A stretch of DNA of 64,000 nt from Modestobacter italicus (GTDB taxonomy: Bacteria > Actinomycetota > Actinomycetes > Mycobacteriales > Geodermatophilaceae), in NCBI RefSeq assembly GCF_000306785.1, contig NC_017955.1, forward strand, positions 682,001 to 746,000. Direction: 5' to 3'. Numbering within the stretch: position 1 is the first letter of the stretch; each line of letters starts with the position of its first letter. A model generated the notes under the pieces. The model was not told where the DNA came from and searched no databases. It saw only the letters and a list, made by a program, of their open reading frames with translations. Of the stretch, positions 1 to 64,000 are shown one piece after another. The translations under genes and the position numbers were made by a program.

Positions 1-85
1 GGGTCCGCTGCCCTGGCACGTCGAGGTCTCGGCCACGGCCACCGCGGTGCGCGAGCCGGCTGCGGCCGGGAGCGGAGCCCCGTGA
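1..85 (+). CDS. TadE-like pilus assembly protein, C-terminal end only
   Basis: Reading from base 2 gives the last 27 residues of a protein whose coding begins outside the window; it ends with TGA at 83-85. The tail contains VSATATAVREP, which resembles the end of TadE-family minor pilins of the Flp/Tad pilus. The stop overlaps the GTG start of the next TadE-like gene, as in the Tad loci that lie beside the helicase in many actinobacteria. The family call rests on the short tail and the neighbour, so it is moderate. Confidence 0.55.
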   Translation, partial: GPLPWHVEVSATATAVREPAAAGSGAP

Positions 86-480
86 CGCCGTCGGGGCCGG
101 CCGACGAGCGGGGCTCGGCCACCGTGTGGACCGTCGCGCTGGCCGGTGTCCTCGCGGTGGTGGGTGCCGCGGTGCTCCTGGTCGGTGCGGCGGTGGTCGC
201 CCGGCACCGGGCAGGCACGGCCGCGGACCTGGCCGCGCTGGCGGCGGCGGGCAGGGCGGTGCAGGGCGAGGCCGACCCGTGCGCGACCGCCTCCGAGGTG
301 GCCCGGGCCAACGGGGCGGTCGTCGACTCCTGCGCGGTCAGCGCGGCGGCGGTGGTGGAGCTGCGGGTGCACGTCCCCGTCCGGCTCGGCCCGCTCGGCG
401 TCGTGGACGCGCCCGCCCGGGCCCGTGCCGGCCCGGCGGCGCCCGACGCCGGCCCCGTCGGGGCGGGGTCAGAAGACCAG
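82..480 (+). CDS. Rv3654c-family TadE-like protein (reading frame lacks a nearby stop)
   Basis: The GTG at 82 overlaps the previous stop. The product begins with ERGSATVW and a single membrane helix at about residues 15-40, then ARHRAGTAADLAALAAA, two cysteines (CATASEVARANGA, SCAV) and a C-terminal ARARAGP near residue 117. This is the pattern of the small Rv3654c family linked to Tad pilus secretion. Related proteins end close to the ARAGP motif, but here the frame has no stop and stays open to 3024 through the antisense of the helicase gene. The end given is where family resemblance fades, not a stop codon. A lost stop, a frameshift or a sequencing error are all possible. Confidence 0.55.
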
Positions 481-2988
481 GTCGTCGGGGTCGCGCTCGG
501 GCTCGGCAGCCACCTCGTCGGCCGCCTCGGTGGTCTCGGCCACCCCGGCGGGCGCCGGGCCGCTGGTGCCGAACAGGCCCGGCCGCGGCGCCGGCCGGCG
601 GGTCACCTCCGCCTCCTCCGGCGTCAGCTCGGGAGCACCGGCGAGCTCGTCCAGGACGACGTCGAGCACCCGGACCGCGCCGGCCTTGTCCAGCGGGTCG
701 TTGCCGTTGCCGCACTTGGGCGACTGCACGCAGGAGGGGCAGCCGGCCTCGCACTCGCAGCTGGCCACCGTGGCCCGGGTCGCCTGCAGCCAGTCGCGCA
801 GCACCGCGTACCCGCGCTCGGCGAAGCCGGCGCCGCCGGGGTGGCCGTCGTAGACCACGATCGTCGCCGCGCCGGTGTCGGGGTGCAGGGCCGTGGAGAC
901 CCCGCCGAGGTCCCAGCGGTCGCAGGTGGCCAGCAGCGGCAGGATCCCGATCGAGGCGTGCTCGGCGGCGTGCAGCGAGCCGGGCAGCGCGGTCTCGTCC
1001 ACGTCGGCCCGTTCGACGGCCCGGTCGCTCAGGGTCAGCCACACCGCCCGGGTGCGCAGCTGGCGGGCGGGGAGGTCCAGCGGGAACTCCGCGAGCACCT
1101 CCCCGGTGCCGATCCGCCGGCGCTGGTAGGCCACGACCTGGTTGGTGACGTCCACGACGCCGGTGTGCGCCGTGACCGCCCCGAGCCGCCGGGTGCGGTC
1201 GGTGGAGACGATCGAGAGGTCCACGACGTCGCGGGCGACCGTCGTCCACTCCGGGCTCTCCGGGTGCACGACGGCGCAGGCGTCGTCGACGTCGAACTCG
1301 TCGACGACGTAGGTCTCGCCGCGGTGCACGTACAGCGCACCGGTGTGCACGGTGGCGTGCGAGGCATCGCCGTCGACGGTGCCCAGCAGCCGCCCGGTCG
1401 CGCCCTCGATGATCGACACCGGGGCCGTGCCGCTGCCGCGGATGTCGACGTCCGGCCGTCCCCGTCCCGCCCAGTACCAGCCGGTCGGCCGGGCGCGGAG
1501 CAGCCCGTCGGCGACGAGCTCGGTCACCTGGGCCTCGGCCACGTCACCGCCGAAGTCGGCCAGGTCCGCGGGGGTCAACGGCAGCTCAGCGGCCGCGCAG
1601 CACAGCTGCGGGCCGAGCACGTAGGGGTTCGCCGGGTCGGTCACCGTCGCCTCGACGGGCCGGCCGAACACCGCCTGCGGGTGGTGGGCCAGGTAGTGGT
1701 CCAGCGGGTCGTCGCGGGCGACGAACACGACGAGGGACTCGTTCTGCGCCCGCCCGGCCCGGCCGGCCTGCTGCCACATCGAGGCCAGCGTGCCGGGGTA
1801 GCCGGCGAGCACCACGGCGTCCAGGCCGGCGATGTCGATGCCCAGCTCCAGGGCGTTGGTGGTGGCCACGCCCAGCAGCGCACCGCTGGACAGCGACCGC
1901 TCCAGCTCGCGGCGCTCCTCGGGCAGGTAGCCGCCGCGGTAGGAGTCGACCCGCGAGGCCAGGTCCGCCCGGCCCCGCGACCGCAGCACCGCACGGGCCT
2001 GCTCGGCCACCGACTCCGCGCCGCGGCGGGACCGGACGAACGCCAGGGTGCGGGCGTTCTGCTCGACCAGGTCGGCCAGCAGACCGGCGGCGTCCGCGGC
2101 GGCCGAGCGCCGCACCGGCGCGCCGTGCTCGCCGGTCTGCTCGGTCAGCGGCGGCTCCCACAGGGCGAAGGTGGCCCCCGGCCGCGGCGACCCGTCGTCG
2201 GTGACGGCGGCGACCGGGGCCCCGACCAGCCGGCTGGCGGCCGCGGCCGGGTCGGCCACCGTCGCCGAGGCCAGCACGAACACCGGTTCGGCGCCGTAGC
2301 GGCGGCAGATCCGCCGCAGCCGGCGCAGCACGTGGCCGACGTGCGAGCCGAAGACCCCGCGGTAGGCGTGGCACTCGTCGATCACGACGTAGGCCACCCG
2401 GCGCAGCGTGCTCGACCACCGCTGGTGGGCGGGGAGGATCCCGCGGTGCAGCATGTCGGGGTTGGTGACGATCCAGCGCGAGTGCCGCCGGACCCAGTCC
2501 CGCTCCTCCATCGGGGTGTCCCCGTCGTAGGCGGCCGGACGCACCGAGGGGTCGGCCAGGGCCTCGACGGAGGCGAGCTGGTCGCGGGCCAGCGCCTTGG
2601 TGGGGGCCAGGTAGAGCACGCACGCCCGCGGGTCCTCGGCCAGCGCGGTGAGCGCCGGCAGCTGGTAGGCCAGCGACTTGCCCGAGGCGGTGCCGGTGGC
2701 GACGACGACGTGCGAGCCGGCCCGGGCCAGCTCGGCGGCGGCCACCTGGTGGCCGAACGGCTCCTGCACGCCGCGCTCGGCCAGCCGGGTGCGCAGCGGC
2801 TCGCCGACCCAGGCCGGCCACGGCGCGGTCCGGCTGCGCCGCACGGGCAGCCGGTGGACGTGGGTGACCGGGTCGTCCTCGGGCTCGGTGCCCGCCAGCA
2901 GGGCGGCCAGCAGCTCCGTGCCGGGGAGGGCGGCGACGGCGGGCTCGGGTCCGTCGGGCGGGTGCCCGACGGGACGCAGGGACGTCAC
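469..2988 (-). CDS. DEAD/DEAH-box helicase with DUF1998 domain (MrfA/YprA, Rv3649 type)
   Basis: This 839-residue superfamily 2 helicase probably acts in DNA repair; the Bacillus family member MrfA excises mitomycin adducts. Visible motifs are ATGTASGKS (motif I, about residue 98-105), the DECH box near 204, LASAT (motif III) and a helicase C domain with the QQAGRAGR type motif VI. The C-terminal DUF1998 domain carries a four-cysteine cluster, CECEAGCPSC followed by KCGNGND, expected to bind metal. The start is GTG at 2988, with GGAGAG very close upstream. Its 3' end meets the open TadE-like frame on the other strand. The same helicase-Tad pairing is seen in mycobacteria. Confidence 0.9.
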   Translation of the reverse strand: MTSLRPVGHPPDGPEPAVAALPGTELLAALLAGTEPEDDPVTHVHRLPVRRSRTAPWPAWVGEPLRTRLAERGVQEPFGHQVAAAELARAGSHVVVATGTASGKSLAYQLPALTALAEDPRACVLYLAPTKALARDQLASVEALADPSVRPAAYDGDTPMEERDWVRRHSRWIVTNPDMLHRGILPAHQRWSSTLRRVAYVVIDECHAYRGVFGSHVGHVLRRLRRICRRYGAEPVFVLASATVADPAAAASRLVGAPVAAVTDDGSPRPGATFALWEPPLTEQTGEHGAPVRRSAAADAAGLLADLVEQNARTLAFVRSRRGAESVAEQARAVLRSRGRADLASRVDSYRGGYLPEERRELERSLSSGALLGVATTNALELGIDIAGLDAVVLAGYPGTLASMWQQAGRAGRAQNESLVVFVARDDPLDHYLAHHPQAVFGRPVEATVTDPANPYVLGPQLCCAAAELPLTPADLADFGGDVAEAQVTELVADGLLRARPTGWYWAGRGRPDVDIRGSGTAPVSIIEGATGRLLGTVDGDASHATVHTGALYVHRGETYVVDEFDVDDACAVVHPESPEWTTVARDVVDLSIVSTDRTRRLGAVTAHTGVVDVTNQVVAYQRRRIGTGEVLAEFPLDLPARQLRTRAVWLTLSDRAVERADVDETALPGSLHAAEHASIGILPLLATCDRWDLGGVSTALHPDTGAATIVVYDGHPGGAGFAERGYAVLRDWLQATRATVASCECEAGCPSCVQSPKCGNGNDPLDKAGAVRVLDVVLDELAGAPELTPEEAEVTRRPAPRPGLFGTSGPAPAGVAETTEAADEVAAEPERDPDDLVF

Positions 2989-3185
2989 CTCTCCACTGTC
3001 ACACCGTCGCGCAACCCAGGGTGAGGGTGGTGGGGACAGCTGACGCTCGGTGTGAACTGGATCACGAACAGGTCTGGTCTTGACGTTGTTCCTGCGGCAC
3101 AGTGCGTGCCACGCCGGGCCCTCCCCGCGCGCAGGCCCGGGGGCGCCTGGCGGGTGCGCGTCCCCACCTCGCCGCGGAGGAACAC

Positions 3186-5447
3186 ATGCCCGACACCGAA
3201 CTGTCCGGAGGCGACCTCACCCTCGTGGCGGTCGTCCTCGCCATCTCCCTCGCCGCCCTGGGCTTCGCCTTCTACCTGTCGCGGGCCGTCATGGCCGCCG
3301 ACCAGGGGACGCCGAAGATGCAGGAGATCGCCAAGGCGATCCAGGAGGGAGCCGGCGCGTTCCTCCGGCGGCAGTTCCGGACGCTGGCGGTGTTCGCCGT
3401 CATCGTGTTCATCCTGCTGCTGCTGCTCCCGGTCTCCGACGGGGGCACCGGCACCCGGATCGGCCGGGCCGTCTTCTTCCTGGTGGGCGCCGCCTTCTCG
3501 GCCTCGGTCGGCTTCATCGGCATGACCCTGGCGACGCGTGGCAACGTGCGGGTGGCCGCCGCGGCGGCCGCGGGCGGGCACCGGCCGGCCTTCCGGATCG
3601 CGTTCCGCACCGGCGGCGTCTGCGGGATGATCACCGTCGGCCTGGGGCTGTTCGGCGCCTCGCTCGCCCTGCTGCTGTTCCGCGACACCGGCCCGATCGT
3701 GCTGGAGGGCTTCGGCTTCGGCGGCGCGCTGCTCGCGATGTTCATGCGGGTGGGCGGCGGCATCTTCACCAAGGCCGCCGACGTCGGGGCGGACCTGGTC
3801 GGCAAGGTGGAGGCCGGCATCCCCGAGGACGACCCGCGCAACGCCGCGACCATCGCTGACAACGTGGGCGACAACGTCGGCGACTGCGCGGGCATGGCCG
3901 CGGACCTCTTCGAGTCCTACGCGGTCACGCTGGTCGCCGCACTCATCCTGGGGCAGGTCTTCTTCGGCGCCGTGGGCATGGTGTTCCCGCTGGTGGTGGC
4001 CGCGATCGGGATCATCGCCTCGATCGTCGGCATCCTGGCCAGCAACCCGACCGCCGGGGACAGCTCCTGGATGTCCCCGATCAACCGCGGGTTCTTCACC
4101 TCCGCCGCGGTGTCGCTGGTGCTGGTGGCGGCCGCGTCGTTCACCGTGCTGCCCTCGATCTCCGACGGCCTGGACGTCTCGGTCAGCCCGCAGGTGCTCG
4201 GCTTCGTCTCGGTGCTCATCGGCATCGTGCTGGCCGCCACCATCCAGCAGCTCACCGGCTACTTCACCGAGACCAAGCGGCGCCCGGTCAAGGACGTCGG
4301 CCGCAGCTCGCTGACCGGGCCGGCCACGGTGATCCTCTCCGGCATCTCGCTGGGGCTGGAGTCCGCGGTCTACGCCGCGCTGCTCATCGGTGCCGCCGTC
4401 TACGGCGCCTTCCTCATCGGTGGTGCCGCGGCGCTCTACGCCGTCGCCCTGGCCGGCTGCGGGCTGCTCACCACGGCCGGGGTCATCGTCTCCATGGACA
4501 CCTTCGGCCCGGTGAGCGACAACGCCCAGGGCATCGCCGAGATGTCGGGCGAGATCGACGAGGAGGGCGCCCAGGTGCTCACCGACCTCGACGCGGTCGG
4601 CAACACCACCAAGGCCATCACCAAGGGCATCGCGATCGCCACCGCGGTGCTGGCGGCCACCGCCCTCTTCGGCTCCTACAACGCCAGCATCGGCGAGGCC
4701 CTCGACGACGCCGGGGCCCGCCTCGGGGACGCCTTCACCCTGGTGTCGCCGAACAACGTCGTCGGCGCCGTCATCGGCGCGGCGGTCGTGTTCTTCTTCT
4801 CCGGCCTGGCGATCAGCGCCGTCTCCCGGGCGGCCGGCCGGGTGGTGTTCGAGGTGCGCGAGCAGTTCCGCACCCGGCCCGGGATCATGGACTACAGCGA
4901 GCGGCCCGACTACGGCGCCGTCGTGGACATCTGCACCAAGGACTCGCTGCGCGAGCTGGCCACGCCCGGGCTGCTCGCCGTCCTCGCGCCGGTCGCCGTC
5001 GGCTTCGGGCTGGGCTTCGGGCCGCTGGCCGCCTACCTGGTCGGCGCGATCGCCACCGGCACCCTGATGGCGGTCTTCCTCTCCAACTCCGGCGGCGCCT
5101 GGGACAACGCCAAGAAGATGGTGGAGGACGGCGCGTACGGCGGGAAGGGCAGCGAGGCGCACGCCGCGACCGTCATCGGCGACACCGTGGGCGACCCCTT
5201 CAAGGACACCGCCGGCCCGGCGATCAACCCGCTGATCAAGGTGATGAACCTGGTGGCCCTGCTGATCGCGCCGGCGGTCGTGGGGATGACGGTGGGCGAG
5301 GACCAGAACACCGCGCTGCGGGTGGCCATCGCGCTGGCCGCCGCGGCGGTCATCGTGACGGCGGTCGTGGTCAGCAAGCGCCGCTCCACCGTGGTGGGCG
5401 GGGAGACCGACACCCCGGCGGAGGCGCTGACCAAGACCGCCACCTGA
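3186..5447 (+). CDS. hppA: K+-independent proton-pumping membrane pyrophosphatase
   Basis: This 753-residue membrane pyrophosphatase uses pyrophosphate hydrolysis to export protons. It is almost entirely transmembrane helices. The substrate-binding motif with GADLVGKVE and DNVGDNVGDCAGMAADLFESY is intact, and GDTVGDPFKDTAGPAINPLIK marks the C-terminal half. The sequence GNTTKAITKG has lysine where K+-dependent enzymes have alanine, which indicates the K+-independent class. ATG at 3186 is preceded by GGAGGA; further upstream start codons lack such a site. It stands alone, divergent from the helicase across 197 bp. Confidence 0.97.
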   Translation: MPDTELSGGDLTLVAVVLAISLAALGFAFYLSRAVMAADQGTPKMQEIAKAIQEGAGAFLRRQFRTLAVFAVIVFILLLLLPVSDGGTGTRIGRAVFFLVGAAFSASVGFIGMTLATRGNVRVAAAAAAGGHRPAFRIAFRTGGVCGMITVGLGLFGASLALLLFRDTGPIVLEGFGFGGALLAMFMRVGGGIFTKAADVGADLVGKVEAGIPEDDPRNAATIADNVGDNVGDCAGMAADLFESYAVTLVAALILGQVFFGAVGMVFPLVVAAIGIIASIVGILASNPTAGDSSWMSPINRGFFTSAAVSLVLVAAASFTVLPSISDGLDVSVSPQVLGFVSVLIGIVLAATIQQLTGYFTETKRRPVKDVGRSSLTGPATVILSGISLGLESAVYAALLIGAAVYGAFLIGGAAALYAVALAGCGLLTTAGVIVSMDTFGPVSDNAQGIAEMSGEIDEEGAQVLTDLDAVGNTTKAITKGIAIATAVLAATALFGSYNASIGEALDDAGARLGDAFTLVSPNNVVGAVIGAAVVFFFSGLAISAVSRAAGRVVFEVREQFRTRPGIMDYSERPDYGAVVDICTKDSLRELATPGLLAVLAPVAVGFGLGFGPLAAYLVGAIATGTLMAVFLSNSGGAWDNAKKMVEDGAYGGKGSEAHAATVIGDTVGDPFKDTAGPAINPLIKVMNLVALLIAPAVVGMTVGEDQNTALRVAIALAAAAVIVTAVVVSKRRSTVVGGETDTPAEALTKTAT

Positions 5448-5593
5448 CCACGGGGCCGCCGCCCCCGGTGGCCCGGCCGGCTGGTTGTGGATCCCGCGCA
5501 GGGGTGTGGACGACGGCGCACGGACCCCGGTCCGGTCTCCCTAGCGTCGTGGTGTCGGTCCCGTCGGGGCCCGTGCCGCAGCCGGGAGGCGCC

Positions 5594-5917
5594 GTGTCCC
5601 ACCTGATCTCCGTCCAGCTCGACGTGCTGGGCGGGCTGCTGACGGAGCTGCGGGCGCTCGGGGTGGAGCTCGACGGGGAGCAGCAGCTCACCGCGGCGTC
5701 CGGGCAGGCGCTCGCCCGGTCCCTCGCCGGCCCGGTGGGGGAGGAGGCCGGGGCGGCCGGCGCCGAGTGGGCCGGGGCACTGGGCGCGCTGGCCGCCCGG
5801 ACGTTGGCCGTGGCCGCCACCCTCGACGCGGCGCTGGCCGCCTACCGGGCCGCCGACCTGCAGCTGGCCGACCGGCTGACCCCGGCCCGGCCCGGCCTGC
5901 CGGCGGTGCCCCGGTGA
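5594..5917 (+). CDS. ESX/WXG100-like small helical protein
   Basis: This 107-residue protein is Ala/Leu rich and predicted to be all helical (LDVLGGLLTELRALGVELDGEQQL). It resembles the small ESX-type substrates or chaperone-like partners often encoded before DUF1023 hydrolases, but no clear WxG motif is visible, so the family call is weak. GTG at 5594 is chosen because GGGAGG lies just upstream. The stop overlaps the GTG of the next gene by four bases (GTGA), so the two are translationally coupled. Confidence 0.55.
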   Translation: MSHLISVQLDVLGGLLTELRALGVELDGEQQLTAASGQALARSLAGPVGEEAGAAGAEWAGALGALAARTLAVAATLDAALAAYRAADLQLADRLTPARPGLPAVPR

Positions 5918-7455
5918 GCGGGACGACGGTGCACCAGGTCGCCGGCTGGGACGTCGCGGGGCTGCGCGGCGGCGTCGGGCGGCTGGACCAGGTGGCCGAC
6001 CGGCTGCTGCCCTGGCGTGCCCGGCTCGACGTGCTGGGCCGCCAGCTGGGCCGGGCGGAGTGCTGGTCGGGTCCGGCCGGGTCGGTGGCCGCGGCCGCGG
6101 TCGTCGAGCTGTCCACGGTGGCGTCGGGTGTGTCCGGCGCGCTGGCGGGGTCGCTCACCGACCTGCAGGGCCTCACCGCCGCGGCGACCGAGGCCCAGGA
6201 GTGGGCCGCCGGGGCGCTCGCGACGGCGGCGTCCGGCCGGCTGACGCTGGACGGGGCGGGCGCGCCGGTCGGCCTGCCGGCGCCACCGAGCCCGGCCATG
6301 GCGGCCGACCAGGTGGCCGACGTGCTGGCGGACCGGGAGGCGGGCCGGCTCGCCGCGGCCCGGGCGGAGGAGGCGCTCCTCCTCGCCGCCCGGGCGCTGG
6401 CCTGCGCCCGCGCCGCCCGGCAGCCGCTGGCCGGGCAGGGGGCGTCCGCGCCGGGCGCGGTCGGTTTCGCCGACCTCGTCGTCCGGCTGCCGGCCGCGCG
6501 GCCGCTGCCGGTCCCGCCGGACGCCGGCCCGCGCCGGGTGGCCGCGTGGTGGTCCGGGCTGTCGGCCGCCGAGCAGCTGGCCGAGGTCGCGGCGCGGCCG
6601 GCCGTGGTCGGTGCGCTCGACGGGCTGCCCGCCTGGGCGCGGGACCGGGCCAACCGCTCCGTGCTGGCGGCCGCGCTCGCGTCGCTGCCCGCCGGCGGAC
6701 CGCGCCGGACGGCCGAGGTGCTCGCCGCCCGCCTCACCGCGCTGGACCGCGCCGGCGCCACCGCCCAGCTGGTGCAGTTCGACCCGGCCGGGGACCTGGT
6801 CGCGGTGTCCCTGGGCGACCTGGACACCGCGGCCGCGGTGGGGGTGCTGGTCCCGGGGATCAACACGACGCCCGCCGACGACCTGCCCGCCCTGCTCGGG
6901 CAGGCGGCCGCCGTCGGGTCGGCCGCGGTGGCAGCCGCGCCCGGGCTCGCCGTCGCCACCGTGGCCTGGCTCGGCTACCGGACGCCGGGGCTGGGCACGA
7001 TGGCGCTGCCCGCGGCGGCCCGGCGGGGTGGCCCGGCGCTGGACCGGGCGCTCGACGGACTCGCCGCCGCGCGCACCGTCCCCGGCGGAGCGGGTGCCGG
7101 AGCCGCCCCGCCGCGCACCACCGTGGTCGCCCACAGCTACGGGACCGTGGTGACCGGGCAGGCGGCCCGGGCGCCCGGGCGCCTGGCCGCCGACGCGGTG
7201 GTGCTGCTGGGCAGCCCCGGGCTGGCCGGCGGGGAGGCCGAGGACCTCGAGGCCGCTGAGGTGCACGGCGCCTGGTCGCTGGCCGACCCGGTGTCCTGGC
7301 TGCAGTGGTTCGGGGACACCCCAGCCGACCCCTCCTTCGGTGACACCCCGCTGCCCACCGAGCTGACCGAGGGGCACACCGACTACCTCGACCCCGACCG
7401 CCCGACGCTGGCCGCGGTCGGCGAGGTCGTGGCCGGGGTCCGGGGGGCCGGGTGA
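5914..7455 (+). CDS. DUF1023 alpha/beta-hydrolase
   Basis: The product has 513 residues. The N-terminal 200 or so residues form an Ala-rich helical segment resembling an ESX-type domain. The C-terminal half is the DUF1023 alpha/beta-hydrolase: VLVPGINTTPADD, VATVAWLGYRTPG and the nucleophile elbow VVAHSYGTVV with the presumed catalytic serine. The fusion or pairing of helical ESX-like modules with DUF1023 hydrolases is typical of actinobacteria, and the enzymes are thought to be exported or surface-associated; the substrate is unknown. The start overlaps the stop of the preceding gene (GTGA). Confidence 0.8.
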   Translation: MSGTTVHQVAGWDVAGLRGGVGRLDQVADRLLPWRARLDVLGRQLGRAECWSGPAGSVAAAAVVELSTVASGVSGALAGSLTDLQGLTAAATEAQEWAAGALATAASGRLTLDGAGAPVGLPAPPSPAMAADQVADVLADREAGRLAAARAEEALLLAARALACARAARQPLAGQGASAPGAVGFADLVVRLPAARPLPVPPDAGPRRVAAWWSGLSAAEQLAEVAARPAVVGALDGLPAWARDRANRSVLAAALASLPAGGPRRTAEVLAARLTALDRAGATAQLVQFDPAGDLVAVSLGDLDTAAAVGVLVPGINTTPADDLPALLGQAAAVGSAAVAAAPGLAVATVAWLGYRTPGLGTMALPAAARRGGPALDRALDGLAAARTVPGGAGAGAAPPRTTVVAHSYGTVVTGQAARAPGRLAADAVVLLGSPGLAGGEAEDLEAAEVHGAWSLADPVSWLQWFGDTPADPSFGDTPLPTELTEGHTDYLDPDRPTLAAVGEVVAGVRGAG

Positions 7456-7662
7456 GCGGGCGTCACGGCGGGCCGGCCCCGCGGGAACACGTCCCCCCGC
7501 CGACCGTTGGACGGTCGACGGCGCGCCCGGATCTGCTCGCCGCCCGGGCTCGTCCCGCCGGCGTGGCCTACCGTGGCCTCGCCGAACGGGTGCAGCTCGC
7601 GCTGTCCCCGTGTGCGTCCGGGTCCTCCCGGCGCCCGCGTCAGCACCCCCGACAGGAGCACC

Positions 7663-10542
<2,880 letters not shown>

Positions 10543-10555
10543 GGCGGGCACGTCG

Positions 10556-11299
10556 GTGGAGGACTGGGAGCAGCGGCGCACCTCGTTCGGCGGGGTGGCC
10601 GCCGACTACGCGCTGCTGCGGCCGGGCTACCCGGCCGACGCGGTGGCGTTCCTGCTCGGCAGCCGGCCGCTGCGGGTGCTCGACCTGGGCGCCGGCACCG
10701 GGCTGCTGACCGACGTCCTGCTGGCGGCCGGGCACGAGGTCGTCGCGGTCGACCTCAGCGCGCCGATGCTCGACCAGCTGCGCGCCCGGCTGCCGCAGGT
10801 CAGCGCGGCGACCGGGGGAGCGGAGGCGATCCCGCTCCCGGACGCCGACGTCGACGCGGTCGTCGCCGGCCAGGCCGCGCACTGGTTCGACCCGGCGCCG
10901 GCGGCCGCGGAGCTGCGCCGGGTGCTCCGTCCCGGCGGCGTCGTCGGCCTCGTCTGGAACACCCGCGACGAGCGGGTGCCCTGGGTCCGGGCGCTGGGCG
11001 AGCTGCTCGCCGCGGAGGCCCGGGACCACGAGGCCGACCAGGGGGTCGTCGACCGGTTCGCCGTCGAGCTGCCGGCGGCGGTGCAGGTCCACGACTCGGG
11101 CACGGTCCAGCACGTCACACCCGAGCAGGTGGTCCGCGGGATCGGCACCCGCAGCTACGTCGCCACCATGGACGACGCCGGCCGGGACCGCTTCCTCGGC
11201 TCGGTCCGGGCGCTGCTGGCCACCCACCCCGACACCCGCGGCCGCGACGTGCTGGAGCTGCCGTACACGACCCGGGCGTACCGGCTCGCCCTCCGCTGA
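10556..11299 (+). CDS. class I SAM-dependent methyltransferase
   Basis: This 247-residue protein has the motif I VLDLGAGTGLLTDVLLAAGHEVVAVD, a methyltransferase type 11 core and a conserved AAHWFDP segment typical of the ubiE/arsM-like branch. It uses S-adenosylmethionine; the acceptor is unknown. It starts at GTG 13 bases after the topA stop, so it is probably co-transcribed with topA. It converges with the methyltransferase at 11303, with only 3 bases between stops. Confidence 0.85.
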   Translation: MEDWEQRRTSFGGVAADYALLRPGYPADAVAFLLGSRPLRVLDLGAGTGLLTDVLLAAGHEVVAVDLSAPMLDQLRARLPQVSAATGGAEAIPLPDADVDAVVAGQAAHWFDPAPAAAELRRVLRPGGVVGLVWNTRDERVPWVRALGELLAAEARDHEADQGVVDRFAVELPAAVQVHDSGTVQHVTPEQVVRGIGTRSYVATMDDAGRDRFLGSVRALLATHPDTRGRDVLELPYTTRAYRLALR

Positions 11300-11302
11300 C
11301 GG

Positions 11303-12103
11303 TCAGCCGGGCCGGTGGCCGACGGCGAACAGCCGGCGGAACGGCAGCACGGTCGTCCCGTCCGCTCGCGCCGGGTAGGCGGCGCGCAGGGCCGCGGCGT
11401 ACTCGGCGGTCAGCTGGTCGGCGTCGTCCGGGGGCAGCCGGCCGAGGACCGGGCGCAGCACGGTGCCCGAGACCCAGCCGAGCACCGGGTCGGCCCCGCT
11501 GAGCACGTGCAGGTAGGTGGTCTCCCAGACGTCGGCGTCCAGCCCGGCGGCGGAGAGCACGTCCAGGTAGCCGGCCGGGTCGAGGACGGCGGCCGGGTCG
11601 AGCACCGCGTCCCCGCCCGGGGCCAGCCGCGACCGCCAGCGCCGGCTGCCGACCAGGTCGGCGAGCAGCGCGTGGGTGGGTGCGGTCTGGTTGCCGGGCA
11701 CCTGCACCGCCAGCCACCCGTCCGGCGCCAGGTCACCGGCCCAGCGGGCCAGCAGGTCCCCGTGCCCGGGCACCCAGTGCAGCGCCGCGTTGCTAACCAG
11801 CACGTCCACCGGCCCGGCCGGGCGCCAGTCCCGCAGGTCGCCGGCGACGAACTCCAGCCGGCCGGGGACGGCGTGCGCCGCCGCGGCCGCCAGCATCGCC
11901 GGTGAGCTGTCCACCCCGGTGACCCGGGCCCCCGGCCAGCGCTGCGCCAGCCCGGCGGTGGCCGACCCGTCGCCGCAGCCCAGGTCCACCACGACCGCGG
12001 GGGCGCGGGCGCCGACCCGGGACACCAGCTCGGCGAAGGGCCGGGCCCGTTCCCCGGCGAAGCGCAGGTAGGTGGTCGGGTCCCAGGCGCCGGGGCTCTG
12101 CAC
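11303..12103 (-). CDS. tam: trans-aconitate 2-methyltransferase-like
   Basis: The 266-residue product begins with WDPTTYLRFAGERARPFAELVSRV and has the SAM motif VVVDLGCGDGSATAGLAQRWPGARVTGVDSS, then SNAALHWVPGH. These are the hallmarks of Tam, which methylates trans-aconitate so that it no longer inhibits the citric acid cycle. Length and motif spacing fit the family. The start is ATG at 12103, with the next gene divergent. The substrate is inferred from the family only. Confidence 0.88.
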   Translation of the reverse strand: MQSPGAWDPTTYLRFAGERARPFAELVSRVGARAPAVVVDLGCGDGSATAGLAQRWPGARVTGVDSSPAMLAAAAAHAVPGRLEFVAGDLRDWRPAGPVDVLVSNAALHWVPGHGDLLARWAGDLAPDGWLAVQVPGNQTAPTHALLADLVGSRRWRSRLAPGGDAVLDPAAVLDPAGYLDVLSAAGLDADVWETTYLHVLSGADPVLGWVSGTVLRPVLGRLPPDDADQLTAEYAAALRAAYPARADGTTVLPFRRLFAVGHRPG

Positions 12104-12128
12104 GGGGCGAGGCTAGCGCCGGCGGCAG

Positions 12129-14612
12129 TTGCCCCCGGACGGGTGGAACGGGGCGATTCCGTCGTCCCGGCCCGGTACCGTTGCCGAGCCGAGCCACGGG
12201 CCAGACACCACACCACCCCGGGGGGTCTCGATCAGCTCCGACCCGACGGACCGCCCGCCCTCCGGGGGTCCGTCCGCCGACGGCGTCCCCGCCGCACCCG
12301 ACCCGGGTCCGGGCGGGGTCCCCAGCGCGGCCGACCAGCCGCCGGTCGCCGCGGAGCCCGCGGACGGCCTGCCGCCGGCCGGCGCGGACGGCGCGGGTGT
12401 TCCGCTGGCCGGGCTGCACGTCGAGGAGGCCCCGGCCGCGGACCGCTCCGGCGCCCAGCCGGCCGGCGACCAGGGCGAGCCCGCCGACGGGCACCACGAC
12501 GAGCCCGACGACCACCACGCCGCCGGCGTGAGCCTGGTCGCCAAGGTGCGGGCCGTCCTCCGGGTCCGGGACTTCCGCAAGCTGTGGCTGTCGATGTCGC
12601 TGTCCAGCTTCGGTGACTGGCTGGGCCTGCTGGCGATCACCGCCACGGCGACCTCGCTGGTCGACGGCTTCGCCGGGCAGAACTACGCGCTCGGCGCCGT
12701 GCTGCTGTTCCGGCTGCTGCCGGCCATCCTGCTCGGCCCGCTGGCCGGGGCGTTCGCCGACCGCTTCGACCGGCGCAAGACCATGGTCGTCTCCGACGTG
12801 CTGCGCTTCGCGCTGTTCGCCTCGATCCCGATCGTCGACGAGCTGGTGTGGCTGTTCGTCGCGCAGTTCCTCATCGAGGCGATCAGCCTGTTCTGGATCC
12901 CGGCCAAGGAGGCCGCCGTCCCGAACATGCTCCGCAAGGACCAGCTGGAGCCGGCCAACCAGCTCTCGCTGGTGACCACCTATGGGTTCACACCGGTGCT
13001 GGCCGCGCTGGTCTTCGCGGTGCTGACCACGGTGGGTGACCGGCTCGGCACCACGGTCCCCTCGCTCGACGAGTCCAAGCTGTCGCTCTACCTCAACGCG
13101 CTCACGTTCCTGGTGGCCGCGGTCGTCATCTGGAACCTGCCCTCGATCAGCGGCCGCCGGGCCGCCGGCACGCAGGTCACCGGCGAGAGCTTCCTGCACT
13201 CGCTGCGCGCCGGCTTCAGCTTCGCCGGGCACACGCCGCTGGTGCGCGGCCTGGTCGTCGGCATCACCGGCGCGTTCGTCGCCGCCGGGGTGGTCATCGC
13301 CACCGGCCAGGCCTTCGCCAGCTCGGTCGGCGGCGGCGAGGCCGCCTACGGCCTGCTCTTCGGCGCGGTCTTCATCGGCCTGGGGCTGGGCATCTCGCTG
13401 GGGCCGAGCATCGCCCGGGACCTGTCCCGGGAGCGGCTGTTCGGCGTCGCCATCGTCGGCGCCGGCGTCGGCGTCGGGCTGCTGGCCTGGACCTTCACGC
13501 TGTGGATCGCGCTGCTGCTGGTCGTGGTGATGGGCTTCTTCGCCGGGATCGCCTACCTGGCCGGCTTCACCCTGCTGGGCACCGAGGTCGACGACGCGCT
13601 GCGCGGCCGCACCTTCGCGCTGGTCCAGTCCCTGGTCCGGGCGTCGCTGATCGTCTCGCTGGCGGTCGTGCCGTTCGGGGTCGGGCTGCTCGGCCGCACG
13701 TCGGTCGACGTCGGCTCGGTGGAGCTGGCGGTGACCGGCGAGCGGGTGATGCTCTTCGTCGCCGGGCTCCTCGCCGTCGCGGTCGGCGTGCTGGCCTACC
13801 GGCAGATGGACGACGGCCGCCCCGTGCCGCTGGTCGCCGACGTGGTCACCGCGCTGCGCCGGGACACCACCGCCCGCCGCCGGCTCGCCGGTGGCGGGGT
13901 GTTCATCGCCTTCGAGGGCGGCGAGGGCGCGGGCAAGTCGACGCAGACCCGCCGGCTGCAGGAGTGGCTCACCGAGGAGGGCCTGGTCGCCCGGACCACC
14001 CGGGAGCCGGGCGGGACGCCGCTGGGGGCCAAGATCCGGGCGATCGTGCTGGACCCGGCCAGCGCCGGGCTGTCGCCGCGCTCCGAGGCGCTGCTCTACG
14101 CCGCCGACCGCGCCCAGCACGTGCACGACGTGCTGCGGCCCGCGCTGGACGCCGGGGAGGTGGTGATCACCGACCGGTTCGTCGACAGCTCGCTGGCCTA
14201 CCAGGGTGCTGGTCGCACGATCCCGATGGACGACGTCCGGTCGATCTCCCGCTGGGCCACCCAGGGGCTGCAGCCCGACCTCACCGTGCTGCTGGACCTG
14301 CCGCCGGAGGTGGGGCTCGCCCGGGCGCGCGGCCGGGCCGCCGCCGACCGGCTGGAGTCGGAGTCGCTGGAGTTCCACCAGCGGGTCCGGGGCACCTTCC
14401 GCGCGCTCGCCGAGGCGCAGCCGGACCGGTACCTGGTGCTCGACGCGCGCCGCAGCCCCGACGAGCTCGCCGCGGCGATCCGGACCCGGGTCAGCGACCT
14501 GCTGCAGGGCCTGCCGCTGCAGCAGCTCCCGCAGCACGCCCGGGTGCCGCGCACCCGCCGGCACGGCGACCACGTGGTGCAGACCGGGTCGACGCCGCAG
14601 CTGCACCCGTGA
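12129..14612 (+). CDS. tmk: MFS transporter fused to thymidylate kinase
   Basis: One open frame joins a 12-helix-type MFS permease (about residues 135-580) to a complete thymidylate kinase (about 590-800). The kinase half has the P-loop FEGGEGAGKST, the DRF/DRS region ITDRFVDSSLAYQG and the lid RAAADR. It phosphorylates dTMP to dTDP and would lie on the cytoplasmic side. Such fusions occur in several actinobacteria. The frame opens at TTG 12129, but a promoter-like TACCGT at 12176 would place transcription later. The next standard start is GTG 12528, which gives 694 residues. Residues before that are acidic, proline-rich and of low complexity, so the start is unsettled. Confidence 0.9.
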   Translation: MPPDGWNGAIPSSRPGTVAEPSHGPDTTPPRGVSISSDPTDRPPSGGPSADGVPAAPDPGPGGVPSAADQPPVAAEPADGLPPAGADGAGVPLAGLHVEEAPAADRSGAQPAGDQGEPADGHHDEPDDHHAAGVSLVAKVRAVLRVRDFRKLWLSMSLSSFGDWLGLLAITATATSLVDGFAGQNYALGAVLLFRLLPAILLGPLAGAFADRFDRRKTMVVSDVLRFALFASIPIVDELVWLFVAQFLIEAISLFWIPAKEAAVPNMLRKDQLEPANQLSLVTTYGFTPVLAALVFAVLTTVGDRLGTTVPSLDESKLSLYLNALTFLVAAVVIWNLPSISGRRAAGTQVTGESFLHSLRAGFSFAGHTPLVRGLVVGITGAFVAAGVVIATGQAFASSVGGGEAAYGLLFGAVFIGLGLGISLGPSIARDLSRERLFGVAIVGAGVGVGLLAWTFTLWIALLLVVVMGFFAGIAYLAGFTLLGTEVDDALRGRTFALVQSLVRASLIVSLAVVPFGVGLLGRTSVDVGSVELAVTGERVMLFVAGLLAVAVGVLAYRQMDDGRPVPLVADVVTALRRDTTARRRLAGGGVFIAFEGGEGAGKSTQTRRLQEWLTEEGLVARTTREPGGTPLGAKIRAIVLDPASAGLSPRSEALLYAADRAQHVHDVLRPALDAGEVVITDRFVDSSLAYQGAGRTIPMDDVRSISRWATQGLQPDLTVLLDLPPEVGLARARGRAAADRLESESLEFHQRVRGTFRALAEAQPDRYLVLDARRSPDELAAAIRTRVSDLLQGLPLQQLPQHARVPRTRRHGDHVVQTGSTPQLHP
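12176..12181 (+). promoter_or_regulatory. possible -10 element for the MFS-tmk gene
   Basis: TACCGT in the context GGTACCGTTGCC resembles actinobacterial -10 elements. Similar TACCGT boxes lie before topA (7569) and ftsH (43257). No clear -35 is visible. If real, it argues against the TTG start at 12129. Confidence 0.3.
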
Positions 14613-14669
14613 AGGACCCCGCTGCCCCCCACCACTCGCGGGCTCGCGGCGGGACCCTGCAGCGGGGCC
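14612..14669. repeat. dispersed palindromic repeat, copy 1
   Basis: A 58-base element begins at the last base of the tmk stop codon. Its ends pair (GGACCCCGCTGC with GCAGCGGGGCC). It aligns along its whole length with the reverse complement of 48288-48343, so both belong to one repeat family. The position right after a stop suggests a terminator or REP-like role. Confidence 0.7.
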
Positions 14670-14695
14670 GGGACTGACTGAGGCAAGGTGAGCAC

Positions 14696-15874
14696 ATGAG
14701 TGCGACGGGGGTGTGGGCCGACGTCGTCGGGCAGCCGGCGGTGGTGGCGGAGCTGCAGGCGGCGGTGGCGCAGCCGGCCGCGATGACCCACGCCTGGCTC
14801 TTCACCGGCCCGCCCGGGTCCGGTCGCTCGGTCGCCGCGCGGGCGTTCGCCGCGGCGCTGCAGTGCGAGGCCGGCGGGGACGGCACCTGCCACGAGTGCC
14901 GCACCGTGCTGGCCGGCAGCCACGCCGACGTGCACCGGGTGGTGCCCGAGGGGTTGTCCATCGGCGTCGCCGAGGTGCGCCAGATCGTGCGCACCGCGGG
15001 GCGGGCGCCCTCCCGCGGGCGCTGGCAGATCGTGGTCGTCGAGGACGCCGACCGGATGACCGAGCAGGCCGGCAACACGGTGCTCAAGATGCTCGAGGAG
15101 CCCCCGCCGCGCACCGTGTTCCTGCTCTGCGCGCCCTCCCTGCACCCCGACGACGTGCCGGTCACCATCCGGTCCCGCTGCCGGGTCGTGGCGCTGCGCA
15201 CCCCGACCGTCGACGCCGTCGCGGAGGTGCTGGCCCGCCGGGACGGCATCGACCCGGCGCTGGCCGCCTGGTCCGCCGCGGCCGCCGGGGGCCACGTCGG
15301 CCGCGCCCGGCACCTGGCCCGCGACGAGGCGGCCCGGCTCGCCCGCAAGGCGGTCCTGGACATCCCGCTGTCGCTGGTCTCGCTCGCGGCCTGCCTCAAC
15401 GCCGCCGACGACCTGGTCGGGTCGGCCAAGGACGAGTCGGACAAGACCGTCGCCGAGGTCGACGCGGTCGAGACCGAGGCGGTCAAGGCGAGCCTGGGCG
15501 TCGGCGCCCGCGGGCCGGGCGTGGCCGCGGCCAGCCGCGGCGCCGGCCAGCTCAAGGAGCTGGAGAAGCGGCAGAAGTCCCGGGCCACCCGGATCGGCCG
15601 GGACTCCCTGGACCGGGCCCTGGTCGACCTCGCCGCGATGTACCGGGACGCGCTGGTGGTCAGCGCCGTCGGCGCCGGGTCGGGGGAGCTGACCCTTCCG
15701 CTGGCGCACCCCGACCGCCGGGCCGACGCGGTCGAGCTGGCCCGCCGGATCGGTGCCGAGGGGGCGCTGCGCCGGATCGACGCGGTGCTGGCCGCCCGCA
15801 CCGCGCTGGAGCAGAACGTGAAACCGCAGATCGCGGTCGAGGCGCTCACCGTGGCGCTGCGGCTGCCGGCCTGA
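14696..15874 (+). CDS. holB: DNA polymerase III delta-prime subunit
   Basis: This 392-residue clamp-loader subunit begins VWADVVGQPAVVAELQAAV and has a modified P-loop GPPGSGRS. A zinc-binding set of cysteines (CEAGGDGTCHEC) and the segment MLEEPPPRTVFLL follow. The usual SRC motif reads TIRSRCRVV. Delta-prime helps load the sliding clamp onto DNA. ATG at 14696 has AAGGTGAG upstream. It precedes tRNA-Thr, the same order as in related genomes. Confidence 0.95.
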   Translation: MSATGVWADVVGQPAVVAELQAAVAQPAAMTHAWLFTGPPGSGRSVAARAFAAALQCEAGGDGTCHECRTVLAGSHADVHRVVPEGLSIGVAEVRQIVRTAGRAPSRGRWQIVVVEDADRMTEQAGNTVLKMLEEPPPRTVFLLCAPSLHPDDVPVTIRSRCRVVALRTPTVDAVAEVLARRDGIDPALAAWSAAAAGGHVGRARHLARDEAARLARKAVLDIPLSLVSLAACLNAADDLVGSAKDESDKTVAEVDAVETEAVKASLGVGARGPGVAAASRGAGQLKELEKRQKSRATRIGRDSLDRALVDLAAMYRDALVVSAVGAGSGELTLPLAHPDRRADAVELARRIGAEGALRRIDAVLAARTALEQNVKPQIAVEALTVALRLPA

Positions 15875-15931
15875 ACCCCGGGGGGTCGCCGGGCGGAGGG
15901 CGGCGGTGCCGTAAGCTCACCCGCGCAGTCC

Positions 15932-16004
15932 GCCGCCTTAGCTCAGTCGGTAGAGCATCTCACTCGTAATGAGAAGGTCGTCGGTTCGATTCCGACAGGC
16001 GGCT
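15932..16004 (+). tRNA. tRNA-Thr (anticodon CGT)
   Basis: The acceptor arms GCCGCCT (15932-15938) and AGGCGGC (15997-16003) pair perfectly. The D arm GCTC/GAGC, the anticodon stem TCTCA/TGAGA with loop CTCGTAA (anticodon CGT) and the T arm GTCGG/CCGAC with loop TTCGATT are all complete. CCA is not encoded. The gene is intact although the element at 15963-30026 is inserted at its 3' end, because the element carries the replacement sequence. Confidence 0.98.
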
Positions 16005-16005
16005 C
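15963..16005 (+). repeat. attL (3' end of tRNA-Thr)
   Basis: These 43 bases, from the anticodon loop to one base past the tRNA, recur at 29984-30026 with only two mismatches, both in the T loop region. This is the classic footprint of tyrosine-integrase insertion into a tRNA gene. Confidence 0.9.
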
Positions 16006-16063
16006 GCATCCGACCAGCGTATTCGCCTGTTGTCGGCTTCCTCCAGGGCCGATTCTCGGCTGA

Positions 16064-16082
16064 CTGGGCACGAATTGGGAAC
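16064..16082 (+). repeat. possible integrase arm site near attL
   Basis: CTGGGCACGAATTGGGAAC lies 58 bases inside attL and recurs in the same orientation as CTGGGCACGAACTGGGCAC at 29846-29864 near attR. Such paired repeats just inside the ends fit arm-type integrase or Xis binding sites. Confidence 0.5.
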
Positions 16083-16238
16083 GGACGGTTCGCTGCCGCT
16101 GCCGGTCTTCGGTGTCGCAAGGCGGTCGGAGACGGGTGCCACGACCCGCTTGGACGGCCACTTCTGAGCGAAGCTGCCAGGCCCCTCCGCACGTGAGGAT
16201 CGTTCACCCGAGGGGCTTGGACGACTACTCTGTTGATC

Positions 16239-16463
16239 ATGACGACCGCCGCCAACGACGATCCTCTGGCGGGGTGGGACCCTCGCCGGCGGGCGGCTCT
16301 TGAGTCCTTGTGGCAGGCCTTCAAGGACGCTGGTGGAGACAAGGTCAGCCTCAGCGACGAACTGATCGCCGAGCGACGCCTCGAGGCGGCAGCCGAGAAC
16401 GGCGTCGGCATGAGCGGCGGCGTGACGATCGAGCGGCACTCCGACCGACCACGCGCTCAGTGA
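16239..16463 (+). CDS. VapB-like antitoxin
   Basis: This small 74-residue protein is charged and helical (RRRAALESLWQAFKDAGGDKVSLSDELIAERRLEAA). It lies directly before a PIN-domain toxin with a four-base overlap (GTGA), the usual layout of a vapBC module. It would bind and neutralise the toxin and repress the pair. No strong ribosome site precedes ATG 16239. It is the first gene inside the element, so it may also stabilise the element against loss. The antitoxin call rests on position and size rather than on a recognised DNA-binding fold. Confidence 0.65.
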   Translation: MTTAANDDPLAGWDPRRRAALESLWQAFKDAGGDKVSLSDELIAERRLEAAAENGVGMSGGVTIERHSDRPRAQ

Positions 16464-16855
16464 TCGTCCTCGACGCCTCTGCTCTGCTCGCTCTCATCAA
16501 GCAGGAGCCGGGATGGGACGTCGTCGCGACAGCCGCAGCTGCGGAGGATGCCACCGTCAGCTCCGTCAACTACTCCGAGACGCTCCAGAAGGCAGCCCGG
16601 CTGGGCGTGCAACCCGAGCTGGTCGACTCGCATCTCGATGCCCTCGGCATCACCGTGAGCCAGTTCGGGCGACTCGACGCTCGCCTCGCGGCATCGTTCT
16701 ACCGCCACGGATCGGACCTGAGCCTGGGCGACCGAGCTTGCTTGGCGCTGGCTCGCAATCTCTCGAGCCCTGCCTACACCGCTGATCGAGCTTGGCTGAA
16801 CTGGGCGAGTCAGCTGGCCGTGGAAGTCCGAGTCATCCGTGGTGCTGCCACATGA
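16460..16855 (+). CDS. VapC-type PIN-domain toxin
   Basis: This 131-residue PIN domain begins IVLDASALLALIKQEPG. The acidic residues expected for the Mg-dependent RNase site are present: Asp in VLDAS, Glu in VNYSE, Asp in LGDRACLALA and Asp in TADRAW. VapC toxins cleave tRNA or rRNA; the target here is unknown. The GTG start overlaps the antitoxin stop. The first hairpin copy of the array follows 28 bases after its stop. Confidence 0.88.
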   Translation: MIVLDASALLALIKQEPGWDVVATAAAAEDATVSSVNYSETLQKAARLGVQPELVDSHLDALGITVSQFGRLDARLAASFYRHGSDLSLGDRACLALARNLSSPAYTADRAWLNWASQLAVEVRVIRGAAT

Positions 16856-16882
16856 TTGATCAAAAGGGCCCGTCCAACCGAT

Positions 16883-16910
16883 GGCCCGAAGCGACCCATT
16901 AAGGGGGACA
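16883..16910 (+). repeat. cassette hairpin, copy 1
   Basis: Divergent copy with loop region AGCGACCCA and arms GGCCCGA and AAGGGGGACA. It lies between vapC and the gene at 17081. Confidence 0.55.
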
Positions 16911-17080
16911 GCAAGGTCGTCTGGTCGCCGGCGGCGTGGCTTCCCGCTGGGTCAGTGGCGCCCCCGGCCCCGCGTGTAGTCGGCTTCGGCTTCGGAGCAC
17001 CCCGTCGCGATGCGCCGCCGAGTAGGCCGGCTTTCACGAGGAGGCCGCATTGTTTCCGTGACGTGCGACATCATCTGCCG

Positions 17081-17875
17081 ATGAACACGAGGGCTGAGTG
17101 GCCGGATGCCGTCGCGCTGGCTCACTGGCAACGCGCTCTCAGGAGTGCGGCCGAGCGGCTTCGCAAGGAACGCGGGTTGACGGACCCGTGCGGGCTGACG
17201 GTCGAAGACGGCGCTCTGTGGGTGAACTACGGCGACCTGCGAGTCCGGGTCGCCGGGGCGTACGCCGACCCGCTCACCGCCGAGGGGTTGTTCGACGAAA
17301 TTGATAGCTGGGCCGCCTTTGACCGCGAGGGTGGACCAGGAACCCGGCTGGACCGTGATCTGCAGGCCATGGCGGAGTGGCGGGCTCAGATCCCCGTGCT
17401 GCAGCGCCTTTGGGAAGACGTCGCGCCGCGGGTGTTCCAGGACGTGCAGGCGGCCGCCGGGCGAGCGATCCCATGGCGGGTCGCCATCCGGGAGACCGAG
17501 GTCGCGTGGAAGGGGCTGGCGCCGCCGCCGGCACGGCAGGGGGTTTGGGGGCTTGAGGGCGAGGTGTCCTTGCAGGAACGGGCACTGGACTTCCCGGACA
17601 TTGTGTTGGAGCTGCCCCACGCTCACATCTATCTGCCTCGCCTTGAGGACGTAGAGGACTTCGAGGAGGTGACGACCATCCTGGCGGGCGCCGTGCAGGA
17701 CGAAGTCATCGAGGAGGTCCACGGTGCTTGGCCGAAGTGCCTACAGCACGAGCATCCGATGCTTGCCACGCGGGAGCCTGCGGGTCGGGCCATCTGGCAG
17801 TGTCCGCAAGACACCACCGTGTGGGTGCACGTCGGCGAATGGGGGAACGCAGCATCGTCCGCGGCTGACCGCTGA
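17081..17875 (+). CDS. hypothetical cassette protein
   Basis: I do not recognise this 264-residue acidic soluble protein. It has no signal peptide or membrane segment. The central part is helical (MAEWRAQIPVLQRLWEDVAPRVFQ), and the C-terminus has scattered Cys and His (WPKCLQHEHP, IWQCPQDTTVWVHVGEWG) that could bind metal. ATG 17081 is chosen because the preceding frame runs through hairpin copy 1. It is the largest gene of the left half of the array and is followed by hairpin copy 2. Confidence 0.6.
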   Translation: MNTRAEWPDAVALAHWQRALRSAAERLRKERGLTDPCGLTVEDGALWVNYGDLRVRVAGAYADPLTAEGLFDEIDSWAAFDREGGPGTRLDRDLQAMAEWRAQIPVLQRLWEDVAPRVFQDVQAAAGRAIPWRVAIRETEVAWKGLAPPPARQGVWGLEGEVSLQERALDFPDIVLELPHAHIYLPRLEDVEDFEEVTTILAGAVQDEVIEEVHGAWPKCLQHEHPMLATREPAGRAIWQCPQDTTVWVHVGEWGNAASSAADR

Positions 17876-17932
17876 TTCTGCGATGAGCCTTGGCACTAAG
17901 ACCCTGGGCAGTCCCGCCTGACGACGGCGGGG

Positions 17933-17959
17933 TGTCCTTGAGCGGCCCACTCGAGGACA
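17933..17959 (+). repeat. cassette hairpin, copy 2
   Basis: Arms TGTCCTTGAG and CTCGAGGACA (one mismatch) enclose loop CGGCCCA. A separate GC stem (CCCGCC/GGCGGG) lies immediately upstream. Confidence 0.85.
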
Positions 17960-18134
17960 GTCGCTCACACCGGTCGCGCGGTTGGCGCGGGGCAGCGGGC
18001 TGGTCGGTCGCCTCCCTTCGCACATCCGCTTACGGAAGTAGCGGTTGCCCCACAAGGCGAAGGCGAACATCGCCACGCCAACCAGGCTGAGGAGCCATCG
18101 ACCGCGCGACCAGAGGAGGACACTTCGCCCGGTG

Positions 18135-18353
18135 ATGACGGAACCCAACGTGAGACGGGGTGTGCGCTGTCTCGCCCTCGGCATCGCACTCCACGTCTTG
18201 TATCAGGTGCTAGCGGCCGCGGATGTCGGGAGAATTGGGGACCCGACCGACATCGGCGGCGGGCTCATCCCCCTGGCCGGGTATGTGTTCCTCCTCAGCG
18301 GGATCGTCCTCCTGATCGTGGGGTGGACGGACTACCGGGCGTCGCGGAAGTAG
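18135..18353 (+). CDS. small two-helix membrane protein
   Basis: The 72-residue product has two hydrophobic helices, CLALGIALHVLYQVLAAA and a second around GYVFLLSGIVLLIVGW, joined by a short polar loop, with a basic C-terminal end (DYRASRK). Function is unknown. ATG 18135 or the GTG three bases earlier could start translation; GAGGAGG lies about 20 bases upstream. The opposite strand also encodes a hydrophobic stretch at 18020-18110, so the coding strand of the cassette 5' part is not fully certain. Confidence 0.55.
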   Translation: MTEPNVRRGVRCLALGIALHVLYQVLAAADVGRIGDPTDIGGGLIPLAGYVFLLSGIVLLIVGWTDYRASRK

Positions 18354-18443
18354 CTGTGACCGCTCAGCACTCGATCAGCCCAATCGCCGTGGTTGGTGTT
18401 TCACCCCTCTAGCTGGCGTTATCCGGCTTGTCCGTCGCCGGAT

Positions 18444-18474
18444 GTGTCCCTGGGCGGCCCACTCAGGGCTACAC
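18444..18474 (+). repeat. cassette hairpin, copy 3
   Basis: Arms GTGTCCCTGGG and CTCAGGGCTACAC, the second with a two-base bulge, enclose loop CGGCCCA. An ATCCGGC/GCCGGAT stem lies just upstream. Confidence 0.8.
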
Positions 18475-18508
18475 GAGATCGCAGCCCGCCCGCCTCGATA
18501 CTGTCCCC

Positions 18509-18829
18509 ATGCCTCAGTGGTACGTCGCCGTCTCGATTCGCGTCCCGGGGCCGATGACCGACTCCGTGCTGAACCGCTTCATGGTGTTCCGGCCCCCCGA
18601 TGAAGAGCAGTGCGTCTGGGTAGATGCCGATGACAGGACCCTGCTCCACGCCACTATCGAGATCCCCGCCCCTGACTCTCACGCTGCTGTTGACGCGGGA
18701 CGTGACATGGCTCAGGCCGCCATCCTGGTCCTCGACTCTGCCGCCGATGTGGTGGACGTAGTGGCGGTGGACGTCGACGACGAGAGCGGAACCTATTTCC
18801 GCTGGACTCCCACGGCTCCCGAGACGTAG
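18509..18829 (+). CDS. hypothetical acidic cassette protein
   Basis: This 106-residue strongly acidic protein starts MPQWYVAVSIRV and contains VVDVVAVDVDDESGTYFRWTP. It has no signal or membrane segment and looks like a small single-domain alpha/beta fold. The family is not recognised. ATG 18509 is the first start after hairpin copy 3, and the gene ends 38 bases before copy 4, so it fills one cassette exactly. Confidence 0.6.
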   Translation: MPQWYVAVSIRVPGPMTDSVLNRFMVFRPPDEEQCVWVDADDRTLLHATIEIPAPDSHAAVDAGRDMAQAAILVLDSAADVVDVVAVDVDDESGTYFRWTPTAPET

Positions 18830-18867
18830 CTGGCCTTCAAGTCGCCCTCCGGGCGAGCCGGCGCCGG

Positions 18868-18894
18868 TGTCCCAAGGCGGCCCACCAAGGGTCA
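18868..18894 (+). repeat. cassette hairpin, copy 4
   Basis: Arms TGTCCCAAGG and CCAAGGGTCA enclose loop CGGCCCA. It lies between two convergent genes. Confidence 0.75.
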
Positions 18895-18897
18895 GTT

Positions 18898-19320
18898 CTA
18901 CGGGCGGTCGAAGTCATCTCCGTCGCCTACCGCAAACACATCCAGCGGAGTCGCTCGTTTGTCGAGCAACGCGCACCCCACTTCAACGGTCGTCGCCGGA
19001 GCTAGACCGGCAGAGACGTTCATGTGGTTCCAGACCACCGCAACGAGGCCGCTGGCGTGCTGCTCGATGACGTCTTCGAAGGATTCGTCGAAGGCATCCC
19101 AGTTCTCGCCGTAGTAGTCGGGAAAGCCGAACGCCCGGGCGAGCTCTAAGTGAGCGGCTGACCGTGACGTCATGGCGTGGCCGTCCAGGTCCAGTCGCCG
19201 GTACCCGTGGCGGTTCAGGAACGCGTCCAGCTGCTCCCGGGCGCTGGCGTGCACGCGGAACAGCGGCCCCGACTGCAGCCAGGGCATCTCTCCTCGCACC
19301 GAAGGACGTTCAGAGGTCAT
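18898..19320 (-). CDS. barstar-family ribonuclease inhibitor
   Basis: This 140-residue protein matches the barstar fold: LDGHAMTSRSAAHLELARAFGFPDYYGENWDAFDESFEDV, where the FGFPDYYGENWDAF segment is the family signature for the helix that plugs the nuclease site. Barstars inhibit barnase-like secreted or toxin RNases. No barnase gene is nearby, so it may be an orphan immunity gene, a frequent cargo of cassette arrays. The start could be ATG 19320 or ATG 19287; the first is taken. It runs against the direction of most neighbours. Confidence 0.85.
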   Translation of the reverse strand: MTSERPSVRGEMPWLQSGPLFRVHASAREQLDAFLNRHGYRRLDLDGHAMTSRSAAHLELARAFGFPDYYGENWDAFDESFEDVIEQHASGLVAVVWNHMNVSAGLAPATTVEVGCALLDKRATPLDVFAVGDGDDFDRP

Positions 19321-19382
19321 GCGCTCGGACGCTACTGGCGTCGAGTGCTCGTCTCGGAGACTGACGTCCGTCCGCCCCACCG

Positions 19383-19409
19383 GTCACCCATAGCGACCAA
19401 TCAGGGACA
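19383..19409 (+). repeat. cassette hairpin, copy 5 (degenerate)
   Basis: The core TAGCGACCAATCAGGGACA matches the consensus at most positions. The left arm GTCACCC pairs poorly. It separates two minus-strand genes. Confidence 0.5.
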
Positions 19410-19416
19410 GGTCGTG

Positions 19417-19968
19417 TTAGAGCTCGCGGACGTGGATCAGGGAGCTGATGGCTAGATCACGCCGAACGCGGGTGTCGGACAGTCCGTCGACCACTACCGC
19501 TGCACCACACCAGGTCGCGCCGGCGGCCTCGACCAGTGCCCGAGTGGCCAGTGCCTGACCGCCGGTCTGGATCCAGTCATCGACGAACAGCACACGATCG
19601 CCGCCCTTGACGAGGCCTCGCCTGAAGCCGAGCGAGAGATGGCGATCCCGGTAGTCCGGTGGTGTCGTGCGCTGGAGCCATGCGTCGCTGTCGGCCAACG
19701 GCTCGTCGTCCTTCCGAACCTCGACCAGCCCAATGTCCAGCGCCGTGGCCACCAGTGCGCCGAGCATCGAACCTCGGGACTGCGGACCGAGGACCACGGT
19801 GGGTTTCGCCTCGGGAACGAGGTCACCGAGAGCGGGGCCGAGATCGGCGAGGAGAGCAGGGTCCCGCCACCACCCGGTCACATCAGCCAGCGACCGCGCA
19901 TCTGTGCGATCACCCCGCCAAGCGAACGTGGCTTTCAGCCGATCGCGGAGATCTGCGGTCGAATTCAC
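19417..19968 (-). CDS. phosphoribosyltransferase-domain protein
   Basis: The 183-residue product contains a type I PRTase PRPP loop, VLFVDDWIQTGGQA, plus the upstream segment VVLGPQSRGSMLGALVATAL that forms the flexible-loop side. The N-terminus (LRDRLKATFAWRGDRTDARSLADVTGWWRDP) is unlike housekeeping Apt or PyrE. It could act in purine or pyrimidine salvage or in modification of a small molecule; the substrate is unknown. The GTG start at 19968 is tentative. Its 3' end abuts hairpin copy 5. Confidence 0.75.
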   Translation of the reverse strand: MNSTADLRDRLKATFAWRGDRTDARSLADVTGWWRDPALLADLGPALGDLVPEAKPTVVLGPQSRGSMLGALVATALDIGLVEVRKDDEPLADSDAWLQRTTPPDYRDRHLSLGFRRGLVKGGDRVLFVDDWIQTGGQALATRALVEAAGATWCGAAVVVDGLSDTRVRRDLAISSLIHVREL

Positions 19969-20068
19969 CGCTGAATGATTCCCGCAGGGGCGAGCCGTGA
20001 TCGCGCGCCACGCCCAGGCGGCGTCCGCGCGCGTCGTCCCAGGTTTCCTTAGGACAGCCTTCCGAGCT

Positions 20069-20097
20069 GTGTCCTCAAGCGGCCCACTTGCGCACAC
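20069..20097 (+). repeat. cassette hairpin, copy 6
   Basis: Arms GTGTCCTCAAG and CTTGCGCACAC enclose loop CGGCCCA. The CAAG/CTTG pairing replaces TGAG/CTCA of other copies, a compensatory change. A second stem (AGGACAGC with GCTGT) lies upstream. Confidence 0.85.
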
Positions 20098-20129
20098 GTG
20101 GACCGTGCTCGGGTGGCCATACTTCCGCC

Positions 20130-20405
20130 GTGACGGAAGCTGACAGCAAGCACCGCATCGAGCTGCTCGAGGAGTCGCTGGCTGAACTGCTGGAGTTCGT
20201 CGTGGATCACGATTTCTACGACGACCAGCTGGATAGCCAGACAGCCTGGCAGCAGCGGCTGGAGCCGCACGTCCGCCCGGACGGCCTGGCTCCGCTGGCT
20301 CCGTTGTACGAGGACGTGTTCGTGCGTTTGGACGAGTTACCCGCCGACGTCGAGGTTCTCTCACGCATCGTGCAGCGTGCCGAGGCGCTGCTGGCCGGTG
20401 GTTGA
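20130..20405 (+). CDS. hypothetical acidic helical protein
   Basis: The 91-residue protein is helical and acidic, with ELLEESLAELLEFVVDHDFYDDQLDSQ and DVEVLSRIVQRAEALLAGG. No known domain is recognised. GTG 20130 starts it 33 bases after hairpin copy 6, and copy 7 lies about 110 bases after its stop. Size and charge suggest a small binding or immunity protein, but nothing in the sequence fixes a role. Confidence 0.6.
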   Translation: MTEADSKHRIELLEESLAELLEFVVDHDFYDDQLDSQTAWQQRLEPHVRPDGLAPLAPLYEDVFVRLDELPADVEVLSRIVQRAEALLAGG

Positions 20406-20512
20406 CTTGAGGGGGCGCGGGGACGTGCCCGGCTCCGCCGTCGCCTTGCCCAACGCAGATCCGCTGTTGCCTCGGAAGACGAGGGCTAAGGCTGTCCGCG
20501 GTGCCGCCGTCC

Positions 20513-20538
20513 TTCCCACAGCGGCCCTCTGAGGAACA
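20513..20538 (+). repeat. cassette hairpin, copy 7
   Basis: Arms TTCCCACAG and CTGAGGAACA surround CGGCCCT. It is more degenerate than neighbouring copies but in the same orientation. Confidence 0.6.
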
Positions 20539-20597
20539 GCGGTGAGCCCGAACTCCGCAGGGGCGGCTCCACACGGCGAATCGGTTAGCGTGCGCCA

Positions 20598-21128
20598 GTG
20601 ACCGATGGCGGCGGCATCGAGGAGACCCTGGAGCACTACCTGCGCGTCGCCCTCCGCTCGCCAGAGGACGGGAGCAGAGCGGTCTCGCTCGCGGTGGCCA
20701 ACGTGCATGTGCCTGTCCAACGAGCCCTTGCAGAACTCGGCCAAGTGGCGGTGCAGACGGAGGAGGACATCGGCGACATCTCGTGCGTCTACGAGGTGAG
20801 TGGGCCTGGGCCTCAGGGGGCCGTCGTCTTCATCTCGACCGTGTTGCCGTACGCGGCGGTGATCCTCCGCCAAGACGGGCGCTATCTCCGGTTTGCGACG
20901 GCGGCTGACAGTGGATGGCCGGGCAGCGTGGTCCAGTGCCTTACGGACCGAGGCGTTTTCGTCCTATCGGAGGCGGTCTGCCGGTCGAAGCGACCGAATG
21001 CGAGTTGGCATGGCGGCCCCACGCACTCCTACTTCGAGGACCTGTTCGAAGATGAGTTCGGTCCTCCGGAGGACTGGTTCTGGGTAGAAGGCTCAGAGCC
21101 GGCGGAGAACGGGCGGGACGGTCGCTGA
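20598..21128 (+). CDS. hypothetical cassette protein
   Basis: The 176-residue protein starts at GTG 20598. It has an alternating alpha/beta look (AVVFISTVLPYAAVILRQDGRYLRFATA) and a very acidic, aromatic C-terminus (SYFEDLFEDEFGPPEDWFWVEGSEPAEN). I do not recognise the family. The acidic tail is reminiscent of immunity or DNA-mimic proteins, which is speculation. It ends 28 bases before hairpin copy 8. Confidence 0.6.
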   Translation: MTDGGGIEETLEHYLRVALRSPEDGSRAVSLAVANVHVPVQRALAELGQVAVQTEEDIGDISCVYEVSGPGPQGAVVFISTVLPYAAVILRQDGRYLRFATAADSGWPGSVVQCLTDRGVFVLSEAVCRSKRPNASWHGGPTHSYFEDLFEDEFGPPEDWFWVEGSEPAENGRDGR

Positions 21129-21156
21129 AGCCGCCTCCCAGGTGAGCCGGCGCTGA

Positions 21157-21184
21157 CGTCCCTGAGCGGGCCATTTTGAACTAG
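21157..21184 (+). repeat. cassette hairpin, copy 8 (degenerate right arm)
   Basis: CGTCCCTGAGCGGGCCA matches the left arm and loop, while the right arm has decayed (TTTTGAACTAG). The preceding GAGCCGGCGC is shared with copy 4. Confidence 0.55.
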
Positions 21185-21297
21185 AAGTGTCGCCTCAGTG
21201 ACCCGGCGCGGCACCCTGACGTGTCAGGGCCGCCCAGCGGGGACGCAGACGTAGGGTCCGTCTTCTGCCGTACCGCAAGTTGCCCCGAGGAGACGCC

Positions 21298-21825
21298 GTG
21301 GACGATCGGTGCTTGCGGGTGGTTCGACTGCGGCTCCCGGGTCTGACCGAACTGCTCTACGTCCTGCGACAGCACGGCCGCAGTGTGGACGACGAGCGGT
21401 ACCCAGGGGCAGAACGACTGCTGGCGGCGGATGGTCATGTGGTAGCCGCCACGAGCCCCAGTCGGCTGATTGCGGCCAACGTCGGTGACGGAGCTTTGGC
21501 CGCGCCGGTACAGCCGGGGATGCTGGTACTCGACGTCCGGGCGGTCGGTCACCGACTTGGCCGGTCACCGATGCGCTGGACGGGCACCACGAGGGGCGCC
21601 ATCGTCGAGTTCGACGATCTGGTCTGGGATGCGGCCGCAACTTGTGACGACATGGATTGGGCTGAGCGGGTGCGCGACGGAGCAGGCTTTCACGCCCTCT
21701 ACGACTTCGTGTGGGGCGACGCGAACGAGCCGCCGCCCGGTGCACAGAGGCGGGCCCTGTGGGGCGCGATGGTCGCGCAACTCGGGGACCACCTGGTCGT
21801 GGTCGACCGGCACCGCCAGCTCTGA
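21298..21825 (+). CDS. hypothetical cassette protein
   Basis: The 175-residue product starts at GTG 21298 with CGAGGAG upstream, one of the clearer ribosome sites in the array. It contains LTELLYVLRQHGRSVDDERYPGAERLLAADGHVVAATSPSRLIAANVGDG and an acidic middle part. No signal peptide or membrane helix is seen, and the family is not recognised. Hairpin copy 9 follows its stop after only 10 bases. Confidence 0.65.
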   Translation: MDDRCLRVVRLRLPGLTELLYVLRQHGRSVDDERYPGAERLLAADGHVVAATSPSRLIAANVGDGALAAPVQPGMLVLDVRAVGHRLGRSPMRWTGTTRGAIVEFDDLVWDAAATCDDMDWAERVRDGAGFHALYDFVWGDANEPPPGAQRRALWGAMVAQLGDHLVVVDRHRQL

Positions 21826-21835
21826 GGCCGCTCTG

Positions 21836-21862
21836 TGTCCCAGGGCGGCCCACTATGGGTCG
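21836..21862 (+). repeat. cassette hairpin, copy 9
   Basis: Left arm TGTCCCAGG, loop CGGCCCA with right arm TATGGGTCG; the CCCA/TGGG core pairs. It starts 10 bases after the stop of the gene at 21298. Confidence 0.75.
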
Positions 21863-21934
21863 CCGAGCGCCGGTGTTCGAACCACTCGCCGTGCCGGGCA
21901 AGTCGAGCTGGGCGCCGACTGCCTCGTGCCTCCT

Positions 21935-22189
21935 TCAGCGGAGGCGGGGACGTTTCGTAGGACGATGACGGTCACCAGAGCCCCACATGGCATGGGGCTG
22001 CTCACCTCGGCGCCGGTGAGAACGGTCGTGCACCCAAGCGCCGCCAACCTCAACGGCGAAGCCAACAAGGGCCAGCAGGCCCCCAAGGACTTTGTGTCCG
22101 CTCATCATCAGCCCGAGTCCGCACAGAGCACCCGCTGCGCCGCCGACGAGCATCAACGCTGAAATCGGCGACCGCAGGGGATTACTCAC
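21935..22189 (-). CDS. small membrane protein
   Basis: The 84-residue minus-strand protein has two hydrophobic helices, ISALMLVGGAAGALCGLGLMM and KVLGGLLALVGFAVEVGGAWV, and a basic C-terminus (HDRSHRRRGEQ). It starts with GTG 22189 without an obvious ribosome site. Function is unknown. It is the only good reading frame in the cassette between hairpin copies 9 and 10. Confidence 0.5.
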   Translation of the reverse strand: MSNPLRSPISALMLVGGAAGALCGLGLMMSGHKVLGGLLALVGFAVEVGGAWVHDRSHRRRGEQPHAMWGSGDRHRPTKRPRLR

Positions 22190-22366
22190 CGGCGGTGTCT
22201 ATCAGAGGAATCGCTGGTCAACTCGTTGCGCAGGAGCGCCCCGCCTCGAACGGGTGCCCTAACGCGGAGATCAGTAGGCGGCTGTTGGTGTTGCGGTGAG
22301 CACCGTGGCCTCCCGTCCGGGGAATCACCGGCGTCCGTGATCGCCGTCCAGACAAGCAGGCTTGCT

Positions 22367-22393
22367 TGTCCCTGAGCGGCCCACTCAGGGACA
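22367..22393 (+). repeat. cassette hairpin, copy 10 (perfect)
   Basis: Arms TGTCCCTGAG and CTCAGGGACA pair perfectly over 10 bp around loop CGGCCCA. This is the best representative of the family. A second stem, GACAAGC/GCTTGTC, lies immediately upstream. Confidence 0.9.
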
Positions 22394-22558
22394 CCCATGC
22401 ATCTGCCGAAGATGACGTGGTCGGCGGGGAAGGTGGGCATGGTCGAGAGTTCGTGCAGGGTTTGCGGTCTCAATGAGGACGACGAACGCTGGGCGGGGAC
22501 GAACCGTGCTCAGTACGTCGTCTGCTCCTGCTGCGGCGCGGAGTGTCCCGCCCCGGGT

Positions 22559-23500
22559 TCAGTGGAGGCTCGGAACTGACGCGGCGACGGTAGTCGCCGC
22601 GGTGTTGTGCCGGTAGAAGTCGTCTTCGTGCTCGGCCGGCGGGACCAGCCCGATCTCACCGTGCAGCCGTCGGTGGTTGAACCAGTCGATGTACTCGGCG
22701 ACGGCGATCTCGAGGTCGTCGATGCCCTTCCAGGGCCCGCGGTTGCGGACCAGCTCGGCCTTGAAGAGGGAGTTGAACGCCTCGGCCAGGGCGTTGTCGT
22801 AGGAGTCGCCGGTGGAGCCGACGGAGGCGACCGCGCCGGCCTCGGCGAGGCGCTGGGTGTAGCGCACGGCGACGTACTGGACGCCCTTGTCCGAGTGGTG
22901 GACCAGCCCGGTCACGTCGTGGCCGGCGCGCCGGCGGGTCCAGATGCCCATCTCCAGGGCGTCCAGGGCGAGGTCGGTGCGCAGCGAGCGGGACAGCTGC
23001 CAGCCGACCACCCGGCGGGAGAACACGTCGATGACGAAGGCGGCGTAGACCCAGCCGGAGAAGGTCCGGCAGTAGGTGATGTCGGCGACCCACAGCTGGT
23101 CCGGGCCGGTCGCGGTGAACGCCCGTTCCACCAGGTCCGGGCGGGTGTCCGGGGCCGCGCCGGGCACGGTGGTGCGCGGGCCTTTCGCCCGCGTGATGCC
23201 GCGCAGGCCGGCGGCGCGCATCAGCCGTTCGACGGTGCAGCGGGCCACCGGGTGGCCCTGCCGGCGCACTTCGGCAATGCACCTTGCGGGCGCCATAGAC
23301 CCCGTAGTTGTCGGCATGCACCTGCTCGATGACCTCGGTGGTTGCTGCGTCGGTGACCGATCGCGCCGACGGCGGGCGGGTGCGGTGTGCGTAGTAGGTG
23401 CTCGGGGCGATCTTCGCGCCGGCCTCGGTGAGGACCGCGCAGATCGGCTCGACCCCGTGTTCGAGCTTGTGCTGATCGATGTAGGCGACGATCAGCGGGA
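22559..23500 (-). pseudogene. IS3 OrfB transposase (DDE integrase core), frameshifted
   Basis: The C-terminal 230 or so residues form an rve domain with the catalytic triad: Asp in WVADITY, Asp in LVHHSDKG and Glu in NALAEAFNSLFKAEL. The N-terminal part (LIVAYIDQHKLEHGVEPICAVLTEAG, ending HADNYGVYGARKVH) lies in another frame. An extra base near 23276-23277 breaks the join: deleting it restores KVHAEVRRQGHPVARC. This is separate from the programmed OrfA-OrfB frameshift, so the transposase is probably dead. Confidence 0.85.
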
Positions 23501-23809
23501 GGGGCGGTCGAGCTCCGCCGCGAAGAAAGCCGACGCGCTCTTCAAGATCGCATTCGCTCGACGAAGCTCGCGGACCTCACGCTCGAGCTCGGCCAGCCGG
23601 GTGGCGTCATCGGTCGTGGTGCCCGGTCGGTGGCCCTCGTCGATCTCGGCCTGGATCACCCAGTTGCGCAGCGTCTCGGCGTTGATGCCCAACTGCGCGC
23701 CGATCCGCTTCAACGCCCCGGTCCGGGTCGCCGGGTCACGCCGCGCCTCGACCGCCAGCCGGGTCGCCCGCTCACGCAGCTCGTCGGGGTACTTCCTCGG
23801 TGCCGCCAT
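23492..23809 (-). CDS. IS3-family transposase OrfA
   Basis: The 105-residue protein starts MAAPRKYPDELRERATRLAVEA and has the helix-turn-helix LKRIGAQLGINAETLRNWVIQAEID followed by a leucine-zipper-like stretch (RLAELEREVRELRRANAILKSASAFFAAEL). This is standard OrfA, which binds the IS ends and is normally joined to OrfB by -1 frameshifting. The ATG at 23809 is just inside the right inverted repeat. Confidence 0.93.
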   Translation of the reverse strand: MAAPRKYPDELRERATRLAVEARRDPATRTGALKRIGAQLGINAETLRNWVIQAEIDEGHRPGTTTDDATRLAELEREVRELRRANAILKSASAFFAAELDRPSR

Positions 23810-24038
23810 GACTCTCATCCTCACGTGGATGGAGAGCCTCCATCAGACCCGGGGCGGGATAAAGTCAGGCGTGGATGATCTCGATCTCATGTCAGTCCGT
23901 GATTACCGCTCGAAGTGGATCGCCGCCGGGTGCGCTTGGTTCTCGCCAGACGAGCGGCCGGCCGAATGGCGGCTTAGTCGTCAGATGAGTGGGCTGCCGA
24001 CCGCATGGAGGTGACTCAGCAACGGTCTCCGATTCGGA

Positions 24039-24065
24039 TGTCCTCAAGCGGCCCACTCAGAGACA
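24039..24065 (+). repeat. cassette hairpin, copy 11
   Basis: Arms TGTCCTCAAG and CTCAGAGACA enclose loop CGGCCCA. Outer CAACGGT (24020s) and ACCGTTG (24065-24071) add a further inverted pair around it. It ends the IS-split cassette. Confidence 0.8.
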
Positions 24066-24251
24066 CCGTTGATCCTCGCGATCCCTCCATGCCAGGCGGC
24101 TAGCCGAACAAGCTCCCAGAGCCAAGTGTCAGCGCGATGGCGCGCACACCGACCGCAAAGTCATCCCAGGCCCGTCTGTCCGGTCGAGTGCCAAAAGCGA
24201 GTCTTCGGGAGCGGAAGCGGGCGCGCTCAAACGCGCTGGCACACTGCCAGC

Positions 24252-25022
24252 GTGTCGACTCTGCCTCGAACATGCCGTTGCGGCTGCGGTGAGACCGTCA
24301 GCACCTCGGCGCTCTACCGCCCCGGTCACGATGCCCGGCATGCCTCTCTGGTGGGACGTCGGCTGCGCGAGCTCGGCACAGCGGATTCCTCGGTGCTTGA
24401 TGAGTTGCCCAGTGAGGCGCTCCGAGCGAAGGCCGTGGCCATGCTCGGCAATGGGTCCGCTGATCCCAAAGTTTCCGCGCCGTCAGTGGCTCCAGGAATA
24501 CTTACGGCCCCGACGTTGCCGACGGTGGCTGCTCCGGTTGATGGCCGCAGCACCGCCGAGCTTCTGAATGGCTATGTGCAGATACTCGCTGAACTAAGGC
24601 GCCGAGGGGTTGTTCGCTCGAACAACGCACCAGCGGGCGACTTCGGGGAATGGATTGCGTGTCGGGCGCTGGGTGGCGCACTCGTCGACAACTTCTCGGT
24701 GAAGTCCTTCGACCTCACGACGCCTGACGGGCAGCGAGTTCAGGTGAAGACTCGGGTGGTCAGTGTCCCCGTGCGGAACAGCCAGCTGCAGACCAGTGTC
24801 TTCCGTTCGTGGGACTTCGAACGTGCCGCTTTCGTTTTGCTTCGGGACATCGACTACAAGGTGCATCGCGCTGTTCTGGTGCCAGTAGACGTCGTCCGGG
24901 AGAAAGCTCGTCACGCTGATCATGTCAACGGCTGGCGGGTGTCAATGACGAGCGATCTGCTCGACCACCTCGACGCTGAGGACTTCACCGCTGCCGCGAG
25001 GAGGGCGGCCGCGACGGCGTGA
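24252..25022 (+). CDS. zinc-finger plus PD-(D/E)XK nuclease-like protein
   Basis: The 256-residue product has an N-terminal Cys/His cluster (CRCGCGE, then YRPGHDARH) like small zinc-hook DNA-binding modules. The C-terminal domain contains GDFGEWIACRALGG, then DLTTPDGQRVQVKTR, in which the Glu, Asp and Q-V-K spacing resembles the PD-(D/E)XK nuclease core. It could be an orphan restriction-type or defence nuclease. The active-site call is pattern-based only. GTG 24252 is the first start before the cysteine motif. It fills the cassette between hairpins 11 and 12. Confidence 0.6.
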   Translation: MSTLPRTCRCGCGETVSTSALYRPGHDARHASLVGRRLRELGTADSSVLDELPSEALRAKAVAMLGNGSADPKVSAPSVAPGILTAPTLPTVAAPVDGRSTAELLNGYVQILAELRRRGVVRSNNAPAGDFGEWIACRALGGALVDNFSVKSFDLTTPDGQRVQVKTRVVSVPVRNSQLQTSVFRSWDFERAAFVLLRDIDYKVHRAVLVPVDVVREKARHADHVNGWRVSMTSDLLDHLDAEDFTAAARRAAATA

Positions 25023-25040
25023 CGTCGCGGCCGACACAGG

Positions 25041-25067
25041 GTGTCTCTTAAGCCGCCCTCACGGCCA
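25041..25067 (+). repeat. cassette hairpin, copy 12 (degenerate)
   Basis: GTGTCTCTTAAGCCGCCCTC keeps the left arm and loop pattern, but the right arm is poorly paired. It lies 18 bases after the preceding stop. Confidence 0.5.
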
Positions 25068-25126
25068 GGGGCAAGACCCCGTGCATTGACTACCCGTTCA
25101 CAATCCCAACACCACGGAAAGTGAGA

Positions 25127-25486
25127 TCAGCACAAGTGCGCACGAGCGGCGCGCAGGAGGGCGTCCGCCCCCGAGAAAGTCCCCCCAGCCTCGACAGCCT
25201 TGGCGAGGAACTCGGCGTCGTTCTCCCCGCTGGGCGGAAGCAGACACACGGCGTTTCCGACGTCAACGAGGCTGCGCAGGCTGGTGCGACTCTCTTCGCC
25301 GGTGATGACCCCGCCGTCGAATAGATCGATGAGGTAGTCGGCCTCGTCCTCGGTGAAGCCGGAGGTGTCCAAGCTTTGCGCGTCCACCCCCAGCACGGCG
25401 CCGGCAACGGCGCAGCCGCTCAGGCAGGTGACCCCCAGAACCAGGCCGAGCAGAACAGTAAGCAGGCGCCCTCGCACCGCCCGCAC
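25127..25486 (-). CDS. small lipoprotein
   Basis: The 119-residue protein has a signal peptide (RGRLLTVLLGLVLGVTCLSGC) with lipobox LSGC and lipidated Cys near residue 25. The mature part is acidic (DTSGFTEDEADYLIDLFDGG) and has two further cysteines (VCLLPP, AHLC) that could form a disulfide. Its size and Cys pattern resemble DUF732-type actinobacterial exported proteins, though this is not certain. It would be anchored outside the membrane. It is encoded against the array direction. Confidence 0.7.
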   Translation of the reverse strand: MRAVRGRLLTVLLGLVLGVTCLSGCAVAGAVLGVDAQSLDTSGFTEDEADYLIDLFDGGVITGEESRTSLRSLVDVGNAVCLLPPSGENDAEFLAKAVEAGGTFSGADALLRAARAHLC

Positions 25487-25593
25487 ACTAGGCCCGCTCA
25501 GTGATGACCCAGCGCTTCGACAGCGACAACACGCTCAAGATCGCCCAAACGAGTGATGCCCCGCACTTGTAGCTCGTGCCTCGGCTGCCAACG

Positions 25594-25620
25594 TTCGCCT
25601 AAACGGCCCACTGCGGGTCA
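25594..25620 (+). repeat. cassette hairpin, copy 13
   Basis: TTCGCCTAAACGGCCCACTG followed by CGGGTCA keeps the loop CGGCCCA. The arms pair only partly. Confidence 0.55.
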
Positions 25621-25880
25621 CCTGCGCCCTCCACTTTCTGGGTGACCCGCCGCCCGTCATCACTGCCGCGTGCCAAGTCGTGCGCGAAGATTTCTCGACT
25701 GACGGATCGAGTCGGCGAACCAAGGGCGCGGGGAGCAGCGTGGGCACCACTGAACGTCATCCTCGTCGCTTGACTCTTGGTTCTGGCGCTCATCCCAGCG
25801 CCGCAGGGGGACACTTTCACGGGCAATGCTCGGGAGCTAGCCGGCAACGTCGTCGACTCACTGCGCGGCGATCCGAGGTT

Positions 25881-26834
25881 TTGCGGGGACGCCGACACCA
25901 GCGGTCGACGGCCGCTTGGCTGCTGGCCACGTTGGCGCTGATCACCGTCGCTCTGTCAGCCTGCTCGGACGCTGGGTCTTCCTCCGCGCCGACAGTTGCT
26001 GCGACAACTACCGCGGACACTCCGCCTACGCGCGCAACCAGCACCGCGGAAGCTGCGATCGCACCTGCTCTCACAACGCTCATCCCAGAGTCCATTGCCT
26101 CCGAGGCAAATAAGGCGTGCGCCTGGGAATGCCTGACGGCGTATGACACCTTCTATCTTGGCGACCTAATCGAACACGGTTTCGAGATTGGGCCCCCCTA
26201 TCAAGACCAGGCGCAATACATCAAGATCGGCGAGGCCGTCTGTGCTCGACTGAGTGAAGGTTTTACCCTGCCTCAGATCTTCGCAACCACCTCGTCTTCG
26301 AGTGACCGACAGAGGTTAGAGGTGATGGCGGCAGCGGCTGGACGAACCTACTGCAAGTTGCCGAGGTCCTCTCCTGGGGAAGAGACGGGCGGCGCGCGGC
26401 CGACGGCGCCTGCCGGGCAGCCATGTTCTCCGCTGTCGGCGGCCGTGACGTCTTTCCATCAGCAAGTTCAGGCAGCATTCCCCGGAGGGGAGATGCCCAC
26501 GACCGGGTCGAATGCTGCCTTAAGCGCCCTGACCGACGTCGTGCTAGAGGTCGTAGACTTGTGTGGATATCAAGTGATGGTCGACATCGCCGATCAGTAT
26601 CCGGACCCTCTCTACACCTGGCTGCACTCCACCGCAGTGTCCGCGCTAGGCGAAATCTCTGCCCTTCCCGATGGCCTGCGGTGTGCTGAACTTTCGATGC
26701 TCGGGCTGGGGCCAAAGCAAGCGGTGGACTATTGGTTCCTATGGGGCGCTCCGGATCTCATGGACGCCGATAGGAATGGAGTCCCCTGCGAAACCGTCTG
26801 GCCTGAAGTTGCGAGGTATGTGCCCTCGACGTAG
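25881..26834 (+). CDS. lipoprotein with Excalibur-like C-terminus
   Basis: From TTG 25881 the product has a 27-residue signal peptide (RSTAAWLLATLALITVALSAC) with lipobox LSAC. The frame is open back to GTG 25680, but that start would bury the signal. A Thr/Ala-rich linker is followed by a Cys-containing domain (AVCARLSEGFTLPQIF, as in the neighbour at 25127) and a C-terminal DADRNGVPCE, an Excalibur-type calcium-binding motif. It is probably a cell-envelope protein of unknown role. Base composition is less GC-rich than core genes. Confidence 0.65.
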   Translation: MRGRRHQRSTAAWLLATLALITVALSACSDAGSSSAPTVAATTTADTPPTRATSTAEAAIAPALTTLIPESIASEANKACAWECLTAYDTFYLGDLIEHGFEIGPPYQDQAQYIKIGEAVCARLSEGFTLPQIFATTSSSSDRQRLEVMAAAAGRTYCKLPRSSPGEETGGARPTAPAGQPCSPLSAAVTSFHQQVQAAFPGGEMPTTGSNAALSALTDVVLEVVDLCGYQVMVDIADQYPDPLYTWLHSTAVSALGEISALPDGLRCAELSMLGLGPKQAVDYWFLWGAPDLMDADRNGVPCETVWPEVARYVPST

Positions 26835-27241
26835 TGACATGCCGGAGGAGGCGATCGCACCGTTGCCGCTACTGTTGCCGCACGACGGCTGCGGGCCCGA
26901 GCGGGTGCCCGAGCCTGGTGAGCAGGTAGCGGAGCCGGCCCTGATCGCGTCAAAGTCACCCCATCGCTGATTGACACGGTGGGGGCCACATCCACCACTC
27001 AGCGGGACGTCACCCCGCATGGGTGGTCCCTGTACCTGCCGACGATGGAGCACTTGGTGCGCCGGCAGTCGCTGTGTCCCTGAAGCCGCCTTCTGGGACA
27101 CCTGCCCCTGTCCAGGACCGGCTGTCGCTGGCGACCGGCGTCGGGCTGCAGTAGCCCTGCGGTCACACCACCGCCCACTTCGCTTGTGACTGCGCTCAGT
27201 CAGGCGTTCTCCGGCAAGGCAACGCGCGAGACGATGCACGC
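26835..27241. other. 407-bp gap holding hairpin copy 14
   Basis: No convincing gene is visible. The stretch contains the array hairpin at 27074-27101 and otherwise unremarkable sequence. The upstream half may be the remnant of a cassette end. Confidence 0.5.
27074..27101 (+). repeat. cassette hairpin, copy 14
   Basis: Arms GTGTCCCTGAAG and CTTCTGGGACAC pair with one mismatch around CCGC. The loop differs from the usual CGGCCCA, but the stem is long and GAAG/CTTC is again compensatory. This is the last copy, towards the integrase end. Confidence 0.8.
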
Positions 27242-27757
27242 GTGGTCAAGCGCCGAGTTGAGGATCCTGGGGTCCTGCACCTCAACGCCCAAGTCCGGAT
27301 CTTGTCCGGCCTCGCGGCCGGGGATGACGACGTTCTCGTGCTCCTGGGCGCGGTCGCGCCCTGCGACGTTCCCGGTCACTTCACGCCCGACGTCGCCCTG
27401 CTCGAGGTCGCGGCCACCGCACTCGGCCTCGCCTGCCCGCCAGGGAGCGATCCGCTGGAGTACGAGGGGCTGACAGACCGCTATCTCTCCGATCAGATGC
27501 TGGACGGGCGCACGCTGCGCTACCGCACCCAGTACGCCCTCTACGCCGCGGCGTGCCTGGGTGGCGGACTGCTGCCCGATCTCCTGCGAGAGGCCGGGGC
27601 CTGGGAGCCGCGGCTGTGGACCTACGCCGTCTCGGCGGTCGTCCTCTACACACGGGCCGCTGCCGACCGCTGCGAGCAGACCGTCCCCGACATCGCCGTC
27701 CGAATCGCCGAGCAGCGCGGGCTCACCCTCACCGCCCGCCCACCGTCGATCGGCTGA
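27242..27757 (+). CDS. hypothetical cassette protein
   Basis: The 171-residue protein starts at GTG 27242. It is helical with an Ala/Leu-rich core (YRTQYALYAAACLGGGLLPDLLREAGAWEPRLWTYAVSAVVLYTRAAADRC), possibly one or two membrane-associated helices, and otherwise looks soluble. The family is not recognised. It is the last gene before the integration module; no hairpin copy follows it. Confidence 0.6.
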   Translation: MVKRRVEDPGVLHLNAQVRILSGLAAGDDDVLVLLGAVAPCDVPGHFTPDVALLEVAATALGLACPPGSDPLEYEGLTDRYLSDQMLDGRTLRYRTQYALYAAACLGGGLLPDLLREAGAWEPRLWTYAVSAVVLYTRAAADRCEQTVPDIAVRIAEQRGLTLTARPPSIG

Positions 27758-28093
27758 CCCCGAAGGGTCCGGAGCGCGCCGCACGGCCTCGATCGCCGAT
27801 CCCCGCCCGGCGGCCGACCAGCTCGACGCGCTCCACTGTCACCTTCTCCCGAAGACAAGATCACCATCCGACACACCTCATGCACTCGGGCGGACGCGAT
27901 TCGTTGTGACGAGTTGCTCCGCTCAGAGCAGTGAGGCCAGCACCGTCAGCAGGGGCGCCGATGAGGCCAGCGTTCGTGGGGGAGTGGGCACGTTCTGACG
28001 ATGCCTGGCCCACGTCAGTTCCAGCTCGTCACTGACGCCTTCTCGGTCATGCCTGCCCCGCCTCAGGTGGGCGCCACGAGAAGGAGGACGGAC
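27758..28093. other. 336-bp gap before the Xis-like gene
   Basis: I see no gene, hairpin copy or other clear element. The last bases, AAGGAGG at 28081-28087, are the ribosome site of the next gene, so a promoter for it should lie here. Confidence 0.4.
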
Positions 28094-28501
28094 GTGAGCG
28101 ACGAGCAGTTGAGCATCTCGGGGGTTCCGACAGGCGGCACTCGGCGCCAACCTCGCAGTCGTCGACCGCTTCGACCGGCCTTGGTGCCTCATGTGGACCC
28201 GAAAGCCGCAGCCCCGGGCCCTCCTGTCCGAGCCGCCGACGGTCCTGGCAGTGCAGCGCACAGTGGAGCTGCGGGCTCGCGCATGCTCGGCGTCCAGGAC
28301 GTCGACGACCTCGGCCTACGCACCGACCTGGTGACCGCCTGCCGCATCGCGCTCGGCATCGGGTCCACGACGGCCTACGCGCTGGCCGGCCGGGACGAGC
28401 TTCCGTTCCCCGCCTACCGCGTCGGCCGGCAGTGGGTGGTGCCAACCGCCGGTCTCCGTGCATTTCTCGGGCTGCCGCAGCAACGGTCAGCTCAGGGGTG
28501 A
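28094..28501 (+). CDS. excisionase-like helix-turn-helix protein
   Basis: The 135-residue protein starts at GTG 28094 after a perfect AAGGAGG. The N-terminal half is basic and disordered. The C-terminal 70 residues (RTDLVTACRIALGIGSTTAYALAGRDELPFPAYRVGRQWVVPTAGLRAFLGL) match the MerR-like winged helix of excisionase/AlpA-type proteins. It lies beside and converges with the integrase gene, 18 bases between stops, as expected for a recombination directionality factor. Confidence 0.78.
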   Translation: MSDEQLSISGVPTGGTRRQPRSRRPLRPALVPHVDPKAAAPGPPVRAADGPGSAAHSGAAGSRMLGVQDVDDLGLRTDLVTACRIALGIGSTTAYALAGRDELPFPAYRVGRQWVVPTAGLRAFLGLPQQRSAQG

Positions 28502-28519
28502 CAGAGGTTCGACGCGACG

Positions 28520-29737
28520 TCACCCCGACCGGTGCGCTCCCGATCCGCGCGGGACGAGGGCGGCGGCAGCCTCGGCGGCTTGCCGGCCCACGCCCTCCAG
28601 CAGATGTGTGTAGGTGTCCGACGTGATCCGGATGCCGGAGTGCCCGAGACGCTTCGAGACGACGGTCATGTCGACGCCGGCCGCCAGCATGATCGACGCC
28701 TGCCCGTGCCGGAGGTCGTGCAGCCGCACCCGCCGCAGCCCGGCGTCAGCGACGAGAGCCTGGAAGGTCCTGGAGACGACCTCGGGCTTGAGGTAGGAGC
28801 CGTCCTCGCGGGCGAACACCAGGTCGTGCTCCTCGTACGCCGCGCCGAACGCTGCCCTCTCCGCGTCCTGCTGCAGCCGGTGGGCGATCAGCGATCCTGC
28901 CGTCGAGGCGTCGAGATCCACCCGCCGGTCCTCGCCGCTGGCGGTCTTCGGCTGCCCGACCACGCTCTCGTAGCCGACCTGCACCACTGACTGGCGAACC
29001 CACAGCACCCGCTTGTCCAAGTCCACGTCACCCCAGCGCAGACCGACGACCTCACCGCGGCGCAGCCCCGTCATCGCCAACACCTCGAACAGCACACCCA
29101 ACCGGTGGCCGGCGGAGGCGTCCAGGAAGGCGCCGAGCTCCTCGGGCTCCCAGGGACGGACCTTCGGACGGCGGGTGGGCTCCAGCTCGGCCAGCGCCGC
29201 CGGGTTGTAGGGGATGACGCGGCGCCGGACGGCGTCGTTGAGCGCCGACCGCAGCGTGGCGTGGATCCGGCGCACCGACGACGGCGACAGCCGCTTGGAC
29301 CGAGTGCCCTGCCGGCGCAACGACGCCAACGCCCGGTCGACGTCGTCCACGGTCAGGTCCGCAAGCCGGTAGTGGCCGAGCAGCGGGATCCAGTAGTCGC
29401 GCAGGTGCCCTTGGGTGTGCAACGCGGTGGACGGCCGGAACCGGCCGGCGTCCTTCTTCCGCTCCAACCAGCTCTCCAGGTAGCCGGCCACGGTGACCCG
29501 CCGCTGGTCCTGCACCCGCACGCCCTGTCCGGTCACCGCGAGCGATGCCTGCAGCGCGGCCCGGGCGTCGGCGGCGGAGTCGTAGCCGCCCCGCCGGACC
29601 TGACGTCGCCGTCCGGAGGGATCGCGCACGTCGTGGGCGAAGAACCACGATCCGTGCCGCTTCGGGCAGTTCTTCCGCCGGCCCGCCGCGTCAACGGCCG
29701 GTGGGCAGCTGCACCGCTTGAACACCGTCCCGGTCAC
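28520..29737 (-). CDS. tyrosine site-specific integrase
   Basis: The 405-residue integrase has an N-terminal arm-binding region, a SAM-like core-binding domain (SWLERKKDAGRFRPSTALHTQGHLRDYW) and a catalytic domain with Arg in TGLRRGEVVGLRW, HDLRHGQASIML and LGHSGIRITSDTYTHLL, where the tyrosine is the nucleophile. GTG 29737 has GGAGGGA upstream. It lies 250 bases from attR and would integrate the element at tRNA-Thr. The layout is typical of actinobacterial pSAM2-like integrases, but no replication or transfer genes accompany it. Confidence 0.95.
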   Translation of the reverse strand: MTGTVFKRCSCPPAVDAAGRRKNCPKRHGSWFFAHDVRDPSGRRRQVRRGGYDSAADARAALQASLAVTGQGVRVQDQRRVTVAGYLESWLERKKDAGRFRPSTALHTQGHLRDYWIPLLGHYRLADLTVDDVDRALASLRRQGTRSKRLSPSSVRRIHATLRSALNDAVRRRVIPYNPAALAELEPTRRPKVRPWEPEELGAFLDASAGHRLGVLFEVLAMTGLRRGEVVGLRWGDVDLDKRVLWVRQSVVQVGYESVVGQPKTASGEDRRVDLDASTAGSLIAHRLQQDAERAAFGAAYEEHDLVFAREDGSYLKPEVVSRTFQALVADAGLRRVRLHDLRHGQASIMLAAGVDMTVVSKRLGHSGIRITSDTYTHLLEGVGRQAAEAAAALVPRGSGAHRSG

Positions 29738-29845
29738 TGACCACTCCCTCCGCTCCGGCCGATCGCCCACCCGATCGAGCGCGGGGTTCGAGCGGTGGTG
29801 GGGAGCGTCGCGGGCAGCCCTGACACCACTCCAGCGGGGGAGGCG

Positions 29846-29864
29846 CTGGGCACGAACTGGGCAC
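29846..29864 (+). repeat. possible integrase arm site near attR
   Basis: CTGGGCACGAACTGGGCAC matches 16064-16082 near attL. Further direct repeats GGCGGTACCTGGTCA (29874) and GGCGGTGCCTGGTGA (29956) lie between here and attR. The 391 bases between the integrase start and the next gene hold these sites, attR and presumably the integrase promoter. Confidence 0.5.
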
Positions 29865-29983
29865 GCCGTAGCCGGCGGTACCTGGTCAGCGGTGGTCGAC
29901 GGCGGTGCCCATCGCCCCCTCTGACCTGGACGAACGGTCTGGCACGGCGGCATACGGCGGTGCCTGGTGAAGTCCCGGAGGCG

Positions 29984-30026
29984 CTCGTAATGAGAAGGTC
30001 GTCGGTCGGATTCCGACAGGCGGCTC
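29984..30026 (+). repeat. attR
   Basis: Copy of the 3' 43 bases of tRNA-Thr with two mismatches (TTCG becomes TCGG in the T loop). It marks the right end of the element. Confidence 0.9.
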
Positions 30027-30059
30027 TCCACCTCCCAGCCAGTCGACCCCGGCCGTTGA

Positions 30060-30075
30060 TCACCCGGACGGGTGA
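30060..30075 (+). terminator. possible original tRNA-Thr terminator
   Basis: TCACCCG and CGGGTGA form a perfect 7-bp hairpin 34 bases beyond attR. In the uninterrupted chromosome it would lie just downstream of tRNA-Thr. There is no U-tract, as is usual here. Confidence 0.35.
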
Positions 30076-30128
30076 CCGGCACCCGGACCAGCCTGCGGAA
30101 GCAGCTCCCGGAGGTCGATGACAGGTCC

Positions 30129-32420
30129 ATGGAGCAGCTACAGCGACCGGCGACGGTGCGGCGCCGACCGGCGTGGACGCTGCTGGCCACCGTCGCCTTC
30201 TCGTTGCTGTACGCCACCGGCGTGGGCGGTCGTCCCGCCGGTCTGGCCTGGGACCGGGCCTACGACGTCGTCCTGTTCAACCTGCCCTACCTGGCCGCGA
30301 CGGCCGGCTGCTTCGCCGCCGCCGTCCGGGTGCGGAGCGAGCGGTTCCCCTGGACGGGTCTCGGCCTCGCGCTGGCGTTGAGCGCGGTCGGCAACGCGCT
30401 GCGTGTGCTGGCCGCCGACGTGAACGGCAACGGGCCCGCGACCACGCTGTCCCTCGTCTTCACCCTCGCCGGGTACCTGATGCTCTACGTCTTCGTGGTC
30501 GGCATCATCCGGGCGCGGGTGCCCCGCTTCCACCCGAGCATGTGGCTCGACGGCGTCATCGGCGCCCTGGGCAGCCTCTCCCTCGGTGTCGCCTTCGTGC
30601 TGGGCCCCTACCTGTTCCCGCACGCCGGTGAGCGGGTCGTGTCGCTGCCCGAGCTGGTCGGCCCGACCAGCGACGTGCTGCTCCTGGCGGTGCTGGTCGC
30701 GGTCGGCTCCATCCTCGGCGCCCGGTTCGACCGGATCCTGCTGGCGCTCGCCGTGGGGCTGACCTTCGTCGCCGGCTCGGACATCATCCTGTTCTCCCTG
30801 CAGTACCAGGGCCGCTACGTCGACGGCGGCCCGCTGGAGCTGGGCTGGCTGACCTGCATGGTCCTGGCCGCGCTGGCCGCGTCCTGGGCCCGCGAGCAGC
30901 CCCAGCCCGCCGACCCCGCCGTCGGCTCCCGGATCGGCTGGCGGCTGCTGGCCGTGCCGCTGGTCTGCACCGTGGCCAGCCTGTTCGTGCTGGGCTACGG
31001 CTGGCTGTACCCGATGCCCGCCGTCTCCGCATACTTCGCCATCGCCTGCGTGCTGGCCGGCATCGTGCGGATCGCGGTCACCTTCAACGAGGTCCGCGGC
31101 TTCAACGAGGTCAAGCTCGAGGCCCGCACCGACGAGCTCACCGGGCTGGCCAACCGCCGGGCCCTGCTGGCCCGGGCCCAGGCCATCCTCGCCGCGGCGA
31201 CCCCCGCCCGGCCGGCCGCCCTGCTGCTGCTCGACCTCGACGGGTTCAAGGAGGTCAACGACAGCCTCGGTCACCCCGCCGGCGACGACCTGCTGCGCCA
31301 GGTGGGGCCGCGGCTGCGCAGCGCGCTGCGGGCCGAGGACGTCCTCGCCCGGCTCGGCGGCGACGAGTTCGCCGTCATGGTGCCCGACACCAGCATGGCC
31401 GAGGCGCAGGCCCTGGCCCACCGGCTGCGCGAGCTGCTGCTCCAGCCGTTCACCGTCGAGGGCATCCGGCTGCACGTCGGCGTCAGCATCGGCGTCTCGA
31501 CCGCCCCGGTCCCCGCCGCCAGCGTGCAGGAGCTGCTGCGCTCCGCCGACGTCGCGATGTACACCGCCAAGAGCACCCGCGAGGGCGTGCACGTCCACGT
31601 CCCGGACACCGCCAAGTCCGCCGGCGACCGGCTGCGCACCATGGAGGAGCTGCGGACCGCGCTCACCGACGACGAGCTGGTCGTCTTCCTGCAGCCCCAG
31701 GTCTCCCTGGGGGACGGGACGGTCGTCGGCGCCGAGGCGCTGGTCCGCTGGCAGCACCCGACCCGCGGGCTGCTCTCGCCGGCCGACCTGCTGCCCGCCG
31801 CCGAGCAGGCCGGGCTGCTCGGGCCGCTGACCGACCAGGTGCTGGAGCTCGCCCTCGCCGCGGCCGGCCGGTGGTGGACCGAGCAGCAGGTGGCCGTGTC
31901 GGTGAACCTGACCGCAGCCAACGTCACCGACCTGGACCTGCCGAGCAAGGTCTCCGCGGCCCTGCGCCGGCACGGGCTGCCGCCCCGCGCGCTGACGCTA
32001 GAGCTCGTCGAGGACACCCTCATGGCCGACCCGGAGCGCGGCCGCACCGTGCTGGGCGACCTGCGCCGGCTCGGCGTCCGGACGTCGATCGACGACTACG
32101 GCACCGGCTACAGCTCGCTGGCCTACCTGCGCACCCTGCCCGCCGACGAGCTCAAGCTGGACCGCAGCCTCACGGCGGACGTCGACTGCGACCCGCGGGC
32201 CGCCGCGATCGTGCGGCACACCGTGGCGCTCGCCCACGACCTGGGGCTGAGCCTGGTGGCCGAGGGCGTGGAGGACGTCGCCACCGGCGCGGTGCTCGCC
32301 GAGCTCGGCTGCGACGTGGCCCAGGGGTACGCGATCGCCCGCCCGATGCCGGTCGCCGACTTCCTCGCCTGGCTCGCCGCGACCGCGGCCGCCGCCGAGC
32401 TGGACCCGACGGCCGCCTGA
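30129..32420 (+). CDS. membrane GGDEF-EAL cyclic-di-GMP protein
   Basis: The 763-residue protein has about 8-9 membrane helices in its first 330 residues, then a GGDEF domain with intact RLGGDEFAV and an RAED inhibitory site five residues before it. The EAL domain keeps GAEALVRWQHP, LELVED, DDYGTGYSSL and ELKLDRS. Both cyclase and phosphodiesterase residues look intact, so it could make or degrade cyclic-di-GMP. The N-terminal helices may sense a signal. ATG 30129 is taken; GTG 30072 upstream is in frame but would run through the hairpin. Confidence 0.93.
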   Translation: MEQLQRPATVRRRPAWTLLATVAFSLLYATGVGGRPAGLAWDRAYDVVLFNLPYLAATAGCFAAAVRVRSERFPWTGLGLALALSAVGNALRVLAADVNGNGPATTLSLVFTLAGYLMLYVFVVGIIRARVPRFHPSMWLDGVIGALGSLSLGVAFVLGPYLFPHAGERVVSLPELVGPTSDVLLLAVLVAVGSILGARFDRILLALAVGLTFVAGSDIILFSLQYQGRYVDGGPLELGWLTCMVLAALAASWAREQPQPADPAVGSRIGWRLLAVPLVCTVASLFVLGYGWLYPMPAVSAYFAIACVLAGIVRIAVTFNEVRGFNEVKLEARTDELTGLANRRALLARAQAILAAATPARPAALLLLDLDGFKEVNDSLGHPAGDDLLRQVGPRLRSALRAEDVLARLGGDEFAVMVPDTSMAEAQALAHRLRELLLQPFTVEGIRLHVGVSIGVSTAPVPAASVQELLRSADVAMYTAKSTREGVHVHVPDTAKSAGDRLRTMEELRTALTDDELVVFLQPQVSLGDGTVVGAEALVRWQHPTRGLLSPADLLPAAEQAGLLGPLTDQVLELALAAAGRWWTEQQVAVSVNLTAANVTDLDLPSKVSAALRRHGLPPRALTLELVEDTLMADPERGRTVLGDLRRLGVRTSIDDYGTGYSSLAYLRTLPADELKLDRSLTADVDCDPRAAAIVRHTVALAHDLGLSLVAEGVEDVATGAVLAELGCDVAQGYAIARPMPVADFLAWLAATAAAAELDPTAA

Positions 32421-32529
32421 CCTCGGCGACGGGCTGACCAGCGCGGTCGGCCAACTTCGGCACATCTCACCAGCGGACACGCCGTCGCGCTCGCGCGCGC
32501 TGTGTTGCTGACCCGCCACGCTGGGTTCC

Positions 32530-32964
32530 GTGACAGCCTCCCCGATCACCGCCACCGACCTCGTCCGACCCCACCTCTTCGGCACCGGCGACCGGCAGCC
32601 GCTGCCGACGGGGACCGAGCAGTGGCGCGACCTCGCGCCCGACATCCTCCGCCAGCGGCTGGTGATCGAGGGCGTCCCCGCGCACCCGGTCGACGACGAG
32701 CTCATCCGCGGCTACCTGTCCGCGCTGTCCCGCGCGGTCGACATGGTGCAGCTCATCGAACCGGTGACGCACCGCTCCGACCTGTACGGCTGGGCCGGCT
32801 GGATCCACTGGGAGACCTCCGGCGCGCACTTCTACGCCTGGGAGCAGCCGCGGCTGTTCTTCTCCGTGGACCTGTACACGTGCAAGGCCTTCGACGTGGA
32901 CACCGCCGTCGCCTTCACCCAGGACTTCCTCTCCGCGAGCACGATCGTCGCGAAGTCCTTCTGA
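32530..32964 (+). CDS. AdoMet-decarboxylase-like protein
   Basis: The 144-residue protein contains WIHWETSGAHFYAWEQ and FFSVDLYTCKAFD. These parallel SpeD: the E-S-H region where the pyruvoyl group forms, the acid/aromatic segment and the catalytic cysteine in VDxxTC. It may decarboxylate S-adenosylmethionine or bind it. The usual speE partner is absent; instead the next gene is an autoinducer-synthase-like acyltransferase one base downstream. Near its N-terminus is RPHLFGTGD, a motif repeated in that neighbour. Starts at GTG 32530. Confidence 0.65.
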   Translation: MTASPITATDLVRPHLFGTGDRQPLPTGTEQWRDLAPDILRQRLVIEGVPAHPVDDELIRGYLSALSRAVDMVQLIEPVTHRSDLYGWAGWIHWETSGAHFYAWEQPRLFFSVDLYTCKAFDVDTAVAFTQDFLSASTIVAKSF

Positions 32965-32965
32965 C

Positions 32966-33751
32966 GTGGGAACCGCTCCTCCGCCGGCGCCCGGCGGCCC
33001 GGTCCACCCGCAGCTCTTCGGGACCAGCAGCCTGGCTCCGCCGGACCGCGGGCTGCGGCTGGTCGTCGCCGACACCGCCGCCGAGGTGGCCGCCGCCCAG
33101 GCGCTGGAGGCGGAGGTCTTCCTCGACTCGTTCGACAACACCCCGGAGGTCATGGAGCAGGAGTACGGCCACTATGCCGACCGCTCCCGCTACGTCGTCG
33201 TCCTCGACGACTCCGACGGGTCGGCGCTGGGGATGATGCGGCTGATCGTCCCGGACGCCGCAGGTGAGCTGAAGACGCTGACCGACGTCGCGGGCCCGCC
33301 CTGGCAGGTGTCCGTGCCGGACTCGCTGCGCTCGGCCGGTCTCGCCGACCGGGTGGTCTGGGACGTCGCGACCCTCGCCGTCGCCCGCGGGCACCGCAGC
33401 GGCGCGGGCCGCGGGGAGGTCACCCTGGCGCTCTGCCACGGCCTCTACCGGTTCTCCCGGCTCAGCGGCGTCGAGGGCTGGGTCACCGTCCTGGACGACC
33501 GGGTGCTCCGGCTGCTGCGGGTGATGGGCGTGCCGTGGACCGTCATGCCGGGCGCGGGGTCGGAGTACTACCTCGGCTCCCCGGCGAGCACGCCGTGCGT
33601 CTGCCTGCTCGACGACATCGCGCCGAACATGCGGGCCCGCCGGCCCGATGTCGCCCCCGTGATGCTCGACGGTGAGCTGCCCACCATCTCCGCCACCCCG
33701 GCGGACCTGGCCGCCGGACGCGGCGAGCGCGTCGGCGTCACCTACGGCTGA
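32966..33751 (+). CDS. autoinducer-synthase-like / GNAT-fold protein
   Basis: The 261-residue protein has the layout of LuxI-type and related GNAT folds: ALEAEVFLDSF, EYGHYADRSRYVVVLDD, GMMRLIVPD, then a second half with ATLAVARGHR and LYRFSRLSGVEGWVTVLDD. LuxI enzymes use S-adenosylmethionine, and the partner gene is AdoMet-decarboxylase-like, so the pair may make a signal or polyamine-like product. N-terminal HPQLFGTSS echoes the partner's PHLFGTGD. GTG 32966 follows the previous stop by one base. Confidence 0.6.
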   Translation: MGTAPPPAPGGPVHPQLFGTSSLAPPDRGLRLVVADTAAEVAAAQALEAEVFLDSFDNTPEVMEQEYGHYADRSRYVVVLDDSDGSALGMMRLIVPDAAGELKTLTDVAGPPWQVSVPDSLRSAGLADRVVWDVATLAVARGHRSGAGRGEVTLALCHGLYRFSRLSGVEGWVTVLDDRVLRLLRVMGVPWTVMPGAGSEYYLGSPASTPCVCLLDDIAPNMRARRPDVAPVMLDGELPTISATPADLAAGRGERVGVTYG

Positions 33752-33824
33752 TCTGACGTCGCTCCGTGTCACCATCTCCGCGCCGCCATCGCGGCAGCCC
33801 ACAGCCGCGGACCCGGGACGACAG

Positions 33825-35816
33825 ATGACACGGCAGTCAGGCCAGGACCGGCCACACCGTCGGAGGGGCGCGCGCTCGGTCGTCGTCGCCCTGGCCCTCT
33901 GCTCGATCGGCCTCGTCGCACCGCCCGCCTCCGCGGCGCCGGCCGGGACGACGGCGCCGGCGACGTCCGGGACGGTGAGCCCGTCGGCCACCTCGCTGCT
34001 GCCCGCACCGGGGTTGTACGACGCCAGGGTGTTCGGCACCCGGGTGCGCCTGGACTGGGTCGTCGTCCCCGGAGCCGTGGGCTACCAGGTCCGTCGCGAC
34101 GGTCATCCGCTGCCGCCGATCTCCGGGGCGAGCACCGGCAGCTGGTCCGACGACGACCTCCAGGTCGGCGTCAGCTACTCGTACACGGTCTCCGCAGTGG
34201 ACTCCCGGGGTGTGGAGGGAGCCGAGTCCCGCGCGGTGACCGCGGTCCCGGAACCGCCGGTGCCCGCGCCGACCGGTCTGGTGGTCACGGTGAGCCCGGG
34301 GCGGGCCGAGCTGAGCTGGGACGACCTCGGCCCGTCGGCGGAGTACCTCGTGCTGCGCGACGGGCGGAGCCAGCGCGTGTCCGGCAGTGCGCGGTGGTCG
34401 GACACCGACCTCCTCGCCGGGCAGTACACCTACCGGCTCGCGCGGCCGGAGGCCGACGACCACCCGGGTACGCCGTCCGACCCGGTGACGGTGACCGTGC
34501 CCGGGGAGCCCTCGACGCCGATCAGCGTCGTGTACCGGGCCCTCGGTGGGCCCGAGGGCGTCCTCGGCCACTCCGTGACCGGTGAGTACGCCCGGGCCGG
34601 TGGCACGGTCCGGGACTACGCCAACGGGTCGGTCCTGCTGGCACCCGGTGCGACGACGGCCTACTACACGGACTTCGGCGCGAGCCGGTACGCCCAGCTG
34701 GGCGGCCCCGCCGGCAGTCTGGGCTGGCCCACCTCGAACCCCGTCGACCTGGCCGGGACCCCCATGCGGTACGCCGGCCACCGCCAGGAGTTCCAGGGCG
34801 GCAGCCTCTACGAGTACCCCCTGACCGGTGGCCCGCACCTGGTGACCGGCGTGATCCGGGACAGGTGGCGAGGACTGGGCGCGGAGGCCGGCGCGCTGGG
34901 GTACCCGCTGACGGACACGGTCTGCGGCCTGCGCAACGGCGGCTGCTTCCAGCAGTTCCAGGGTGGCAGCCTGTACTGGTCCGCCGCGACCGGTGTGCGG
35001 CGCATCGAGGGCGCCATCGGGTCCAGGTGGGCGGCGCAGGGCTGGGAACGGGGCACCCTGGGCTACCCGACGACCGACGCGGTCTGCGGGATCCGGGACG
35101 GCGGCTGCTACCAGCACTTCCAGGGCGGCAGCGTCTACTCCTACCGCTACACCGGCACCTGGGTCGTCGGCGGTGCCATCCGGGACCGGTGGGCCGCCCA
35201 GGGGTGGGAGAACGGTCCGCTGGGCTACCCGATGTCCGACGAGGCCTGCGGCCTCCGGGACGGCGGCTGCTACCAGCTGTTCCAGTGGGGCAGCGTCCAC
35301 TGGTCACCCCGGACCGGGCCGCGGATCACGGAGGGCGCCATCCGCGACGCCTGGGGGGCGCAGGGCTGGGAGCGGGGCGGCCTGGGCTACCCGACGACGG
35401 AGGCGGCCTGCGGCATCCGGGACGGCGGCTGCTTCCAGGTGTTCCAGGGCGGCAGCGTCTACTGGTCCCGCGGCACCGGCGCACTGCCGGTGTCCGGGGC
35501 GATCCGGGACGCCTGGGCGTGGCAGGGCTGGGAGAACGGCCGGCTCGGCTACCCGATCAGGGGTCCCGTCTGCGGCCTGCGGGACGGCGGCTGCTTCCAG
35601 GTGTTCCAGGGCGGCAGCGTCTACTGGTCCCCCCGCACGGGCGCACGTCCGGTCTCCGGGGCGCTCCGGGACGGCTGGGCGTCGCAGGGCTGGGAGAACG
35701 GCCGGCTCGGCTACCCGGTGGGCGACGCGTACGGCGTCCCCGGTGGGTCGGCGCAGGACTTCCAGCAGGGCACCGTCAGCTACCGGGACAACCGGGTCAG
35801 CATCACCTACCGCTGA
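33825..35816 (+). CDS. secreted FN3-like and LGFP-repeat protein
   Basis: The 663-residue exported protein has a signal peptide (RRRGARSVVVALALCSIGLVAPPASAAPA), two fibronectin-III-like domains (about residues 60-220) and then eight LGFP-type repeats. Five middle repeats are exactly 54 residues long and share GYP..CG.RDGGCFQ.FQGGSVYWS. LGFP repeats anchor proteins to the actinobacterial cell wall. Each repeat has a Cys pair that may form a disulfide. No enzyme domain is visible, so it is probably structural or adhesive. ATG 33825 is chosen for the signal peptide. Confidence 0.9.
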   Translation: MTRQSGQDRPHRRRGARSVVVALALCSIGLVAPPASAAPAGTTAPATSGTVSPSATSLLPAPGLYDARVFGTRVRLDWVVVPGAVGYQVRRDGHPLPPISGASTGSWSDDDLQVGVSYSYTVSAVDSRGVEGAESRAVTAVPEPPVPAPTGLVVTVSPGRAELSWDDLGPSAEYLVLRDGRSQRVSGSARWSDTDLLAGQYTYRLARPEADDHPGTPSDPVTVTVPGEPSTPISVVYRALGGPEGVLGHSVTGEYARAGGTVRDYANGSVLLAPGATTAYYTDFGASRYAQLGGPAGSLGWPTSNPVDLAGTPMRYAGHRQEFQGGSLYEYPLTGGPHLVTGVIRDRWRGLGAEAGALGYPLTDTVCGLRNGGCFQQFQGGSLYWSAATGVRRIEGAIGSRWAAQGWERGTLGYPTTDAVCGIRDGGCYQHFQGGSVYSYRYTGTWVVGGAIRDRWAAQGWENGPLGYPMSDEACGLRDGGCYQLFQWGSVHWSPRTGPRITEGAIRDAWGAQGWERGGLGYPTTEAACGIRDGGCFQVFQGGSVYWSRGTGALPVSGAIRDAWAWQGWENGRLGYPIRGPVCGLRDGGCFQVFQGGSVYWSPRTGARPVSGALRDGWASQGWENGRLGYPVGDAYGVPGGSAQDFQQGTVSYRDNRVSITYR

Positions 35817-35822
35817 CCGGGG

Positions 35823-37433
35823 TCAGCGGCGGCGGCGGGTGCCGAAGATGCCGCGGGTGACCTCCCGGCCCAGCGCCGAGGCCGCCGACCGGGCGAAGGA
35901 CCGGAAGGCCGAGGACCTGAGCACCTGGCCCAGGACGCCGTCGTCGGCCGGCTCCGGCTCCCTGCGCCGCCGTGCCCGGGGGGCCGGCTCGTCGGCCGGC
36001 TCACGCTCGGGCGCCCGGCGGGGGGCGGGCGCCGGTTCCGGCGGCGCCATCCGGGCGGCCAGCCGCTCGTAGGCGGAGTCGCGGTCCAGCGGGGTCCCGT
36101 ACCGCGCCTGCAGCGGGGAGGCCGCGACCGCCTGCTGCTGGGCGGCCGGGTCCAGCGGGGCCATCGCCGACCGCGGCGCGCGCAGCATGGTCCAGGCGAC
36201 CGGCGTCGGCGCCCCGCGCTCGCTGAGCACGGTGATCACCGCCTCGCCGGTGCCCAGCGCGCCGAGGGTCTCGGCGATGTCGTAGGCGTCGGTCTTGGGG
36301 TAGGTGCGCACCGTCTTCTTCAGCGCGTCGGCGTCCTCCGGGGTGAACGACCGCAGCGCGTGCTGCACCCGGTTGCCCAGCTGGCCGAGGACCGGCGTCG
36401 GCACGTCCGTGGGGTTCTGGGTGACGAAGAAGATGCCCACGCCCTTGGACCGGATGAGCCGCACGGTCTGGGTCACCGTCTCCAGGAAGGCATTGCTCGC
36501 GCCGGTGAACAGCAGGTGCGCCTCGTCGAAGAAGAACACCAGCTTCGGCCGGTCCAGGTCCCCGACCTCGGGCAGCTCCTCGAACAGGTCGGCCAGCAGC
36601 CACATGAGGAAGGTGGAGAACAGCCGGGGCCGGTCCTGCAGCTCGCTCAGCTCGACCGCGGTGATGACGCCGCGGCCGTCCGGCGCCGTCCGCAGCAGGT
36701 CGGAGGTCTCCCACTCGGGCTCGCCGAAGAAGACGTCGCCGCCGCCGTCCTCCAGGGTGACCAGCTCGCGCAGGATGACGCCGGCCGTGGCCCGGGACAG
36801 CCCGCCCAGCTGCTCGAGGTCGGCCTTGCCGGCGTCGCTGGTCAGCCAGCTGATCACCGCGCGGAGGTCCTTGAGGTCCAGCAGCGGCAGCCCGGCGGCG
36901 TCCGCGTGGTGGAACACCAGGCCCAGCGAGCTGGCCTGGGTGGCGTTGAGGTCCATGACCTTGCTCAACAGCTGCGGGCCGAAGCTGGTGACCGTCGCGC
37001 GCAGCGGCACGCCGGTGCCCAGGCCGCCCAGCGCCAGGTACTCGACGGGGAACCCGGTCGGCGTCCAGTCGTCGGCGGTGTCCGCGGCGCGGCGGGTGAC
37101 CCGCTCGCCGGCCTCGCCGGGGCGGGCCAGGCCGCTCAGGTCGCCCTTGACGTCGGCGAGCACGACGGGCACGCCCTGGGCGGAGAGCTGCTCGGCGAGC
37201 AGCTGCAGGGTCTTGGTCTTGCCGGTGCCGGTTGCCCCGGCGATCAGCCCGTGCCGGTTCATCATCGACAGCGGCACGCGCACCTGCGCCGTGGGGTGCG
37301 GGACGCCGCCGTGGACGACCGAGCCGAACTCCAGCGCCGGTCCCGGGAAGTCGTAGCCGGCCGCGATCGCGCCGGCCACGGGGTCGGCCGCGGTGCCCGG
37401 GTCGGCGGGGGCCTGCTCGTCAGGTGTGGTCAC
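35823..37433 (-). CDS. HerA-type ATPase (DUF853 family)
   Basis: The 536-residue P-loop ATPase has GATGTGKTKT (Walker A), LVFFFDEAHLLF (Walker B) and TQNPTDVPTPVLGQLGNRVQHAL, the sensor-type motif of the DUF853 helicase-like family related to HerA/VirB4. The C-terminal 90 residues are Pro/Arg rich and disordered. Its role is unknown, probably DNA translocation or repair. The start is GTG 37433; the frame remains open further upstream but becomes low-complexity. It converges with the LGFP gene, six bases apart. Confidence 0.88.
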   Translation of the reverse strand: MTTPDEQAPADPGTAADPVAGAIAAGYDFPGPALEFGSVVHGGVPHPTAQVRVPLSMMNRHGLIAGATGTGKTKTLQLLAEQLSAQGVPVVLADVKGDLSGLARPGEAGERVTRRAADTADDWTPTGFPVEYLALGGLGTGVPLRATVTSFGPQLLSKVMDLNATQASSLGLVFHHADAAGLPLLDLKDLRAVISWLTSDAGKADLEQLGGLSRATAGVILRELVTLEDGGGDVFFGEPEWETSDLLRTAPDGRGVITAVELSELQDRPRLFSTFLMWLLADLFEELPEVGDLDRPKLVFFFDEAHLLFTGASNAFLETVTQTVRLIRSKGVGIFFVTQNPTDVPTPVLGQLGNRVQHALRSFTPEDADALKKTVRTYPKTDAYDIAETLGALGTGEAVITVLSERGAPTPVAWTMLRAPRSAMAPLDPAAQQQAVAASPLQARYGTPLDRDSAYERLAARMAPPEPAPAPRRAPEREPADEPAPRARRRREPEPADDGVLGQVLRSSAFRSFARSAASALGREVTRGIFGTRRRR

Positions 37434-37563
37434 GTCGTCCGTTCCGTCCGGCCGGGCAGGTCGGGGGACAGCCTGCCCGGCGGCGTCGGGGTCCGCCAGA
37501 CGCCGACGGCGGCGCGCCCGGGTGGGTGCGCCGCCGTCGGCGGTCGGTGCGGTCTCGGTGCGG

Positions 37564-37586
37564 CCCTCCCGCAGGGAGCGGGAGGG
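37564..37586 (-). terminator. terminator of ppa
   Basis: CCCTCCCGC and GCGGGAGGG form a perfect 9-bp stem with a 5-base loop, seven bases beyond the ppa stop on the minus strand. Confidence 0.6.
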
Positions 37587-37593
37587 GTCTGCC

Positions 37594-38085
37594 TCAGTGC
37601 AGCGGGGTGTCGATCGCGCGCTGGCGGGAGGCCTCGATCTCGGCCTCGGCCTCGGCGCGCCCGACCCACTCGGCACCCTCGACCGACTTGCCCGGCTCGA
37701 GGTCCTTGTAGGTCTCGAAGAAGTGCTGGATCTCCAGCCGGTCGAACTCCGACACGTCGTTGATGTCCTGCAGGTGGGCCATCCGGGGGTCGGTCGCGGG
37801 GACGGTGAGGACCTTGTCGTCCCCGCCGGCCTCGTCGGTCATCCGGAACATGCCGATCGCCCGGCAGGTGATGAGGCACCCCGGGAAGGTCGGCTCCTCC
37901 AGGAGCACGAGGGCATCGAGCGGGTCACCGTCCATCCCGAGCGTCTCCTCGATGTACCCGTAGTCGGCCGGGTACCGGGTCGAGGTGAACAGCATCCGGT
38001 CGAGCCGGATGCGTCCGGTGGCGTGGTCCAGCTCGTACTTGTTCCGCTGGCCCTTGGGGATCTCTACCGTCACGTCGAACTGCAC
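37594..38085 (-). CDS. ppa: inorganic pyrophosphatase (family I)
   Basis: The 163-residue soluble enzyme hydrolyses pyrophosphate to phosphate. It has [39 protein letters not shown] and the metal-binding Asp cluster DGDPLDALV, followed by GGDDKVL and [17 protein letters not shown]. All family residues look intact and the length is standard. It starts at GTG 38085 and diverges from dacB. With the membrane pyrophosphatase at 3186, the window holds both a soluble and an energy-saving enzyme for the same substrate. Confidence 0.98.
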
Positions 38086-38139
38086 GCCGATAGTCTGTCG
38101 TACGACGGGCCGCCGTGTCGGCGGAGGTCACTCCAGGGG

Positions 38140-40404
38140 GTGGGGGCGATCGCGGCGAGGCCGGGCGAGGAGTCCGACGGGGGAGCGCCGGAGGTCTCCA
38201 CCGACGAGGCAGCGGAAGCCGTGGCACCGCCCGCCGAGGTGGTCGAGCCCGCCGCGCCCGGACCAGCGGCGGATGACGCCGGGGAGGCTGAGGCCGGGCC
38301 GTCCGAGGCCGACCGCGCCGCCGCGCAGGCCGCCGCCGACCTCGCCGCGGTGAAGCAGTGGGCGGCAGAGCGCGCCGCCGCCGAACGGGCCGCGGCCGAG
38401 GCCGCCGCCGAGGCCGCCGCAGCGCAGGCGGCAGCCGAGGACGCCGAGCTGGAACGGGCGCGGGCCGAGCAGGCCGCCGCCGACCTCGCGGCCGTCCGCG
38501 AGTGGGCCGCCCAGCGGGCCGCCGCCGAGCAGGCCGCTGAGGAGCAGGCCGCGGCCGACCGGGCCGCCGCTGAGGAGCAGGCCGCCACCGACCGGGCAGC
38601 TGCCGAGGCGGCCCGGGCCGAGGCCGACCGTGCCGCTGCCGAGCAGGCGGAGGCCGAGCAGCGGGCCGCTGAGCAGGTCGCGGCCGACCGTGCCGCGGCC
38701 GAGCGGGCGGCGCAGCAGGAGGAGCAGGAACAGCAGGAGGCGGCCGAACGGGCGCAGCGGCAGCTGGAGCAGCAGGAGGCGGCCGCCACCGCTCAGCGGG
38801 CCGCGGCGCAGCAGGCGGCCGAGCGAGCCGACGTCCAGCGGGCTCAGGAGGAGTGGGCTGCCGGCCGGCACAGCGCGGTCCGGGCGCCGGTCGGCGACGA
38901 GCAGCGACCCGAGCGCCCCCGGCCCACCCCCCGGGCGCGCGGCGCGTCCGCCGCGCCGGCAACGGGCCGGCGGCGCGCGGCGGAGCCCCCGCCGGATGCC
39001 GGCACCGCGCCCCGGCCCGCGGGGCGACGGCGGCGGACGGCGCTGGTCGCCGCCCTCCTCGCCCTCGTGCTCGTGGTCGCCGCCGGGGTGCTGGTGACCC
39101 TCCGGCTCACCGACCGCAGCGGCTCGACCGTCGCCGCGGACGCCGAGCAGGTGCCCGACGCCGTGCTGCCCGAGCTCAGCGACCCCGGCCCGGTGCTCAC
39201 CGCGCTCGGCACCGACGCGCCGCTGCCCGACCCCACCGCCCTCGCCGGCGTGCTCTCCCCGCTGCTCGCGGCGCCGGCCCTCGGCGGGGGGCTGTCCGCG
39301 CAGGTGGTCGACGTCGCCACCGGGCAGGTGCTGTTCGACCGGGACGCCGCGGACCCGAGCACCCCGGCCTCCACCGCGAAGCTGCTGACCGGGCTCGCCG
39401 TGCTGACCACGCTCGACCCGACCGACACCCTCTCCACCTCGGTCGTGGCCGGCAGCAGCCCCGGGCAGGTCGTCCTCGTCGGCGGGGGCGACCCGACGCT
39501 GTCCACCACCGACCCCTCCACCGACTACCCGGGCGCAGCCACCGTCGCCGACCTGGCCGCCCAGGTCACCCAGGCGCTCGGCGGCCAGCCGGTCACCGGC
39601 GTCGTGGTGGACAACTCGCTGTTCACCGGCCCGCTGACCGCCTCCGGCTGGGGCGCCGACGACGCCCCGTCCAGCTACGCCGCCCCGGTGACGGCCACCG
39701 CCGTCGACGGCGCCCGCGTCGCGCCTGGGGAGAGCCAGCGCAGCGGGTCGCCGGGCACCGACGCCGGCCGGGCGCTGGCGGCGGCCCTCGGCGCGCCCGA
39801 CGTCCCGGTCGACCTGGGCCAGGCCCCGGCCGGCGCCCGGACGCTCGGCACGGTCGAGTCCGCACCGGTCGACCGGCTGGTCGAGGAGGCGCTCAACGCC
39901 TCGGACAACCTGCTCGCCGAGTCCCTCGGCCGGCAGGTGGCCCTCGCCCGCGGCCTGCCGGCCAGCTTCGACGGTGCCGCCGACGCGATCACCGCCGCGC
40001 TGACCGACGCCGGGCTGGACACCACCGGGCTGGACCTGCACGACGCCAGCGGTTTGTCCCAGGACGACCGGGTGCCGGCCCACCTGCTGGTGGACGTCGT
40101 CCGGGCCGCCGCCGACGGGAGCGCCGACCACGCCGACGGGCTGCTGTCCGGGCTGCCGGTGGCCGGCTACGACGGCACGCTGGCCGAGCGGGTCGTCGCG
40201 GGTGGGCAGGCCGGGCCCGGCTCGGTGCGGGCCAAGACCGGCACCCTGCTCGGCACCAACGACCTGGCCGGGACCGTCCTCACCGCCGACGGCCGGCTGC
40301 TGGCCTTCGCGGTCATGGCGGACGGGACGGTCGGCAGCCTCACCGCGGGGGAGGGGTCGCTGGACGTCGTCGCCGACGCCCTGGCCGGCTGCGGCTGCCG
40401 CTGA
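38140..40404 (+). CDS. dacB: D-alanyl-D-alanine carboxypeptidase with long Ala/Glu coiled-coil N-terminus
   Basis: Residues 1-300 or so form an acidic, then Ala/Glu/Gln-rich heptad-like stretch (repeats of AAAERAAAEAAAE and DRAAAEEQ), predicted as a cytoplasmic coiled coil. One membrane helix follows (ALVAALLALVLVVAAGVLV). The outer domain is a peptidase S13: STAKLLTGL (catalytic Ser and Lys), SDNLLAE (SxN) and AKTGTL (KTG). It trims peptidoglycan stem peptides. GTG 38140 has AGGGG upstream. The N-terminal segment is much longer than in ordinary DacB. Confidence 0.92.
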   Translation: MGAIAARPGEESDGGAPEVSTDEAAEAVAPPAEVVEPAAPGPAADDAGEAEAGPSEADRAAAQAAADLAAVKQWAAERAAAERAAAEAAAEAAAAQAAAEDAELERARAEQAAADLAAVREWAAQRAAAEQAAEEQAAADRAAAEEQAATDRAAAEAARAEADRAAAEQAEAEQRAAEQVAADRAAAERAAQQEEQEQQEAAERAQRQLEQQEAAATAQRAAAQQAAERADVQRAQEEWAAGRHSAVRAPVGDEQRPERPRPTPRARGASAAPATGRRRAAEPPPDAGTAPRPAGRRRRTALVAALLALVLVVAAGVLVTLRLTDRSGSTVAADAEQVPDAVLPELSDPGPVLTALGTDAPLPDPTALAGVLSPLLAAPALGGGLSAQVVDVATGQVLFDRDAADPSTPASTAKLLTGLAVLTTLDPTDTLSTSVVAGSSPGQVVLVGGGDPTLSTTDPSTDYPGAATVADLAAQVTQALGGQPVTGVVVDNSLFTGPLTASGWGADDAPSSYAAPVTATAVDGARVAPGESQRSGSPGTDAGRALAAALGAPDVPVDLGQAPAGARTLGTVESAPVDRLVEEALNASDNLLAESLGRQVALARGLPASFDGAADAITAALTDAGLDTTGLDLHDASGLSQDDRVPAHLLVDVVRAAADGSADHADGLLSGLPVAGYDGTLAERVVAGGQAGPGSVRAKTGTLLGTNDLAGTVLTADGRLLAFAVMADGTVGSLTAGEGSLDVVADALAGCGCR

Positions 40405-40445
40405 ACGGCCGGGCCGGCCCCGGGCCCGGTGAGTACGGTGAGCTG

Positions 40446-41540
40446 ATGAGCCGTTCCTCGTCCCTCGTCGACTGGGACCTCGCCGGCCGCACCGCCCGCC
40501 GCCTCGTCTCGCCCGGGCCGGAGACCACCCGCGAGGAGGCCGCCGCCGTCGTCGAGGAGCTGCACCGCGCCGCCGCGACCGCCGTCGCGCACGTCGAGGA
40601 GCTCACCGGGCTGCACCCGGTGCCCGGCGGCCCGGTGCCCACCGTCGCCGTCGTCGACCGGCCCGGCTGGGTGACCGCCAACACCGCCGGGATGGCCGCG
40701 CTGCTCGACCCGCTGGCCGACGCGCTCACCGAGGCCCAGGGCAAGAGCCCCGGCCCGCTGGCGACCGCGATCGGGTCCCGGGCGACCGGCGTGCAGGCCG
40801 GCGGCGTGCTGGCCTTCCTGTGCAGCCGGGTGCTGGGCCAGTACGAGGTCTTCGGCAGCGGCGGCCGGCTGCTGCTGGTGGCCCCGAACATCGTGGAGAC
40901 CGAACGCCGGCTCGGCGTCGACCCCACCGACTTCCGGCTGTGGGTCTGCCTGCACGAGGTCACCCACCAGCTGCAGTTCACCGCCGTCCCGTGGCTGCGC
41001 GGCTACCTGGAGGAGCAGGTCAGCTCGTTCGCCGAGGCCACCGACCTGACCCCCGACGTGCTCCGCGAGCGGCTCACCGACGTGCTGCGCAGCCTCACCG
41101 ACGCGGTCCGCGGGGGCAGCCCGGACGACGACGCGCCGCAGGGCCTGATGGCGCTGATCAAGGACCCGGCCCAGCGCGCGGCGCTCGACCGGGTCACCGC
41201 GGTGATGAGCCTGGTCGAGGGGCACGCCGAGTTCGTGATGGACGGCGTCGGCCCGGACGTCGTCCCCTCGGTGCGCACGCTGCGCAAGCGCTTCGCCCAG
41301 CGCCGCAAGGGCCGGGGCCCGATCGACCGGGTGCTGCGCCGGCTGCTGGGGCTGGAGCAGAAGATGCAGCAGTACGCCGACGGCCGCGTCTTCGTCGCCG
41401 GGGTGGTCGACCTGGTCGGCATGGACGGCTTCAACCAGGTGTGGGCCGGCCCGGCGAACCTCCCGCTGAAGGAGGAGCTCACCGAGCCCGCCCGCTGGGT
41501 GGAGCGGGTGCTGGGCACCCGGCCGGCGATCCCGGCCTGA
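40446..41540 (+). CDS. DUF2342 zinc-dependent metalloprotease-like protein
   Basis: The 364-residue protein begins VDWDLAGRTARRL and has a zinc site HEVTHQLQF (HExxH) with a downstream acidic helix, SLVEGHAEFVMDG. It matches the actinobacterial family (Rv3626c type) once linked to F420 biosynthesis by co-occurrence. It lies between dacB and tilS as in mycobacteria. The substrate is unknown. ATG 40446 follows a short GGTGAG. Confidence 0.9.
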   Translation: MSRSSSLVDWDLAGRTARRLVSPGPETTREEAAAVVEELHRAAATAVAHVEELTGLHPVPGGPVPTVAVVDRPGWVTANTAGMAALLDPLADALTEAQGKSPGPLATAIGSRATGVQAGGVLAFLCSRVLGQYEVFGSGGRLLLVAPNIVETERRLGVDPTDFRLWVCLHEVTHQLQFTAVPWLRGYLEEQVSSFAEATDLTPDVLRERLTDVLRSLTDAVRGGSPDDDAPQGLMALIKDPAQRAALDRVTAVMSLVEGHAEFVMDGVGPDVVPSVRTLRKRFAQRRKGRGPIDRVLRRLLGLEQKMQQYADGRVFVAGVVDLVGMDGFNQVWAGPANLPLKEELTEPARWVERVLGTRPAIPA

Positions 41541-41562
41541 CCCGGCGGGCGCGACAGCCGGC

Positions 41563-42567
41563 ATGGCAGGTCCGCACCCCGCCGTCGCGGCGCTGCGCGC
41601 GGCGGTCCGCCCGGGCCTGAGCGCCACCACGGGCCTGGTGCTGGTGGCCTGCAGCGGTGGGGCGGACTCGGTCGCGCTGGCCGCCGCGCTGGCCTTCGAG
41701 GCACCCCGGTCGGGGCGCCCGGTGGGCGCGGTGACCGTCGACCACGGCCTGCAGCCCGGGTCGGCCGAGCAGGCCCGGCGCACCGCCGCGCTGCTCCGGT
41801 CGCTGCGGCTGGCGCCGGTGCTCGTCGTGCCGGTGACCGTCGGCACCGCCGGCGGGCCGGAGGCGGCCGCCCGCGAGGCGCGCGGTGCGGCGCTCCGGGC
41901 CGCCGCCGCCGAGCACGGCGCGACCGTGGCGCTCGGGCACACCCTGGACGACCAGGCCGAGACGGTGCTGCTCGGGCTGGCCCGCGGGTCGGGCCCGCGG
42001 TCGGTCGGCGGCATGGTCGAGCACCGCGCACCGTTCTGGCGCCCGCTGCTCGGGGTCCGCCGGGAGGCCACCCGGGCGGCCTGCGCCGCGCAGGAGCTGC
42101 CGGTCTGGGACGACCCGTGGAACACCGACCCGGCCTACACCCGGGTGCGGCTGCGCAGCGAGGTGCTGCCGCTGCTGGACGAGGTCCTCGGCGGCGGGGT
42201 GGCGCCGGCGCTGGCCCGCACCGCGGCGCTGCTCCGCGAGGACCTCGACGCGCTCGACGCGCTGGCCGCCGACGAGCTGGGCGCCCTGCTCGGGGCGGAC
42301 GGCGCGCTGCCGGCCGGCCCGCTCGCCCAGCTCCCCGCCGCGCTGCGCCGCCGGGTGCTGCGCGGCTGGCTGCTCCGGGCCGGGGTGCCCGACCTGCAGG
42401 CGGTCCACCTGGCCGCCGTCGACGCGCTGCTCACCCGGTGGCGGGGGCAGGGGCAGGCCGACCTACCCGGCGGTACGGGGGTGGTGCGGGCGTCTGGCAG
42501 GCTGACCGTGCAGCGCGGCCCGCGGCCGGCTGCCCGTCCTGCAATCGATCCCCTCGAGGAGCCCTGA
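41563..42567 (+). CDS. tilS: tRNA(Ile)-lysidine synthase
   Basis: This 334-residue PP-loop ATPase has [13 protein letters not shown] near residue 30, DHGLQPGS and [20 protein letters not shown]. It converts the wobble C of the CAU anticodon tRNA-Ile to lysidine using ATP and lysine. The C-terminal extension is short, as in other actinobacteria. It starts at ATG 41563, 22 bases after the metalloprotease gene, and precedes hpt by six bases. Confidence 0.97.
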
Positions 42568-42572
42568 GCGCC

Positions 42573-43172
42573 GTGAGCGAGCGCACCACCCCCGGAGCCC
42601 AGGCCACGGGGCCGCTGGGACCCGACCACGGCTACGGCCCGGACATCGACCACGTGCTGCTGTCCGAGGAGCAGATCCAGGGCAAGATCACCGAGCTCGC
42701 CGCCCAGATCGCGGTCGACTACGCCGGCCGCGAGGTGCTGCTCGTCGGCGTCCTCAAGGGCGCCGTGCTGTTCATGTCCGACTTCGCCCGGGCGCTGCAG
42801 CTGCCCACCCAGATGGAGTTCATGGCCGTCTCCTCCTACGGCAGCGCCACCAGCTCCTCGGGCGTGGTGCGGATCCTCAAGGACCTGGACCGGGACATCG
42901 CCGGCAAGCACGTGCTGGTGCTCGAGGACATCATCGACTCCGGCCTCACGCTGTCCTGGCTGCTGAAGAACCTGGGCAGCCGCGGGCCGGCGAGCCTCGA
43001 GGTCTGCACGCTGCTGCGCAAGCCGGACGCGGTGAAGGTCGACGTCCCGGTGCGCTACATCGGCTTCGACATCCCCAACGAGTTCGTCGTCGGCTACGGC
43101 CTGGACTACGCCGAGCGCTACCGGGACCTGCCCTACATCGCCACGCTGAAGCCCGAGGTCTACTCCTCCTAG
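42573..43172 (+). CDS. hpt: hypoxanthine phosphoribosyltransferase
   Basis: The 199-residue enzyme salvages hypoxanthine and guanine using PRPP. It has the PRPP loop [36 protein letters not shown] and [11 protein letters not shown]. The acidic pair EDIIDSG is intact. GTG 42573 has GAGGAG upstream. tilS, hpt and ftsH lie in the conserved order. The family name is firm; substrate preference is inferred. Confidence 0.97.
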
Positions 43173-43378
43173 CAGCGGCACGGGCCGCCCGGGCCACGCA
43201 GCACTCCGACAGCTCGCCGGCAGCGCGCGTGGAGCGGGGGCACAGGTCCTTCGGTGTACCGTCGTCGCAACGACGTCGCCCCGCGGCGGGGTGCCACCCA
43301 GGGTCGTGCGCGACGTCCTGCGACGATCAGGAGGGTCGACGGGCAGTCCGGGCGTCCCCGGTGGCCCGGCAACGGTGT

Positions 43379-45384
<2,006 letters not shown>

Positions 45385-45388
<4 letters not shown>

Positions 45389-46056
45389 GCGCCGCACCGG
45401 GGGGAGCACGCGAGAGCGCGGCCGGCCAGGTCGACGGTGCGGGGCTGGACCCGCGCACCGGCGACCCGGTCGCCGACCTCCCCGAGGGGCGGTTCGACGC
45501 CGGGCGGATCGAGGCCGCCGTGCGGGAGATCCTGGCCGCGATCGGCGAGGACCCCGACCGCCCGGGCCTGCAGGACACCCCCGCCCGGGTCGCCCGCGCC
45601 TACGCGGAGAGCTTCGCCGGGCTGGCCCAGGACCCGGCCGACGCCCTCGCCACCACCTTCGACGAGGGCCACGAGGAGCTGGTGCTGGTCAAGGACATCG
45701 CGATGTACTCGACCTGCGAGCACCACCTGGTGCCCTTCCACGGCGTCGCGCACGTCGGGTACATCCCCGGGTACGACGGCCGGGTCACCGGTCTGTCGAA
45801 GCTGGCCCGGCTGGTCGAGGTCTACGCCCGCCGCCCGCAGGTGCAGGAGCGGATGACCCGGCAGATCGCCGACTCGCTGTACGACGTGCTCAAGCCGCGC
45901 GGAGTCATCGTGGTCATCGAGGCCGAGCACCTGTGCATGGCGATGCGCGGCGTCCGCAAGCCGGGGACGCGGACGATGACCTCGGCCGTGCGCGGGATCT
46001 TCCGGGAGAACGCCGCCACCCGCAGCGAGGCCATGAGCCTCATCCTGGGCCGGTGA
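45385..46056 (+). CDS. folE: GTP cyclohydrolase I
   Basis: The 223-residue enzyme makes dihydroneopterin triphosphate from GTP, the first step of folate synthesis. It has [13 protein letters not shown] (zinc Cys and active-site His), [12 protein letters not shown] and [16 protein letters not shown] with the second zinc Cys. The first 40 residues are a variable tail. The GTG start overlaps the ftsH stop and its own stop overlaps folP, so ftsH-folE-folP-folB-folK are one overlapping operon. Confidence 0.98.
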
Positions 46057-46913
46057 CGGTCCTCCTGCCGCAGCCGGGGCGCTGCCTGGTGATGGGCGTC
46101 CTCAACGTCACCCCGGACTCGTTCTCCGACGGCGGCTGCTACGCCGACCACGACGCCGCCGTCGCGCACGGCCTGGAGATGCACGCCGCCGGCGCGTACT
46201 ACGTCGACGTCGGCGGGGAGTCCACCCGGCCCGGTGCCGACCGGGTCGACGCCGAGGAGGAGTGCCGCCGGGTGGTGCCCGTCGTCCGCGACCTCGCCGC
46301 CGCCGGCGCCCGGGTCAGCGTCGACACCACCCGCGCCGACGTCGCGGCCGCGGCGCTGGAGGCCGGCGCGTCCCTGGTCAACGACGTCAGCGGTGGGCTG
46401 GCCGACGCGGGCATGGCCCGGCTGGTCGCCGAGGCCGGCGTGCCGTGGGTGCTGATGCACTGGCGCGGCCACAGCCGCGAGATGTACGCCGCCGCCCGCT
46501 ACGGCGACGTGGTGCACGAGGTGGGCGCCGAGCTCACCGCCCGGGTCGAGGACGTCGTCGCGGCCGGGGTCGACCCGGGCCAGCTGGTGCTGGACCCGGG
46601 CCTGGGCTTCGCCAAGAACGCCGACCACAACTGGGCGCTGCTGGCCGGGCTGGACCGGCTGGTCGCCCTCGGGCTGCCGGTGCTGGTGGGCGCCTCGCGG
46701 AAGACCTTCCTCGGCCGGCTGCTGGCCGGCCCCGACGGCGAGCTGCGGCCGGTGGAGGGGCGGGAGGCCGCGACCGTGGCCATCTCGGTGCTGGCCGCGC
46801 AGGCCGGGGCGTGGGGTGTGCGCGTGCACGACCCGGTGCAGTCCCTGGACGCGATCGCGACCGTCACCGCGGTGCAGGCAGCGCGCAGCGCAGGAGGAGA
46901 ACGTGCCCAGTAG
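46053..46913 (+). CDS. folP: dihydropteroate synthase
   Basis: The 286-residue TIM barrel joins para-aminobenzoate to the pterin. Motifs: [52 protein letters not shown] and [10 protein letters not shown]. This is the sulfonamide target. GTG 46053 overlaps the folE stop. The end overlaps folB by 11 bases. Confidence 0.98.
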
Positions 46914-47289
46914 CGCCCCCCGGTCGACCCCGGACCGGATCACCGTCCACGGGCTCACCGGCCACGGCTACCACGGCGTCTACCCGCCCGAGCGCGAGCA
47001 CGGCCAGACCTTCCGGGTCGACGCGGTGCTGGAGCTCGACACCGCACCGGCCGCGGCCGGCGACGACCTGACCCTCACCGTGCACTACGGCGAGCTGGCG
47101 CAGCAGCTGCATGCGCTGCTGGTCGGCGAGCCGGTCGACCTGCTGGAGACCCTGGCGCAGCGGCTGGCCGACTGCTGCCTGGCCTACCCGGTCGTCGACG
47201 CCGTGGAGATCACCGTGCACAAGCCGGAGGTCGACCTCGGCGTGCCCGCCGACGACGTCACGGTCGCCATCCGGCGCGAACGCCAGTGA
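46903..47289 (+). CDS. folB: dihydroneopterin aldolase
   Basis: This 128-residue enzyme cleaves dihydroneopterin to hydroxymethyl-dihydropterin and glycolaldehyde. It has VHGLTGHGYHGVYPPEREHGQTFRVD, TVHYGELAQQL and VEITVHKPEVDLGVPADDV, with the conserved Glu and Lys of the active site. GTG 46903 sits inside the end of folP after a strong GGAGGAGAA. Confidence 0.97.
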   Translation: MPSSAPRSTPDRITVHGLTGHGYHGVYPPEREHGQTFRVDAVLELDTAPAAAGDDLTLTVHYGELAQQLHALLVGEPVDLLETLAQRLADCCLAYPVVDAVEITVHKPEVDLGVPADDVTVAIRRERQ

Positions 47290-47789
47290 CCCGCGCGGTC
47301 CTCTCGCTCGGCGGGAACCTGGGCGACCGCGCGGGCACGCTGCGCGCCGCCCTGGTCGCGCTCACCGGCCACGGGCTGGTCGCCCGCTCGACGCTGTACG
47401 AGACCCCGCCCTGGGGCCCGGTCGAGCAGCCGCCGTACCTGAACGCCGTCGCCGTCGTCCGGGGCGACCGGGACGCCGCCGGCTGGCTGGCGCTCGCCCA
47501 CGAGCTGGAGCAGGCCGCCGGGCGCACCCGGGAGGTGCGCTGGGGCGCGCGGACGCTGGACGTCGACGTCGTCACCGTCACCGGGGACGACGGCGCACCC
47601 GTGCTGTCGGCCGACCCGGAGCTGACCCTGCCGCACCCGCGGGCGCACGAGCGGGCGTTCGTGCTCGTCCCGTGGCTGTCCCTGGACCCGGCGGCGACGC
47701 TGCCCGGGCACGGCCGCGTCGCCGACCTGGTGGCCGCGCTGCCGGCCGACGAGGTGGCCGCGGTCACCCGGTGGGAGCAGCTGGCATGA
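47286..47789 (+). CDS. folK: HPPK (pterin pyrophosphokinase)
   Basis: This 167-residue enzyme transfers pyrophosphate from ATP to hydroxymethyl-dihydropterin. It has LSLGGNLGDRAGTLRAAL, YLNAVAVV, ELEQAAGRTREVRWGARTLDVDVV and LPHPRAHERAFVLVPW; the two Asp of LDVDVV bind magnesium. GTG 47286 overlaps the folB stop, and the stop overlaps the next ATG (ATGA). Confidence 0.97.
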   Translation: MTRAVLSLGGNLGDRAGTLRAALVALTGHGLVARSTLYETPPWGPVEQPPYLNAVAVVRGDRDAAGWLALAHELEQAAGRTREVRWGARTLDVDVVTVTGDDGAPVLSADPELTLPHPRAHERAFVLVPWLSLDPAATLPGHGRVADLVAALPADEVAAVTRWEQLA

Positions 47790-48286
47790 CGCCGGTGCGC
47801 CGCCGGGAGCTGCTCGCGCTCGCCGTCGCGGTGGCCTTCGCCGCCTGGCTGGTGGTGCGCTCCGGCTACGGCTCGCTGCCGCCGTTCCAGTGGTGGCTGC
47901 CGGTGCCGCTGGGCGTGCTCGCCGTCGCTGAGGCCCTGGGCGCCCGCACGCTGCGGGCCCGGCTCGGCGCCCAGCGGGCCGGCCGGCGGGGTCCCGGCCG
48001 CAGCCCGGCGACCGCCGCGCGGCCGGTCGAGCCGATGCTGGTCGCCCGGCTGGCGGTGCTCGCCCAGGCCAGCGCGTGGGTCGGCGCGGTCGTCGCCGGG
48101 CTGTGGGCCGGCCTGCTGCTGCACACCGCCCCGGCGGTCGGCCGGCTCGGCGCGGCCTCGGGTGACACCACGACCGCGGTCATCGGCGTGCTGCTGGCCG
48201 CCGCCCTCGTCGCTGCCGCGCTGTGGCTCGAGCACGTCTGCCGGGTCCCCCCGGACGAGGACGAGGACGCGTCCGCCCAGGCCTGA
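47786..48286 (+). CDS. DUF3180 membrane protein
   Basis: The 166-residue protein has four predicted helices (LLALAVAVAFAAWLVV; WWLPVPLGVLAVAEALGA; a long central one; TTAVIGVLLAAALVAAALWL) and an acidic C-terminus. It is the DUF3180 family protein that follows folK in actinobacteria (Rv3605c type). Function is unknown. It overlaps folK and ends the operon; the palindromic repeat at 48288 follows its stop. Confidence 0.9.
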   Translation: MTPVRRRELLALAVAVAFAAWLVVRSGYGSLPPFQWWLPVPLGVLAVAEALGARTLRARLGAQRAGRRGPGRSPATAARPVEPMLVARLAVLAQASAWVGAVVAGLWAGLLLHTAPAVGRLGAASGDTTTAVIGVLLAAALVAAALWLEHVCRVPPDEDEDASAQA

Positions 48287-48287
48287 T

Positions 48288-48343
48288 GGCCCCGTCCAGA
48301 GGCTCGCCCCGAGCTCGCGAGGGGTGAGGAGGACGGGGTCCTT
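48288..48343. repeat. dispersed palindromic repeat, copy 2
   Basis: A 56-base element whose ends pair (GGCCCCGTCC and GGACGGGGTCC). It aligns with the reverse complement of 14612-14669. It sits exactly between two convergent genes, so it probably serves as a two-way terminator. Confidence 0.75.
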
Positions 48344-48345
48344 GT

Positions 48346-49530
48346 TCAGAGGTGGGCGGCGCCGGCCACCTCGGGGACCGAGCCCTCGATCGAGCGGCGC
48401 AGCGCGGCGTGCAGCGACTCGGGGGTGAGCACCCCGCAGAACCTCTCGCCGTCCAGCACCGCCACCCACCCGGCCTCCAGCTGCAGCATGGTGGAGAAGG
48501 CGGTCTTCAGCGACGCGTCGATCGGCACCCAGGCGTCCATCCGGCGTCCGGCCTCCCGCACCGTGCCGCTGCCGGTCGCCCGCTCGGTGGAGATCCACCC
48601 GTTCAGCCGGTCCTGGTCGTCCAGCACCACGGCCCAGCGGGCGCCGGCCCGCTCGAGCACGGCCCGCGCCGCGCGCACGTCGTCGTCGGCGTGCACGACC
48701 GGTGGCTGCTCCAGGTCGGCCATGTCGATGCCGGTGACGGCCAGCCGCTTGAGCCCCCGGTCGGCGCCGACGAAGTCCGCGACGAAGGGCGTGGCGGGGG
48801 AGCCGAGCAGCTCGGCCGGCGGGGCGAACTGCTCCACCTTGCCGCCCTGGCTCATCACCGCGATCCGGTCACCGAGGCGCACGGCCTCCTCGATGTCGTG
48901 GGTGACGAAGACGATGGTCTTGCGCACGGTCTCCTGCAGCCGCAGGAACTCCGACTGCAGCCGCTCGCGCACGATCGGGTCGACCGCGGAGAACGGCTCG
49001 TCCATCAGCAGGACGGCGGGGTCGGCGGCCAGCGCTCGGGCCACCCCGGCGCGCTGGCGCTGGCCACCGGAGAGCTGGTGCGGGTAGCGGTCACCGAACG
49101 CCGCGGGGTCGAGCCCCACCAGGTCCAGCAGCTCCTCCACCCGGTCCGCGGTGCGCCGCTTGTCCCAGCCCAGCAGCCGCGGCACGGTGCCGATGTTCTT
49201 GCGCACCGTCTGGTGCGGGAAGAGCCCGACGTTCTGGATGACGTAGCCGATCCGGCGCCGCAGCTCGACCGGGTCGACGTCGGTGACGTCGTCGTCGCCG
49301 AGCAGGACCCGCCCGGTGGTCGGCTCGATGATCCGGTTGATCATCTTCATCGTGGTCGTCTTGCCGCAGCCCGACGGGCCGACCAGCACGGTCAGCTCCC
49401 CGGCGGCGAAGGTCAGGTCGAGCTGCCGGACGCCGACGCTGCCGTCGGGGTAGGTCTTGCTGACCCCCTCCAGCCGGATGGCCTGGGCCGGTGCGGCTGC
49501 GATCGAACCGGTCGGGGCGCTAACGTCCAC
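48346..49530 (-). CDS. glycine betaine/proline-type ABC transporter ATPase with CBS domains
   Basis: The 394-residue protein has Walker A VGPSGCGKTTT, Q-loop NVGLFPHQTV, signature LSGGQRQRAGVARAL, Walker B VLLMDEPFSAVD and switch His in FVTHD. The C-terminal 130 residues form two CBS-like domains (AVVLDDQDRLNGWIS, AVLDGERFCGVLT) that in OpuCA/OpuAA sense ionic strength. It powers uptake of a compatible solute. GTG 49530 faces the permease genes, so ATPase and permeases are divergently transcribed. Confidence 0.95.
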   Translation of the reverse strand: MDVSAPTGSIAAAPAQAIRLEGVSKTYPDGSVGVRQLDLTFAAGELTVLVGPSGCGKTTTMKMINRIIEPTTGRVLLGDDDVTDVDPVELRRRIGYVIQNVGLFPHQTVRKNIGTVPRLLGWDKRRTADRVEELLDLVGLDPAAFGDRYPHQLSGGQRQRAGVARALAADPAVLLMDEPFSAVDPIVRERLQSEFLRLQETVRKTIVFVTHDIEEAVRLGDRIAVMSQGGKVEQFAPPAELLGSPATPFVADFVGADRGLKRLAVTGIDMADLEQPPVVHADDDVRAARAVLERAGARWAVVLDDQDRLNGWISTERATGSGTVREAGRRMDAWVPIDASLKTAFSTMLQLEAGWVAVLDGERFCGVLTPESLHAALRRSIEGSVPEVAGAAHL

Positions 49531-49555
49531 GAGTGGCCTTCCTGACGGGCGCCCG

Positions 49556-50254
49556 GTGCTGAGCGCGGCGAGCGGTGCGGTGCTCGCAGCTGATGCGGCG
49601 CCGAACCCCTGGTTCGACCCCTCCTACGTGACGGAGAACTGGGACACCATCCTGTCCTATCTCGGCGAGCACGTCAGGCTGACGGTGGCCGCGGTGGTCC
49701 TCGGGGCGCTGATCGCGCTGCCCCTGGCGCTGCTGGCCCGGCGGAACCGCTGGCTGGCCGCCGGCGTCCTGGGCGTCTCCACGCTGGTCTACACGATCCC
49801 GTCGCTGGCCATGTTCGCCTTCGTCGCGCCGGTCACCGGGCTGTCGGCGACGACGGTGCTGGTCGGGCTGGTCCTGTACTCGCTGGTCATCCTGGTGCGG
49901 AACTTCCTCGCCGGTCTGCAGTCGGTCCCCGCCGACGTGCAGGAGGCGGCCCGCGGCATGGGCTACGGCCCGGCGCGGCTGTTCTGGCAGGTGGAGCTGC
50001 CGCTGGCGCTGCCGTCGTTCATGGCCGGGATCCGGGTGGCCACCGTGTCCACCGTCGCGCTGGTGACCGTCGGCGTCATCGTCGGCCACGGCGGGCTGGG
50101 CCAGCTGATCACCGGCGGGTTCAACGCCAACTTCTACCGCGCCGAGATCGTCACCGGCGCCGTCGGCTGCGTGCTGCTGGCCCTGGTGGCCGACCTGCTG
50201 CTGGCCGGCGCCGAGCGCGCGCTGACTCCGTGGACCCGGCGGGCCCGGGCGTGA
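49556..50254 (+). CDS. glycine betaine-type ABC permease
   Basis: The 232-residue permease has five to six helices and the EAA-type loop ADVQEAARGMGYGPARLFWQVELPLALPSFMAG that contacts the ATPase. It belongs to the OpuCB/OpuCD branch. GTG 49556 is the start; GTG 49579 and GTG 49628 are alternatives, since the first 20 residues are variable. The stop overlaps the next permease gene. Confidence 0.9.
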   Translation: MLSAASGAVLAADAAPNPWFDPSYVTENWDTILSYLGEHVRLTVAAVVLGALIALPLALLARRNRWLAAGVLGVSTLVYTIPSLAMFAFVAPVTGLSATTVLVGLVLYSLVILVRNFLAGLQSVPADVQEAARGMGYGPARLFWQVELPLALPSFMAGIRVATVSTVALVTVGVIVGHGGLGQLITGGFNANFYRAEIVTGAVGCVLLALVADLLLAGAERALTPWTRRARA

Positions 50255-50973
50255 ACGAGCTGCAGGCGGCCATCCGCTACCTCAACGACCCGTTCAACTG
50301 GACGCGCACCAACGGCATCTTCGACCTGGCCGCCCAGCACCTGCGGATCTCGGTCATCGCCGTCGCGGTGGCCATGGTGATCGGCATCCCGCTGGGCGCG
50401 CTGCTCGGGCACACCGGCCGCGGGGGCGGCTTCACCGTCGCCCTGTCCAACGTCTCCCGGGCGATCCCGACGCTCGCGCTGCTGACGGTGTTCGCGGTGA
50501 CCCCGATCGGCTTCGGCCCGACCGCCACCACCATCGCGCTGGCGCTGTTCGCGCTGCCCCCGGTTCTCACCAACACCTACATCGGGTTCCGCGGCGTCGA
50601 CCGGGACGTCGTCGAGGCCTCGCGGGCGATGGGGATGAACGGCCGGCAGGTGCTGCTGCGCGCGGAGCTGCCGCTGGCCGTCCCGCTGGTGATGACCGGC
50701 GTCCGGACGGCGGCCGTCCAGGTGGTCGCCACCGCGACCCTCGCCGCGCTGGTCGCCGGCGGCGGGCTGGGCCGGATCATCACCCTCGGGTTCCGGCAGC
50801 AGGACTACGGCGCGGTGCTGGCCGGCGCCATCCTGGTCGCGGTGCTGGCCGTGGCCACCGAGCTGCTGCTGGCCGTCGTGTCCTGGCTGGTGACGCCCGG
50901 GCCCAAGCGACTGCGGGTCGGCCGGGTGCGCACCCGCACCACCGATGCCGGGGCGGTCCCGGTCACCCCCTGA
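50251..50973 (+). CDS. glycine betaine-type ABC permease, second copy
   Basis: The 240-residue permease is a paralogue of the preceding gene with RDVVEASRAMGMNGRQVLLRAELPLAVPLVMTG and GGLGRIITLGFRQQDYG. The two permeases presumably form a heterodimer. GTG 50251 overlaps the previous stop. The binding-protein gene follows after 151 bases. Confidence 0.92.
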   Translation: MNELQAAIRYLNDPFNWTRTNGIFDLAAQHLRISVIAVAVAMVIGIPLGALLGHTGRGGGFTVALSNVSRAIPTLALLTVFAVTPIGFGPTATTIALALFALPPVLTNTYIGFRGVDRDVVEASRAMGMNGRQVLLRAELPLAVPLVMTGVRTAAVQVVATATLAALVAGGGLGRIITLGFRQQDYGAVLAGAILVAVLAVATELLLAVVSWLVTPGPKRLRVGRVRTRTTDAGAVPVTP

Positions 50974-51124
50974 CCCGGAGCCGGGTCACCGGCAGGTCAC
51001 GGTCGTGCACAACGGACTTGATCTCCGGACCGCCCGGGGGTTGAGTGGAGCTGCGGGACACCTCCCGCCAGACACGCGTGGCCGTCCAACCAGCGGGCAC
51101 CACGGGACACAGAAGGCGGAGAAG

Positions 51125-52144
51125 ATGCGCACGCGTCCCCGTTTCCACACGATCCTCCCCATCGCGGCCCTCGCGGCCGTGCTCTCCACCGCCGCCTGCG
51201 GTGAGTCGGGGTCCTCCGGCACCGGCGGCGACGCCGCCGCCAGCGGCTCGTCGGCCTCCGGCGACGCCTGCGCCCCGGTGGCGGGCGACCAGCTCGTCGT
51301 CCTCGAGGACGACAAGGGCCTGCAGAACGCCGACAACATCGTCCCGGCGGTCAACGCGGCCGCCGCCAACGCCAACCCGGCGCTGGTCCAGGCGCTGGAC
51401 ACGGTCTCCGCGGCGCTGACCGAGGACGACCTCATCGGCATGAACAAGGCCGTGGACATCGACCGGCAGTCCGCCACCGACGTCGCCGCCGCGTACGTGT
51501 CCGACAACGACCTCGGGTCCGGCGTCACCGGCGGCAGCGGCCCGGTCGTGGTGGGAGCCGCGGACTTCAGCGAGTCGCAGGTGCTGGCCAACGTGTACGC
51601 CGACACCCTGAACGCGGCCGGCTTCCAGGCCACCGTGCAGACGGTCGGCAACCGCGAGCTGTACCTCCCGGCGCTGAAGAACGGCGAGATCCAGGTCTTC
51701 CCGGAGTACCTGGCCACCGTCGCCGACATCATCGCCAAGAACGTCGACCCCAACGCCGCCGCGATCGCCACCAGCGACGCCGACGAGACGCTGGCCGCGC
51801 TCACGCCCGTCGCCGCGGAGTACGGGCTGGTCTTCGGCACGCCGGCCGAGGCGACCGACCAGAACGCCTTCGCCGTCACCCAGGAGTTCGCCGACGCGCT
51901 GGGCGTGACCACGCTCTCCGAGCTCGCCGACGCCTGCGGCGACGGCTCGCTGACCCTCGGCGGGCCGGGGGAGTGCCCGACCCGGCCGCAGTGCCAGCTC
52001 GGCCTCGAGGACACCTACGGCCTGGAGTTCGCCAGCTTCTCCGAGTACGACGCCGGTGGCCCGCTGACCAAGGCCGCCATCCAGCAGGGCGACGTCTCCA
52101 TGGGCCTGGTCTTCAGCTCCGACGGCGCCCTCGCCCAGGGCTGA
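51125..52144 (+). CDS. circularly permuted OpuAC-type substrate-binding lipoprotein
   Basis: The 339-residue lipoprotein has a signal ending STAACGES with lipidated Cys near residue 25. The mature part begins with LVVLEDDKGLQNADNIVPAVN and DDLIGMNKAVDIDRQSATDVA, which in ordinary OpuAC/OpuCC proteins lie at the C-terminus. Then follows the normal N-terminal lobe, VVVGAADFSESQVLANVYADTL and ALKNGEIQVFPEYLATVA, and the protein ends at GLVFSSDGALAQG, where the missing segment would usually continue. It captures a quaternary-amine or similar solute for the transporter. ATG 51125 follows GGCGGAGAA. Confidence 0.9.
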   Translation: MRTRPRFHTILPIAALAAVLSTAACGESGSSGTGGDAAASGSSASGDACAPVAGDQLVVLEDDKGLQNADNIVPAVNAAAANANPALVQALDTVSAALTEDDLIGMNKAVDIDRQSATDVAAAYVSDNDLGSGVTGGSGPVVVGAADFSESQVLANVYADTLNAAGFQATVQTVGNRELYLPALKNGEIQVFPEYLATVADIIAKNVDPNAAAIATSDADETLAALTPVAAEYGLVFGTPAEATDQNAFAVTQEFADALGVTTLSELADACGDGSLTLGGPGECPTRPQCQLGLEDTYGLEFASFSEYDAGGPLTKAAIQQGDVSMGLVFSSDGALAQG

Positions 52145-52160
52145 CGGCCCGTACAGGCCT

Positions 52161-52209
52161 AGGTACCAATACCTGCGTCTGAACGCCGAAGATGCAGGTA
52201 TTGGTACCT
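52161..52209. repeat. perfect 16-bp inverted repeat
   Basis: AGGTACCAATACCTGC at 52161-52176 and its exact reverse complement at 52194-52209 surround a 17-base spacer. It lies between convergent genes and is much less GC-rich than the surroundings. A two-way terminator or a mobile REP-like element are both possible. Confidence 0.8.
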
Positions 52210-52216
52210 GTGCCGC

Positions 52217-52825
52217 TCAGTACCAGCCGCCGGGCGGCAGTTGCTCCCCGGCGGTGACGGGGGTGTCCACCACGTTGCCGGCGGGGGCCAGCGGGCAGGT
52301 CCACCGCGGGTCGTAGGTGCACGAGGGGTGGTAGGCGAAGTTGAGGTCGACGACCAGCCGGCCGTCGTCCCCGCCCAGGTCGGCGCCCTTGATGGTGTCC
52401 AGCAGGTAGCGGCCACCGCCGTAGGTCGTCGTCCCGGCGGTCCCGTCGCGCAGCGGCAGGAACACCCCGCCGCCGTAGCCGCCGACCCACCAGACGTCGA
52501 GCCTGCCGACGTCGCCCAGGGTCACCCGGCCGATCCGGTCGAGCACCACGACGCCGTCCGCGGCGGTGGGGACCTCCCGGCGCTCGGGCTCGCCGTCGGT
52601 GTCCACCGGGACGACGAACCGCAGCGCCGGGTCGTAGGGCGCGAACGGGATCCCGGTGAACGAGGCGCGGGCGGCGTCGTCCAGCGGGGAGTCGGGGTGG
52701 CCGCCGACGAGCGCGTCCCGACCCTCCCGCCAGGCGTGCCAGCCGGCCTCGGGGTCCTCGGCGGCGCGGACGTCGGAGTACAGCGCGGCGACCCGCCGCC
52801 GCCAGTCCAGCAAGGTGAGGGTCAC
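52217..52825 (-). CDS. DUF1684 protein
   Basis: The 202-residue protein matches DUF1684: HPDSPLDDAARASFTGIPFAPYDPALRFVV, GGVFLPLRDGTAGTTTYGGGRYLLDT and LNFAYHPSCTYDPRWTCPLAPAGN with conserved Asn, Tyr and Cys. The biochemical role is unknown. GTG 52825 (VTLTLLDWRRRV) is chosen; the frame is open further to 52900 but that part is unlike the family. Confidence 0.88.
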   Translation of the reverse strand: MTLTLLDWRRRVAALYSDVRAAEDPEAGWHAWREGRDALVGGHPDSPLDDAARASFTGIPFAPYDPALRFVVPVDTDGEPERREVPTAADGVVVLDRIGRVTLGDVGRLDVWWVGGYGGGVFLPLRDGTAGTTTYGGGRYLLDTIKGADLGGDDGRLVVDLNFAYHPSCTYDPRWTCPLAPAGNVVDTPVTAGEQLPPGGWY

Positions 52826-52917
52826 CGGGCGGAGCCTGCCACCCGGGGCGCCGGGCGGCACCGGGTGACCGGTCCGTTCACTGCCTGTGACCGTGCGCAC
52901 CCCGTAAGGTGAGGGTC

Positions 52918-54342
52918 ATGGGAGGTCGCCGGGACGCTGACGCCCCGGCGCGCCCCGCCGGCCGCCGGGGCACGCTCCCGCCCGTGCCGCCGGCCCCTAC
53001 GGCCGCGGGGGCGTCCGCCTCCACTCCGCCGCCCGCCCCGCCGGTGCCCGAGCAGCGCCGGAACAGCAACCGGGGGTGGCTCCTCGCCGGGCTGCTCCTC
53101 GCCGCCGGGGGCAGCGCCGCGGTCCTCCTCACCGACGACGCCCGGTACCTCCGGGTGGCCCTGCTCGCCGTCTGCTGGGCCTTCGTCGTCGCCGCGTTCG
53201 TGGCCGGCAGCCGCCGCGCCGACCAGGTCGCGGCGGCCGGCCGGGAAGCGGAGCTGCGACACGCCTACGACCTCGAGCTGGAGCGCGAGGTGACCGCCCG
53301 GCAGCAGTTCCAGGTCGAGCTGGAGGGCCGGCTCCGGCGGGAGGCGGAGGGTGCGGTCCGCGGCGAGCTCGCACAGCTGCGCGCCGAGCTGTCCGGCCTG
53401 TCCGCGCTCCGGGACGACCTCGCCGGGCTGGGCCGGCTGCGCACCGAGGTCGCCGCGCTGGCCGAGCTGCGCGGGGAGCTGAGCGGGCTCGGCGAGCTGC
53501 GTGGCGAGCTGGGGCGGATCCGCGCCGAGCTGACCGAGCAGCTCTCCGGTGAGCTGCTCGTCGAGCGCATGGTCATGCGGGCCCAGTCGGTGCGCGGACC
53601 GGCGCAGCCGGGGACCGACGGCCGGGTGCTGGAAGGCGGCACGGCGTGGGACCCCGCCCCGATGACCTCCGGCTGGGACGTCGACCGCTGGTCGGAGACC
53701 CGGGTGGTGCCCGCCGAGCCGGTCGAGCCCGTCGCCCGGCCGGCCGCGGGGGAGCGGCCGGCGCGCGAGTGGCCGGTGCCCGCGGAGGACGGCCCGCCGA
53801 CGACCGCCCTCCCGGCCGCGGCCGCGCCGACCCGTGAGCCGGCCCCCGAGCCGGCACCTGACGCCTGGTCCGGCTACGACGCCTCGCGGTACGACGCGCT
53901 GCTCTTCGGCACGTCGGCCCCGTCCCACCAGCCGCCGTCGCCAGAGACGCCGTCCTACGGGACGCCGTCCTACGGGACGCCCTCGTTCGAGACGCCGTCC
54001 CACGAGACGCGCTCGTTCGAGACGCCCTCCCACGAGACGCACTCCTACGAGCCGCCGTCCCACGAGGCTCCGTCGTACGAGTGGTCCGGCGCCGCGGGCA
54101 GCACCGCCCGCGGGTCACGCCACGACGCGTCGGGGTACGCCGAGGACGGGACCGCTCCCGCCGCCGACGAGCCGGTCCGGGCGGCCCCGCCGGAGCCGCC
54201 GGGTCACGCCCGGCTCGAGCAGATCCTGGCCGAGAGCGGTGTCCCGGCGCCCACGGGGGCGCGCGCCCGTCGCCGCCACCACCGTGACGACGACGGCGGC
54301 GGCAGCACCGACGACGTCCTCGCCCGGGTCCTCGGCCGCTAG
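52918..54342 (+). CDS. two-helix membrane protein with coiled coil and tandem-repeat tail (DUF6779-like)
   Basis: The 474-residue protein has a Pro-rich N-terminus, two adjacent membrane helices (GWLLAGLLLAAGGSAAVLL and VALLAVCWAFVVAAFVAG), then a long coiled coil (AYDLELEREVTARQQFQVELEGRLRREAEGAVRGELAQL). A disordered tail contains nine five-residue repeats of the type PSYGT/PSHET. It ends TDDVLARVLGR. It is probably a cell-envelope or division-associated scaffold; function is unknown. ATG 52918 has AAGGTGAGG upstream. Its TAG overlaps the stop of the convergent SDR gene. Confidence 0.7.
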   Translation: MGGRRDADAPARPAGRRGTLPPVPPAPTAAGASASTPPPAPPVPEQRRNSNRGWLLAGLLLAAGGSAAVLLTDDARYLRVALLAVCWAFVVAAFVAGSRRADQVAAAGREAELRHAYDLELEREVTARQQFQVELEGRLRREAEGAVRGELAQLRAELSGLSALRDDLAGLGRLRTEVAALAELRGELSGLGELRGELGRIRAELTEQLSGELLVERMVMRAQSVRGPAQPGTDGRVLEGGTAWDPAPMTSGWDVDRWSETRVVPAEPVEPVARPAAGERPAREWPVPAEDGPPTTALPAAAAPTREPAPEPAPDAWSGYDASRYDALLFGTSAPSHQPPSPETPSYGTPSYGTPSFETPSHETRSFETPSHETHSYEPPSHEAPSYEWSGAAGSTARGSRHDASGYAEDGTAPAADEPVRAAPPEPPGHARLEQILAESGVPAPTGARARRRHHRDDDGGGSTDDVLARVLGR

Positions 54343-55091
54343 ACCGGGCCGCGGGACAGCGCGCCGCCGTCCAGCACGAGGGTCTGCCCGGTGACCCAGC
54401 CGGCGCCGTCGCCGAGCAGGTAGGCCGCCGCCTCGCCGATGTCCTCGGGCACGCCGAGCCGGCCGACCGGGTACTGCTGGGCCAGCGCGTCCTCCCGGCC
54501 GGTGAACAGCGCCTCGGCGAACCGGGTCTTCACCACGGCCGGGGCCACGGCGTTCACCCGGACCTTCGGGCCGAGCTCGACGGCCAGCTGGGTGGTCAGG
54601 TTGACCAGCGCGGCCTTGCTCACGCCGTAGGCGGCGATGCCCTCGCTGGACTTCAGGCCGGCGACGGAGGCGACGATCAGGACCGAGCCGCCGTGCTCGG
54701 CCATCCACGCCCGCCACGCCTCCTGCACCAGGCCGAGGCTGGAGACGACGTTGGTGTCCAGGATCTTGCGGAAGGCGTCGAGCGGGGCGTCCATCAGCGG
54801 GCCGAAGACCGGGTTGATACCGACGTTGCCGACCAGGTGGTCCAGGCTGCCGAAGGTCTCGACGGCGGTGCGCACGGCCTCGGCGCGGTGATCGGCGTCA
54901 GCGGCGTTCCCGGCGACGGCGACGGCCTTGTCCGGGCCGCCCAGCTGCTCGACCGCGGCGGCGAGCGCGTCGGCCTTGCGGGCGGTGACGACCACCCGGG
55001 CGCCCCGGTCCACCAGGCTCTGCGCGATCGCCAGGCCGATGCCCCGGCTCGCGCCCGTGACCAGTGCGGTGCGTCCCTCGAAGCTGCTCAC
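54339..55091 (-). CDS. short-chain dehydrogenase/reductase
   Basis: The 250-residue SDR has the NAD(P) motif TGASRGIGLAIA, GNVGIN (variant of NNAG), catalytic Ser in VASVAGL and YGVSK with Tyr and Lys, and ends VTGQTLVLDGG. It resembles FabG-type ketoreductases; the substrate is unknown. GTG 55091 has GGAGGAG upstream. Its stop overlaps the stop of the preceding convergent gene. Confidence 0.92.
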   Translation of the reverse strand: MSSFEGRTALVTGASRGIGLAIAQSLVDRGARVVVTARKADALAAAVEQLGGPDKAVAVAGNAADADHRAEAVRTAVETFGSLDHLVGNVGINPVFGPLMDAPLDAFRKILDTNVVSSLGLVQEAWRAWMAEHGGSVLIVASVAGLKSSEGIAAYGVSKAALVNLTTQLAVELGPKVRVNAVAPAVVKTRFAEALFTGREDALAQQYPVGRLGVPEDIGEAAAYLLGDGAGWVTGQTLVLDGGALSRGPV

Positions 55092-55400
55092 CGTGCTCCT
55101 CCGTGCTCGGAGCCGGCTCCGCTGCCGGCGCGGGCCCCACCCAACCACGGCCCCGGGAGCACCCGCGCCGGCACCCACGTGAGGGAGCGCACACCCCCGC
55201 GGCGTTGCAGGCGCGCCCGGGCGGACACACACTCGCCTTCGGCGGTCCATCTGCGTGACACACCCGGTCCGGGTGGTTGCAGCGGGCGGGGCGCCGGCAC
55301 CACCGCTCGACCTGCACCACCCTGAACGGCCCACGACGGCGTGGGCCGACGCGACCTGAGTCCGGTACCCGCGAGGGACTGGAACGAGAGGTGCACCGGG
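55092..55400. other. divergent intergenic region
   Basis: 309 bases between the SDR gene and the DUF2520 gene, which are divergent. Promoters for both should lie here; a GGTACCCG at about 55365 could be part of the one for the cofactor operon. I see no RNA element. Confidence 0.35.
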
Positions 55401-56378
55401 ATGACCGTCCGTCCCCCGCGGAGGGCCGCGCGCCCTGCCGCGCCCCGCCCCACCGCCACGCCCGCCCCGGGACTCCTCCCGGCCGACGAGGCCCCCGCCC
55501 GGCTCCGCGTCGGCATCGTGGGAGCCGGCCGGGTCGGCGCCGTCCTCGGTGCCGCGCTCGCGGCCGCCGGCCACGACGTGGTCGCCGCCTCGGGCCTGTC
55601 CGCCGCCTCGCACGAGCGCGCCGCCCGGCTGCTGCCCGGCGTCCCGCTGCTGCCCGCCGACGAGGTGGTCGCCGCCAGCGACCTCGTCGTCCTGGCCGTG
55701 CCCGACGACATCCTCGCCGGCCTCGTCGCCGGCCTGGCCGAGACCGGTGCCTGGCGGCGCGGCCAGCTGCTGTTCCACACCTCCGGCGCGCACGGGCTGG
55801 CCGTGCTGGCCCCGGCCGAGCGGGCCGGCGTCCTGTCGCTCGCGCTGCACCCGGCGATGACCTTCTCCGGCGGACCCGAGGACCTGCACCGGGTGGTCGC
55901 CGCCCCGTTCGGCGTCACCAGCCGCCCGGAGCACCGCCCGGTCGCCGAGACGCTGGTGCTGGAGATGGGCGGCGAGCCGTTCTGGGTGGCCGAGGCCGAC
56001 CGCGGGCTCTACCACGCCGCCCTGGTCACCGGCGCCAACCACCTGGTCACCCTGGTCGCCGAGGCCGCCGACCTGCTGCGCACCGCCGGCGTCACCGACC
56101 CGGCCCGGGTGCTGACCCCGCTGCTGACCGCCGCGTTGGACAACGGGCTGCGGCGCGGTGACCGCGGCCTCACCGGACCGGTCAGCCGGGGCGACGTCGG
56201 CACCGTCGCCGCCCACCTGCAGACGCTCACCGAGCGGGCGCCGTCCTCCGTCGACGCCTACGTCGCGCTGGCCCGGCGCACGACGGAACGCGCGCTGGCC
56301 GCCGGCCGGCTCAAGCAGCACGAGGGCGCCCCGCTGCTCGAGCTGCTGAGCGGCTCGGCCGAGGAGGCGGCCCGATGA
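55401..56378 (+). CDS. Rossmann-fold DUF2520 oxidoreductase-like protein
   Basis: The 325-residue protein has a nucleotide motif [18 protein letters not shown] at about residue 35, then [33 protein letters not shown] and a helical C-terminal DUF2520 domain ([19 protein letters not shown]). It is the family member found next to panC in actinobacteria (Rv3603c type). The position suggests a ketopantoate-reductase-like role in pantothenate synthesis; this is inference. ATG 55401 starts it and the stop overlaps panC (ATGA). Confidence 0.85.
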
Positions 56379-57220
56379 GCGCCCCGGCCGTCGCCGAGAC
56401 CACCGCGGAGCTGCGCAAGCTCCGCGACGAGCTCCCCGGCCCGGTCGTGCTCGTGCCCACCATGGGCGCGCTACACGAGGGGCACCGGACCCTGGTCCGG
56501 GCCGCGCGGGCGCTCGGGGGCAGCGTCGTCGTCTCGGTGTTCGTCAACCCGACGCAGTTCGCCCCGGGGGAGGACTTCGACCGCTACCCGCGCACCTGGG
56601 ACGCCGACCTCGCCGCGCTGGCGGAGGAGGGCGCCGACCTGGTGTTCCACCCGCCGGTCGACGAGGTGTACCCGCCCGGCGCGGTGGGCGTGACCGTGCA
56701 GCCGGGCCCGCTGGGGGACGTCCTGGAGGGCGCCGTCCGCCCCGGTCACTTCGCCGGCGTGCTCACCGTGGTGGCCAAGCTCCTCGGCCTGGTCCGACCG
56801 GACGTCGCCGTGTTCGGCGAGAAGGACTACCAGCAGCTGACGCTCGTCCGGGCCATGGCCCGGGAGCTGGCGCTCGGCGTGGAGGTGGTCGGCGTGCCCA
56901 CCGTCCGCGACGACGACGGCATGGCGCTGTCCAGCCGCAACCGGTACCTGACCGCGGAGCAGCGCGCCTCCGCCGCCGCCATCTCCGCCGCGTTGCGGGC
57001 CGGTGCGGCTGCCGGTCCGGAGGGCCCGGACGCCGTCCTGGCCGCCGCCCGGGCCGTGCTGGCCGCCGCACCCGACCTGGTGCCGGACTACCTCGAGCTC
57101 ACCGACGTCCGGCTCGGCCCCGTGCCGGGTGCTGGACCCGCCCGCCTGCTGGTCGCCGCCCGCGCCGGCAGCACCCGACTCATCGACAACACCGCCGTGA
57201 CCCTGGGGAGCCCCCGATGA
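56375..57220 (+). CDS. panC: pantothenate synthetase
   Basis: The 281-residue ATP-dependent ligase condenses pantoate and beta-alanine. It has [53 protein letters not shown] and [17 protein letters not shown]. All nucleotide-binding residues look intact. ATG 56375 overlaps the previous stop, and its own stop overlaps panD. Confidence 0.98.
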
Positions 57221-57642
57221 TGCGCACCATGCTCAAGAGCAAGATCCACCGGGCCACGGTGACCCAGGCCGACCTGCACTACGTCGGCTCGGTGACCATC
57301 GACGAGGACCTGCTGGACGCCGCGGACCTGCTGCCCGGCGAGCAGGTGGCCATCGTCGACGTCACCAACGGCGCCCGGCTGGAGACCTACGTGATCCCCG
57401 GCGAGCGGGGCACCGGCGTCATCGGCATCAACGGCGCCGCCGCGCACCTCGTGCACCCCGGCGACCTGGTCATCCTGATCAGCTACGGGCTGATGGACGA
57501 GACCGAGGCCAAGTCCTACCTGCCCCGGGTCGTGCACGTCGACGCCGCCAACCGCGTCGTCGAGCTCGGCGCCGACCCCTCCGCACCGGTGCCCGGCGCA
57601 CCGGACCAGGCACGCAGCCCGCTCGGCGTACCGGTCCGGTGA
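57217..57642 (+). CDS. panD: aspartate 1-decarboxylase
   Basis: The 141-residue proenzyme self-cleaves at Gly-Ser in HYVGSVTID to form its pyruvoyl group and then makes beta-alanine from aspartate for panC. It has [20 protein letters not shown] and [22 protein letters not shown] 57217 or 57220 could serve. It overlaps both neighbours. Confidence 0.98.
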
Positions 57643-59303
57643 GCACGTCGACGGTGGCCACGGGGCTGCCGTTGCGGCTGCGTGCGCCGGCACCGGGCTG
57701 GGAGCTGTCCGCGGACGTCTGCGTCGTCGGGTCCGGCGTCGCCGGGCTGTGCGTGGCGCTGCACGCCCGCGCGGCGGGGCTCTCGGTCGCCGTGGTCACC
57801 AAGGTGGAGGTGGACGACGGGTCGACCCGCTGGGCGCAGGGCGGGATCGCCGCCGTCCTCGACCCCGCCGACACCCCGGCCGCGCACGCCCGGGACACCG
57901 AGGTCGCCGGCGTCGGGCTGTGCGACCCCGCGGCGGTGCGGGCGCTGGTCACCGAGGGGCCGGAGCGGCTGCACGAGCTGATCAGCTGGGGTGCCGCCTT
58001 CGACCGGGACGGCGCCGGTCACCTGCTGCTCACCCGCGAGGGCGGGCACTCCACCGACCGGATCGTGCACGCCGGCGGCGACGCCACCGGGGCGGAGGTG
58101 CAGCGGGCGCTGCGGGACGCCGTGGCCGCCGACCCCGGGATCACCCTGGTCGAGCACGCGATGGTGCTCGACGTCGTCCGGGACGTCGCGGGCCGGGTCG
58201 CCGGGGTCACCCTGCACGTGCTCGGCGAGGGCAGCGCGGACGGCGTCGGGGCCGTCCGCGCGCGGGCCGTCGTGCTGGCCACCGGCGGGATGGGCCAGGT
58301 CTACGCCGCCACCACCAACCCCGCGGTCTCCACCGGCGACGGCGTCGCGCTCGGGCTGCGCGCCGGCGCGGTCGCCACCGACCTGGAGTTCGTCCAGTTC
58401 CACCCGACCGCCCTCTACCTCGGGCCCGGGGCACGCGGCCAGCAGCCGCTGGTCTCCGAGGCGCTGCGCGGCGAGGGCGCCGTCCTCCGGGACGCCGCCG
58501 GCGAGCGGTTCATGGTCGGCACCCACCCGCTGGCCGAGCTGGCGCCGCGCGACGTGGTGGCCAAGGCGATCACCCGGGTGCAGCTGCGCGACGGCGTGGA
58601 CCACGTGTGGCTCGACGCCCGGGAGGTGCCCGGGCTGGCCGCGCGGTTCCCGACCATCGTGGCCCGCTGCCGGGAGGCCGGCATCGACCCGGTGACGGCG
58701 CTGGTCCCGGTCACCCCGGCCGCGCACTACGCCTCCGGCGGGCTGGCCACCGACCTGTCCGGCCGCACCACGGTGCCCGGGCTCTACGCGTGCGGCGAGG
58801 TGGCCTGCACCGGCGTGCACGGTGCCAACCGGCTGGCGTCCAACTCGCTGCTGGAGGGGCTGGTCTTCGCCGGGCGGATCGGCGAGGCGCTGGCCCGGGA
58901 GCTGCCGGTGCCCGCTCCCGCCGAGCCGGCCGACGCCCGGCCCGAGGGGCTCGTCGACGCCGCCGTCCGCGCCGACCTCACCGGCACGATGTCCACCCGG
59001 GTCGCGGCGCTGCGCAGCGGCACCGGCCTGGCCGAGGCCACCGAACGGCTCGCGGCGCTGGGGGAGCGGACCACCGCCGAGCCCGGGGTGCCCGGCTGGG
59101 AGACCACCGACCTGCTCACCGTCGCCACCGCGATCACCGCGGCGGCGGCCGCCCGCGAGGAGACCCGCGGCTGCCACTGGCGGGAGGACCACCCGGACGC
59201 CGAGGAGGAGTGGCGCGTGCACCTGGACGTCCGGCTGGACGGCGCGGGCGAGGTGGCGCTGACCCGCCGCCCCGTCGGTGTCCCCGTGGCGGTGAGCTGG
59301 TGA
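57639..59303 (+). CDS. nadB: L-aspartate oxidase
   Basis: The 554-residue flavoprotein oxidises aspartate to iminoaspartate for NAD synthesis. FAD motif [19 protein letters not shown], then [24 protein letters not shown] and [39 protein letters not shown] 57639 overlaps the panD stop. nadA, the usual next enzyme, is not in the window. Confidence 0.97.
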
Positions 59304-60235
59304 ACGAGCCGGCGACGAGGGCGCTGCCCGCGGACCCGACCGACCTGACCGGCACCGGGCTGAGCGCGGCCTGGGTCGACGAGCTGGTCGAGCGCACCCT
59401 GACCGAGGACCTCACCGGCGGCGCCCCGCTGCCCCGGGAACCCGACATCGCGGTCAGCTACGACGTCACCAGCGCGGCCACGGTGCCCGGTGCGCAGTTC
59501 GGCACGGCGGACCTGGTGGCCCGCGCCGACGGGGTGGTCGCCGGCCTCCCGGTGGCCGCCCGGGTGTTCACCCGGCTGGCCCCGGGCGCCGCGCTGACCG
59601 CCGGCGCGGCCGACGGCGACCGGGTGCGCCGCGGCGACGTGCTGCTCACCGTCCGCGGCCCGGTCCGGGCGCTGCTGGCCGCCGAGCGCAGCGCGCTGAA
59701 CATCGCCAGCCGGGCCAGCGGCATCGCCACGCACACCCGCGCCTGGGCCGACGCGGTGGCCGGCACCGGCGCCGTCGTCCTGGACACCCGCAAGACCACC
59801 CCGGGCCTGCGCCCGCTGGAGAAGTACGCGGTGCGCTGCGGCGGGGGGTCCAACAAGCGCATGGGCCTCTACGACGTCGCGATGGTCAAGGACAACCACG
59901 TCGCGGCCGCCGGCTCGGTGGCCGCCGCGGTCGCGCTGGTGCGCGAGCGCGCCCCGCGGATCACCGTCCAGGTCGAGTGCGACACGGTCGCTCAGGTCAC
60001 CGAGGCGGTGGACGCCGGCGCGGACTTCCTGCTGCTGGACAACATGACCACCGACCAGCTGCGCGAGGTGGTCGCGCTGGTGGGCGACCTCGACGTGGAG
60101 CTGGAGGCCACCGGCGGGCTGACCCTCGCGGTGGCCCGCGAGGTCGCCGACACCGGCGTGGACTACCTGTCCGTCGGCGCCCTGACCCACTCCTCGCCGA
60201 TCCTGGACCTCGCTCTCGACCTGCGGGAGGGCTGA
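59300..60235 (+). CDS. nadC: nicotinate-nucleotide pyrophosphorylase
   Basis: The 311-residue enzyme makes nicotinate mononucleotide from quinolinate and PRPP. It has EDLTGG, LNIASRASGIATHTRAW, LDTRKTTPGLRPLEKYAVRCGGGSNKRMGLYD and FLLLDNMTTDQL. The phosphate-binding Lys and Arg residues are intact. GTG 59300 overlaps the nadB stop. Three bases separate it from coaX. Confidence 0.98.
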   Translation: MNEPATRALPADPTDLTGTGLSAAWVDELVERTLTEDLTGGAPLPREPDIAVSYDVTSAATVPGAQFGTADLVARADGVVAGLPVAARVFTRLAPGAALTAGAADGDRVRRGDVLLTVRGPVRALLAAERSALNIASRASGIATHTRAWADAVAGTGAVVLDTRKTTPGLRPLEKYAVRCGGGSNKRMGLYDVAMVKDNHVAAAGSVAAAVALVRERAPRITVQVECDTVAQVTEAVDAGADFLLLDNMTTDQLREVVALVGDLDVELEATGGLTLAVAREVADTGVDYLSVGALTHSSPILDLALDLREG

Positions 60236-60238
60236 GCC

Positions 60239-61051
60239 GTGCTGCTCGCCGTGGACGTCGGCAACAGCCAGACCGTGCTGGCCACCTTCGACGGCGACCG
60301 GCGGGTCGGCTGCTGGCGGGTCACCACCCACGCGCGGGCGACGTCCGACGAGCTGCTGATGCTCTGGCGGGGGCTGCTGCGGGACACCGTCGTCACCGGC
60401 GTGGCCGCCTGCTCCACCGTCCCGGCGCTGCTGCCGGCGCTGCGCCGGCTGCTGGACTCCCTCGCCGTCCCGGTCACGCTGATCGGCCCGGGGGTGCGCA
60501 CCGGCGTCCCGCTGCACGTGGACAACCCGCGGGAGGTGGGCGCGGACCGGGTGGTCACCGCGCTGGCCGCGCACGAGCTGTTCGGGAAGAAGCCCGACGG
60601 CGGCGGACGACCGGTCGTCGTCGTCGACTTCGGCACCTCGACCAACGTCGACGCCGTGGGGCCGGAGGGCCAGTTCCTGGGCGGGGCCCTGGCGCCCGGG
60701 CTCGAGGTGAGCCTGGAGGCGCTGGCGAACCGGGCCGCCCAGCTGCGCTCGGTCGAGCTGACCGTGCCGACCCACGCGATCGGCAAGAACACCGTCGCGG
60801 CGCTGCAGTCCGGCGTGGTGCTGGGCTTCGCCGGTCTGGTCGACGGGCTCGTCGCGCGGATCGCCGCGGAGCTCGTCGCCCAGTTCGGCGAGCCGCCGGT
60901 GGTCGTGGCGACCGGCGGGCTGCACCCGCTGGTGGTGGACAGCTGCCGGTCGATCAGCGAGCGTGAGCCGGATCTCACCGTGCACGGCCTGCGGCTGGCC
61001 TTCGAGCGCCACCAGGCCAGCGGTGGAGGGACGGCCTCCACCCGCCCGTAG
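60239..61051 (+). CDS. coaX: type III pantothenate kinase
   Basis: The 270-residue kinase of the ASKHA fold begins [19 protein letters not shown] and has [25 protein letters not shown] and [22 protein letters not shown]. It phosphorylates pantothenate to start coenzyme A synthesis, linking to panC and panD in the same operon. GTG 60239 is used; the stop is followed after ten bases by lysS. Confidence 0.97.
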
Positions 61052-61061
61052 GCTCGTCGCC

Positions 61062-62576
61062 GTGAGTGAGGAACTTCCCGGCCAGGTCGCAGCGCCCGAG
61101 GACGAGCTGCCCGAGCAGCTGCGGGTCCGGCGGGCCAAGCTCGACCGGCTCCGGGAGTCCGGGATCGACCCCTACCCCGTCGTCGTGGCCCGCACCGCCA
61201 GCCTGGCCGACGTCCGCGCCGAGCACCCCGACCTCGAGCCGGACACCATGACCGGCGAGCAGGTGGGCGTCACCGGACGGGTGATCTTCTCCCGCAACAC
61301 CGGCAAGCTGTGCTTCGCGACGCTGCGCGAGGGCGACACCGAGCTGCAGGTCATGCTCTCCCGCGACCGGGTCGGGGAGGAGGCGCTCGCCGCCTGGAAG
61401 GCCGACGTCGACCTCGGTGACCACGTGCTCGTCACCGGTGAGGTCGGGACGTCGCGACGCGGGGAGCTGTCGGTCTTCGCCGACTCGTGGCAGCTCGCGG
61501 CCAAGGCGCTGCGCCCGCTGCCGGTGGCGCACAAGCCGATGAGCGAGGAGCTGCGGGTCCGCCGTCGGTACGTCGACCTCATCGTGCGCGACGAGGCGCG
61601 CCGGACCGTCCAGGAACGGGCCGCGGTGATGAGCTCGCTGCGGGCGGGTCTCACCGGCCGCGGTTTCCTCGAGGTCGAGACGCCGATGCTGCAGACGGTG
61701 CACGGCGGCGCCGCCGCACGGCCGTTCCGGACGCACATGAACGCGTTCGACCTCGACCTCTACCTGCGCATCGCACCCGAGTTGTTCCTCAAGCGCTGCA
61801 TCGTCGGCGGGCTGGACCGCGTGTTCGAGATCAATCGGAACTTCCGCAACGAGGGCGCCGACTCCTCGCACTCCCCGGAGTTCGCGATGCTGGAGTTCTA
61901 CGCCGCCTACGGTGATTACTCCGACGGCGCGCGCATCACGCGCGAGCTCATCCAGGAATGCTGCGCGGCGCTGTTCGGTGACCACGTGGCACGTCATCAC
62001 GACGGCACGGAACTGGACCTGTCCGGGGAGTGGCCGCAGATCCCGCTCTACACCGCGGTGTCGCAGGCGGTGGGGGAGGAGGTCACCCCGCAGACGCCGG
62101 TCGACCGGCTGCACGCCCTCGCCGCCGCCCACGACGTCGGCACCGACCCGGCGTGGCTGCCGGGCAAGGTCGTCGAGGAGGTCTTCGAGGCGCTGGTGCA
62201 GCACACGCTGCAGGCACCGACGTTCGTCGTCGACTACCCGCTGGACACCTCGCCGCTGACCCGTGCGCACCGCTCGGAGCCCGGTCTGGCCGAGAAGTGG
62301 GACCTCTACATCGGCGGGATCGAGCGCGGCACCGGGTACTCCGAGCTCGTGGACCCGGTGGCCCAGCGCGAGCGGTTCACCCAGCAGGCGCTGCTGGCCG
62401 CCGCCGGCGACCCCGAGGCGATGGTGCTGGACGAGGACTTCCTGGAGGCGCTCGAGTACGGGATGCCGCCGACCGCCGGGGTCGGGATGGGCATCGACCG
62501 GCTCATGATGACGCTCACCGGATTGGGCATCCGGGAGACGATCCTGTTCCCCCTGGTGCGTCCGCTGCACCAATAG
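61062..62576 (+). CDS. lysS: lysyl-tRNA synthetase (class II)
   Basis: The 504-residue enzyme has an OB-fold anticodon domain ([24 protein letters not shown]) and class II motifs: motif 1 around [10 protein letters not shown], motif 2 [24 protein letters not shown], motif 3 [18 protein letters not shown] 61062 is taken, with the in-frame GTG three bases on changing little. It is the last gene of the cofactor operon or its own unit. Confidence 0.98.
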
Positions 62577-62606
62577 CGTCACCTGTTCGGAGGCATTCTG
62601 TCGGCA

Positions 62607-62628
62607 TTTGCACCGATATTGGTGCAAA
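62607..62628. promoter_or_regulatory. inverted repeat between lysS and lsr2
   Basis: TTTGCACC and GGTGCAAA are exact inverted 8-mers separated by GATATT. It is AT-rich for this genome and lies about 90 bases before lsr2, so it may be an operator or a weak terminator. Confidence 0.4.
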
Positions 62629-62717
62629 AGCGGGCCGATGTGGTGGAATGGGGCCGTCGACCACGGGGCGGTAATACGACACTCCACATGTCCGGCGAAT
62701 AGGAAGCAGCGAACACA

Positions 62718-63077
62718 ATGGCACGCAAGGTCCAGGTCATCTTGAGCGACGACCTCGATGACAGCATCTCCGCTGACGAGACCGTCTCCTTCGCCCTCGA
62801 CGGGACGACGTACGAGATCGACCTCTCCGAGAAGAACGCGAACGAGATGCGCGACGTGCTCGGCAAGTACGTCTCGGCTGCCCGCAAGGTCAGCAGCCGC
62901 GGCACCCGCGCCTCCGGTGCCGGCCGTTCCCGCGCGACCGGTGGCGGCGGCGGGGGCCGGATGGACCGCGAGCAGGCCGGCGCCATCCGCGAGTGGGCCC
63001 GCAAGAACGGCCACGAGGTGAGCGACCGCGGCCGCATCCCGGCCAGCGTCGTCGAGGCCTTCGAAGCCGCGCACTGA
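62718..63077 (+). CDS. lsr2: Lsr2 nucleoid-associated silencer
   Basis: The 119-residue protein has the N-terminal dimer domain ([37 protein letters not shown]) and the C-terminal DNA-binding domain with [30 protein letters not shown], whose RGR motif inserts in the minor groove. Lsr2 bridges DNA and silences AT-rich foreign genes, so it may repress the element at 16-30 kb. ATG 62718 has AGGAAG upstream. Confidence 0.97.
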
Positions 63078-63083
63078 GCCCTG

Positions 63084-63106
63084 ACGGCCTCCCTGCGAGG
63101 GGCCGT
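63084..63106 (+). terminator. possible first hairpin after lsr2
   Basis: ACGGCC and GGCCGT arms enclose TCCCTGCGAGG; it starts seven bases after the lsr2 stop. Confidence 0.45.
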
Positions 63107-63119
63107 TCCAGCACGTCGC

Positions 63120-63154
63120 ACGGCCCGGCGCCCCTCTGTGGGGTGCCGGGCCGT
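63120..63154 (+). terminator. strong terminator of lsr2
   Basis: ACGGCCCGGCGCCCC pairs with GGGGTGCCGGGCCGT (one G-T pair) around loop TCTGT. No U-tract follows, as is common in this group. Confidence 0.75.
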
Positions 63155-63199
63155 CGTGCGTTCCGGGGTGGGGCGGGTGGGGCGGAGGGGGCAGGCGTC

Positions 63200-63210
63200 C
63201 GCTGACGGCG
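63200..63210 (+). promoter_or_regulatory. ClgR-type operator before clpC
   Basis: CGCTGACGGCG fits the CGCYNANRGCG core described for the actinobacterial protease activator ClgR, which controls clp genes. It lies about 220 bases before clpC. A TACAGT box at 63311 could be the -10. Otherwise the 343-base gap from lsr2 holds only the terminators. Confidence 0.5.
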
Positions 63211-63420
63211 TAAAGGCGGCGGAACACCCTCAGTGGGACGACAGTTGTGTCCATCGAGCCGCCCCGCCGGTCCGACGGCATCATGTCGACGCCGGGTGGG
63301 TGGTGCGATCTACAGTGGAACGACCGGTGCCCCAGCGCGCCGACGTACGTCGGGTGTCCACCGTCCCCTGCCGGGGACACGAGCACAGCAGGTCCAGCCG
63401 GTCAGAGGGAGATACAGCAG

Positions 63421-64000
63421 ATGTTCGAACGGTTCACCGACCGAGCCCGTCGCGTGGTCGTCCTGGCCCAAGAAGAGGCCCGGATGCTCAACCACAACTA
63501 CATCGGCACCGAGCACATCCTCCTGGGCCTGATCCACGAGGGTGAGGGTGTCGCCGCCAAGGCGCTGGAGTCCCTCGGCATCTCGCTGGAGGGCGTGCGC
63601 CAGCAGGTCGAGGAGATCATCGGCCAGGGCCAGCAGGCCCCGTCCGGCCACATCCCCTTCACCCCGCGCGCCAAGAAGGTCCTGGAGCTGTCGCTCCGCG
63701 AGGCGCTGCAGCTCGGCCACAACTACATCGGCACCGAGCACATCCTGCTGGGCCTGATCCGCGAGGGCGAGGGCGTCGCCGCCCAGGTCCTGGTCAAGCT
63801 GGGTGCCGACCTCAACCGCGTCCGCCAGCAGGTCATCCAGCTGCTGAGCGGCTACCAGGGCAAGGAGCCCGCCGCTGCCGGCGGCCCTGCCGAGGGCACC
63901 CCGTCGACCTCGCTGGTCCTCGACCAGTTCGGCCGCAACCTCACCCAGGCCGCCCGCGACGGCAAGCTCGACCCGGTCATCGGCCGGGCCAAGGAGATCG
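63421..64000 (+). CDS. clpC: Clp protease ATPase ClpC, N-terminal part
   Basis: The window ends after 193 codons. The sequence starts MFERFTDRARRVVVLAQEEARMLNHNYIGTEH and shows two Clp N-domain repeats (both with HNYIGTEHILLGLI) and the start of the first AAA module (GRNLTQAARDGKLDPVIGRAKEI). ClpC unfolds proteins for ClpP. ATG 63421 has GAGGGAGA upstream. The order lsr2-clpC is standard in actinobacteria. Confidence 0.97.
   Translation, partial: MFERFTDRARRVVVLAQEEARMLNHNYIGTEHILLGLIHEGEGVAAKALESLGISLEGVRQQVEEIIGQGQQAPSGHIPFTPRAKKVLELSLREALQLGHNYIGTEHILLGLIREGEGVAAQVLVKLGADLNRVRQQVIQLLSGYQGKEPAAAGGPAEGTPSTSLVLDQFGRNLTQAARDGKLDPVIGRAKEI

Follow-up and report, generated by a model that had tools for sequence, protein, structure and literature searches.

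Organization of the locus

The window, the whole stretch of Modestobacter italicus DNA analysed here, is 64 kb long, and all coordinates below are positions within it. The genes and features discussed are the following:

30072..32420, + strand: GGDEF-EAL protein, candidate receptor/output (782 aa; 5' side of gene 1)
32530..32964, + strand: gene 1, SpeD-like (AdoMet_dc family), putative pyruvoyl-dependent decarboxylase (144 aa; GTG start)
32569..32592, + strand: PHLFGTGD motif at the gene 1 N-terminus, lineage-specific
32818..32820, + strand: Ser97 codon of gene 1, aligned with T. maritima Ser63 (pyruvoyl precursor); Ser in 81/81
32833..32835, + strand: Tyr102 codon of gene 1, aligned with T. 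maritima His68; Tyr in 81/81
32881..32883, + strand: Cys118 codon of gene 1, aligned with T. maritima Cys83; Cys in 81/81
32966..33751, + strand: gene 2, LuxI/FeeM-fold acyltransferase-like protein (261 aa; GTG start)
33008..33031, + strand: PQLFGTSS motif at the gene 2 N-terminus, lineage-specific

Both reading frames lie where a preliminary description of this DNA had placed them, at 32530-33751, with a single base between the stop of gene 1 and the start of gene 2, and the adjoining cyclic-di-GMP protein that it mentioned is the GGDEF-EAL gene (30072-32420) on the 5' side. The GTG at 32530 is the earliest in-frame start of gene 1 past the preceding stop. Compared with three relatives each, dN stays below dS in both gene 1 (0.038-0.051 against 0.16-0.20) and gene 2 (0.10-0.27 against 0.28-0.64). 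Conservation and linkage of the two genes elsewhere, together with dN lower than dS, show that the pair is more than a chance arrangement. The earlier reading of the pair as a whole is partly supported by the results set out below.

The SpeD-like protein

Gene 1 matches the AdoMet_dc family (PF02675) at 32.6 bits (Pfam cut-off 25), as do all 60 family members scanned (E <= 0.1). A sequence search of PDB chains gives nothing usable, and the structural match comes from fold comparison alone: the AF2 model (mean pLDDT 87) matches T. maritima AdoMetDC structures with Z 14.0-14.1 over 105-106 aligned residues (rmsd 2.2-2.6), reaching Z 14.1 to 1vr7 and 1tmi. The AdoMetDC fold, on which the preliminary description had staked its view of the first protein, is therefore present. 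The class 1b AdoMetDC (SpeD; T. maritima TM0655, 1vr7/1tlu/1tmi) has the fold, the PF02675 domain, the pyruvoyl Ser and the catalytic Cys in common with gene 1, and the latter two columns (Ser97 and Cys118) are kept in all 81 gene 1 proteins. Gene 1 differs in having one extra residue before the Cys strand, in forming its own clade without a clear spermidine synthase partner, and in the His68 column, which sequence alignment assigns to Tyr102 in 81/81 proteins. According to the SpeDC/SpeDA study (PMC10407285), His68 is required for self-processing of the T. maritima enzyme; the Tyr in this column thus makes pyruvoyl formation by gene 1 uncertain.

Judged from sequence, the gene 1 family is a clade of its own, set apart from canonical SpeD in an unrooted tree. 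In this tree, in which the bootstrap has not settled, 25 family rows form one side of a 100/99 branch and 19 canonical SpeD rows lie beyond a separate 97/96 branch. The family rows comprise 23 from the 60-protein profile alignment (60 of 81 proteins, near-copies and fragments dropped) plus L082 and L083; L123, L130 and L136 (misread frames) and some near-copies are omitted. The family profile scores five SpeDC-like rows at 28-31 bits and canonical SpeD at 18.3 bits at best (24 scored of 25 rows). The pyruvoyl ornithine and arginine decarboxylases SpeDC and SpeDA, as described in the same study (PMC10407285), are of divergent SpeD descent, as is gene 1, and SpeDC carries four diagnostic residues, Gln, Thr, Phe and Tyr. 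Proteins L086-L089 are probably SpeDC-like, given their sequences and the canonical SpeD beside L089 and L146. In these proteins a Thr precedes the pyruvoyl Ser and a CK.F stretch is present, as in gene 1 with its Thr96 and Ser97, and the family profile ranks them over canonical SpeD; no Gln of gene 1 aligns with their VQLIETS stretch. Unlike SpeDC and SpeDA, gene 1 belongs to its own clade, has no His at the His68 column, and is linked to an acyltransferase and often to a sensor.

The acyltransferase-like protein

Gene 2 scores 22.3 bits with PF00765 (Autoind_synth), just below the cut-off of 24, and 17 of 50 members match this model (E <= 0.1). The LuxI/FeeM acyltransferase fold is clearer in the AF2 model (mean pLDDT 91), which agrees with the LuxI-type assignment first given to the second protein. 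Its top match with both Foldseek and VIA-align is the N-acyl amino acid synthase FeeM (2g0b; Z 16.8, 183 residues, rmsd 2.9), tied with the GNAT 5jph (Z 16.3) and followed by the AHL synthases BjaI (5w8c; Z 15.6) and LasI (1ro5; Z 15.5). Amine acetyltransferases also appear (dopamine N-acetyltransferase at rank 5, PaiA at rank 19), and a polyamine acetyltransferase gives Z 13.2. FeeM is the closest fold, yet identity is only 8% and 6/50 members match the FeeM domain PF21926 (best E 0.0033), which the window protein does not. We know of no pairing of FeeM with a decarboxylase.

In the alignment (50 of 73 proteins, near-copies and fragments dropped), E48, F52, N58, E66, Y67, R92, K103, D177, Y202, L203 and S205 are invariant in 50/50 rows. 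The LuxI signature residues include R25, F29, W35, E44, D46, D49, G67, R70, E101 and R104 (PMC5539150); these are 10 of the 18 printed positions, and their mapping to gene 2 was made by eye through weak LasI alignments. On that mapping, F29, E44 and R70 are kept as F52, E66 and R92, G67 as G89 (68/73), and E101 becomes D133 (Asp in 66 and Glu in 7 of 73). The other five of the ten are replaced: R25 and W35 by E48 and N58, D46 by G68 (Gly in 59 and Asp in 4 of 73), R104 by T136 (Thr in 62 and Ser in 11 of 73), and D49 by a variable position. The fold, the Phe, Glu, Gly and Arg and the acid at the E101 position are thus common to LuxI-type AHL synthases (LasI 1ro5, BjaI 5w8c) and gene 2, whereas gene 2 has its own invariants E48, N58 and K103, and no LuxR receptor domain was found in its genome.

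The preliminary description likened the two proteins to SpeD and to LuxI-type enzymes that use S-adenosylmethionine. The SpeD-like and LuxI-like folds stand, but AdoMet use by either is doubtful: for gene 1 because of the separation of its clade from canonical SpeD and the Tyr in its His68 column, and for gene 2 because LuxI signature residues are replaced.

The PxLFGT motif is indeed present at both N-termini. LFGT near the N-terminus occurs in six of 81 gene 1 proteins and three of 73 gene 2 proteins, the window being counted in both, and the carriers (window, L001, L002, L003, L012 and L021) all belong to Modestobacter or to near relatives within the Geodermatophilaceae. When the 64 kb are read in all six frames, LFGT turns up at two other places, both deep inside reading frames. 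The N-termini that hold it are low-confidence in both AF2 models. With the motif limited to close Modestobacter-like relatives, and so lacking in nearly all others, the docking tag once suggested for it is rejected.

Linkage and co-inheritance

Locus counts refer to the best 80 of 118 gene 1 relatives and lean to close relatives. By profile, gene 2 directly follows gene 1 in the same orientation in 74/80 loci (best 80 of 118), three of them (L039, L060 and L077) cut by contig ends; tblastn with the window gene 2 protein alone recovers the linkage in 72/80 (best 80 of 118). Among 112 Geodermatophilaceae genomes, gene 1 is present in 27 and gene 2 in all 27 of those, while gene 2 occurs in 28, one of which has it alone. 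The linkage elsewhere on which the original proposal depended is thus borne out by both loci and genomes. Across the 49 shared loci, gene 1 and gene 2 distances are correlated (Mantel r 0.72, with 0 of 2000 permutations as high; Spearman 0.43), and the 36 loci outside Geodermatophilaceae give Mantel r 0.74 (0/2000 permutations). In G419 both genes are present in pieces, as if decaying jointly, unless these are sequence errors.

Locus L040 has a divergent gene 2 in the same place (hhalign E 4.2e-7). Some cases depart from this pattern and count against the pair reading: L034, L042 and L043 have gene 1 without a partner, G186 has a strong gene 1 and no gene 2 within the 3.3 kb examined, and the partner of gene 1 in L057 and L076 shows no recognisable relationship to gene 2. 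Pfam and NCBIfam place the latter partner in no convincing family; a resemblance to nicotianamine-synthase motifs was considered for it and is unsupported.

Neighbouring candidate sensors

The GGDEF-EAL protein of the window matches PF00990 and PF00563. Its N-terminal half is hydrophobic and resembles a multi-TM region, and the first 276 aa have no Pfam match at E <= 0.05. This N-terminal part is matched once in its own genome (E <= 0.01), and linked GGDEF-EAL proteins of other lineages carry a homologous N-terminal domain (hhalign 97.4%, E 1.3e-11). The tie to c-di-GMP proteins extends to other genomes: GGDEF/EAL sequence lies within 2.5 kb of the pair, in several orientations, in 43/80 loci (best 80 of 118), and the own genome has 32 GGDEF places in 5.58 Mb, about one per 174 kb. 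In 7/80 loci (best 80 of 118), from Saccharibacteria and Mycolicibacterium, a histidine kinase lies within the same distance. That of L028 has HisKA_7TM, HisKA and HATPase domains, those of L053 and L040 have HisKA and HATPase, and a response regulator stands beside the L053 pair. Neither GGDEF/EAL nor histidine kinase sequence is matched within 2.5 kb in a further 25/80 loci, of which 18 are Actinoplanes-type: tblastn at E 1e-4, with the GGDEF and EAL domains of the window protein and the L053 kinase core as queries, gives nothing there. Five of 80 are cut by contig ends. One sensor domain common to kinase and GGDEF-EAL protein was considered and rejected (hhalign probabilities 0.1 and 2.8); since the two membrane domains are unlike by profile, a single shared ligand is not implied.

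Polyamine and AHL genes in the genome

A reading of gene 1 as canonical SpeD in spermidine synthesis was considered and rejected. A PF02675 search of the own genome at E 0.001 gives no match; as regards gene 1 this is a false negative, since the profile of its own family finds it, once. The spermidine-synthase family PF01564 reaches a weak 27 bits in the own genome (cut-off 22.9) and is unmatched in 9 of 19 carrier genomes. Tblastn with three spermidine-synthase-like proteins finds no such gene beside the pair in the 80 loci (best 80 of 118). The LuxR autoinducer-binding domain PF03472 has 0 matches in the own genome. Because whole-genome family searches can miss divergent members, as gene 1 was missed, the PF03472 and spermidine-synthase absences are not firm. 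AHL solos exist, and the lack of PF03472 is therefore not decisive against an AHL synthase.

Possible function of the pair

The pair is characterized by its two folds, a conserved catalytic Ser and Cys, linkage, co-inheritance and two alternative sensor types. The reading we prefer, whose chances we put a little short of even, is that the two genes encode a two-enzyme synthase whose product, an N-acylated amine, serves as a signal for the membrane sensor next to it; the earlier suggestion that the pair could make an unknown signal is consistent with the results. The SpeD-like protein would gain a pyruvoyl cofactor by cutting itself at Ser97 and would release a free amine by decarboxylating its substrate, either an ornithine-like amino acid or AdoMet itself. 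The LuxI/FeeM-fold protein would then acylate this amine, with an acyl thioester as donor of the fatty acyl group. Pyruvoyl enzymes need a free alpha-amine, so decarboxylation must come first if both enzymes act on one molecule. The acyl-amine product would then be sensed as a signal by the neighbouring membrane protein. The GGDEF-EAL protein would turn it into a change in c-di-GMP, and the sensor in Saccharibacteria and Mycolicibacterium would be a histidine kinase of the membrane, of 7TM type in L028. Among the open-licence PMC papers listed in literature searches, no title or abstract opening mentions the gene pair.

Among the alternatives, it is unlikely, if the least so, that the pair makes an acylated amine for membrane lipid or for matrix or wall, with the c-di-GMP protein or kinase regulating synthesis and no sensing involved. 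Such a product would suit the closest fold of gene 2, an N-acyl amino acid synthase, as well as the 25/80 loci without a sensor gene (best 80 of 118). It would also suit the PEP-CTERM/exosortase acyltransferase model TIGR03694, matched by 37/50 members at E <= 0.01 (best E 4.3e-10), although the window protein is far under the cut-off (35.5 bits; cut-off 111.95). A neighbour that is repeatedly a membrane sensor-type protein, with two output classes, speaks against it, and presence in 27/112 family genomes is sporadic for a structural lipid.

Less likely again, the SpeD-like protein may no longer process and may instead regulate the acyltransferase, by analogy with prozyme, the regulatory partner of trypanosome AdoMetDC. 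Ser97 and Cys118, kept in 81/81, would not be needed in a dead subunit, and no gene 2 accompanies the sister proteins L169-L171 in the flanking DNA examined; the uniform replacement of His68 by Tyr (81/81) and the lack of conservation of the nearest His, His100, in sister proteins L171 and L084 are what this explanation has in its favour.

That gene 2 is an ordinary AdoMet-using AHL synthase, with gene 1 tuning AdoMet supply or standing by, is improbable. BjaI and LasI come within about 1.3 Z units of FeeM, and Rhodococcus kroppenstedtii requires a LuxI solo to make AHLs (PMC13136126), but R25, W35, D46, D49 and R104 are replaced on the weak LasI alignments (PMC5539150), PF03472 was not found in the own genome, and the linkage of gene 1 to gene 2 is too tight for a bystander. 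The LuxI solos of Actinomycetota in that survey resemble gene 2 in having no luxR, whereas their neighbours are iscS/mnmA/etfAB, secondary-metabolism or, in Salinispora, kinase/ABC genes; the survey's text mentions no decarboxylase, SpeD or GGDEF (PMC13136126). A polyamine module, turning ornithine into putrescine that is then acetylated or acylated for storage or detoxification with no signal role, deserves as little credence, for although the gene 1 profile favours SpeDC-like rows (28-31 bits) over canonical SpeD (best 18.3) and amine and polyamine acetyltransferases are among the gene 2 fold matches, FeeM and the AHL synthases rank above the latter and the 80 loci (best 80 of 118; tblastn, three proteins) hold no spermidine-synthase-like gene.

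Implications

Taken further than the two-enzyme synthase itself, the pair could represent a new class of cell-to-cell signal in Gram-positive and CPR bacteria, a possibility that we regard as doubtful but not far-fetched. In place of a lactone, a pyruvoyl decarboxylase and a LuxI-fold acyltransferase would produce an acyl-amine. Its membrane receptors, with output through c-di-GMP or a histidine kinase, would be exchangeable, and actinobacteria and Saccharibacteria would have the signal in common, perhaps for talk between host and epibiont. If so, signal chemistry would be extended beyond AHLs and N-acyl amino acids. Actinomycetota, in which a 2026 survey describes luxI solos without luxR partners (PMC13136126), would have a signal synthase with its likely receptor adjoining, and Saccharibacteria would carry a signalling module in genomes of 0.6-0.9 Mb. 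Besides SpeDA and SpeDC, the gene 1 family itself adds one more branch to the descendants of SpeD, one in which the self-processing site is altered.

Organization of the locus

A scan of species genomes yielded 118 gene 1 relatives, and the best 80 of these 118 were retained for locus counts (L001-L080); among them, Modestobacter and other Geodermatophilaceae are closest, judged by gene 1. The window, from a 5.58 Mb genome, contains three consecutive genes:

30072-32420 (+), GGDEF-EAL protein whose N-terminal half is hydrophobic, first of the three
32530-32964 (+), gene 1, SpeD-like; passes PF02675 (32.6 bits, cut-off 25)
32966-33751 (+), gene 2, LuxI-like; slightly under the PF00765 cut-off (22.3 bits, cut-off 24)

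The ORF and domain reading agrees with the preliminary description on both the one-base gap of the pair and the adjoining cyclic-di-GMP (GGDEF-EAL) gene, the order on the plus strand being GGDEF-EAL gene, gene 1, gene 2. The gene 2 match to TIGR03694 is far under the model cut-off. A PF02675 search of the whole genome missed gene 1, though the protein passes the Pfam cut-off, and thus whole-genome family searches can yield false negatives for divergent members.

Immediately 3' of gene 2 lies an LGFP-repeat protein (33672-35816, +) with eight stretches of PF08310. Since tblastn found no relatives of it in the 80 loci, and the next gene after gene 2 in L001-L003 is HerA-like and on the opposite strand, the LGFP-repeat gene looks like a local insertion. 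A tyrosine-integrase ORF (28520-30217, -) runs antisense to the first part of the GGDEF-EAL ORF; it has a near-identical copy in L001 (95%) and shorter matches in L002 (58%) and L003 (73%).

SpeD neofunctionalization is the subject of PMC10407285 and PMC9992855, and LuxI in Gram-positives that of PMC13136126 and PMC5539150. In the available parts of these four texts no description of a SpeD-like/LuxI-like pair was found, and PMC10407285 contains no word starting with "acyl", "GNAT", "acetyltransferase" or "autoinducer". Nor do the titles and abstract openings listed by searches of open-licence PMC papers mention the pair, although absence there is not proof.

Linkage and co-inheritance of the pair

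The pairing recurs in other genomes, where the preliminary description had proposed to look for it: a profile search places gene 2 directly behind gene 1, in the same orientation, in 74 of the 80 loci (three of the 74 are truncated by contig ends), and tblastn using the window protein as sole query does so in 72. L040 has a divergent gene 2 at the usual place (E 4.2e-7). In L057 and L076, gene 1 has an alternative partner, a protein for which no family was found. The two such proteins (L076:6342-8620, Micavibrio MAG; L057:6363-7298, Bdellovibrionales MAG) are 30% identical to each other, and in L076 a PLP aminotransferase gene comes next. Neither gene 2 nor this partner type was found beside gene 1 in L034, L042 and L043; the MAGs of L034 and L042 carry a second gene 1 copy with gene 2 (L065 and L056, respectively).

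Of 112 Geodermatophilaceae genomes, 28 carry gene 2, and 27 of these carry gene 1 as well; gene 1 was found in no others, and the sole genome with gene 2 but not gene 1 is G406. Both genes are in pieces in G419, and one stop interrupts gene 2 in G488. In a sample of 396 genomes from across the phylum, the gene 1 profile matches nine genomes (E <= 0.001), three strongly (G000, G284, G186) and G275 at 1e-33; the gene 2 profile matches 11, two strongly (G000, G284). G186 and G275 are exceptions to pairing: G186 has no gene 2 within the 3.3 kb examined, apart from a marginal match (5e-4) ~3 kb away on the upstream side of gene 1, and profile search found no gene 2 match in G275. Near the gene 1 of G186, a divergent ORF (L083:1969-3345, +) reads as resembling the membrane part of linked GGDEF-EAL proteins.

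In a Mantel test on 49 loci, gene 1 distances correlate with gene 2 distances (r 0.72, a value reached in 0 of 2000 permutations; Spearman 0.43), as they do when only the 36 loci outside Geodermatophilaceae are used (r 0.74). This is co-inheritance; interaction does not follow from it alone.

Spread beyond Geodermatophilaceae

Saccharibacteria are epibionts of actinobacteria. In a midpoint-rooted concatenated-protein tree, the two Cryobacterium rows are nested among the five from Saccharibacteria (all seven together at 91.7/96), a result limited by few rows and possible misbinning; the contigs that carry L031, L035, L053 and L054 are 296-646 kb long. The same seven rows and Mycolicibacterium form one group with 96.3/94 in the gene 1 tree and low values in the joint (31/77) and gene 2 (19.5/72) trees. 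The nested copies from two Cryobacterium species (L073, L079) have no kinase match within 2.5 kb. Among 379 genomes of the Saccharibacteria phylum (that of L053), gene 1 matches occur in 29 (E <= 0.001). Four are strong (<1e-60), each with gene 2 adjacent, three being the genomes of L035, L053 and L054; 22 are weak, and three sister proteins near 1e-40 show no gene 2 in the flanks examined:

L169:1492-1878 (-), gene 1 sister protein
L170:933-1295 (-), gene 1 sister protein
L171:1489-1872 (+), gene 1 sister protein

By reading of the sequence, the L169 protein is near 2-oxoacid oxidoreductase-like ORFs and the L170 protein adjoins an ATP-synthase-a-like ORF.

Neighbouring sensor-type proteins

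GGDEF or EAL sequence occurs no more than 2.5 kb from the pair in 43 of the 80 loci and a histidine kinase in seven; 25 loci have neither in that range, and five are cut short by contig ends. The GGDEF-EAL gene precedes the pair in the same orientation in L001-L022 (Geodermatophilaceae) and in L070, and in the opposite orientation in L050 and L080. It follows the pair, converging on it, in L026, L027, L033, L062 and 13 loci of the Actinotalea type, and follows it in the same orientation in L068. Because the M. italicus genome has 32 GGDEF places (~1 per 174 kb), this repeated nearness in varied arrangements is not expected by chance, although same-lineage loci are not independent. The membrane part of the GGDEF-EAL protein has a single match in its own genome, and hhalign shows the Geodermatophilaceae form to be homologous to that of other lineages (E 1.3e-11). 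A histidine kinase adjoins the pair in Saccharibacteria (L023, L031, L035, L040, L053, L054) and Mycolicibacterium sphagni (L028). The three kinases scanned all contain HisKA and HATPase, with HisKA_7TM additionally in L028; hhalign detected no likeness between the N-terminal parts of the kinases and of the GGDEF-EAL proteins. A response regulator also adjoins the pair in L053.

Recurring sensors would fit a signal better than a structural product, and an acyl-amine lipid or matrix part is an unlikely product of the pair. Of the 25 sensor-less loci, 18 are of the Actinoplanes type, where no conserved sensor neighbour was seen.

The SpeD-like protein

AlphaFold models built from family alignments have good cores, with a mean pLDDT of 87 (gene 1) and 91 (gene 2). 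The AdoMetDC fold, on which the proposal of a SpeD-like protein hinged, is present in the gene 1 model, which matches T. maritima AdoMetDC (1vr7, 1tmi) with Z 14.1 and an rmsd of 2.2-2.6 over 105-106 residues; hits with other folds score far lower. Ser97, Cys118, His93, His100 and Tyr102 are invariant in 81 proteins. Ser97, Cys118 and Tyr102 align to the Ser63, Cys83 and His68 columns of canonical SpeD, the residues given as essential for T. maritima self-processing in PMC10407285; His100 is two residues off the His68 column and is not conserved in sister proteins L171 and L084. The Tyr in the His68 column could suit a non-processing regulatory subunit, the retained Ser and Cys a processing enzyme, and we consider the former rather improbable.

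An unrooted tree, whose bootstrap is not fully settled, places the 25 gene 1 family rows together (100/99) and, in a separate group, 19 canonical SpeD rows (97/96). The family resembles SpeDC-like proteins (label inferred from sequence; SpeDC is a pyruvoyl ornithine decarboxylase descended from SpeD) more than canonical SpeD, since its profile gives the former 28-31 bits (n=5) and the latter at most 18.3 bits (24 scored of 25). An actinobacterial genus has two nearby SpeD homologues, one canonical and one SpeDC-like (L089 in genome G327; L123 and L146 in G130).

The LuxI-like protein

The gene 2 model matches the N-acyl amino acid synthase FeeM best (Z 16.8, 183 residues, rmsd 2.9), followed by GNAT 5jph (16.3) and the AHL synthases BjaI (15.6) and LasI (15.5), Z differences <1 counting as ties; amine and polyamine acetyltransferases rank lower than these four. 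Residues were compared via weak LasI alignments and the list in PMC5539150, using 10 of its 18 printed positions. LuxI F29, E44, G67 and R70 are kept (F52, E66, G89, R92) and the E101 position (D133) holds Asp in 66 of 73 proteins, whereas R25 is replaced by E48, W35 by N58, D46 mostly by Gly and R104 by Thr/Ser, and D49 is variable. Family-specific invariants include E48, N58, K103, D177 and Y202-L203-S205. The pattern suggests an acceptor site that has been retuned rather than an AHL synthase. An AHL synthase with gene 1 as a side gene would accord with the BjaI and LasI matches, yet is improbable; the autoinducer-binding domain PF03472 was not found in the M. italicus genome by a family search of the kind that missed gene 1.

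Metabolic context and proposed mechanism

The M. italicus genome has one weak spermidine-synthase-family match (27 bits, cut-off 22.9). Of 19 carrier genomes, ten score above the cut-off, seven of the ten at 24-30 bits, and nine have no match; tblastn with three such proteins found no relatives at the 80 pair loci. Because matches are weak or absent and none lies at these loci, spermidine synthesis does not readily explain the pair. Polyamine acylation without a signalling role is improbable.

Pyruvoyl enzymes require a free alpha-amine on the substrate, and LuxI-type lactone formation requires a carboxylate. A decarboxylase paired with a LuxI-fold acyltransferase would thus imply decarboxylation first and then an amide. 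The gene 1 protein would decarboxylate its substrate, an ornithine-like amino acid, AdoMet or another, and the gene 2 protein would acylate the resulting amine, giving an amide instead of a lactone. Because sensor-type proteins of two output classes recur next door, we tentatively favour a diffusible acyl-amine signal as the product of the pair, which may act through these adjoining proteins.
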